Positions 1 to 36,479 of a DNA stretch of 36,479 nt are shown piece by piece; position 1 is the stretch's first letter; each line of letters opens with the position of its first letter. The stretch comes from Chlorobiota bacterium (GTDB taxonomy: Bacteria; Bacteroidota; Ignavibacteria; Tepidaquicellales; OLB5): NCBI GenBank assembly GCA_022616535.1, contig JAKEEM010000027.1, forward strand, positions 1-36,479, given 5' to 3'. A model generated the notes under the pieces. It did not search any database and was not told the origin of the DNA. It was given only the letters and a program-made list of their open reading frames with translations. A program made the translations under genes and the position numbers.

Positions 1-18
1 AATTGTGCCACCACTGAC

Positions 19-49
19 TTGACATTTTAAAATTGATATAGTAATTTTG
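19..49 (+). promoter_or_regulatory. FCB-type promoter of the structured RNA
   Basis: TTGACA at 19-24 and TAATTTTG at 42-49 are separated by 17 bases. The second box is a perfect match to the Bacteroidota -7 consensus TAnnTTTG, and the TTG of the first box lies at the usual -33 distance. Transcription should begin near 55, directly before the structured RNA. Seen in sequence; activity is inferred. Confidence 0.6.
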
Positions 50-54
50 CCACG

Positions 55-520
55 CTTGGTTCAACAGCGGCTGGAGGGCTGCTGCAGGTTACCAGTCCGA
101 TGCTGTGTAAAAGCAGTTCGGACGGGCGATGAGCCGTTCCGCCGCCTCTAAAGGGCGGGATTTGTACAACTGGCCAAGCTTTGGTTCAGGGAGTACCTTC
201 ACGACGCATGGGGTATTCCGGCCGTGACGAAAGCAGGGCTTCCTGAGCGACGACTCTAAAGTATAAGACTGTGCTTCACTCACGCCCGGCTAGTGTGAGA
301 TTTTTGAAAGGACCGTTGCTTGTCCCGAATTTATTTCGGGAATCAGGCATGGCTCCAAAGCTTATACTTTATTGTCCCCCGGGCAATCGGGGCGAGTCTC
401 CAACAGTCAAGTATAGCTGCCAACTCACAAGGTAAGCTCACGAGGCAGGCAGGAGTCACAATCCCACTTTCAAAAACCGTCTTCGGACGGAACTTAAATC
501 CTCCATGGAGGTATTTTTTT
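55..520 (+). ncRNA. large structured noncoding RNA, family uncertain
   Basis: About 465 nt, GC-richer than its surroundings and full of pairing. Stems seen: 95-104/113-123 (GTCCGA-TGCT with AGCA-GT-TCGGAC); 187-193/239-245 (CAGGGAG/CTTCCTG); 199-203/223-227; 323-329/335-341 (TCCCGAA/TTCGGGA); 377-381/388-392 (CCCCG/CGGGG); and long-range 258-267/361-370 (10 bp, AAAGTATAAG/CTTATACTTT) next to 252-256/394-398 (GACTC/GAGTC), which closes a multibranch domain. A promoter precedes it and a terminator follows. It lacks the conserved cores of RNase P RNA, tmRNA, 6S and SRP RNA. Elements such as AAGCTTTGGTTCAGG and AACTCACAAGG remind me of HEARO/IscB omega-RNAs, but that rests on memory and no IscB gene is in view. 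Confident that it is an RNA gene, not of the family. The two short ORFs over it look spurious. Confidence 0.72.
477..520 (+). terminator. double-hairpin terminator of the structured RNA
   Basis: A UUCG tetraloop hairpin (CCGTC-TTCG-GACGG, 477-490) is followed by a second palindromic hairpin (CCTCCATGGAGG, 500-511) and seven T residues (514-520). This fits an intrinsic terminator for the RNA transcribed from about 55. Confidence 0.65.
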
Positions 521-718
521 CAATAAGTCAATAAAACAATATGCAATAAAAAATAAAAGCAAAAACAAAAAATAAAGAGTAAACACTAAGATTTAAAATT
601 CTATTGATTATTGAATTATTGCTAATTGTCTATTGACAATCGCGTTAATCCTTTAATCAGGCAAATCGAGGTTCAGGAATTTGTATACCTGCAGCCTGTA
701 ATTTGCATTCTGCAGCCG

Positions 719-1591
719 CTAATATTTATAATCTATACGGAGAATTTTCAGCTTGTTATCACTTGAGCAGATGTAAATGTATTTGCCCTCAATTACGGCT
801 ATTCTGTTTATGACAGCATCCTCATTATCGTAATTTCCCGCGAAATAAAAGCTTTTGCCGTCTTTGATGAAAAATCCTTCAATCGAGATTTCGTCAGCCA
901 CCCAAACGTAAAAATTTGAGGCTACTACCTGTCTGGCGGATTTTCTCGCGAAAAGATTGGTCACCCACTCAGGGAAGGGGAGCTTGGTAATGTTCAGAAC
1001 CTGCACTCCTCCGGTGCCCTGCGGAATATACGCGTAATTGCCGTCCACATACGGCTCGTAAAAGTTAACTCCAGTGTTGTATGAGCCAACAATTGGCAGC
1101 TTCGATAAATCGCCAACATCGATTATAGATAAATTAGCATGTGAACTTGTTATGTATGCCTTTTTGTCTTTGACGAAAATTCCGCTTGAATTAAACGGCA
1201 CAACCTGCGTGTTTTTGAATATGGGGAAATCGCCTACGTTTACATCATAGACCTGCAAACCCGCATCCTCGTTGAGTATATAAAGATAGCCGTTATCGAT
1301 AACGAGCTTTTTAATTCTGCCGGTGATAGAAACAATGTTCTTCTTAGCGGGGGGATTTTTTGTGAAATCGTAAAGATTAACTCCGCTGCTTGAAAGTGTA
1401 TATGCAAACCTGCCTGTAAACGCGATACTTGAGGTCCCGCTTAAACCGCTGTATGATGTCTGCTGTGTATTATACGGGTCTGAGGTTGTAAATCCGATAA
1501 TAGCATTCTCTGTTAAAACATAGGCAATTGATTCATTAATGATAATATCAAAAGGCGCAGAGCTTAATGAAACCTCCTTAATCAGTGTCAA
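719..1591 (-). CDS. LVIVD-type beta-propeller lipoprotein, signal peptide interrupted by a stop
   Basis: Repeats of about 45 residues carry the pattern G(L/V)QVxDV/NI...P, as in 'GLQVYDVNVGDFP', 'NLSIIDVGDLSKLP' and 'GVQVLNITKLPFP'. This is typical of LVIVD beta-propeller proteins, which are exported and of unknown function. The open frame begins at a weak TTG (1591) with no signal peptide. The same frame continues upstream: ATG at 1666, five codons (MLKSL), a TAA at 1649-1651, then KIFALSFLLISC, a textbook lipobox. One base change (TAA to AAA) would restore a complete lipoprotein signal peptide. So this is either a recent nonsense mutation or a sequencing error; the body is intact. It is the last gene of the minus-strand run behind the aminotransferase, 17 bp from the ATG. 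Confidence 0.7.
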   Translation of the reverse strand: MTLIKEVSLSSAPFDIIINESIAYVLTENAIIGFTTSDPYNTQQTSYSGLSGTSSIAFTGRFAYTLSSSGVNLYDFTKNPPAKKNIVSITGRIKKLVIDNGYLYILNEDAGLQVYDVNVGDFPIFKNTQVVPFNSSGIFVKDKKAYITSSHANLSIIDVGDLSKLPIVGSYNTGVNFYEPYVDGNYAYIPQGTGGVQVLNITKLPFPEWVTNLFARKSARQVVASNFYVWVADEISIEGFFIKDGKSFYFAGNYDNEDAVINRIAVIEGKYIYICSSDNKLKILRIDYKY

Positions 1592-1683
1592 ATAAACCTG
1601 GTTCGAATAAGTGCAGGAAATCAGCAGAAAGGAAAGTGCAAAGATTTTTTAAAGGGATTTTAACATAATTAGAGCAAATAATT

Positions 1684-2847
1684 TTAGTTAATAACCGATT
1701 TTATTCTTTGAATCGCATCCTGAATATTTTCAACTGAGTTTGCGTATGAGATTCGCAAAAACCCCTCGCCGTATTTGCCGAAGGATGTTCCCGATAAGCA
1801 TGCAACACCGGCTTCATAGAGCAGCTTATCAGCCAGCTCTTTTGATTTGTAACCGGTATCCTTTATATTGGGGAATGAATAAAAAGCTCCGTCGGGTGTC
1901 GTGCATCTGAATCCGTTAATGCTGTTTAAGCCTTCGACAATAATTTTGCGGCGTCTGTCGAACTCCGCAACCATTTTGCCGACCTCATCCTGCGGTCCGT
2001 TAAGCGCTTCGATGCAGGCTTTCTGCACGAATGCATTTGTGCATGAATTGCTGTTAACCATAAGCTTCGAAATTACCGGAGTAAGCTCGGTATTCATAAC
2101 TCCGTACCCGGCTCTCCACCCCGTCATAGCGTATGTTTTCGAAAAGCCGTCGAGTATTATGGTTCTGTCTTTAAATCCGTCTATTTGCGTAATTGAAAAC
2201 GGTTTTGCACCATCGTATGTAATACGTGAGTAAATCTCGTCAGAAAGTATGGGGCATTTTTTCTTGTATAGGATATCGGCAATTGATTCAATGTCATCCT
2301 GCGGAATTGTTTTGCCTGTCGGATTTCCGGGTGAATTTAAAATCACAAGCTTTGTTTTCTTGCTTACAAGCTTTTTGAATTCCTTTAAATCGATTTTGAA
2401 TTCATTTTTCTGTCTCAGGCGAAGCGGGACAGATTTTCCTCCGACAAAATTAATCATCGATTCGTATATGGGAAAACCCGGATTCGGATAGATAACTTCA
2501 TCTCCTTTTTGAATCAGCGCGAGCATTGTATAAAACATAATAGGCTTTGCACCTGGCGTCATAACAACGTTTTCGGCTGTGTATTCAACTCCGCGCGTTT
2601 TTGAAACATATTCCGCGATTGCTTTTCTTATTTCCATAACTCCGGGCGCAGGGGTGTAATGGGTGTCGCCGTTTTGCAAAGATCTTATTGCCGCATCACA
2701 AATATTTTTCGGTGTTGTGAAGTCCGGTTCCCCGATTTCAAGATGGATGATTTTTTTGCCCTGGGCTTCCAGAGTTCTTGCTTTTGCCAAGACTTCAAAA
2801 GCGGTTTCTGTCCCAAGTCTTCCGATTCTGTTTGCCAGTGCTATCAT
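1684..2847 (-). CDS. pyridoxal-phosphate aminotransferase, class I (aspartate aminotransferase-like)
   Basis: A 387-residue fold-type I transaminase of normal length. Landmarks in order: GEPDF near 39-43, NSPGNPTG 171-178 (Asn175 contacts PLP), SDEIY 202-206 (Asp203 binds the pyridine nitrogen), SKTYAMTGWRAGY 236-248 with Schiff-base Lys237, and FLRISYA with the substrate carboxylate-binding Arg365. This set is that of the aspartate/aromatic aminotransferase Igamma group in the cytosol. The amino-acid substrate cannot be read from sequence. It lies 73 bp downstream of livF on the same strand, so it may be co-transcribed with the amino-acid importer and act on imported amino acids. The ATG at 2847 gives the full N-terminus. 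Confidence 0.92.
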   Translation of the reverse strand: MIALANRIGRLGTETAFEVLAKARTLEAQGKKIIHLEIGEPDFTTPKNICDAAIRSLQNGDTHYTPAPGVMEIRKAIAEYVSKTRGVEYTAENVVMTPGAKPIMFYTMLALIQKGDEVIYPNPGFPIYESMINFVGGKSVPLRLRQKNEFKIDLKEFKKLVSKKTKLVILNSPGNPTGKTIPQDDIESIADILYKKKCPILSDEIYSRITYDGAKPFSITQIDGFKDRTIILDGFSKTYAMTGWRAGYGVMNTELTPVISKLMVNSNSCTNAFVQKACIEALNGPQDEVGKMVAEFDRRRKIIVEGLNSINGFRCTTPDGAFYSFPNIKDTGYKSKELADKLLYEAGVACLSGTSFGKYGEGFLRISYANSVENIQDAIQRIKSVIN

Positions 2848-2920
2848 TTTTATAAATTTTTATTAGGTTATATTTAGATTTGTAAAGTGGTTTGTTTATC
2901 GAATTTAGGTTCGGGTTTTT

Positions 2921-3634
2921 TTAAGCTTCCCCGAGGTAGGCTTTCCTCACCTCCGGATTTGCTTCTAATTCCTTTGCCGGTCCTTCTAAAATAATATTTC
3001 CTGTTTCCAAAACATATCCAAAATTTGCTACAGAAAGCGCAAAATGCGCATTTTGCTCGACTAAAAGGATAGTTGTTCCTAAAGATTTGTTGATTTCCAC
3101 GATTTTTTCAAAAATTGTTCTAACGAGAATGGGAGCAATTCCAAGAGAAGGTTCGTCCAAAAGCAGCAGTTTGGGTTTGGACATCAGAGCACGTGATATA
3201 GCGAGCATTTGCTGCTCACCGCCCGAGAGCGTTCCTCCGGGCTGCTTTATTCTTTCCTTAAGTCTGGGGAAAATATTAAAAATGAAGTCAAGGTCGTTTT
3301 TTAAATTTTGCTTGTCTTTGCGCAGGTATGCGCCCATATCCAGATTTTCTTTTACGGTGAGATTGGCAAATATCAGCCGTCCTTCGGGGACCTGGCACAA
3401 GCCCATTTCAACAATCTTATGCGGTGGGAGGTTTGTTATGTCCTTATCTTCATAGTAAATTCTGCTTCCTCCTGCAGATTTAACAACGCTTGAGATTGCT
3501 CTGAGAGTAGTTGTTTTTCCCGCGCCGTTTGCACCAATAAGTGTTATAATGGATTTTTCTGGAACATTAATCGTTATTCCTTTTAAAGCATTGATTGCTC
3601 CGTAATTTACTGTTAGATTTTCGACTCGTAACAT
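2921..3634 (-). CDS. livF: branched-chain amino-acid ABC transporter, ATPase LivF
   Basis: A 237-residue ABC ATPase. Walker A is GANGAGKTT (33-41), the signature is LSGGEQQML, Walker B is LLLLDEPSLGI with the LivF-type 'SLGIAP', and the H-loop lies in 'LLVEQNAHFAL'. With LivG it forms the cytoplasmic ATPase pair that powers uptake of leucine, isoleucine and valine (or related amino acids/amides). Its ATG follows the livG stop with no gap (TAAATG), so translation is coupled. The livH permease and the livJ/K binding protein are not next to it. Confidence 0.93.
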   Translation of the reverse strand: MLRVENLTVNYGAINALKGITINVPEKSIITLIGANGAGKTTTLRAISSVVKSAGGSRIYYEDKDITNLPPHKIVEMGLCQVPEGRLIFANLTVKENLDMGAYLRKDKQNLKNDLDFIFNIFPRLKERIKQPGGTLSGGEQQMLAISRALMSKPKLLLLDEPSLGIAPILVRTIFEKIVEINKSLGTTILLVEQNAHFALSVANFGYVLETGNIILEGPAKELEANPEVRKAYLGEA

Positions 3635-4411
3635 TTATTTTTGTGTCTGCTCTCCAAGATATGCTTCGATTACCTTCGGGTCTTTCTGGATTTCTTCGGG
3701 CTTGCCTTCTGCGATTTTTTTACCGTAATCAAGAACAAAAATTCTTTCGCAAATTCCCATAACTACGTTCATATCATGTTCAACAAGTAAAATCGAAATA
3801 TTAAATTTATCTTTCACATTTTGAATTAATTTCATAAGGTCTTTTTTCTCCGATGGGTTCATACCTGCAGCAGGCTCATCAAGCAGCAAAAGCTTGGGTT
3901 TGGTAGCAAGGGCTCTTACTATTTCCAGTTTTCTTTGGTCGCCGTAGGGGAGATTTTTTGCATATTCGTCAGCATCAACGTGCAGGTCAAAAATTTCAAG
4001 CAGTCCCTGTATTTCCTCATCGATTTGCTTTTCCTCAGCATGATATCTTTTCAATTGAAATATTGAGCTGAAAAGTCTTGCCTTGCAGCTGTTATTATAG
4101 GAAACCCTCACATTATCTTTAACTGAGAGACTTGGACATAATCTAATATTCTGAAAAGTGCGGGCTATTCCTTTGTGAGTAACTTCATATGGTTTTAGGT
4201 GGACAGTGCTTTCGCCGAAAAACTTAATATCTCCTTCAGAAGGGTCATAAACTCCCGTTATGATATTGAAGACTGTTGTTTTGCCCGCGCCGTTTGGACC
4301 AATCATCCCAACCAGCTCATTGCTGCCGACGTTTGTTGTAAGTTTATCGACAGCAGTTAATCCTCCGAATCTTATAGTGCAATTTTCTAATTTGAGGACT
4401 TCCATATTCAA
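3635..4411 (-). CDS. livG: branched-chain amino-acid ABC transporter, ATPase LivG
   Basis: A 258-residue ABC ATPase. Walker A is GPNGAGKTT; the LivG-specific 'ARTFQNIRL' Q-loop region, signature 'LPYGDQRKLEI', Walker B 'LLLLDEPAAGMNP' and 'LLVEHDMNVVM' follow. The AAGMNP motif separates LivG from LivF. The first codon of the frame is TTG at 4411; the ATG at 4405 (start MEVLKLENC) with AGAGAT upstream is the likelier start. It lies 8-14 bp after livM and touches livF, so the three form an operon. Confidence 0.93.
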   Translation of the reverse strand: MNMEVLKLENCTIRFGGLTAVDKLTTNVGSNELVGMIGPNGAGKTTVFNIITGVYDPSEGDIKFFGESTVHLKPYEVTHKGIARTFQNIRLCPSLSVKDNVRVSYNNSCKARLFSSIFQLKRYHAEEKQIDEEIQGLLEIFDLHVDADEYAKNLPYGDQRKLEIVRALATKPKLLLLDEPAAGMNPSEKKDLMKLIQNVKDKFNISILLVEHDMNVVMGICERIFVLDYGKKIAEGKPEEIQKDPKVIEAYLGEQTQK

Positions 4412-4418
4412 ATCTCTT

Positions 4419-5477
4419 TTAATCTTTTAGTGTCGCCTTAGGCGGCTGTTCGGGAGTAATTTTCTTTTTCTTTTGAAGCTTAATCCCAAATAATCCCTGC
4501 GGTCTTACGAGCATCATAATTATAATTAAAAGTGCATAAATTATCATTCTGTATTGCTGAACGTCGCGAAGAAGCTCGGGCAGGATTGTTAAAATTATAG
4601 CGGCAAAAACCACCCCGATTGTGCTTCCCATTCCCCCTAAGATAACCATAACAACAATTTCTATTGAACGCAGGAAATTAAAATCCTCCGGATTTATATA
4701 CTGCACAAAATGGGAATATAAACCTCCCGCAACTCCTGCAAAAAATGCTCCCAATACAAAAGCAGTAACCTTAAACTTGGTTGTGTTGATACCCATCGCT
4801 TCGGCAGCTATCTCATCATCTTTAACAGCAATAAAGCCTCTTCCGTAAGTAGACCTGATAAGGTTAGTTATGCTGAAAATAATTATAGCTACGACAAGAA
4901 AAGCCCAGAAGAAATCAGTATATTGAGGTATTGAATAAAATTTATAAGTTATTCCGCTTAATTCGGGAATCATTTCAAGACTTTTTACCCCGTTATCGTA
5001 AACGTAAATTCCCCTGAAACCCTGCGATGCACCGATTATATCAAGGTTTTGGATAACAACACGGATTATTTCACCGAAACCAAGAGTCGTAATAGCAAGA
5101 TAATCGCCTTTAAGTCTGAGCGAAGGAACACCTACAATTACTCCCACTATCGAAGCACCGACACCTCCAATGAACAGCACAAGAATGAACCAAATTGCTT
5201 TTCCGATAACTGCATCACCGAAAATTGAAAGAAGGGATGGAGCAAAATAAGTGCTTATGGAAGCGGATAAATATGCTCCGATTGCCATAAAACCGGCGTG
5301 GCCAAGCGAAAACTGGCCGGCGTATCCGTTAATCAGGTTTAAGCTCGTGGCAAGTATAATGTTAATTCCCGCATAGATTATGATTTGATAATAATATGAA
5401 TTGATGTAATCGGATAGGAGGTTAATTCCAAAAATTAAGACAACTGAAATCAGGAAAAGTATTTTGGTATTTTTCAC
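4419..5477 (-). CDS. livM: branched-chain amino-acid ABC transporter permease LivM
   Basis: A 352-residue inner-membrane permease with about nine hydrophobic segments. It has the LivH/LivM family hallmarks 'NLINGYAGQFSLGHAGFMAIGAY' (given in part: GQFSLGHAGF), 'SLRLKGDYLAITTLGFGEI', 'AVKDDEIAAEAMGIN' and 'ILGGMGSTIG'. The tail is a charged cytoplasmic stretch. It normally pairs with LivH to form the channel, but LivH is absent here. The start is GTG at 5477. Upstream lies only a displaced 3' piece of tRNA-Val, 43 bp away. Before the island inserted, livM stood directly behind intact tRNA-Val, so its present promoter lies in the island end or it depends on read-through. Confidence 0.92.
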   Translation of the reverse strand: MKNTKILFLISVVLIFGINLLSDYINSYYYQIIIYAGINIILATSLNLINGYAGQFSLGHAGFMAIGAYLSASISTYFAPSLLSIFGDAVIGKAIWFILVLFIGGVGASIVGVIVGVPSLRLKGDYLAITTLGFGEIIRVVIQNLDIIGASQGFRGIYVYDNGVKSLEMIPELSGITYKFYSIPQYTDFFWAFLVVAIIIFSITNLIRSTYGRGFIAVKDDEIAAEAMGINTTKFKVTAFVLGAFFAGVAGGLYSHFVQYINPEDFNFLRSIEIVVMVILGGMGSTIGVVFAAIILTILPELLRDVQQYRMIIYALLIIIMMLVRPQGLFGIKLQKKKKITPEQPPKATLKD

Positions 5478-5518
5478 CTGCCGTTAATTGATTTGAAATT
5501 AACTTTTCGGGGTTGGAA

Positions 5519-5568
5519 GTGGGCAGTGAGGGATTCGAACCCCCGACATCCTGCTTGTAAGGCAGGCG
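5519..5568 (-). repeat. distal attachment site: displaced 3' end of tRNA-Val
   Basis: Identical over 50 bp to 23226-23275. It carries the acceptor 3' strand, T arm and the anticodon arm with UAC anticodon, but then runs into ACCCACCATTTT in place of the D arm, so it cannot fold as a tRNA. It is the far attachment site of the island. Confidence 0.88.
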
Positions 5569-5578
5569 ACCCACCATT

Positions 5579-5665
5579 TTATTAGCGAAAATATGCAATT
5601 TTTTAAAAGAAACATCCAAAAAATCCGCTAATAAATACATTCTTAGTCACTAAAATAGTCACTAA
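5579..5665. promoter_or_regulatory. probable recombinase arm sites at the left island end
   Basis: Just inside the distal attachment site are a 9-bp inverted repeat (TTATTAGCG 5579-5587 / CGCTAATAA 5626-5634) and then TTAGTCACTAAAATAGTCAC at 5643-5662, holding AGTCAC twice. A very similar TTAGTCACTAAATAAGTCAC lies at the other end (23169-23188). Repeats of this type next to an att core are usual binding sites for integrase or an excision factor. The rest of 5666-5866 holds nothing I recognise. Confidence 0.45.
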
Positions 5666-5866
5666 AAAATGAGATACAACAATGTTATTTATTGAACGAT
5701 TAATTTTTTTCTACTGCTTAAATGAGATTTTAGCAGGTAGATTTTCTTTACAAAGACAAATATAAATGATTAATGTTAGGGATACAATGAGAATAGGGAA
5801 GTATACCTGACTCCAAACATTTTTTTTTACAATCGCGTTTTTTTATAGAGTAAGATAATTATGCGA

Positions 5867-7018
5867 TTAGTATTTCAAGCCTGAATAATTGGAATTGTTC
5901 AAGGAATTTCTTATATCGCTAAGTGCGGGATGAACGTATGACTCAGTTGTAGTTATTTTCTTGTGTCCGGCTATTTCTTTAATCAAAAATGAAGGAATCC
6001 CCTCATTTGCCATATTGGTTAAAGCTGTATGTCTTAAACAGTGAAAGTGATACTTTTCATCAAATCCCGCCGTTTTAATTTTTTTCTTGAAAATTCTACT
6101 GATATAATTTGCTGTATATCTTGTTCCATCTACTTTTCCAAAGACATAATTAATGTTTTTTCTGAAATCCAATTCATAAACATTACCAAATAATTGCTGC
6201 TGAATAACTGCATTACTATCATTTTCGTATGGATTTTGATTAAGAAGGACTAACATTTTGTTGGTTAATGGAATTACTCTTTCTTGATTGGTTTTTATTT
6301 TAAAGTTATCCTTATTTCGGATTTTTAGTTCCTGCCTAACAAAATCAATGTCATTCCACTGAACATTCAATAATTCTCCCCTCCTTAGTCCTGTTTCAAG
6401 GTTAAATTTGACAATTCTTTCAAGAAAAGGTAACTCTAAGCACTTAATAAGTTTTGGTACATCTTCTTTCTCAAAGCATAATCTTTCTTTTTCGTCAATC
6501 TTAATCATTTTTATCCCATCCATAGGATTATAATCAATTAATCCTGCCTTTTTAGCAAAATTAAAAGCTGATTTTAATGTTCTCAGGTAGATATTAACAG
6601 AATTATCTTTCATCTTACCGGATAGAATTGATTTAAACCTATCCATATCAAGAAAAATAATTTTCCTCAGCTCTTTATCTCCAATAACTGAAATCAGCTT
6701 TTTAAATGCTGTAAAATATATTTCAAGGGTTCTTGGTCTGAAATCCTGGTTCTTATACTGTCTGTAATAAGCACTCAGCTCGGAAATCCTTCTTATTTTC
6801 AGGTCACCAATGTTATTATAATACCTCCGTTTAAATATTTCGAGTTCCCTATTCGCTTCTCTCTGGTTTTTTGTATTAGTAGTTTTCTTGGTTCTTTTCC
6901 CGGTTTCTAAATTTGTATAATAAATGTAATAATTTCCTTTATATCCCTTACCGATAAAAGGTTCTATATGCTTATAAGAATATGGGTTGTTATATGCTAA
7001 GGTTAGTTGTTGATTCAA
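5867..7018 (-). CDS. tyrosine recombinase / integrase (island left end)
   Basis: 383 residues. An N-terminal AP2-like arm-binding part (GYKGNYYIYYTNLETGKRTKK, cited in part), then a SAM-like core-binding domain (about 75-170), then the catalytic domain. Catalytic residues visible: Arg212 in TGLRRGE, a Lys in the beta-hairpin 'KIKTNQERVIPL', His326-x-x-Arg329 in HCLRH, His352 in AGHK, and nucleophile Tyr361 in TESYVHP. All are present, so it is probably active. It resembles the integrase at 22089-23120 over its whole length. The start is a TTG at 7018 with no better ATG. A hairpin plus T-run lies directly upstream. It reads toward the displaced att site. Confidence 0.9.
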   Translation of the reverse strand: MNQQLTLAYNNPYSYKHIEPFIGKGYKGNYYIYYTNLETGKRTKKTTNTKNQREANRELEIFKRRYYNNIGDLKIRRISELSAYYRQYKNQDFRPRTLEIYFTAFKKLISVIGDKELRKIIFLDMDRFKSILSGKMKDNSVNIYLRTLKSAFNFAKKAGLIDYNPMDGIKMIKIDEKERLCFEKEDVPKLIKCLELPFLERIVKFNLETGLRRGELLNVQWNDIDFVRQELKIRNKDNFKIKTNQERVIPLTNKMLVLLNQNPYENDSNAVIQQQLFGNVYELDFRKNINYVFGKVDGTRYTANYISRIFKKKIKTAGFDEKYHFHCLRHTALTNMANEGIPSFLIKEIAGHKKITTTESYVHPALSDIRNSLNNSNYSGLKY

Positions 7019-7028
7019 ATTTTTAATG

Positions 7029-7108
7029 AAAAAAATGCAGCAAGGTGAAAGAAAATCTCTCAGATGCTAAGATTGGAAGGAAGCACCCGAAAAGAAACCC
7101 TTGCTGCA
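7029..7108 (-). terminator. long-loop hairpin with T-run just upstream of integrase 1
   Basis: On the minus strand a perfect 10-bp stem (7099-7108 with 7036-7045; TGCAGCAAGG/CCTTGCTGCA) is followed at once by seven T residues (7029-7035). The stem closes a 53-nt loop with more possible pairing. It sits between the unknown genes at 7332-8760 and the integrase TTG, only about 10 nt from it. It looks like a terminator or attenuator insulating the integrase. No known riboswitch core is recognised. Confidence 0.5.
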
Positions 7109-7210
7109 AAATTAATAGATTTAGAAGATTTTACTTTCATTGTAAAAATTAAAATTAATTTTGTTATGCAACTTAATAGCTATTTTGTAGGTAAAAAATC
7201 TCAAAAGGGG

Positions 7211-7292
7211 TTTAAACTTTTTTGGTGGGATAAATTTATTTAAACTTTTTTGGTGGGATAATTTTTTGCACTACTATTGTTTAACTTTTTTC
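7211..7292. repeat. tandem 23-bp direct repeats (period 28) plus a partial copy
   Basis: Two identical 23-bp copies at 7211-7233 and 7239-7261 share the core ACTTTTTTGGTGGGATAA; a degenerate third copy (TTTAACTTTTTTC) begins at 7280. Even spacing in a gene-free 312-bp gap (7019-7331) upstream of an integrase suggests protein-binding sites (recombinase arm sites, a repressor, or iterons). The rest of that gap shows only the hairpin at 7029-7108. Confidence 0.6.
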
Positions 7293-7331
7293 CGAGAAAT
7301 TTTAGATTTCTTTACCTTTTTTAGAGAATTT

Positions 7332-7607
7332 TCAACTTTCGGCACGTGTTATTATTTTTGCATTTATCCTGCGATTATAAAACTTGCGTACCATCTTACT
7401 TATTACTAACTGTGAATAAGCTCCATCAAGCATATCATAAATATCTTTTACGTTTTCATTTATTGTTTTATAATGGTCTATAAATATCTTTGCAACCTCT
7501 AAATTCACCAATTTTTCTTTTAATAAGTTAATTAAATTCTGTTCCCTTATTTTAGCATAAGTTATAAAAAGCAAGCTTCCTACATCTTCATTTTTTAGTA
7601 AAAACAC
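7332..7607 (-). CDS. unknown protein, C-terminal half of an amber-split gene
   Basis: 91 residues from a GTG, no recognised domain; mainly helical and basic at the end (RKFYNRRINAKIITRAES). It lies in exactly the same frame as 7647-8045 and is separated from it only by one TAG (7647-7649) and 13 sense codons, with no ATG in between. The likeliest reading is that both are pieces of one protein of about 236 residues, broken by a nonsense mutation or joined by amber read-through. No function is proposed. Confidence 0.5.
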   Translation of the reverse strand: MFLLKNEDVGSLLFITYAKIREQNLINLLKEKLVNLEVAKIFIDHYKTINENVKDIYDMLDGAYSQLVISKMVRKFYNRRINAKIITRAES

Positions 7608-7646
7608 ATATAGTTTTTTATAATCTTCTCTTTTCTCAATTATTTC

Positions 7647-8045
7647 CTATATTTGCTTATCTGGTTGTATTAAAGAAGTAAATGTGAATTTTTTGGCTCG
7701 GACTTTTACTGATGGCTCATTAACGCAAACGGTTTCTTCTAAAACAAACTTTGCAAATAGTAATTCATTGTGACTAATAAGTGGCTCGGCTTGTGGGTGG
7801 TAAAATAAGTCTATTTCCTGTATGAGTTTATCGTGGTTTTTCTTACCCAAAATGTTAAAAGCATAATCATTGAATTGGACTTGCAGGTCAAATTTGGTAA
7901 AGTATGCTGTGGGTTTAAATTTATTTATATAGTTCTTTATGGCTTTAACTTGTAAATGAAATTTCTGTGTTTTTATTTCGTTCAATAACTTTATTATTTC
8001 GTCGGCATACTCTGTGCGGGTTTTATAATTTCTTTTGCTCATCAC
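7647..8045 (-). CDS. unknown island protein, N-terminal half of an amber-split gene
   Basis: 132 residues, starting at GTG 8045 or, more likely, ATG 8042 (MSKRNYKTRTEYADEI). Lysine-rich, predicted mixed helical; no catalytic motif seen. Its start overlaps the end of the upstream gene (8023-8760) by about 20 bp, so the two are translationally coupled. It ends at a TAG after which the same frame stays open for another 104 codons (see 7332-7607). The partner gene has a similar style and composition, which suggests a co-inherited pair of island-specific proteins. Confidence 0.6.
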   Translation of the reverse strand: MMSKRNYKTRTEYADEIIKLLNEIKTQKFHLQVKAIKNYINKFKPTAYFTKFDLQVQFNDYAFNILGKKNHDKLIQEIDLFYHPQAEPLISHNELLFAKFVLEETVCVNEPSVKVRAKKFTFTSLIQPDKQI

Positions 8046-8760
8046 CGTTTTTTAATTTAATTCTACTTACTTTTAGCTCCTTTTCTTTTTCAATTTGGGT
8101 TTTAAAATATTTATTTACCATTTTTTGTATAGTTAGTTTATTTGGTTTACCGCCATTGTCTTTAAGTTTTCTAAAAAAATATTCTGTATTTTCTTTGGGG
8201 TTATAGTGCGGATGAATATATTTAGCTAAAGCATCTAATTTCAGAAACCCTTTGGCAGCATTAAAAAAATCATGCCCCTTAGAATAACCGGAATAACTTG
8301 TAAAAATCATTTCCGTTAACAAAGGGTGGGCTTTTAAAAAATCACTGTATGCTTTAAGGTCTTCATCGCGATTAATCAATTGTTCTAAAGTCAACTCCCA
8401 GTCCGGGAGCCAAACGGTTTTTACTTTGTTTAATCTTATTACGCAGAAAAGCGCCTGCTCATAAGCAAGCTTATTAAACTCTGTATCAGTTCTATGATTT
8501 CCGATATGGTAAAAACCAACTACAAAAGGTAAACGGCGACGCAAGGTTTTGTTATTAAAAGCTTCAGGTGTTAGATTTATGTACATATAGTGACTTATCC
8601 AGCGTTTTAATTCATCAAGGGTTAAATAGTTTGTTTCCTTGAATTGTTTTATATAATCATTTGTTTTATTTATTAACTCAGTTATGGTTCTGCTTCCTCG
8701 AATAAATACTTGAATTTCTTCTTGGACCTCACCAATACCCTTATATTTTTTGTTTGGCAT
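8023..8760 (-). CDS. unknown island protein
   Basis: About 245 residues from the ATG at 8760 (MPNKKYKGIGEV), chosen because AAAGGAG lies 6 nt before it; the frame stays open to 8847, but that extension looks non-coding. No family recognised. The protein is basic and soluble, with aromatic-rich stretches ('HYMYINLTPEAF', 'VVGFYHIGNHRTD', 'KYIHPHYNPKENTEYFF') and a lysine-rich C-terminus. It heads a minus-strand unit with the amber-split gene and possibly integrase 1, divergent from the methylase cassette. A DNA-binding or accessory role in the element is possible but not shown by any motif. Confidence 0.7.
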   Translation of the reverse strand: MPNKKYKGIGEVQEEIQVFIRGSRTITELINKTNDYIKQFKETNYLTLDELKRWISHYMYINLTPEAFNNKTLRRRLPFVVGFYHIGNHRTDTEFNKLAYEQALFCVIRLNKVKTVWLPDWELTLEQLINRDEDLKAYSDFLKAHPLLTEMIFTSYSGYSKGHDFFNAAKGFLKLDALAKYIHPHYNPKENTEYFFRKLKDNGGKPNKLTIQKMVNKYFKTQIEKEKELKVSRIKLKNGDEQKKL

Positions 8761-8852
8761 TCCCAGCTCCTTTCTTTTAAAAAAAAATAAGTTAAAAATA
8801 ACAACAAAATTTAAACTATTAAATGAAAAGAAATGGCTGAGTATCAAACTTT

Positions 8853-8879
8853 AAGAGTATTTATGGACAATATACTCTT
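8853..8879. promoter_or_regulatory. inverted repeat in the divergent control region
   Basis: AAGAGTAT (8853-8860) and ATACTCTT (8872-8879) form a perfect 8-bp inverted repeat with an 11-nt spacer, a shape typical of a dimeric regulator site. It lies in the 285-bp gene-free region between the divergent unknown genes and the methylase cassette. In the same region TATCTTTG at 9041-9048 matches the FCB -7 box, but it overlaps the proposed methylase start codon. Confidence 0.4.
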
Positions 8880-9045
8880 TAAATCAGTAGGATTTTTTAG
8901 ATACAGCCCAGTTTCATATTCCGATTTTTTTTTAACATTGTAAGGCGTTAAAGGAAGTTAGTGCTAAATGGCAGGGTTAGGAATTTAACTTTAATAATCT
9001 TATGATTTTTTATATATTTCGCTTCATTCTAAAATTTATTTATCT

Positions 9046-10401
9046 TTGGTTAATTTTGACGCGCATATTAATAGGTTTATAAGTAATTATTCTAAAAGGA
9101 AACAAATACAAGAAGTTTCATTCAGAGAAATTGTAAATGATTTAAAGCTAGAACGAGCAACACATTTAATTCATTCATATCCCGCGAAATTGTTAACACT
9201 TATCCCCTATTTTTTTTTAAATAATAATATCTTTTCCAAAAAAGGTGATAAAATATTGGACCCTTTCTGCGGTTCTGGAACAGTACTTTTAGAAGCTCAG
9301 ATTGCTTCCCGATATTCTTTTGGAATTGATAGCAACCCGTTGGCGCGGTTAATTACAAAGGTTAAAACAGAAACTTATAAGATAAGGTTGTTGGAGGAGT
9401 ACAAAAAAAAGATTCTTAAAAATTACAAAAGTATTCAAATTAATGAACATGATTTTGTTGAATTTGATAATATCGATTTTTGGTATTCTAAAAGAATTAA
9501 AAGAGAATTGACAAAAATCTTATTTTCAATTAATCAAATAAATAATGATAAGTATAAGAATTTCTTTCTTGTTTGCTTTTCCAATTGTGTAAGGAAAGTT
9601 AGTTTCGCTGACCCGAAGATTTCTGTTCCAGTAAAGTTAGATTTGGAAAGATACGATGCAAGGACTAAATTTTACAAAAAGATTGAAAAAAGGGTCAATT
9701 ATGTTAAAAAGGTGAGAGTCATAAAAAAATACGAAGAAATAATGAATAACAATATTGATAGAATGGCAGAGAAAAACGAAATTGTAAATCGCAATTATAA
9801 ATCATTTCTGATTTCTGATGACGTACGTAACTTTGTAAACCATGAATCGAAAAAATCAATGGTTGGTAAAATTGAAAAAGAATCCATGAATTTAATCATC
9901 ACCTCACCCCCATATGCCGGTGCACAAAAATATATCAGAGCATCCAAGTTGAATTTATCCTGGCTGGGCATTGCACAAAATGGTACTTTAAAAAATTTAG
10001 ACCAAATGACGATTGGAAGAGAAAACTACCAAACTGATGCTTATAAGGAATTACTAGAAACCAATATCGAGGCTGCCGATAGACTATTAAAAAAAATTCA
10101 TAAATTAAATCCCTTACGTGCTCATATTGCAGCAAACTATTTAAATGAAATGCGGAATGCTTTAAACGAAATTGTAAATGCCTTAAAAACGGGAGGCTAT
10201 TTAGTATTAATAATTGGAAATAATAATTTATGTGGCTATGAATTTAAAACACATAATTATTTGACTTATATTTTAGAGGATTTGGGCCTAAAAGTAATTT
10301 TTAAACTAGTTGACGATATTAAATCTTATGGATTGATGACTAAACGAAATAAAACAGCTGATATAATAAATAGAGAATGGGTTTTGGTCTTTGAAAAATG
10401 A
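9046..10401 (+). CDS. DNA methyltransferase (amino-methylating, SPPY type)
   Basis: About 451 residues. SAM-binding motif I is ILDPFCGSGTVLLEA (DPFCGSGT 72-79), followed by 'GIDSNPLA', and the catalytic motif IV is TSPPY at 286-290, then 'ALKTGGYLVLIIGNN' and a C-terminal 'NREWVLVFEK'. Motif I before motif IV and S/TPPY mean an N6-adenine or N4-cytosine DNA methylase; about 200 residues between the motifs may hold target recognition. 'HSYPAKL' near 43-49 is a usual N-terminal mark of this family, so the start must lie upstream; only a TTG at 9046 fits. It is the first gene of the five-gene cassette. Likely role: marking self DNA. No restriction nuclease is recognised alongside it. Confidence 0.85.
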   Translation: MVNFDAHINRFISNYSKRKQIQEVSFREIVNDLKLERATHLIHSYPAKLLTLIPYFFLNNNIFSKKGDKILDPFCGSGTVLLEAQIASRYSFGIDSNPLARLITKVKTETYKIRLLEEYKKKILKNYKSIQINEHDFVEFDNIDFWYSKRIKRELTKILFSINQINNDKYKNFFLVCFSNCVRKVSFADPKISVPVKLDLERYDARTKFYKKIEKRVNYVKKVRVIKKYEEIMNNNIDRMAEKNEIVNRNYKSFLISDDVRNFVNHESKKSMVGKIEKESMNLIITSPPYAGAQKYIRASKLNLSWLGIAQNGTLKNLDQMTIGRENYQTDAYKELLETNIEAADRLLKKIHKLNPLRAHIAANYLNEMRNALNEIVNALKTGGYLVLIIGNNNLCGYEFKTHNYLTYILEDLGLKVIFKLVDDIKSYGLMTKRNKTADIINREWVLVFEK

Positions 10402-10408
10402 CAACATT

Positions 10409-11350
10409 ATGATGACTTGCAATAAAGAAGAGCTTTACCTGAAATTACAAATTTTGAATAAAACCCTCTGGGAAAATAAGGCTTATAAAAAGCAAATTGA
10501 CCGGTGGTTAAATAATTTTATCGGCACTTTCAATGATAACAATGATGAAAAATTGCATGCATTATATCTTTTATCTTTGTTCATGTATTTTGGTCACTAT
10601 CAGATCAGAGAGTTATTGAGGTCATTATATAGAGATGTTTTTAAATATCCTATAATCGCTAGATTGAGGAGAGAGAATAATGATACTAAGGATTTAGATT
10701 TACTTGAACAAAAATTTATAGAAGAATTGAATAAAACTAGGTTTTTGCCTATTGGTAACCCTTCAGAAAGCGGGAGCCACGTGTTATATTATTTTAGACA
10801 AGAAAATGATCTTGAAAAAGACTTATTTATAAATTCTCATGAGATTTTCACAAGAGATCGAAATACAGGAGAGGTAAAATTAAAAAATACTGATATTAAT
10901 AGATATATTTTCATTGATGATTTTTGCGGCTCTGGTCATCAAGCAGAAGAATATTCACTAAATATTGTTGAAGATATTATTGACAATAAAAAAGATGTAG
11001 AAATATACTATTATACATTATTTGGTTCCACCGATGGGCTTAAACATATTAAAAGTAAAACAAAATTCATTCCTAAATGTATATTTGAGTTGGATGAATC
11101 CTTTAAGTGCTTTTCTGTCGATTCTAGATATTTTTATGTTAATTATACAAATATAGATAAAAATTTTGCAGAAAGTTTTTGTAAGGAATATGGTTTAAGG
11201 ATAGCCCCAATTTATCCATTGGGCTATGATAATAGCCAGTTACTGATAGGATTTTCACATAATATTCCTGACAATACTCTACCAATAATTTGGGGAGAAT
11301 CTTTACAAGACGAAATAGTGCCTATGTTCAAGAGATATCATAAATTATAG
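10409..11350 (+). CDS. phosphoribosyltransferase-like protein
   Basis: About 313 residues from ATG 10409 (8 nt after the methylase stop; the frame is open from TTG 10391). The N-terminal third is helical. The core has 'RYIFIDDFCGSGHQAEEYS', which fits the type I PRTase PRPP loop (hydrophobic strand, two acidic residues, then a small-residue loop), preceded by 'GNPSESGSHVLYYF' and followed by 'IYYYTLFGS'. It is far from housekeeping purine/pyrimidine PRTases, so the substrate is unknown. It resembles PRTase domains that comparative-genomic surveys have linked to a P-loop ATPase in prokaryotic conflict systems (I believe called PRTase-CE; from memory). Position between methylase and ATPase supports a shared system. 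Confidence 0.65.
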   Translation: MMTCNKEELYLKLQILNKTLWENKAYKKQIDRWLNNFIGTFNDNNDEKLHALYLLSLFMYFGHYQIRELLRSLYRDVFKYPIIARLRRENNDTKDLDLLEQKFIEELNKTRFLPIGNPSESGSHVLYYFRQENDLEKDLFINSHEIFTRDRNTGEVKLKNTDINRYIFIDDFCGSGHQAEEYSLNIVEDIIDNKKDVEIYYYTLFGSTDGLKHIKSKTKFIPKCIFELDESFKCFSVDSRYFYVNYTNIDKNFAESFCKEYGLRIAPIYPLGYDNSQLLIGFSHNIPDNTLPIIWGESLQDEIVPMFKRYHKL

Positions 11351-11364
11351 AATGTTTCATAAAC

Positions 11365-13380
11365 ATGAATAAAGGTTTAGGAAATCCATTTTTGATTACG
11401 AAAGCTGTGCATTTAAGTAATGAACAAATACTTGAATACTGGACAGATTTAACTAAAAATGCTGGCGGTTTTAAAAATATGATAAAACCAACCAATACCA
11501 TGCCAATTTATATCTTAGGAGGAAAAGGTAGTGGTAAAACACATCTGATGAGATATTTTTCTTATCAGTCTCAGATTTTAAGACATAAAAATAGAATTTT
11601 AGATTTGTTAAATAAAGAAAAATACATCGGAATATATTCACTATTTAGTGGTTTGAATTCGTCTAGGTTTTCAAACAAAGGATTTGATGATGAAACTTGG
11701 AAGCCTGTCTTTGAGTATTATTTTGAATTATGGTTGACATCTGAACTTTTAATAATTTTAAATGACATATTCAATAAGTTGGCTCTGAAAATTGAAAATA
11801 ACATTTGTAAAAAAATTAAGTCTCTCTTTGATTGCAAAATTGTTTCAAGATTTGATACAATAAATGAGCTTCAAGGGTTTATTTCTGATTTAATGAGGGA
11901 AATAAACATTTCGGTCAATAACTCCAAACCTAAAGAAATAGAGATCAAAGTAAGCAGGGGAAATTTAATATTCGGAATCCCAGAACTTGTTCAAAAAAAT
12001 ATATACGATTTTAAAAATGTCAATTTTTTGTATTTATTAGATGAATTTGAAAAGCTCGTAGAATATCAACAAAAATATATAAATACAATTGTTTGGGAGA
12101 GAAAAAATCCAACTTCTTTTAGGATTGGTTCTAGGTTATATGGTTTCAAGACAACCAATACTTATAATGCTGATGAAAAAATTAAGAAAGGTTCAGAATA
12201 TAATGAAGTAATACTTGATAACGAATTACGAAAAGACGAAAAAAAATATGTTGAGTTTGCGAAGAGATTATGTATAAAAAGGCTTTATGCTAAGGGTTAT
12301 TTTACAAGCAGTGGTGAGGAAAATATAAAAAGATTAGGAAACTTTTTTGAAGAATTCGATGAATACACTTTTTTGAACAAGGTAAAGGATAAATCATTAA
12401 TTAAAGAATTGTCTTATTTTGATAGACTTAGGAAACAATTAAATATTTATTTTACAAAGGAAAAAAATATTAATGGTTCCTCTATTATTGAAGAAATTAT
12501 TAATAACTTGAAAGTACCTACTAATCCTTTACATGAAAAAGCAAAAATACTATTTTTTTATATTCAATGGAATAAATCTAACAATAAATTACTAAAAATT
12601 TCAAAAATTGTTAAGAATGAATATACTAAGTTTATAAAAGGAGTCCAAAACTCCAAATTCGGTATTTTGATAGGTCATTATAGAGGCGATATGATGGCTC
12701 AATTATTAAAGGGTAGCAGAGAAAAAATTGTTTATACTGGTTTAAATACATTTATCGAAATATCATGGGGAATTCCCAGAAATTTAATAATTATTCTTTA
12801 TGAGATTTTTGAATCATCCTTGTATAATGGTGAAAAACCTTTTACGGAGGATAATAAAATATCAATAGAATCTCAAACCCTAGGCGTTTTAAATGGTTGT
12901 AAATGGTTTGAAGATGATTCGGATATCGGAGGAAAGAAGGGGAAATTAATTTTCAATTGTTTATATAGGTTGGTCAATCTATTAAAAGAAATAAGATACT
13001 CTGATAAACCATCCGAATGTTCTGTTTCATCATTTAGTATAAATGAAAATGACTTATCAATAGACTCCAAAAATATAATCGACTTAATGAATCAACATTC
13101 TATTCTTGTTGAGCTTAGGTTTAGAAAAAATAAGAATAGCAAGATTGTAAAAAAATCGTATCAGGTAAATAGAATGTTAGCCCCATTATGGGACTTACCT
13201 CTTTCAAGGAGAGGAGTTATACAACTTAATAAGAGTTTGGCTAACTCAATTTTTGACTATAGCCAGCACAAAGATTATGATAAAATAAAAGCGAAGATAA
13301 TTAAAAAAATGAATGCGCCTTTTAAGATGAAAGGCGAGCTTGTTGATTATTCACAACTAGTCATACCGGGTTTTGAATAG
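11365..13380 (+). CDS. large P-loop ATPase of the methylase/PRTase cassette
   Basis: 671 residues. Walker A is GGKGSGKTH at 52-60 and Walker B is FLYLLDEFEKL at 221-231, followed by a long helical region and a C-terminal part with winged-helix-like spacing (about 560-660). 'RIGSRLYGFKT' shortly after Walker B could be the sensor strand. The layout (N-terminal NTPase with a conserved NPF start, C-terminal helical/wHTH domain) fits AAA+/STAND-like or ORC/Cdc6-like ATPases seen in defence islands. It starts at ATG 11365, 14 nt after the PRTase stop. Probable role: sensing or DNA-loading motor of the system; this is inference. Strongly A+T-rich and lysine/asparagine-rich. Confidence 0.7.
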   Translation: MNKGLGNPFLITKAVHLSNEQILEYWTDLTKNAGGFKNMIKPTNTMPIYILGGKGSGKTHLMRYFSYQSQILRHKNRILDLLNKEKYIGIYSLFSGLNSSRFSNKGFDDETWKPVFEYYFELWLTSELLIILNDIFNKLALKIENNICKKIKSLFDCKIVSRFDTINELQGFISDLMREINISVNNSKPKEIEIKVSRGNLIFGIPELVQKNIYDFKNVNFLYLLDEFEKLVEYQQKYINTIVWERKNPTSFRIGSRLYGFKTTNTYNADEKIKKGSEYNEVILDNELRKDEKKYVEFAKRLCIKRLYAKGYFTSSGEENIKRLGNFFEEFDEYTFLNKVKDKSLIKELSYFDRLRKQLNIYFTKEKNINGSSIIEEIINNLKVPTNPLHEKAKILFFYIQWNKSNNKLLKISKIVKNEYTKFIKGVQNSKFGILIGHYRGDMMAQLLKGSREKIVYTGLNTFIEISWGIPRNLIIILYEIFESSLYNGEKPFTEDNKISIESQTLGVLNGCKWFEDDSDIGGKKGKLIFNCLYRLVNLLKEIRYSDKPSECSVSSFSINENDLSIDSKNIIDLMNQHSILVELRFRKNKNSKIVKKSYQVNRMLAPLWDLPLSRRGVIQLNKSLANSIFDYSQHKDYDKIKAKIIKKMNAPFKMKGELVDYSQLVIPGFE

Positions 13381-13381
13381 T

Positions 13382-14362
13382 ATGGATTTTTCAATATTTT
13401 ATAAAGAAGAACTTCCTTTTAACGAACAATGGGATATTCAATGGGATTTATTTATTGCTGCGTATAATCCTAGCAATAGATGTAAATCGTTGTTCGATAA
13501 AGTTAAGGCGGATTCCATCTACTCAATCCTGTTACCTGAATATGAATTTGAATTTTCAGAAGTCCCTAATGATTATGGAAATATTAAATACTTTAAAACT
13601 AAACGATCAAGTGAAAAAATATTAGTGGAAAACTTCTTTGGTTTTATAAATCAAAATTTAGCTGAGTTGAAAATATGTTTAGATATGACTGGGTTTATGA
13701 GACCGCAATATATGTATATTTTAAAATATTTATATGATAGGAACATAAAAAGATTTGATGTACTTTATGCTGAACCGTTGGAATACAAGAATAAGGAAAA
13801 CACAATGTTTTCTGATGAATATTTGGAAGAGATTAGGCAGGTTAACGGTTACGAAGGAAATCACTTGGTCGGTAATACTAATGAATTATTGATAGTAGGG
13901 AGTGGCTATGACCATAAGTTAATCAGAGGAGTGTGTGATAATAAAAAAAATGCAGAGGTAATTCAGATTTATGGCTTTCCTTCACTAAAAGCCGATATGA
14001 TTCAACAAAATATTTTAAGAGCTTACAAAGCAATTTATGAAATAAGTAATGTTTATAATTATGATGATGAAGAAATATTTTGGATAAATCCGAATATTTA
14101 TTATGCTCCTGCAAATGATCCTTTTGTAACAGCTAATCTTTTAGATAAAATAATAGAAAAAAATGAAAAGAGTAGTGAAAGACTTAATATATATTTAAGT
14201 CCTTTATCATCTAAACCTCAAACACTAGGTTTTGCTCTTTATTATCTTTGGAATTGTATTAACAAACCTATAAGTATTATATTTCCTATTCCAGAAAGAT
14301 ATGAGAGGGAAACAACAAAAGGCATAGCACGAATATGGAAATATACTATTGAATTCCCGTGA
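13382..14362 (+). CDS. unrecognised fourth cassette protein, Rossmann-like patterns
   Basis: About 326 residues from ATG 13382 (1 nt after the ATPase TAG; a TTG at 13373 is also in frame). I do not recognise the family. Visible patterns: 'LKICLDMTGFMRPQYMYIL' near 105-125 and 'LNIYLSPLSSKPQTLGFAL' near 280, both strand-loop-helix units with a small/polar loop, and 'ELLIVGSGYDHKLI' in between. This looks like a repeated Rossmannoid alpha/beta fold, reminiscent of nucleotide- or ligand-sensing domains such as CARF, but without a diagnostic motif. No catalytic residues can be named. Its stop overlaps the thyX start (GTGA), so it belongs firmly to the cassette. Confidence 0.65.
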   Translation: MDFSIFYKEELPFNEQWDIQWDLFIAAYNPSNRCKSLFDKVKADSIYSILLPEYEFEFSEVPNDYGNIKYFKTKRSSEKILVENFFGFINQNLAELKICLDMTGFMRPQYMYILKYLYDRNIKRFDVLYAEPLEYKNKENTMFSDEYLEEIRQVNGYEGNHLVGNTNELLIVGSGYDHKLIRGVCDNKKNAEVIQIYGFPSLKADMIQQNILRAYKAIYEISNVYNYDDEEIFWINPNIYYAPANDPFVTANLLDKIIEKNEKSSERLNIYLSPLSSKPQTLGFALYYLWNCINKPISIIFPIPERYERETTKGIARIWKYTIEFP

Positions 14363-15243
14363 GTGAATTTGATTTAAAAATAGGCATGGAATATAAGATT
14401 CTTGACGATGGCTTTATCCGAGTAGTAGATTACATGGGTTCAGATGAATCAATTGTACAAGCCGCAAGGATTTCTTTTGGGGAAGGAACAAAAAAAACCC
14501 ACGAAGACAGAGGGTTGATAAGATATTTGATGAGACACCATCATACAACACCATTTGAGATGTGTGAAATTAAGTTCCATGTTAGAGTACCAATGGATTG
14601 CTGGAGGCAATGGATTAGGCATAGAACGGCAAATGTCAATGAGTATTCAACACGGTATTCAGTTGCAATTGATTCTGCCCAAAAGACAAAACCTGATAAG
14701 TGGAGAACTCAATCATATAAGAACAAACAAGGAAGTGGGGAGTATATAGATGAGGAAGTAGGCAGGATTTTTACTGAAAAGGAGCACGAATTGCATGAAA
14801 AAATGAGAGAAGTATACGAAGAAAGACTAAAACAGGGTATCGCCCGTGAGCAGGCTAGAAAGGATCTACCACTTTGTACCTATACAGAGGCTTATTGGAA
14901 AATAGATTTACATAATTTATTTCATTTTCTTGCATTAAGAATGGATAAACACGCACAGTATGAAATTAGAAGCTATGCAAATATAATAGGAAATGAAATT
15001 GTAGCTAAATGGTGTCCTTTAGCATGGGAAGCATTTAAGGACTATAGGTTAAATGCCTTAACCTTATCAAGAATAGAATGGCAAATCATTTCCTTAATAT
15101 TATCCGGGAAAGAAAGTGAAGGAATAAGTTTTTTGCAAAAAGAAGGCTTATTACCTAAAGATTTTAAAGAGTTAAAGAAGAATAGAGAAAGAGAAGAATT
15201 AGAAGAAAAAATGCAATTGTTGAATATAAAAATTCCTTGGTAA
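14359..15243 (+). CDS. thyX: flavin-dependent thymidylate synthase ThyX
   Basis: 294 residues. It has the diagnostic ThyX motif RHR-x7-S (Arg87-His88-Arg89 ... Ser97, in 'RHRTANVNEYSTRY'), the usual N-terminus 'LDDGFIRVVDYMGSDESIVQAAR', and the helical C-terminal 'LFHFLALRMDKHAQYEIRSYA' region (cited in part). The enzyme methylates dUMP to dTMP with methylene-THF and NAD(P)H through FAD. The start is GTG 14359, inside the stop of the previous gene; an ATG at 14386 would also give a full domain. It is the last cassette gene and is followed by a strong terminator. A metabolic gene translationally coupled to a methylase/ATPase/PRTase set is odd. It may supply or alter nucleotides, or simply be cargo. 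Confidence 0.95.
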   Translation: MSEFDLKIGMEYKILDDGFIRVVDYMGSDESIVQAARISFGEGTKKTHEDRGLIRYLMRHHHTTPFEMCEIKFHVRVPMDCWRQWIRHRTANVNEYSTRYSVAIDSAQKTKPDKWRTQSYKNKQGSGEYIDEEVGRIFTEKEHELHEKMREVYEERLKQGIAREQARKDLPLCTYTEAYWKIDLHNLFHFLALRMDKHAQYEIRSYANIIGNEIVAKWCPLAWEAFKDYRLNALTLSRIEWQIISLILSGKESEGISFLQKEGLLPKDFKELKKNREREELEEKMQLLNIKIPW

Positions 15244-15248
15244 GTAAA

Positions 15249-15277
15249 AAAGGGGCGTTAAGCCCCTTTAAGTTTTT
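15249..15277. terminator. bidirectional terminator between thyX and the T9SS gene
   Basis: AAAGGGGC (15249-15256) pairs with GCCCCTTT (15262-15269). T-rich sequence follows on the plus strand (AAGTTTTT) and a run of T on the minus strand. Two more hairpins follow at 15288-15306 (GATTGCC/GGCAATC) and 15312-15326 (CCCCTT/AAGGGG). They end the cassette and the convergent secreted-protein gene. Confidence 0.75.
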
Positions 15278-15340
15278 AGACCCCTTCGATTGCCCTTAAG
15301 GCAATCACTTCCCCTTTGAAAGGGGCAGAGTGCATTTAAC

Positions 15341-18300
15341 TTACTTCACCAAAACCATTTTTTTCGCATCAACAAACTTACTGCCGTTTGGTTCTTCGGC
15401 TTCGATGCGGAGGAAGTATACTCCGCTTGCATAGTTGGAACCGTTGAACTCAAGGATATGATAGCCTGCCGACTTAAATTCGTTGTTTACAAGCCGTTTT
15501 ACCTCTCTGCCGAGTATATCGTAAATCACAAGGTTAACCTTGCTGTCCTTTGGCAGCCCAAATTTAATCTTAGTTACCGGATTAAATGGATTGGGATAGT
15601 TTTGCGACAAACTGAAAACAGTAGGTATATTATTAATGCTGTTTTGGCTGTTGTTGACTGGTGAGCCGAATATTTTCTGTATATCGCTGTTAACAAATTG
15701 TATGTGCTGAATTATGTCCTTCGGTCGTTCGGATTTAATAACATCCTTCAGTGTCCGCATTCTGTTTAGCTCGTTTTCAGCTTCCTTGTCTCCGCTTTTA
15801 GTTAACGCTTCCAGGTTGTTGATTCTGGCTTCGTTGTAGTCCCTATTCTTCTCGTTAACATTGGATATGGTTTCACGGATTACCTTACGTTGCTCTTTGG
15901 TAAACGGTGATTTATTCCCGTATTTATCACGGTCATCGTCGCCGTCAAATTCGTCAAATTTGTCAAATTCCTCAGATTCGACATTTTTAAAATTGATTAT
16001 TGGTAATTGTTCATTGCTTAAACCTCCGCCTTGACCCTGCATTAAAAGACTTGTTGCCATGTAATCCCACCTTGCAAGGAGTCCTTCGTAATTATACTGG
16101 TTTTCATTAATTATCTGCTGGAAACCTGATAATGCGGAGGAATACTGTCTTAACAGCACCTTGCACTTCTGGACAAGGTAGTTCGATATTTTAACCAAGG
16201 CTTCATTTGAGCCGTGATTTAATATAAGCGTTTCATAATAGGATTTTAACGAAGATATTGCGCCTGACGATGTATCGGTTTTAACTGAGGCGATGTATAA
16301 AGTTTGAAGTGAGCTAATTGCCTCGGAGCTTGTTGGGTGTTCATCAATTAAGTCATAGCAGAGGTTTTTGGTGTTTGTGTAGTTTCTATGTCTAAGCTGA
16401 GTGCGGATACTGTCGTAAAGCTGTTTGGGAGTTAATGTAGGCATTTTGGAACTCATTCCACCGCCAAAACCGCCGGATGTTGGGATTGTATCATACAAGC
16501 CGTTGCCTATATCAACTATGGTTGTGCCGCTTGGGGGTGATGCGCCGCAGGTATAATCGAAGAAATCAAAAGTTATGGGGTCTGTGCCATCGGTAACGCT
16601 GTTTGTTGGAGGATTCGGTGAATCAAGCTGAGTGCCGTCAAGCTTAAAGCAGTTGTTTTCCTGCTCGGAGTGGTCGTTGCCGTCATCGTAGAATGTGCCG
16701 TAAAGATGATATGCTCCGGATGTATTTGTTATATCGAATGTATTTTTACCTTCGTCAAGCCAAAATAGCGAGTTATCTACATTAATGTTCTTTGATGTGC
16801 CTGATGTGTTTGTGATACTGTTGAACCCGCCGTAATATGTACCGTTTACAGGAACGAGGCTTATATTGGATGAGCTTACCGAAAGAATGCCTTTGGATAC
16901 GGCTGAAGTGTTTGAAATTGTATTTCCGTAGATATCGGTGCTTGAGAGTACAGTGTTAATACCTGTTGAAAAGCCGGAAATGGAATTATTTTTTACAACG
17001 CCACCTGTTATGGCGGAGAGAAACACACCCGTTGCGTTGCCGCCTGATGACATTGTATTGGCTTTTACATAAACACCCGCTGTTAGACCTGCAAAGCCCT
17101 GAACTTGCACGGCACGGGCAAAGCTTGAGTTCATTGTGAAAGTGTTATACATTACGTATGAATCTATTAAGAGCGATGAAATATCAACATAGAGTATATT
17201 AACACCACCTGCCGTATCTGTTGAGCCTGTGAATGTGTTATAGCGTATATCGTTTAACGGGCAATCGATTGAGTTTACAGCGTAACCGCCTCCAGTTGGC
17301 GAGGCAATATCCTGAAAGCTTGAATTATATATTTTAACATTGCAATCGTTAAATTTTAACCCGTTCCATTTGTGTCCTGAAACTGCGGCTTTGAAAGTGT
17401 TCTTATTTGATGTAGGTCCTGCAGAATCAGTTCCGCTTCTGAATGTGCCGCCTGACATAATTATTGTTGCGGAGTCTGAAAAGCTGATTGTGTTACCGTT
17501 GCCGTTAAATGTAATGTTGTAGCCGCCATTCCATACTGTGTCTTCGCAGGTGAAAGATTGACCGGTGATGCTTTCATCCGCAAGCAGTGTGCCGCCGCCT
17601 CTTATTACTGGAGTTAGCTTGAAAAGCTTTCCTTCGCCAGGCTTAAACCAGCCCATACCTCCATTAGTAGAACCGAGGTCAACATAACAATTGCAGTTTT
17701 TATTAAATGTAACTTCACTGCCAATTGATGTATTGCCGACCTCGCTTATTTTCCATGAGTTGTAAGTCGGTAAATCGTTTGCATCAAACTTTATCTTTAA
17801 TACTCGGTTATCTCCTGCATTGCTCTGAGTTTGAGGCACACACCTGCGATTAACGAACATAAAATACCTTTCTCCTGAAGAGTTAGTGAAAAATCCAAGT
17901 TCCCAGTATTGCTCACCAGGACAATCGGCATATATTCCTCCATCCAGTTCACATGGATTTACACCAGAGCCACCAGGTCTTATGCTTTGTATGTCTTCTA
18001 TATAACCGTTGAAAGCTCCTGTTTCGTATTCGGAGTGCACGCTCCACCCGCTTTGCCAAGTGATGTTGTCAAGTGTGGATTTCCAGTTTTCAATTTTAAT
18101 ATTCATATTTTTGACATAATTCCACTTATCCTGTCCATAGAAGTTTTGTTCACGCTTGGTATAATTTTCCTGAGGTCTATTCAAAAGCCCGACCATATAA
18201 AATGAATCAGAGGGATTTGCATTATTGTCAATTTCATCACCGTAAAGATTGCTTGAAGGTCTTGTAATACTATGCGTACCAGTCGGCCAGGTTCTGCTGT

Positions 18301-20023
18301 TGTATATAAACCAGCAGATACCATCGGCACCGTGAGCTATGGAAATCATCGCCTGCGCCTGTATTTCTTCATTGGTAGGTTCCCTTTGCCCCCATAAGAA
18401 TTTCTGCTGTGATGAGCTGTAATATGCCCACATATGTATCATCGGCTGGGCTATCATCTTTATATTTGGTGCATATTGGTTTAACTGTTGCTTTGTCAAC
18501 CATAGCTGGTAAACCAAAGAACCTACGGGTGTCGGTTCATAGCGTCCGAATGTCCAGCTGTATTTATCCGTTACGGCATATCTATCTCCAAATGCCTTGT
18601 ACTGAAGATAATTGTTATAATCGTCATTGCTTGTAGATTTCCACTGGTCTGCAAATCTTGTGTCAAGATTAATGAACTCATAAGGCATCAAGTCCTGAAC
18701 CGTATGCATATCAGGATTAACACTGTAGAAGTCCGGATTTTCCTCAAACATCTTAGCATAAACCGATGGCTCTTTAAGCCCAAGAATACTGTGATAGTTG
18801 GTAACGGCTATATGAAGTCTTGCATTGGGGTTATACTCAGTCATTTTGCTTTTTACATACTTTATGCAGGGTATGGTTGAATAAGCACATTCGTCGGCGA
18901 AAAATGAATATAAGCCGTCATGGTCTGCAAAGTTTGTTACTTCTTCTTCGATTTTGCTGTCAAAGTTAACTAAAGGGTTTGGGTCAAATAATTTATTAGC
19001 ATAAAAGTCATCCACAGTCATTTTATCGAACCAGACATCAACCTCACCGAACCAATAAACTTTGAAATCTATTTTGCAGTTAGCCTCCCACTCAAGCCAC
19101 CAGTAGGGTTCTATCCCGTAGCCAAGACCATCAGAATTTACCTTTGAGCCGGAAATCTGCATCGAATCGCCAATTTGAAAAGTATATTTATCGGTATATT
19201 GACCATTATATGAACCGCCGACCTTAAAGTTCATTGCCCTTAGAATAACACTATAAATGGTATCGCCCTGAAAATTATTTACAACAATTCTTACTATTTT
19301 TTTATCATCGGGCGTGTTGACAGGTATCCTCATCATCGGTTTCATATACCAAGTTCCTGAATCAGCATACTGAAGATTGAAATCGTATAAGTCCGAGTGC
19401 TGTAGGTTCTCATAAATATCCTTAACAAGCCAGCTGGGCGCGCTCGAATTCGGCGGTGGGCAGGTTGTACATGCCTTCACTACTGTTCTTCCGCTATCAG
19501 TGATTGGGGTATTGATTCTCGTCGTGTAGGAAAAGCCGTTGTTTCCGCCTTCCGCCTCATATACCAGACGCTGTGCATAGCACAATTTCGAGATTTTGCT
19601 TCTCTCAAACAGAATCTCAAGCTCCTTGTTGTCGGTCAAGTTAAGCAAGCCGTTAACATGAGATATTTGAGTTGTATCAAGAGGGTTTTCAAACCTGCCG
19701 TAATAATCGGTTCCGTTATTATCTCCGTTTATGTTGTCATATAAATGAATCGTGTTAAAATTTAGATCGTTATACCTGTTTGCACTAAGCTCATTTTCAA
19801 TCCAGTCACCTTCCCAATAGTATAGTCCGCCGTTAAATATACAGTTTACAAAGCTTTTTGTGTTGGGAACAGGAGTGAGACGGGTGTCTACTGAGAGTAT
19901 TGGAGTTGTGTTTGTGTTCTCCGTACCTTTAAATCCCGAAAGAATCAGGAAATACAGAAGCGGTATTGCCAAAATAATGGCTAATTTGTAAAGCACTGTT
20001 TTGTAAAGCTTTTTTTCTTTCAT
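15341..20023 (-). CDS. giant T9SS-exported protein: barrel-like domain, beta-helix, TPR-like region, sorting domain
   Basis: 1560 residues. N-terminal membrane/signal segment (LYKLAIILAIPLLYFLILSG). Residues about 50-780 form an extracellular region with a TIM-barrel-like stretch ('GADGICWFIYNSRTW' near 590) resembling glycoside hydrolases, though no catalytic pair can be assigned. About 810-1130 is a right-handed parallel beta-helix ('NSISGFSTGINTV', 'NTISNTSAVSKGI'). About 1190-1330 is a helical TPR-like stretch, then a charged linker. The last ~90 residues are a T9SS type A sorting domain starting 'SLSQNYPNPFNPVTKIKFG' with 'YDILGREVKRLVN' and 'GVYFLRIEA'. It should cross the outer membrane and be attached to the surface or released. 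It lies inside the island, next to a second T9SS gene, converging on the thyX cassette. Confidence 0.85.
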   Translation of the reverse strand: MKEKKLYKTVLYKLAIILAIPLLYFLILSGFKGTENTNTTPILSVDTRLTPVPNTKSFVNCIFNGGLYYWEGDWIENELSANRYNDLNFNTIHLYDNINGDNNGTDYYGRFENPLDTTQISHVNGLLNLTDNKELEILFERSKISKLCYAQRLVYEAEGGNNGFSYTTRINTPITDSGRTVVKACTTCPPPNSSAPSWLVKDIYENLQHSDLYDFNLQYADSGTWYMKPMMRIPVNTPDDKKIVRIVVNNFQGDTIYSVILRAMNFKVGGSYNGQYTDKYTFQIGDSMQISGSKVNSDGLGYGIEPYWWLEWEANCKIDFKVYWFGEVDVWFDKMTVDDFYANKLFDPNPLVNFDSKIEEEVTNFADHDGLYSFFADECAYSTIPCIKYVKSKMTEYNPNARLHIAVTNYHSILGLKEPSVYAKMFEENPDFYSVNPDMHTVQDLMPYEFINLDTRFADQWKSTSNDDYNNYLQYKAFGDRYAVTDKYSWTFGRYEPTPVGSLVYQLWLTKQQLNQYAPNIKMIAQPMIHMWAYYSSSQQKFLWGQREPTNEEIQAQAMISIAHGADGICWFIYNSRTWPTGTHSITRPSSNLYGDEIDNNANPSDSFYMVGLLNRPQENYTKREQNFYGQDKWNYVKNMNIKIENWKSTLDNITWQSGWSVHSEYETGAFNGYIEDIQSIRPGGSGVNPCELDGGIYADCPGEQYWELGFFTNSSGERYFMFVNRRCVPQTQSNAGDNRVLKIKFDANDLPTYNSWKISEVGNTSIGSEVTFNKNCNCYVDLGSTNGGMGWFKPGEGKLFKLTPVIRGGGTLLADESITGQSFTCEDTVWNGGYNITFNGNGNTISFSDSATIIMSGGTFRSGTDSAGPTSNKNTFKAAVSGHKWNGLKFNDCNVKIYNSSFQDIASPTGGGYAVNSIDCPLNDIRYNTFTGSTDTAGGVNILYVDISSLLIDSYVMYNTFTMNSSFARAVQVQGFAGLTAGVYVKANTMSSGGNATGVFLSAITGGVVKNNSISGFSTGINTVLSSTDIYGNTISNTSAVSKGILSVSSSNISLVPVNGTYYGGFNSITNTSGTSKNINVDNSLFWLDEGKNTFDITNTSGAYHLYGTFYDDGNDHSEQENNCFKLDGTQLDSPNPPTNSVTDGTDPITFDFFDYTCGASPPSGTTIVDIGNGLYDTIPTSGGFGGGMSSKMPTLTPKQLYDSIRTQLRHRNYTNTKNLCYDLIDEHPTSSEAISSLQTLYIASVKTDTSSGAISSLKSYYETLILNHGSNEALVKISNYLVQKCKVLLRQYSSALSGFQQIINENQYNYEGLLARWDYMATSLLMQGQGGGLSNEQLPIINFKNVESEEFDKFDEFDGDDDRDKYGNKSPFTKEQRKVIRETISNVNEKNRDYNEARINNLEALTKSGDKEAENELNRMRTLKDVIKSERPKDIIQHIQFVNSDIQKIFGSPVNNSQNSINNIPTVFSLSQNYPNPFNPVTKIKFGLPKDSKVNLVIYDILGREVKRLVNNEFKSAGYHILEFNGSNYASGVYFLRIEAEEPNGSKFVDAKKMVLVK

Positions 20024-20153
20024 AACTTTAAAAGGTTAAGTTTATGAGTTAATTAAGTTTATTGAGTGTATTGAGTTAAAAATGTTAAATTGCGAGACGA
20101 AGATTATAGCAAGATACTGTTTTTATCTCACTATTCCATATTCCACTATCTCA

Positions 20154-21416
20154 CTATTTAATTAGAATCATCTTTTTTGTATCAATTAATTTACCGTCAA
20201 TAATTAATGAATAAAAATAAATCCCTGATGAAACCCCTTCAGCATTCCAGGCTGCCTGGTATGTTCCAGCTCTTTGTTCTTCGTTTACAAGGACTGCTAT
20301 CTCTTTGCCCGTAACATCAAATACAATTAACTTTACATATTTACCCTTTACTATTTGATATTTAATATTTGTTTCGGGGTTAAAAGGATTAGGGAAATTC
20401 TGGAATAATTTATAATTGATGGGGATTTCACTGCTAATTTTGGTTATACCGACTGGGGGTCCGCCACCATCAGTAGTGTGAATCAATATAGTGCCACCTG
20501 ACCAACCGTTCGATGTATCAGGAAAATGAATTGAACTGTAAAAACCATTTGGCACAGTTTGTCTGAACCAACTGATTCCCCCATTAGTAGTTTTTTGGAC
20601 AATAGAAAAATTTGCACAATTGTAACCTATTAAACTATTAACAAAATAAATATCAATTCCCCCCTGACTGTTTGAAGTAGAGTCCCAATTAAAACCTCCA
20701 TTAGTTGTTATTCTAATAGAATTAGGAACAAAGTTCCCTGAAACAAACCCTGTGTTATAATTAATAAAGAATAAATTACTTATTGGGGTAAAAAAATTAA
20801 ATCGCTGTGACCAATTTGTTCCACCGTTCGTCGTTATATATATTTTTCCATTTGCTTCATTGCTACCCGCCCACCCCGTATCATTATTAATAAAAAATAT
20901 TTTTTTAATCGAGAAACTTGCTCCAAGCTGTGTCTGCCAATTCAGCCCCCCGTTGGTGGTTTTAAATATGCCGCCTGAAATTGGGTCATCGCTGCATACC
21001 CAACCTGTATTGCTGCTTACAAAGGCTAAATCCCAAATGGGGTTTGCTCCAAAATTAAATTGTATGTTCCAGTTAGTTCCGCCATTTGTGGTTTTCCATA
21101 CTTTACCGGAACCTGTTGAGCCTGTAATGTAACCTGTATCATTACTCGTCATTTGTATTGCAGTAAAGCTTCCATGAAAACGATACTGAAAGTTCCAATT
21201 ATTACCCCCATCGCTGGTTTTAAATACATACCCGGTATCAAATGCAGGCCCCCAATCTGTAACTACCCAGCCATTTAAAGAATCAAGGAATTGTATGTCG
21301 GTGATTAGTTTATTTCCAATCGGTATACTCTGCTGATACCACCCAGGCGGCGAGTCAGACTCAAATGTGGTAGCGAGAAATAATACGAGCAGTTCAAAGA
21401 GGATGAGGCGTTTCAT
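20154..21416 (-). CDS. BNR/YCF48-like beta-propeller protein with T9SS sorting domain
   Basis: About 420 residues from the ATG at 21416 (MKRLILFELLVLFLATTFE, a signal peptide). The frame is open to 21641 but the extension is better read as leader. Six or seven repeats end in 'KTTNGGTNW'-type turns (TSDGGNNW, TTNGGTNW, TTNGGLNW, TTDGG), typical of the photosystem II stability/Asp-box propellers abundant in FCB bacteria. The last ~85 residues are a T9SS sorting domain ('LFQNFPNPFNPETNIKYQI', 'FDVTGKEIAVLVNEE', 'GIYFYSLII'). Predicted cell-surface or released. A close paralogue starts at 35821 with the same signal peptide and the same ~205-bp leader. In the island, between the giant T9SS gene and integrase 2. 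Confidence 0.88.
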   Translation of the reverse strand: MKRLILFELLVLFLATTFESDSPPGWYQQSIPIGNKLITDIQFLDSLNGWVVTDWGPAFDTGYVFKTSDGGNNWNFQYRFHGSFTAIQMTSNDTGYITGSTGSGKVWKTTNGGTNWNIQFNFGANPIWDLAFVSSNTGWVCSDDPISGGIFKTTNGGLNWQTQLGASFSIKKIFFINNDTGWAGSNEANGKIYITTNGGTNWSQRFNFFTPISNLFFINYNTGFVSGNFVPNSIRITTNGGFNWDSTSNSQGGIDIYFVNSLIGYNCANFSIVQKTTNGGISWFRQTVPNGFYSSIHFPDTSNGWSGGTILIHTTDGGGPPVGITKISSEIPINYKLFQNFPNPFNPETNIKYQIVKGKYVKLIVFDVTGKEIAVLVNEEQRAGTYQAAWNAEGVSSGIYFYSLIIDGKLIDTKKMILIK

Positions 21417-21620
21417 AGTTAGATTGGATTTTAGCGGAGAGGAAATGGAGAAATGAAGCGCTAATTTATGCAATAGGTGTTCCATAGTTAAATATAACAC
21501 TAATTTTAACCTGCTTCCCCAAAAGCAGATTATAAAAACAAACCTTAGCAAAAAATTGCGCGCTCCCTGATTAAAATATAATAAACGCCAATCGCCAAAG
21601 CAAGAGCAAAATTGGCTTGG
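21417..21620 (-). repeat. duplicated structured leader, copy A
   Basis: Read on the minus strand from 21620, it begins CCAAGCCAATTTTGCT and matches 35611-35820 along its length up to the shared signal peptide. Two hairpins are kept in both copies: GCCAAT...ATTGGC at the start, and CTGCTT-TTGGGG-AAGCAG in the middle. 'AGGGAGCGCG' and 'AAGCAGGTTAAAATTA' are also shared. An in-frame ATG at 21485 (MEHLLHKLALHFS) is conserved as well, so part may be translated. Beyond 21620 the similarity stops. Confidence 0.65.
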
Positions 21621-21641
21621 ATTATTAAGTTTATAACACAT

Positions 21642-22088
21642 TCATTAGGATTTCCTCACCTTAAATGCTTAGACAAGTCCTAACACGCTAATTGTGGGCT
21701 TTGAACCTACCTCACCTCATTTTATCTTCACCAAAAGCCATACGCCCTTTTATTTATTCCCGCCCTTGCGAACCCAGCCAAGTCTCATTTACCAATATAG
21801 ATTTTAGTCGCCCCGCATAACTCATAATTATGTGCGGGGCAACTGCATTTGCACCCCCTTTAATAAAAGCATTACGGTATAAAATCCTATTAGAGCAATT
21901 TTTTTTAAGCAAATTATTTGTTTATGCTTTTTCTTTTGCGAAACTCATTGCCTCGCCTGAATAAAGCTTTAGATCGGCACGGGACAAAGCCTATTCGGAC
22001 AGCCGCAAAATTCATTTGCATAAAAAAATAACTGTTTAAAGAATTAACATTAGAGGTGTTAGCTTTTAGCAACAAAGACAAAAGAAAA
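21642..22088. other. 447-bp gene-free stretch with one strong hairpin
   Basis: No credible ORF. A hairpin at 21810-21840 pairs GCCCCGCA with TGCGGGGC, extended by TAA/TTA; no T-run follows on either strand, so it is not a standard terminator. The rest shows no repeat or RNA that I recognise. Confidence 0.5.
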
Positions 22089-23120
22089 CTAAACCGCTAT
22101 CTTAATTGAATTTACAGCAGTTCTTAGGTCATTTATTCCAATATGGATATAACTCATCGTGGTTTGAATTTGGGTATGACCTGCCAATTCCTTTACGAAA
22201 TTAATATTTATATCCTTTTTTATGAGATTTGTTATAAAAGTATGCCTCAAGCAATGAAAATGAAACCTCTCTGATAAACCAGCTTTTCGTAAGTATTTTT
22301 TAAACTTCCAAGAAACGTAATCTTTTCTTAGTTTCATATTGTTTTTTAAAGAAAACAAGTAATTATCTCCGCTTTTTCCGCTGCAAATATTTTCCAGTAA
22401 ACTGTTTAATCCTTCACAAATAGGGATTTGTCTAACTTTACCACTTTTCGTTTTAAAATTAGGTTTGTTCCGTATTGTGAGTGTTCTATTTTTGAAGTCA
22501 ATATCACAATGTTGAACATTTATAATTTCAGTAATTCTGCACCCTGTGTATAATGCAAACAAAACAATATTTTTTATCAAATCATTGTCTATATTTTCTA
22601 TCATTATTTTCAACTCCTCGTTATTCAGGCTTAGTCTTTCTTTTTGAGGGATTGAAAACTGCTTAACCCCTGAAATCGGGTTTTTTCTAATCAGTCCGAA
22701 CCTCACCGCAATATTAAAGGCAGCCGTCAAAGTTCTCAGCTCAATATTAACAGTAGTCCGGCTTACCAAATTAGCTCTGTGTGCTTTATATCCTTCATAG
22801 TCTCTTAATGATAATAGTTCAATTTCTTTATCGCCAAAATATTCTAAAATATTTTTAAAGGTATTTGAGTAAACTTCAAATGTCTTTGCTTCGTAATTTA
22901 CCTTCACATAATCCAATATTTCATTTTTAAGGTCAGTTAATGTTAAATGTCTTGGAGCAGATTTATTTATTGCCATGACCTCATTTTTTTCAAATTTCCG
23001 TAAAAATTGATAAGCCTCCTGCTGGTTCCTTGTTCCAGTAGAAATTTTGGTTCTTTTGCCTGTTTTTGGATTCTTAAAGTAAAGGTTATAAATGCCTTTG
23101 TAGCCTTTTGAAATAAACAT
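22089..23120 (-). CDS. int: tyrosine recombinase / integrase (next to tRNA-Val)
   Basis: 343 residues. An AP2-like N-terminal arm domain ('GYKGIYNLYFKNPKTGKRTK'), a SAM-like core-binding domain (about 60-150) and the catalytic domain. Catalytic residues: Arg195 in TGCRITE, Lys in 'KTKSGKVRQIP', His289-x-x-Arg292 in HCLRH, His315 in AGHTQ, and Tyr324 in TMSYIHI. All are present. It begins about 106 bp from the tRNA-Val 3' end and reads away from it, the standard place for the integrase that recognises the tRNA, so this is the likely driver of the island. A homologue lies at the other end. Confidence 0.92.
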   Translation of the reverse strand: MFISKGYKGIYNLYFKNPKTGKRTKISTGTRNQQEAYQFLRKFEKNEVMAINKSAPRHLTLTDLKNEILDYVKVNYEAKTFEVYSNTFKNILEYFGDKEIELLSLRDYEGYKAHRANLVSRTTVNIELRTLTAAFNIAVRFGLIRKNPISGVKQFSIPQKERLSLNNEELKIMIENIDNDLIKNIVLFALYTGCRITEIINVQHCDIDFKNRTLTIRNKPNFKTKSGKVRQIPICEGLNSLLENICSGKSGDNYLFSLKNNMKLRKDYVSWKFKKYLRKAGLSERFHFHCLRHTFITNLIKKDININFVKELAGHTQIQTTMSYIHIGINDLRTAVNSIKIAV

Positions 23121-23168
23121 TAGATTTTCCTATTCTAATGTTGTTATCTCATTAGAAGCGAACTACCT

Positions 23169-23188
23169 TAGTCACTAAATAAGTCACC
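23169..23188. promoter_or_regulatory. probable recombinase arm site at the right island end
   Basis: TTAGTCACTAAATAAGTCAC contains two AGTCAC units and closely matches the left-end site at 5643-5662, in the same orientation. It sits between the int start and the att core, 38 bp from the core. Confidence 0.45.
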
Positions 23189-23226
23189 AGAGTCCATTTC
23201 AACAAGAAAAAAAGTTGAAAATTTTG

Positions 23227-23301
23227 TGGGCAGTGAGGGATTCGAACCCCCGACATCCTGCTTGTAAGGCAGGCGCTCTGAACCAGCTGAGCTAACCGCC
23301 C
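23227..23301 (-). tRNA. tRNA-Val (anticodon UAC)
   Basis: 75 nt with a full cloverleaf. The acceptor GGGCGGT pairs with ACTGCCC, the anticodon arm is CCTGC-CTTACAA-GCAGG with anticodon UAC, and the T arm is GGGGG-TTCGAAT-CCCTC. The discriminator is A and CCA is not encoded. Its 3' 49 nt are duplicated at 5520-5568: it is the integration target of the island, rebuilt by the element copy. Confidence 0.96.
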
Positions 23302-23351
23302 AAATTCTACTAAGTTATTGCAAATTTAGAGATTTTTACCATTTTCTCAAG

Positions 23352-24635
23352 TCAGTTTTTATGTAGTTTTTTACTTTCCAAAAACATAAATATTCCTGAA
23401 AGAATAAATAGGAAAGCTGATAAATAAAAAGTATATTGAATTGCAAAAATCTTCATAACAATGTATCCAAGTGCCGGACTAAAGATTCCGCGTACTCCCG
23501 TTAGAGTTATATGCGCAGCCTGGTAGTTTGATACTTCATTTACAGGTGCATAATAAATTGAGCTTAACGCCCATGCGATCGAAACTCCACTCATTGCAAC
23601 ACCAAAAATAAAGTGTGAAATAAATACAACGTATTGCTTATTTATAGGAAAATCAAGCAGTATGGAATGCTTTGCCGAAACCAGGATTAGCGGGTATAAA
23701 GCAAGTGTTAAGAAGACAAAGCCACAAAACTTCGTTGGATTTCCTCTGCCGTGAAATCTTCCCATTAAGGGAATGAAAATGATTAGCGCTGAATGGAAAA
23801 CAAATCCCTTTGCTATGGAAATAGGGGAGTATGATAGCCTAAGGTCATCAACCAGAAAAACGGGAACGACAGGTGTCAGCACCATAAAAGCCATTCCGTA
23901 CAGGAAAAAAAATATTTCAAAGCGTAAAAAAGGTTTGTTGTCAGCGAAAATTCTCAATAAACTTCTAACTGGCAGTATTATTATATCCTTAATAAGCTTT
24001 AAAGAAACAGTCGATTTTTTAATTTTATTTTTTCCTTTGTAATCATCCATGCTGAGTGAAATCATTTTAGCCAGATTATAATACATTACCATTCCGCAAA
24101 TCCCTGCAAATGGGAATAAGTTTTTGTATAGCTCATTGTTTATATCGAGAAAATAGCCGATAATTGTTGAGGTGACCAGTAAAAGGATTGTCTGAACAGT
24201 TGAGGCATAGGAAAAAAGCCTGCTTCTGTTTTGCTCGGTATAATTATGTTTGAAGGCAATATTCCAAATTGAAAGAAGCATTGAATCCATATATGCACCT
24301 CCGGCGATACAAAAGATGTAAAATACCGGACTGTCAATGAATGGCAGCATTATAAGAAAAGATTTCGCAGAAAATCCAATCATTATAATTGTCCTGAATC
24401 TGCTTGCCGAGCGGTTTACAATTTCGCTTCCGTAAATTGAAACAAGAAATGCCGAGCTTGCCAAAAAAACAAGAATCATAACTTGGAAATCGCTTCCGCC
24501 AAGGGATTTTTTTAGGATAATGTCTTGTAATATTACTACCGCTAATGAAATTCCGTTGAAGAACTGGGAAATTATGTGGAGTATAAATGTCTTTTTTTCA
24601 AGGGCTGAAGTGTTGTCGGTAAGATTGATATCCAA
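23352..24635 (-). CDS. MFS-type transporter
   Basis: 427 residues with about 12 hydrophobic segments in two halves, joined by a basic cytoplasmic loop (DDYKGKNKIKKSTVS) near the middle. The 'GSEIVNRSASRFRTIIM' stretch after TM2 matches the position of the MFS A-motif loop. The substrate cannot be inferred. The start is a TTG at 24635, 3 nt after the stop of the RapZ-like gene, so the two are coupled. tRNA-Val follows 50 bp downstream on the same strand. Confidence 0.78.
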   Translation of the reverse strand: MDINLTDNTSALEKKTFILHIISQFFNGISLAVVILQDIILKKSLGGSDFQVMILVFLASSAFLVSIYGSEIVNRSASRFRTIIMIGFSAKSFLIMLPFIDSPVFYIFCIAGGAYMDSMLLSIWNIAFKHNYTEQNRSRLFSYASTVQTILLLVTSTIIGYFLDINNELYKNLFPFAGICGMVMYYNLAKMISLSMDDYKGKNKIKKSTVSLKLIKDIIILPVRSLLRIFADNKPFLRFEIFFFLYGMAFMVLTPVVPVFLVDDLRLSYSPISIAKGFVFHSALIIFIPLMGRFHGRGNPTKFCGFVFLTLALYPLILVSAKHSILLDFPINKQYVVFISHFIFGVAMSGVSIAWALSSIYYAPVNEVSNYQAAHITLTGVRGIFSPALGYIVMKIFAIQYTFYLSAFLFILSGIFMFLESKKLHKN

Positions 24636-24638
24636 ATA

Positions 24639-25049
24639 TCAGTTAGTGGATAATTCGGGAATTTCTGAATGATTTATTCTAATGATAATGGTTTCATCGT
24701 ACTTCTTTTGTAAATATTCTTTAAGCTTTTCTGCTGCGTAGACTGAGCGGTGCTGCCCTCCAGTGCATCCGAAACTAACCATTAAATTGCTGAAATCACG
24801 TGAGATATAATTATCAACCGCTTCATCGATTATAGAATAAACATTTTGCAGAAACTTCTGCATTTTTTCATCTTTATCCATAAAGTGAATTACTTCTGTA
24901 TCTTTTCCGTTAAGCGGAATAAATTTAATTTCTCTTCCGGGATTATAGATATACCGGCAGTCAAAAACAAAGCCTCCCCCGTTGGAGGTTTCATCGAATG
25001 GAATTCCGGATTTTTTGTAGCTAAAGGAGTAGATTTTGACTTTCAGCAT
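24639..25049 (-). CDS. stand-alone RapZ C-terminal domain protein
   Basis: 136 residues matching only the C-terminal domain of RapZ/YvcJ (full protein about 285): 'FVFDCRYIYNPG' and the hallmark 'SFGCTGGQHRSVYAAEKL'. The N-terminal P-loop kinase-like domain is absent. In enterobacteria this domain binds small RNAs and senses a cell-wall precursor metabolite; whether that holds here is unknown. Stand-alone versions occur in Bacteroidota. The ATG (25049) lies only 6 nt after the encoded CCA of tRNA-Gly on the same strand, so the mRNA is probably released by tRNA 3' processing and left nearly leaderless. The MFS gene follows 3 nt downstream. Confidence 0.88.
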   Translation of the reverse strand: MLKVKIYSFSYKKSGIPFDETSNGGGFVFDCRYIYNPGREIKFIPLNGKDTEVIHFMDKDEKMQKFLQNVYSIIDEAVDNYISRDFSNLMVSFGCTGGQHRSVYAAEKLKEYLQKKYDETIIIRINHSEIPELSTN

Positions 25050-25055
25050 TTGTTT

Positions 25056-25130
<75 letters not shown>

Positions 25131-25293
25131 AATTAGACAAAAATACTAATTTTATAAGGTGTTTTCAATTTAATTCTGTAAAACACATTAAAACATACAT
25201 TGATAATGGATTATAAATATATCACGGTACCGAAGTTTAAGTGGTTGTTTTTTTTTCATTTTTTAGTATTATAGAGTAATAAATCTAATCTTT

Positions 25294-25671
25294 ATGCTGA
25301 AAAACAAAATTTTTGTTGTTGAAGATGAAGGTATAGTAGCTATGGATATAAGCAAGTCCCTTTCTGCAATGGGCTATGATGTGCTATTCGTTTCCGATTC
25401 CGGAGAGAAAACATTAAGGCAGCTCGAATCACAAGCGGCAAAGCCTGACCTAATACTTATGGATATAGAACTGAAAGGTAAAATCAACGGTCTTGAAACT
25501 GCAAGGGTTGTAATGGAAAATTACGGTATACCGATAATTTTTTTAACCGCTTTCGAAGATGATGCAACTCTTGGCAGAATCGGTGCTCTTAGCTCAGATG
25601 GTTATCTAGTGAAACCATTTGATGATGAAAATTTGAAAACATGCATTGAAAAAGTTCTGAGAAACCACTAA
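25294..25671 (+). CDS. single-domain response regulator (receiver only)
   Basis: 125 residues, a complete receiver and nothing else. Acidic pocket Glu10/Asp11, phospho-acceptor Asp57 in 'DLILMDIEL', Thr85 in 'FLTAF', Lys107 in 'YLVKPFD'. It should be phosphorylated by a histidine kinase and act through protein contacts (CheY/Spo0F style). No kinase is adjacent; the nearest is the large one at 31470. Its stop codon overlaps the stop of the convergent gene by two bases, with no terminator in between. Confidence 0.93.
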   Translation: MLKNKIFVVEDEGIVAMDISKSLSAMGYDVLFVSDSGEKTLRQLESQAAKPDLILMDIELKGKINGLETARVVMENYGIPIIFLTAFEDDATLGRIGALSSDGYLVKPFDDENLKTCIEKVLRNH

Positions 25672-26645
25672 TCTCCGCCGTTATATGTGTATATTATTGT
25701 CCCGTTTTCACCCACAGCCCAGCCATTGCTGCTGTTTATAAAGAATAAATGTCTAAGATAGTTTGATGTAACACTAAACTCAGCAATCCAGTTAGAACCT
25801 GCATCGGTTGTTTTTAGTATTGTTCCGCCTTCTCCAACAGCAACTCCACTGCTGTAAGATGTGAATTTAACGGAGCTAAGCCAGAAAGTAGACGGAGTTG
25901 ACTGGATAATCCAGCTGGTGCCTTTATTGGTTGTTTTCAAAATCGTGGAATTCTGGCCGCAGGCATATCCGGTAAGTTGGTCAAAGAAATATATAGAGTT
26001 AAGGTTATACTGTGTCGGGCTTGTTTGCAAGAACCAAAAAGAACCCCCGTCATTTGAATACAATATAGTTCCGCCCTCCCCGCAGGCAAAAGCTTCATTG
26101 ATGGACGACCTGTCGACGCTAAATAAATCCTGTGAAGCAGGCACAGTAACCGTCTGCCAGCTTGTGCCGGAGTTTGTTGTTCTTAACATTGTTCCGTTAT
26201 AACCGCTTATGAGTCCAGTTGCAGTATTTAAAAAGGTAATTGAAGTGAGCATTGTATTTGACGGATTTAATAAATTTTCCCAAGAATTTCCTCCGTCAAA
26301 TGTCCTGAGGATTGTACCGCTTGTTCCAATAACGAATCCTTGCATTGAGTTAAAAAAGAAAACAGCGTTGAAGCTTGCGTTAGAATTAGTTACCGGCTTT
26401 TTAAACCAGCTATAGCCACCGTCCACGGTTTTAATAATTTTTGCAGAATCATTTGGAAAGGAGTTTCCAACTGCATAGCCTGTAAAAGAATCGACGAAGA
26501 AAACTCCTTTTAGATTGTTAGCAATACCGCTAGACTGCAGACTCCAGTTTGACGAATTCTGCGGGTCGTTTGGCGAGAATGTAACGTCGTCGCAGGAAAT
26601 AAAGATAACCGATATTGCAGCTGCAAGATAAAATAAGCGCTTCAT
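25668..26645 (-). CDS. BNR/YCF48-like beta-propeller lipoprotein
   Basis: About 325 residues from ATG 26645 (MKRLFYLAAAISVIFISC, a lipoprotein signal with Cys18); the frame is open from 26663. Seven repeats of about 42 residues with 'S..FL/F....G.avG..GTILRT.DGG..W' patterns (TVDGGYSW, TFDGGNSW, TTNSGTSW, SNDGGSFW, TTNKGTSW, TTDAGSNW), as in photosystem II assembly factor YCF48 and Asp-box proteins. Unlike 20154-21416 it has no T9SS sorting domain and is probably lipid-anchored in the periplasm or outer membrane. Binding partner unknown. Confidence 0.85.
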   Translation of the reverse strand: MKRLFYLAAAISVIFISCDDVTFSPNDPQNSSNWSLQSSGIANNLKGVFFVDSFTGYAVGNSFPNDSAKIIKTVDGGYSWFKKPVTNSNASFNAVFFFNSMQGFVIGTSGTILRTFDGGNSWENLLNPSNTMLTSITFLNTATGLISGYNGTMLRTTNSGTSWQTVTVPASQDLFSVDRSSINEAFACGEGGTILYSNDGGSFWFLQTSPTQYNLNSIYFFDQLTGYACGQNSTILKTTNKGTSWIIQSTPSTFWLSSVKFTSYSSGVAVGEGGTILKTTDAGSNWIAEFSVTSNYLRHLFFINSSNGWAVGENGTIIYTYNGGD

Positions 26646-26772
26646 TGAATTTAAGTTAGCCATTATATTTTAAATTTTCAATCAAATAGAACTTTAGAAA
26701 ATGCATACTTGTTTAATAAATAAGAAATAAATATATTAAGTATGTAAATTTCAAAATATTAAATAAAAATAT

Positions 26773-27291
26773 ATGAAAAAATTATTTGCGTTATTTTTAT
26801 TAGTATTCCTTGCAAATTTTAACTTAAAGGCAATTACGAGTAATAGAACTTTTTCTATAGATGAAGTTAAGATTCTTGCGGGCGGTTATTTGAGTCAAAT
26901 TACCTTTGAAAATCCAGTATTTGTTGATGTTGATAATGACGGGGACTTTGATGCATTAAATTTTAAAAAAGGTAATATTGAATATTACAAAAACTCTGGA
27001 AGCCTGGAGAGTCCAGTTTTTATTTTGGAAAATAAGCATTATGATAAATACGATGAAGCGTTTTTCGTTGCTTCAAAAATGCCTTACCCGATGTTTTTTG
27101 CAGATAAGGACGGCGACGGCGATGTAGATATGTTTGTGGTTAGAGATAAGGAATTTGATAAAGCATCGCTCAAGTATGAATATAATATAGGATATGCTGA
27201 AAACTCCCTTAACCTTGATACTGGAACCTTGATAACAATAATTCTTGTATTAGTAATTGTTCTTCTTATTCTTGCTATTTTGGGGAGATAA
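26773..27291 (+). CDS. exported protein with VCBS/FG-GAP-like acidic loops and C-terminal anchor
   Basis: 172 residues. Signal peptide MKKLFALFLLVFLANFNLKA. Two calcium-binding-like loops, 'DVDNDGDFDALNF' and 'DKDGDGDVDMFVV', are typical of FG-GAP/VCBS repeats; with only two repeats it is too short for a propeller. A C-terminal hydrophobic helix ('TIILVLVIVLLILAIL') ending in GR could anchor it in the membrane. Function unknown. It has its own terminator at 27312. Confidence 0.7.
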   Translation: MKKLFALFLLVFLANFNLKAITSNRTFSIDEVKILAGGYLSQITFENPVFVDVDNDGDFDALNFKKGNIEYYKNSGSLESPVFILENKHYDKYDEAFFVASKMPYPMFFADKDGDGDVDMFVVRDKEFDKASLKYEYNIGYAENSLNLDTGTLITIILVLVIVLLILAILGR

Positions 27292-27311
27292 AACTAACGT
27301 CTTTATAAACA

Positions 27312-27339
27312 AAAACCCCGTTTTTTACAACGGGGTTTC
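27312..27339. terminator. bidirectional intrinsic terminator
   Basis: AAAACCCCGTT pairs with AACGGGGTTTC around a TTTTAC loop, with T-rich flanks both ways. It separates the convergent genes ending at 27291 (+) and 27366 (-). Confidence 0.85.
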
Positions 27340-27365
27340 TGCTAACTGTACATTATGCTTTTTTG

Positions 27366-28352
27366 TTATTCGCCTATTTTGACAAGTTTCGGCTGGTATT
27401 TAAGCTTGGTTAAGCTTTTTATGTCATTCTTCGCTGATTTAGTCTTTTCATATAACCCGACAAGTATTTTATATGTAGTAGTTTTTGTCTGCGTTTGCGG
27501 GTCGTTTACGATTATCTCTTCAATGTATATCTTCGTATAGCCGTCCCTTTCAAGCCTGCCGATTCTTCTGTCAGCCATTGATTTGTCAGTATATGTCCCT
27601 ACTTCTATTGAGTAACCTTTAACAACAGCCAGTTGGTTTGATAAATCATAGAACCTTATCAGAGAGTCTATATCTGATATCTGCTGGTAGAGGTTTGATT
27701 CCTTTTGTTTGTCCTCCTCGGTCTTAGGTGTGATGATTTTGATTTTTAGATTACCGTTTGTTTTCAGGTTTTTATTAAGTTCAAAATCATCTGTTGTTCC
27801 GTCTTCTGACTGGAACTCAACAAACACCTTCGATTCAGCCTCTACGTTTTGGTCAAGCAATTCGGTTGTCTTAAATTCATTGGTATCTATCAGGGTCTCA
27901 TCTATTCTTTCCATGGGGTCTATTCCCTGGCGGAGCAACTCGGCTTCCTCCTCTGTGATTTGCTCGATTTTAACCTGTGCGGTTCCGCCCATCCCGATAG
28001 CATCTTTGGCAGCGCGGGAGAGGTCAATTATCCGGCCTCTGATGTAAGGTCCTCTGTCGTTAATCCTTACGACGGTATAGAGATTATTTTCAAGATTTGT
28101 AACCTTCAGCAGGGTTCCGAAAGGTAAGGTTTTGTGTGCAGCGGTCATATCGTAGGTATCGAACCGCTCTCCATTAGCGGTCTTTCTACCGTGGAATCCA
28201 GGACCGTACCACGAAGCCTCACCAATTTCTACAAAACTTGAACCGGTAGGATCTCCTTCCGAGTAAGCATTATCAGTACCGTTTATTGTAAGCACAAGTT
28301 GTACAGTTAAAAAAAAGATTAACGACAAGATCGTTGTTTTTAACAAATACAT
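27366..28352 (-). CDS. RlpA-family double-psi beta-barrel protein with SPOR domain
   Basis: 328 residues: signal peptide; RlpA domain about 40-135 ('GEASWYGPGFHGRKTANGE', 'MTAAHKTLPFGT', 'VRINDRGPYIRGRIIDLS', all family hallmarks with the Asp of NDRGP); an acidic linker; and a C-terminal SPOR domain about 245-328 ('YSIEVGTYTDKSMADRRIGRL'), which binds denuded septal peptidoglycan. RlpA proteins cleave or organise glycan at the septum. AAAGGAG abuts the ATG at 28352 and is better spaced for the TTG at 28346 (MLKTTILSL), so the true start may be two codons later. Confidence 0.92.
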   Translation of the reverse strand: MYLLKTTILSLIFFLTVQLVLTINGTDNAYSEGDPTGSSFVEIGEASWYGPGFHGRKTANGERFDTYDMTAAHKTLPFGTLLKVTNLENNLYTVVRINDRGPYIRGRIIDLSRAAKDAIGMGGTAQVKIEQITEEEAELLRQGIDPMERIDETLIDTNEFKTTELLDQNVEAESKVFVEFQSEDGTTDDFELNKNLKTNGNLKIKIITPKTEEDKQKESNLYQQISDIDSLIRFYDLSNQLAVVKGYSIEVGTYTDKSMADRRIGRLERDGYTKIYIEEIIVNDPQTQTKTTTYKILVGLYEKTKSAKNDIKSLTKLKYQPKLVKIGE

Positions 28353-28478
28353 CTCCTTTCTTATTAGTTATTAAAAACCTGTCCTTTCTCTACATAGCAT
28401 AATACAGAATACCAACGGACAGTTTTGCTCTCTGTACTGTTTTAAACAATACTTCTTGGAGCGTCATCTTTTTTTATA

Positions 28479-28497
28479 ATGGCGCACTTTGCGCCAT
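28479..28497. other. perfect stem-loop between ilvE and rlpA
   Basis: ATGGCGCA-CTT-TGCGCCAT, an 8-bp perfect stem downstream of ilvE on the minus strand. There is no T-run on that strand, so it may stabilise the mRNA end or act as a weak terminator. Confidence 0.45.
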
Positions 28498-28543
28498 ACT
28501 CTATTTCAAAGAACAGAAACTTATTAAGCCCAATAAAACCTAA

Positions 28544-29506
28544 TTATCTCGCTTTAATATTTTCCAAAGATAAAATCTTCTTATCACCGTCAATATACCT
28601 CAGCCATCCGTGTTTATCGTTGCCCTCTTTTACAATATCAAAAAACGCTAATTGGAGCTCTTTCGTAACCTTGCCTGGAGTGACTTTTCCTACCAATAGT
28701 TTGTCAATAGAGCGTATGGGGGTAATCTCTGCAGCCGTGCCCGTAAAGAATACTTCATCGGCAAGATATAGCATCTCTCGCATTATGTTTGTTTCAATAA
28801 CCTCATATCCTAAATCTTTTGCAAGCTGAATAACCGATTTTCTAGTAATGCCCGCAAGTACAGCGTTATAAACTCCGGGTGTATAAACTGTGTTATCTTG
28901 AACAAGAAATATATTTTCACCGCTTCCTTCTCCGACGTGACCGTTTACGTCGAGAGCAATACCTTCCGAATAACCGTTTACAAGTGCCTCCATTTTAATC
29001 AATTGGCTGTTCATATAAGCTCCGCCTATTTTAGTCATAGTCGGTGTTGTATCGGGTGCACTTCTTCTCCACGATGAAACACATACATCTATTCCGCCTT
29101 CAACGGCACCTTTACCTAAATAGGAACCCCATTCATAAGCTGCGATAGTCAGCTCAACGGGATTATTTAAGGGGTTAACATTAAGGTCATCATATGCTCT
29201 ATAGGCAATAGGTCTTATATAACAAGCTTCGAGGTCATTAACTTTTATCGTTTCAATTATTGCATCGCAGATTTCATCATTTGTATAATGCAAATCCGCC
29301 CTGAATACTTTAGCAGAAAAAATAAATCTTTTAACATGTTCGTCAAGTCTGAAGATGGCGGAGCCGTTTTTGGTTTTATAGCATCTTATCCCTTCAAAGA
29401 ACGATGAACCGTAGTGGATAACATGCGATAAAACGTGGATTTTGGCTTCGTCCCAGCTGACGAATTTGCCGTTCATCCATATTTTCTCAACTTTTTTTAC
29501 AGCCAT
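28544..29506 (-). CDS. ilvE: branched-chain amino-acid aminotransferase
   Basis: 320 residues, fold-type IV PLP transaminase. Landmarks: 'HYGSSFFEGIRCY' (30-43), 'RLDEHVKRF', 'YIRPIAYR', Schiff-base Lys159 in 'TMTKIGGAYMNS', Glu193 with 'GEGSGENIF', and 'GITRKSV'. It carries out the last step of leucine, isoleucine and valine synthesis and the first step of their breakdown, in the cytosol. It is preceded by a GNAT-like gene 20 bp upstream on the same strand. Confidence 0.94.
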   Translation of the reverse strand: MAVKKVEKIWMNGKFVSWDEAKIHVLSHVIHYGSSFFEGIRCYKTKNGSAIFRLDEHVKRFIFSAKVFRADLHYTNDEICDAIIETIKVNDLEACYIRPIAYRAYDDLNVNPLNNPVELTIAAYEWGSYLGKGAVEGGIDVCVSSWRRSAPDTTPTMTKIGGAYMNSQLIKMEALVNGYSEGIALDVNGHVGEGSGENIFLVQDNTVYTPGVYNAVLAGITRKSVIQLAKDLGYEVIETNIMREMLYLADEVFFTGTAAEITPIRSIDKLLVGKVTPGKVTKELQLAFFDIVKEGNDKHGWLRYIDGDKKILSLENIKAR

Positions 29507-29525
29507 TGTGATAACAGTTTTAGTT

Positions 29526-30653
29526 TTAAATTAGATTTTTTTTGTAAATCCGGTACGTTTTGTATATGCTGGCACCTAATTTTTCGGCTGTCTGTTTCAT
29601 AGCCATATTATCTTCCAACACCCATGAAATTTCTCCCCCTTTATAACCGTTTTTGTTTCCGTTTTTTATAGTTTCAAGATAAAATACTGAATCAATTCCT
29701 TTTCTTTGGTATTCCGGCTTAACCCCCATAATTATAACCCGTACCAGATCAATTTTCTTTTTGCCCGCTAACATCTTAAAGATTCCGAAAGGAAGGAGTC
29801 TTCCGTTCATTTTCTTTAAGACTTGGTTGAAATCGGGCAGTGAAAGTGTAAAACCCGCGGGCTTCCCGTTGACTTCGGCAAACATCACCAAGTCGGGGTC
29901 AACTACTGCCTTAAGAGAGTCAGCCATGTAATCGAACTCTTCAGTTGTTAAAGGAACAAAACCCCAGTTATTTTCCCAAGCGCTGTTGTAAATTTCTTCA
30001 ATTCTTCTAACTTCATTCATCAAATCCTTCATATTAATTTTTCTCGTAGTTATATCCGAACGCTTTTTAATTAAATCAGCCATTTTTTCTAGCTTAGCCA
30101 TTACTTTCTCATTCTGTATCACTACTGCCGGTATGTAATAAGCGTATAAATCTTTAGCTTTTTCAAACCCAAAGTCTTCAATTTTATTGATGTAATGCTT
30201 TGGATTATAAGTCATTAAAAAAACAGGGGATGAATTAAAACCATCAACGAGCAAGCCGCACTCATCATTTGTTGACGGGTTTACCGGCCCCAGAATTTCA
30301 TCTAAACCCTTGTTTTTTACACATTCGCATGCTGTATCAAGGAGCAAATCTGATATCTCCCCATCATCTGCTGTTTCAAAGAACCCGAAAAATCCAGCTT
30401 TGTCTTTATGGAAATTATTGTGATTATCATTTTTAATCGCTGCTATCCTTCCTACGATTTCGCCGTTTTTTTCAGCAAGAAACAGGTCTATTTCAGCATG
30501 TTTAAAGAACGGATTTCGAGCCGGGTTTAAATTCTTTCTAACATCAAAAATCAAAGGAGGAACCCAATTGGTATCGCCCTTGTATAACTTCCAGGGCAAT
30601 CTGATAAACCGCATTCTGTCCTGTTCATTTTCAACTTTGCGTATTTTAACCAC
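29526..30653 (-). CDS. GNAT-fold acyltransferase-like protein
   Basis: 375 residues. An N-terminal part with 'FIRLPWKLYKGDTNWVPPL' and 'ARNPFFKHAE', typical of a family of long GNAT-like proteins in FCB bacteria, and a C-terminal GNAT domain. Beta4-like 'MFAEVNGKPAGFTLSLPDF', the acetyl-CoA loop region 'VIIMGVKPEYQRKGIDS' (the Q/R-x-x-G-x pattern as QRKGID) and 'AEKLGASIYKTYRIYKK' are visible. The substrate is unknown. 20 bp upstream of ilvE on the same strand, so possibly co-transcribed. Confidence 0.82.
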   Translation of the reverse strand: MVKIRKVENEQDRMRFIRLPWKLYKGDTNWVPPLIFDVRKNLNPARNPFFKHAEIDLFLAEKNGEIVGRIAAIKNDNHNNFHKDKAGFFGFFETADDGEISDLLLDTACECVKNKGLDEILGPVNPSTNDECGLLVDGFNSSPVFLMTYNPKHYINKIEDFGFEKAKDLYAYYIPAVVIQNEKVMAKLEKMADLIKKRSDITTRKINMKDLMNEVRRIEEIYNSAWENNWGFVPLTTEEFDYMADSLKAVVDPDLVMFAEVNGKPAGFTLSLPDFNQVLKKMNGRLLPFGIFKMLAGKKKIDLVRVIIMGVKPEYQRKGIDSVFYLETIKNGNKNGYKGGEISWVLEDNMAMKQTAEKLGASIYKTYRIYKKNLI

Positions 30654-30837
30654 TTAATAATGCCCTCGAAATTCAAAAAATTCAGAATTCCTGACAAAGG
30701 AATTTAATAAATATACCCATAATTCTTTAAAGAAACAATCAATTAAACCGGTGTGTGACCATGAATGTTTTATAATGTTTCTAATATTTTTTTCACTATA
30801 TTCTATATAAAATGATAAATTTCCAATTACTTATATA

Positions 30838-30872
30838 TTTGTAATTACTGCATTTAATAATTCTTAATTTTG
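30838..30872 (+). promoter_or_regulatory. possible FCB-type promoter of the DUF4783-like gene
   Basis: TTTG (30838-30841) and TAATTTTG (30865-30872), 23 nt apart, slightly wider than usual. Precedes the gene starting near 30985 in a 250-bp A+T-rich gap. Confidence 0.4.
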
Positions 30873-30984
30873 AAGACTATTTTAATAATTATAATAATAT
30901 TTTTTGCAGATTTTTTTAAAAAATAAAAAAATCAATGATAATGAAATCATTTTTGATTATTTTTGTATTAAATTTAAGGGAATA

Positions 30985-31458
30985 TTGTTGAGAAAGCCGA
31001 TATGGTTCATACTGCAGTTTATCTTGGTTTATTTCTCTTTGGCGGATGAATTATTTGCACAGGACAACTGGTGGAAAGAGAAAAAATATAAATCCGAGGA
31101 AAAACAGAAAAAATTTAATAATTGCAAACTTGTGTTTTTAAGTATTTCCGACGGTTTGGTCTATGGAAATGTAAGCTATATAAGTCCTTATTTTCAAAAT
31201 GAGGTATATTTAAATATTCAAAATACAGAAAAGGGATATTATAACAGGGAGCAATGTTCATATATATTGGAAAGTTTTATTAGCAATAATCCGGTCTCTT
31301 CATTTAAGTGGAGAAATTCAAGCCGCTCTGAAAATTACGCATTTGCAGTGGGAAAGTATAAATATAAGAAAAACGGGTTCATTAATAATTTTTTAATATC
31401 AGTATCTTTGAAATATATAAATGATTTATGGCTGATTGATCAAATTATTGTAAATTAG
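30985..31458 (+). CDS. DUF4783-like exported protein
   Basis: About 157 residues if started at TTG 30985 (AAGGG lies a few bases upstream); the frame is open from TTG 30904. A signal peptide (RKPIWFILQFILVYFSLADELFAQ, cited from its core) precedes a domain with 'SDGLVYGNVSYISPYF', 'YYNREQCSYILESFISNNP', 'SSFKW', 'YAFAVGKYKYKKNGF' and 'LWLIDQIIV', the order of motifs of DUF4783, an NTF2-like domain of unknown role in Bacteroidota. It ends 11 bp before the sensor kinase and probably shares its transcript. Confidence 0.65.
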   Translation: MLRKPIWFILQFILVYFSLADELFAQDNWWKEKKYKSEEKQKKFNNCKLVFLSISDGLVYGNVSYISPYFQNEVYLNIQNTEKGYYNREQCSYILESFISNNPVSSFKWRNSSRSENYAFAVGKYKYKKNGFINNFLISVSLKYINDLWLIDQIIVN

Positions 31459-31469
31459 CCTTAATATCG

Positions 31470-34400
31470 ATGTTTGATTTTACCTCAAAAGATGTTTTAA
31501 AGTTCAAGATACTTAGTTATCTTTCCCTTTTGCTTTTGTTCACAATACTGTTCACCTTCGGGGTAAAATATTACTTCTCCAAGGCAATTTTATCGGATTG
31601 GGAAAGCATATCTGCTGAAAAGAAAAAACAGGTGCAGGCTGAATGCCTGAATATTTTTTATAATTACCAAAACCAGACTGCACAGTTTTCATATTCTCTT
31701 ATCAGAAATAAGAAGCTAATCACTGCTTTCGGAAATCAAAATACCAAAAAAGCATACGAATCCCTTTATGAAGCAGAAAATATTGACGATTATAACGTAG
31801 AAATTTACAACTCGAGACTGGAGCTTTTCTTATTTTCGGGTAGGCAGATTAATCCCGAAGTGACTGAGCTGAAGAAGGCACTTGAGGGCGACAGGTTTTC
31901 GGTAGTAAAAGAAATCGGATTATACACTTATATTGTCGTTTTCGATCCAGTTAAATCCGAAACGGGTAATTCTGACGGGGTTTCTGTTGTTTCCAGATTA
32001 CTGGATGTTAATAATGAAATTCAAAACAGATTTTTTGTAAATGAGGGTATTACAAAGGAGATTTTTAACAAACATCATATTGAAGTTAGATTTGATTTCA
32101 AAAAAAATGCCGGTTCGAATTTAATAGATACTGCTTCCGAGGAACTTTCATCGTTTAATCTTAAAGACATTAATTCAAACAACATCGGTAAAATATTCTT
32201 TCCAAATTTAGATCAGTCCTCGTATTTGCTGAGCGTAACCAAGAAATTTGACGGAATTATAGGTTTCATGGCCTTTGTGTTGAATCTTCTATTGCTTTAC
32301 TGGGCAATAGTTGTTTCTTTAAGGGCGGGCTTTATTATAACTAAGATTTTTATAGCGGCAGCTGCATTGATATTTTCAAGGTATATTTGGTTGATAATTG
32401 ATTTTCCAGCTAAATTAACTGGTGATTCCGGTTTTGATATTTTCTCACCAGTCCATTTCGCCTCAGGAATTGGATTTGGCATGGCTAAATCGATAGGAGA
32501 ACTGGTAATCACCTCCCTTGTTATGATGGCTCTGTCATTATATGTTATTATAAATATAATACAATTCTACAAAAGTGAACAAAAGCAGATTATTCCTAAA
32601 TGGCTAAGCTTTGTTTTCCTTTTGAGTTCCGCTATTGTGGCCATAATTGCTATTCATTTTTTTGGAGTTATAATGCAAAGCTTGGTTTATGATTCAACTA
32701 TCAAATTTACAGATAAATCCGGCTTATTTTCCGCAAACCAGCCCGAAATGGTTGTTGCAAGACTTTTGATATTATTTCTTTCAATATCATTGCTGCTAAT
32801 TTTGGTTTCCTGCGGATTATTAGGCGCGAAATTTATAAATCGATATAAATACTTGAATAAATTCATAAGGAAAAATTCATCACTGTTTATTTTTGCGGGG
32901 TTTGCAATTATAAACCTGATGGCTTCTCTTTTCCCAGATTCCTTAACGGAGATTTCTTTAAAATTAAACCTCAGGATTCTGATTTTGGCTCTGGCAGGAT
33001 TTCTGACTTTGTTTATTCAGAGGCAGCTTGCAGTTTTAAAGGAATATAGATTCATAAACGCAGTTAATTTTTCACTAATTCTTCTTGCATGCGTTATTTT
33101 TATTCCAGCTGTTCTTTTGAATAAAATTACAACACAAGAAAACCGATATCTTGAAAAAGCAGCAAAGGAAATTTCACAACAGTCCCCGGATAGAATAAGC
33201 TTTTTAATTTCTGCAACATTGGAGGATATTAATGAAGATGGTCAGCTTCAGAGCGATATAAAGGATAAGAATAAATTTAGCAAACTGGCTTTTAATATCT
33301 GGTCCAAAAGTAAATTTTATGATGAGGATTTAAATTCTTCTGTTTTTGTTCTGGATACCGCCAAAAAACTCATAAGTGATTTTAACATTAATTCAAACGA
33401 CCTTAATTCAGACAGCGTTGTAGTTTTTTCCCTAAGGAATTTAAACAAAAAAAAGAAGTCCGATGACATGGCTGCACTGAGCGAAGAAGAAGATGAGGGA
33501 CGAAGTAGTTTGGAAACTGTATCAAATATTAACTTGGATTTTGAAAGCGATGATGTTTATCAAAATAGAGAGCTTAAATTTTACTCTGGAATCGTTCAAA
33601 TTGAAAAATCGGGGTTGAAAAACAGCCTTTTTAAAAACATATTGGGTTACGTAATAGTTGCAGCGGGATATGATTCGAAGAATTTCCTTACTCAGTCTAA
33701 TCTCAGCATATTCAAAAATTTTACAAGGGATAATATCCTAAACAAGCTTACTTCAGTGCCTGTTATTACGGAATTTTCCAATGGTGAGTTTGCTGGTTCC
33801 TCAAATAAAGATATTTCTAAATCTTTTGTTAAATCTTTAGAGCCGTTCAGAGAGAGCGTTAAAGATAAAATTGATAAATCAGCACTGCGGTATGATGAGT
33901 TTGAGAATGAAATTTATAAGTCTTATTATGTCTTGGTTGATAGGAAGGGGGATGCTTCGTCGACTGCGGAAAAAATATACATTGTGAGTGTAAAAATAAA
34001 CGATTTTGGCTTAAGTACATTTTTTTTCTTCAGCTATTTACTTTTTGTTGTATTTATATATTTGATAATTCTTACTGTATATTTTATTTACCGCTCAATT
34101 GCATATTTAACCGATTCCGAAGGTGTTAGATTGATAAAGTTTGGGTTCAGAGAAAAAATTTTTATTTCATTTTTGCTTGCTTCTGTTATTCCAATTATTA
34201 TTTTAGCCTTTTATACAAGGGAATATGTTAAAGATAAAAACGAAGAATTTTATAAAAACCAGCTGATTTCAGATTTAAAAATAGTCGAACAATATGTTAA
34301 AAATAAGTTTTTAATTGCCGTCCCCGTTAATCCCTATAAGACTTTAAAGCAGGAAAGTTCTGAAGGTTTTTCTGATTTGTTTGGGAAGGGATTTTCCGGC

Positions 34401-35609
34401 TCAGATAAAAATTTTAATTTTTACGCAAAGACGAAGCTTGTTTCTACAACAAATGAGCAGCTTTACAAATCGGATTTACTTGATACAAGAATTAGCGGAA
34501 CAGCATTTTATAATATTGTTTTAATGAAAAGAGATTATTTCTCTGAAAACAGGCAAATTGGAAATTTTACTTTTATAGTCGGATATAAACCAATCTATGA
34601 CAGCTTTAATAACTTAATCGGTATTATATCTTCTCAAACTGTATTTAAGCAGAACGAAATTAATCAAGAATTGACAGAAAGCCTTGTTTACATACTTGGA
34701 CCGTATTTTACGGCTGTAATTATACTGATATTTATAGTTAATATTTTATCATATCGGATATCAAATCCAATACTTAAGCTGCAGAAAGCAACTGAACAAC
34801 TTTCAAAAGGCAATATTGATGTTCAGGTGCAGTCCGACAGTAAAGATGAAATCGGAGAGCTGGTTAAATCTTTTAACAGAATGATTAAAGAACTGAAGCG
34901 CTCGAGAGTGGAACTAAAAAAGGCCGAACGTGAAGGAGCGTGGAGAGATATAGCAAGACAGGTTGCTCACGAAATTAAAAACCCTTTGACACCTATGAAA
35001 CTTGCTATGCAGCATCTTTATCGTGTCTATACAAGAGGAGGCAGGGATTTTAAAACTGTTATACAAACCACAAATAAGCTTATAGTTGACCAAATTGAGA
35101 CTCTTAACAAAATTGCAACAGAGTTTTCAAACTTTGCAAAGCTGCCTAGCAGAAACTATGAACCCCTTGATATTAATGAAGTATTAAAGGATGTTGTCAA
35201 GCTTATGGACTCGGAGGGTAGGATAAAAATTAAGCTTGAAGGCGGTAAATCAACCCGACTTGTGATGGGTGATAAGGATGAATTGAAACGTGCATTGATT
35301 AATATTGTTAAAAACTCCATGCAAGCAATTGAAGAAAAAGATAGCGGTGAAAAAGGGCTGATTAACATTGAGAGCGGAAGAAGCAACGGCTATTATCTTG
35401 TTAAAATTATTGATAACGGCGTTGGAATGGACGATGAAACACGTAAGCAATTATTTGAACCTTACTTTTCAACTAAATCAAATGGCATGGGTCTGGGACT
35501 TGTTATAACTAAAAAAATCCTTGATGATATGAAAGCAAGGATTTATATCAAAAGCGAAGAAAACAAAGGAACTGAAGTGGAGTTAAGGTTTAAGATTGTA
35601 GAGAAATAA
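31470..35609 (+). CDS. very large multi-span sensor histidine kinase (NtrY-like)
   Basis: 1379 residues, two to three times the usual length. TM1 at about 12-34, then an extracytoplasmic sensing region (35-260), a block of about eight TM helices (265-560), a second long extracytoplasmic region (560-840), TM helices near 845 and 895, a third periplasmic region, a final TM near 1075, HAMP (about 1097-1150, 'NPILKLQKATEQLSKGNID'), DHp with phospho-His1167 in 'QVAHEIKNPLTPMK', and HATPase_c with N box 'NIVKNSMQAIEE', G1 'DNGVGMDD' and G2 'GMGLGLVI'. The HEIKNPLTP motif is that of NtrY-type kinases. No NtrX-type regulator is adjacent. Start ATG 31470. Confidence 0.92.
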   Translation: MFDFTSKDVLKFKILSYLSLLLLFTILFTFGVKYYFSKAILSDWESISAEKKKQVQAECLNIFYNYQNQTAQFSYSLIRNKKLITAFGNQNTKKAYESLYEAENIDDYNVEIYNSRLELFLFSGRQINPEVTELKKALEGDRFSVVKEIGLYTYIVVFDPVKSETGNSDGVSVVSRLLDVNNEIQNRFFVNEGITKEIFNKHHIEVRFDFKKNAGSNLIDTASEELSSFNLKDINSNNIGKIFFPNLDQSSYLLSVTKKFDGIIGFMAFVLNLLLLYWAIVVSLRAGFIITKIFIAAAALIFSRYIWLIIDFPAKLTGDSGFDIFSPVHFASGIGFGMAKSIGELVITSLVMMALSLYVIINIIQFYKSEQKQIIPKWLSFVFLLSSAIVAIIAIHFFGVIMQSLVYDSTIKFTDKSGLFSANQPEMVVARLLILFLSISLLLILVSCGLLGAKFINRYKYLNKFIRKNSSLFIFAGFAIINLMASLFPDSLTEISLKLNLRILILALAGFLTLFIQRQLAVLKEYRFINAVNFSLILLACVIFIPAVLLNKITTQENRYLEKAAKEISQQSPDRISFLISATLEDINEDGQLQSDIKDKNKFSKLAFNIWSKSKFYDEDLNSSVFVLDTAKKLISDFNINSNDLNSDSVVVFSLRNLNKKKKSDDMAALSEEEDEGRSSLETVSNINLDFESDDVYQNRELKFYSGIVQIEKSGLKNSLFKNILGYVIVAAGYDSKNFLTQSNLSIFKNFTRDNILNKLTSVPVITEFSNGEFAGSSNKDISKSFVKSLEPFRESVKDKIDKSALRYDEFENEIYKSYYVLVDRKGDASSTAEKIYIVSVKINDFGLSTFFFFSYLLFVVFIYLIILTVYFIYRSIAYLTDSEGVRLIKFGFREKIFISFLLASVIPIIILAFYTREYVKDKNEEFYKNQLISDLKIVEQYVKNKFLIAVPVNPYKTLKQESSEGFSDLFGKGFSGSDKNFNFYAKTKLVSTTNEQLYKSDLLDTRISGTAFYNIVLMKRDYFSENRQIGNFTFIVGYKPIYDSFNNLIGIISSQTVFKQNEINQELTESLVYILGPYFTAVIILIFIVNILSYRISNPILKLQKATEQLSKGNIDVQVQSDSKDEIGELVKSFNRMIKELKRSRVELKKAEREGAWRDIARQVAHEIKNPLTPMKLAMQHLYRVYTRGGRDFKTVIQTTNKLIVDQIETLNKIATEFSNFAKLPSRNYEPLDINEVLKDVVKLMDSEGRIKIKLEGGKSTRLVMGDKDELKRALINIVKNSMQAIEEKDSGEKGLINIESGRSNGYYLVKIIDNGVGMDDETRKQLFEPYFSTKSNGMGLGLVITKKILDDMKARIYIKSEENKGTEVELRFKIVEK

Positions 35610-35610
35610 A

Positions 35611-35820
35611 CCAAGCCAATTTTGCTATTGTATTGCGAATTGGCATTCATTATATTTTACGCAGGGAGCGCGAATTTTTTCAAGGCTAGGTTTCTATTAC
35701 CTGCTTGTTGGGGGAAAGCAGGTTAAAATTATATTATTTATAATTATGAAACACCTATTGCATAAATTAGCGCTTCATTTTTCTTCAAATTCCACTCATT
35801 TCTTAAAATCCAATCAAACA
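35611..35820 (+). repeat. duplicated structured leader, copy B
   Basis: It begins CCAAGCCAATTTTGCT, one base after the kinase stop codon, and matches copy A (21620-21417, other strand) up to the signal peptide. The hairpins GCCAATT...AATTGGC (35615-35645 region) and CCTGCTT...AAGCAGG are kept although the sequence differs in loops, with an extra G-C pair relative to copy A. The in-frame ATG at 35749 region (MKHLLHKLALHF) is also conserved. Confidence 0.65.
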
Positions 35821-36479
35821 ATGAAACGCCTCATACTCTTTGAACTGCTTGTATTATTTCTCGCCACCACATTTGAGAGCGACTCACCGCCGGGGTGGTT
35901 TCAGCAGAGCATTCCTGTTAGCGATATAATTAATGATATTTTCTTTCTTGACAGCCTAACGGGGTGGGTTGTAACGGATGGCAGAACCAGCACTAACGAT
36001 ACAGGCTATATAATGAAAACAACAGATGGGGGTAATAACTGGGTAATTCAATATAACCAGCCGATGAAATTAAACGTTATTCAATTTTTGGACAATAGTA
36101 CTGGTTATGCAGGTGGAGGGAGTGGTTCAGGAACTGGAAGAATTTTTAAAACCACAAATGGGGGTACAAATTGGGTTAATATTATCTCCTTTGTGACACA
36201 GTTTACTGATTTATTTTTTGTAAACAAAGATACAGGGTGGGTGTGTGATGACGCTGGAGTTTTCGGTGGATTATTTAAAACCATGAACGGCGGGTTAAAC
36301 TGGTTTCAGCAGATGAGCGGAAGCAATTTTCCTAAAAAGCTTTTCTTTATCAACAAAGATACGGGCTGGGCGTTAAGTAATGAAGCAAATGGTAAATTGT
36401 ATATAACAACTAACGGAGGAATGAACTGGGGACTGCGATATACTTTTAATACCAATTTAGTAGATTTATTCTACATTAA
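35821..36479 (+). CDS. BNR/YCF48-like surface protein, cut by the window end
   Basis: 219 complete codons from ATG 35821, still open at the last base. It begins with signal peptide MKRLILFELLVLFLATTFE, identical to that of 20154-21416, and continues with the same Asp-box repeats (TTDGGNNW, TTNGGTNW, TMNGGLNW, TTNGGMNW). Similarity to that gene is high across all repeats, including 'EANGKLYITTNGG'. By analogy the missing C-terminus should carry a T9SS sorting domain. It stands downstream of the sensor kinase. Confidence 0.85.
   Translation, partial: MKRLILFELLVLFLATTFESDSPPGWFQQSIPVSDIINDIFFLDSLTGWVVTDGRTSTNDTGYIMKTTDGGNNWVIQYNQPMKLNVIQFLDNSTGYAGGGSGSGTGRIFKTTNGGTNWVNIISFVTQFTDLFFVNKDTGWVCDDAGVFGGLFKTMNGGLNWFQQMSGSNFPKKLFFINKDTGWALSNEANGKLYITTNGGMNWGLRYTFNTNLVDLFYI

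Follow-up and report, generated by a model that had tools for sequence, protein, structure and literature searches.

The window (the whole stretch of 36,479 nt analysed here) begins with a predicted gene for a structured non-coding RNA of about 465 nt, whose relatives are dispersed over the draft genome of its host, a Chlorobiota bacterium. The locus is best viewed, with modest confidence, as one gene of a lineage-restricted, co-regulated and trans-acting family of about 16 large structured ncRNAs. The comparison of the copies shows a conserved fold with compensatory changes. The features on which this view is built are the following:

1-2, + strand: last bases of a palindrome, the remainder of which lies beyond the contig end
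19-49, + strand: promoter, with TTG 19-21 within TTGACA 19-24 (-33 region) and TAATTTTG 42-49 (-7 region)
54-520, + strand: structured ncRNA of about 465 nt, recognised by its fold, its covariation and its paralogues
54-179, + strand: 5' domain of type A, with a proposed closing helix GCUUGG 54-59 / CCAAGC 174-179
184-192 with 240-248, + strand: helix P2, with double-sided changes in 5 pairs
199-203 with 223-227, + strand: inner helix, with double-sided changes in 3 pairs
252-376, + strand: long-range helix, GAC 252-254 / GUC 374-376 and AAAGUAUAAG 258-267 / CUUAUACUUU 361-370
268-271 with 404-407, + strand: crossing pair ACUG / CAGU (AUUG / CAAU in copy C72)
279-284 with 294-299, + strand: hairpin, with double-sided changes in 4 pairs
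415-458, + strand: conserved 3' domain, GCUGCCAACUCACAAGGUAAGCUCAC..GGCAGGCAGGAGUC
477-490, + strand: variable hairpin CCGTC-UUCG-GACGG
500-511, region to 520, + strand: intrinsic terminator hairpin CCUCC-AU-GGAGG, then the U tract TATTTTTTT

Promoter, terminator and limits of the RNA

An earlier note, made from the letters of the window alone, had described a large "orphan" structured RNA with its own promoter, a 10-bp long-range pairing and a double-hairpin terminator, and had proposed a search for copies, a covariation test and an Rfam scan. The promoter is indeed present, and its -7 element reads as the Bacteroidota type TAnnTTTG. It is near-identical in 16 upstream flanks of the RNA family, and in six of these flanks every available base (up to 62 nt) agrees with the start of the window. 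Both terminator hairpins and the U tract were likewise found, and a U-A pair of the terminator stem is swapped for A-U between copies. The predicted 5' end of the RNA is placed from the promoter and its 3' end from the terminator. The stretch thus delimited is about 52% GC, in surroundings of about 34-43% GC. Coding potential was rejected because no frame is consistently open across the copies: they share no coding frame, and the stop-free runs differ per frame and copy.

A-rich low-complexity tails (TCAAATATCAAATAGTAAA-like) lie 3' of the terminators, at 521-600 in the window and in the 3' flanks of most copies. Comparable stretches are also present at other places of the genome that lack the RNA, and T-rich stretches found 5' of the promoters resemble the complement of these tails.

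Copies dispersed in the genome

The blastn search of the 2.9-Mb genome returned 30 matches to the RNA, which correspond to about 16 copies by their distinct upstream flanks; the count of 3' ends is about equal. These copies are carried by contigs C13, C17, C20, C21, C24, C29, C30, C33, C41, C47, C55, C62, C66, C67, C70 and C72, while C51 carries a 3' fragment only. Where a copy could be read completely, the RNA measures 365-514 nt and always has promoter sequence and terminator sequence.

The first base of the window is the end of contig C48, and contigs C20, C47 and C66 (on their left) and C30, C55 and C62 (on their right) end in the promoter sequence of the window start. The RNA family is therefore a main cause of the breaks in the assembly, and the upstream neighbour of the window copy cannot be told from it, as the six contig ends are identical to the window start.

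An artefact of binning, assembly or repeats that means nothing biologically is the least probable of all the explanations considered, to the point of being negligible. It could draw on the draft state of the genome (77 contigs) and on the location of most copies at contig ends, but the copies of C24, C41, C70 and C72 are internal to their contigs and refute it for these four. Moreover, the flanks of each copy differ, and assembly errors do not make compensatory changes.

The copies occupy different intergenic sites, and the neighbours examined are ordinary, unrelated genes: the C41 copy has a MATE transporter gene on one side and a TetR gene on the other, nadA is near the copy of C70, ispD near that of C72 and a DUF1508 gene near that of C24. 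The window copy lies near genes for an LVIVD-repeat protein and an aminotransferase, and a protein with a sorting tail is also found among the neighbours of the family. The RNAs look like individual transcription units placed at unrelated sites. The term "orphan" holds in the sense that no partner gene stands beside the copies with examined neighbours, but not in the sense of a single gene.

Fold and covariation

The folding energy of the window RNA is -174.4 kcal/mol, versus -152.7 kcal/mol for dinucleotide shuffles (z -3.3). Seven other copies were folded in the same way: five have z values of -2.6 to -4.4, C24 of -2.5 and C9L of -0.9. Covariation was judged among paralogues of this one genome, using two alignments and 33 pairs counted in 5 helices. 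In the first (A2), 8 copies were aligned by sequence alone, and only one of them, C21_C8, joins two contigs in the modelled core, via an exact 86-nt overlap. In A2, 95.3% of cells are paired and 14 of the 33 pairs show double-sided change; none of 500 shuffles reaches 14 pairs, and the slid controls stay at 3 pairs or fewer. The second alignment, of 14 copies and without any joined sequence, was made with a covariance model and so leans to the model. Here 96.3% of cells are paired, and double-sided change again affects 14 of the 33 pairs, in 31 cells, the aligned copies forming perhaps 4 sequence groups so that independent events are fewer than cells. No shuffle out of 500 matches these values; in slid controls, there are at most 3 such pairs and 5 cells, and paired cells drop to 34-53%. 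Fold energy beyond that of the shuffles and covariation far above both types of controls bear out the earlier claim of a structured RNA, and the proposed covariation test thus found compensatory changes.

The clearest covariation is that of helix P2, which reads UCAGG/CCUGA in the window, CUUAAG/CUUAAG in C28 and CCGG/CCGG in C72. In the short copy C72 the interior of the P2 domain, with helix 199-203/223-227, is deleted. The long-range helix, whose 10-bp arms (258-267 and 361-370) are 93 nt apart, has 97.5-100% of its cells paired, with double-sided change in 2 pairs and one-sided changes (GC/GU-type) in several; the long-range pairing of the earlier note is therefore backed by covariation. 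Within the 5' domain, the upper stem of hairpin 95-123 varies while its pairing is preserved. The 5' end of the RNA is invariant among type-A copies, and in C41 and C70 this domain is swapped for an unrelated sequence that has its own hairpin. The ACUG/CAGU crossing pair might tentatively be a pseudoknot or an alternative pairing, one C-G being swapped for U-A. Its group-I-like reading was dropped because strand order and loop lengths are unlike those of P3/P7 and because there is a single compensatory change.

Short GC-rich hairpin repeats (CCTGCCTGC-type and CCCGCCTCAGGCGGG) are found in peripheral loops of copies C21, C28, C58 and C70 or beside them. By the look of these inserts, it is as if small palindromic repeats had landed in the RNA genes.

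Upstream palindrome and duplicated unit

A palindrome, TTCACCTCAT-N9-ATGAGGTGAA, or a near copy of it is located directly upstream of the promoters of the family and is degenerate in C70. An example is C30:25586-25612, the last 62 nt of C30 being identical to window positions 1-62. Most occurrences of the palindrome precede RNA copies, and it is absent from 58 relatives. Its spacing to the -33 box differs by 11-12 bp between promoter subtypes, i.e. about one helical turn, as would be expected of a protein-binding site, and this suggests that a protein stays on one and the same side of the DNA helix.

Four lone palindromes, CACCTCAT-N9-ATGAGGTG, occur without the RNA (C52:1368-1395, C64:5401-5428, C47:24729-24756 and C72:31016-31043). 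A promoter-like TTGACA..TAAATTTA comes after the one from C47, and no obvious gene start after the three others. A second, often degenerate palindrome is located about 230 bp before the promoter of the C17, C67, C70 and C72 copies, where it adjoins GTCAAGTCA (TGACTTGAC on the other strand); it may mark a divergent promoter or the end of an older element.

Homology between copies extends about 270-300 bp upstream of the promoter, which indicates that the copies arose at the DNA level. As dispersal to about 16 sites needs a copying route, the mobile-element RNA suggested by the earlier note keeps some plausibility. The main rival explanation, which we consider unlikely, is a non-autonomous, MITE-like mobile cassette of about 0.75-0.9 kb (upstream block, RNA and A-rich tail), the RNA of which would be selfish or involved in mobility rather than the product of a host gene. 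The dispersion of the copies at unrelated sites, the inclusion of the upstream block in the homologous unit, the absence from relatives and the other short hairpin repeats inserted in the RNA and its flanks are all consistent with such a cassette. However, no sharp end, terminal repeat or target-site duplication came to light, none of the examined neighbours was recognised as a transposase gene, and the A-rich tail is also present at sites devoid of the RNA. The conservation of promoter, operator spacing, fold and terminator altogether argues for a function.

Relationships with known RNAs and distribution

Rfam searches with the window and 5 other copies, at permissive E-values up to 10, gave no credible match to any family, including HEARO, introns, OLE, ROOL and GOLLD. 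The one intron-type hit, to GIR1 at 12 bits, falls on sequence that does not belong to the RNA.

The earlier note had suspected a HEARO/IscB omega-RNA-like molecule. That the RNA is the guide of an RNA-guided nuclease (HEARO/IscB omega-RNA or TnpB reRNA) is highly improbable, even if a large structured RNA whose partner gene is not obvious nearby would fit. The covariance model of HEARO (RF02033) has no match, both ends of the RNA are conserved among copies, the 5' end included, so that no variable guide is seen, and the TnpB Zn-ribbon PF07282 is absent from the genome (control positive in 6 genomes). No IscB (RRXRR/HNH) gene was found among the neighbours examined, and the RRXRR/IscB domain (PF14239) was not detected in the genome by a search whose control was silent too, which makes it the weak point of this argument. 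With HEARO/IscB omega-RNAs (RF02033; PMC9755519), the likeness is limited to a large structured RNA; the family differs from them in sequence and structure, in having no nuclease gene among the neighbours examined and in having no guide segment.

It is equally doubtful, to a very high degree, that the family derives from a group I/II intron, a retron or another retroelement. The long-range helix and the possible crossing pair superficially recall intron cores, but no credible intron match was obtained from Rfam (E up to 10), no reverse transcriptase was found in the genome (control positive in 3 genomes) and the duplicated unit reaches upstream of the promoter, which points to copying at the DNA level.

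Outside the genome, blastn found no match to the RNA in 58 relatives, nor in phages and plasmids. The covariance model found none in three overlapping sets: 98 relatives, 390 genomes from the class and 394 from the phylum. The larger genome scans use stricter filters that distant relatives could escape. Hits of 17-18 bits in two relatives are below the threshold, extend over a portion of the model only and were attributed to chance. Scans of GTDB and IMG/VR demand an exact motif; the first gave 3 hits, none of which the covariance model supports, and the second gave chance hits that do not exceed 19.6 bits. Covariation, the lack of any Rfam match and the lack of any relative in these searches lend support to the new ncRNA class that the earlier note had envisaged.

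A model for the RNA family

Under the favoured reading of a co-regulated gene family, we infer function, co-regulation, high dosage, trans action and gene conversion, and the following model can be drawn. A dimeric transcription factor would bind the palindrome and switch the whole RNA family on or off. Many genes expressed simultaneously would provide a fast and high dose of RNA. The RNA would then act in trans through its folded core, as a protein-binding or protein-sequestering RNP, or alternatively would pair with mRNAs through invariant stretches such as CAACUGGC, GAGUA, GACGAC and CUUCAC. Sequence exchange (gene conversion) between copies would keep promoters and cores alike while the peripheral hairpins drift. 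Weighing against this reading, some palindromes are lone, without the RNA, and the dispersal to about 16 sites would also fit a mobile cassette.

To our knowledge, large structured bacterial ncRNAs are normally single-copy, and multicopy RNAs of bacteria, if rRNA and tRNA are set aside, are short. A covarying RNA of about 460 nt with about 16 promoter-bearing copies and seemingly one operator suggests that large, regulated amounts of it are needed. A bolder proposal, put forward here as a tentative one, is that of an undescribed class of large bacterial RNAs, amplified within a single lineage to about 16 genes under common control. Its gene dosage would resemble that of rRNA, and it might form a new, abundant RNP or an assembly made of RNA alone. 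With so many paralogues in one genome, a ready alignment exists for the study of its structure.

Sibling sRNAs of the Qrr, csRNA or LhrC type are about 100 nt long and act by base pairing. Qrr, the Cia-dependent csRNAs and LhrC are present in 2-7 copies under one regulator (PMC4211561, PMC4132741). As in these systems, several near-identical RNA genes have a common regulatory input, which suggests dosage; here, however, there are about 16 copies of a large RNA with extensive folding. OLE, ROOL and GOLLD are large ornate bacterial RNAs, mostly of unknown role (PMC12286853), and resemble the family in size, high degree of structure and long-range pairing, but their Rfam models do not match it and it has many copies in one genome. 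The closest precedent is FopS of Bacteroides thetaiotaomicron, a set of 14 paralogous sRNAs of about 65-70 nt expressed from sigma-ABfr promoters, which carry an antisense seed near their 5' end and pair with mRNA starts (PMC11697453). Both are lineage-restricted sets of paralogous ncRNAs dispersed in one genome with their own promoters. The RNA described here differs from FopS by its length (about 460 nt), its multi-helix covarying core, its long-range helix and its upstream palindrome, the latter giving a handle on the regulator.
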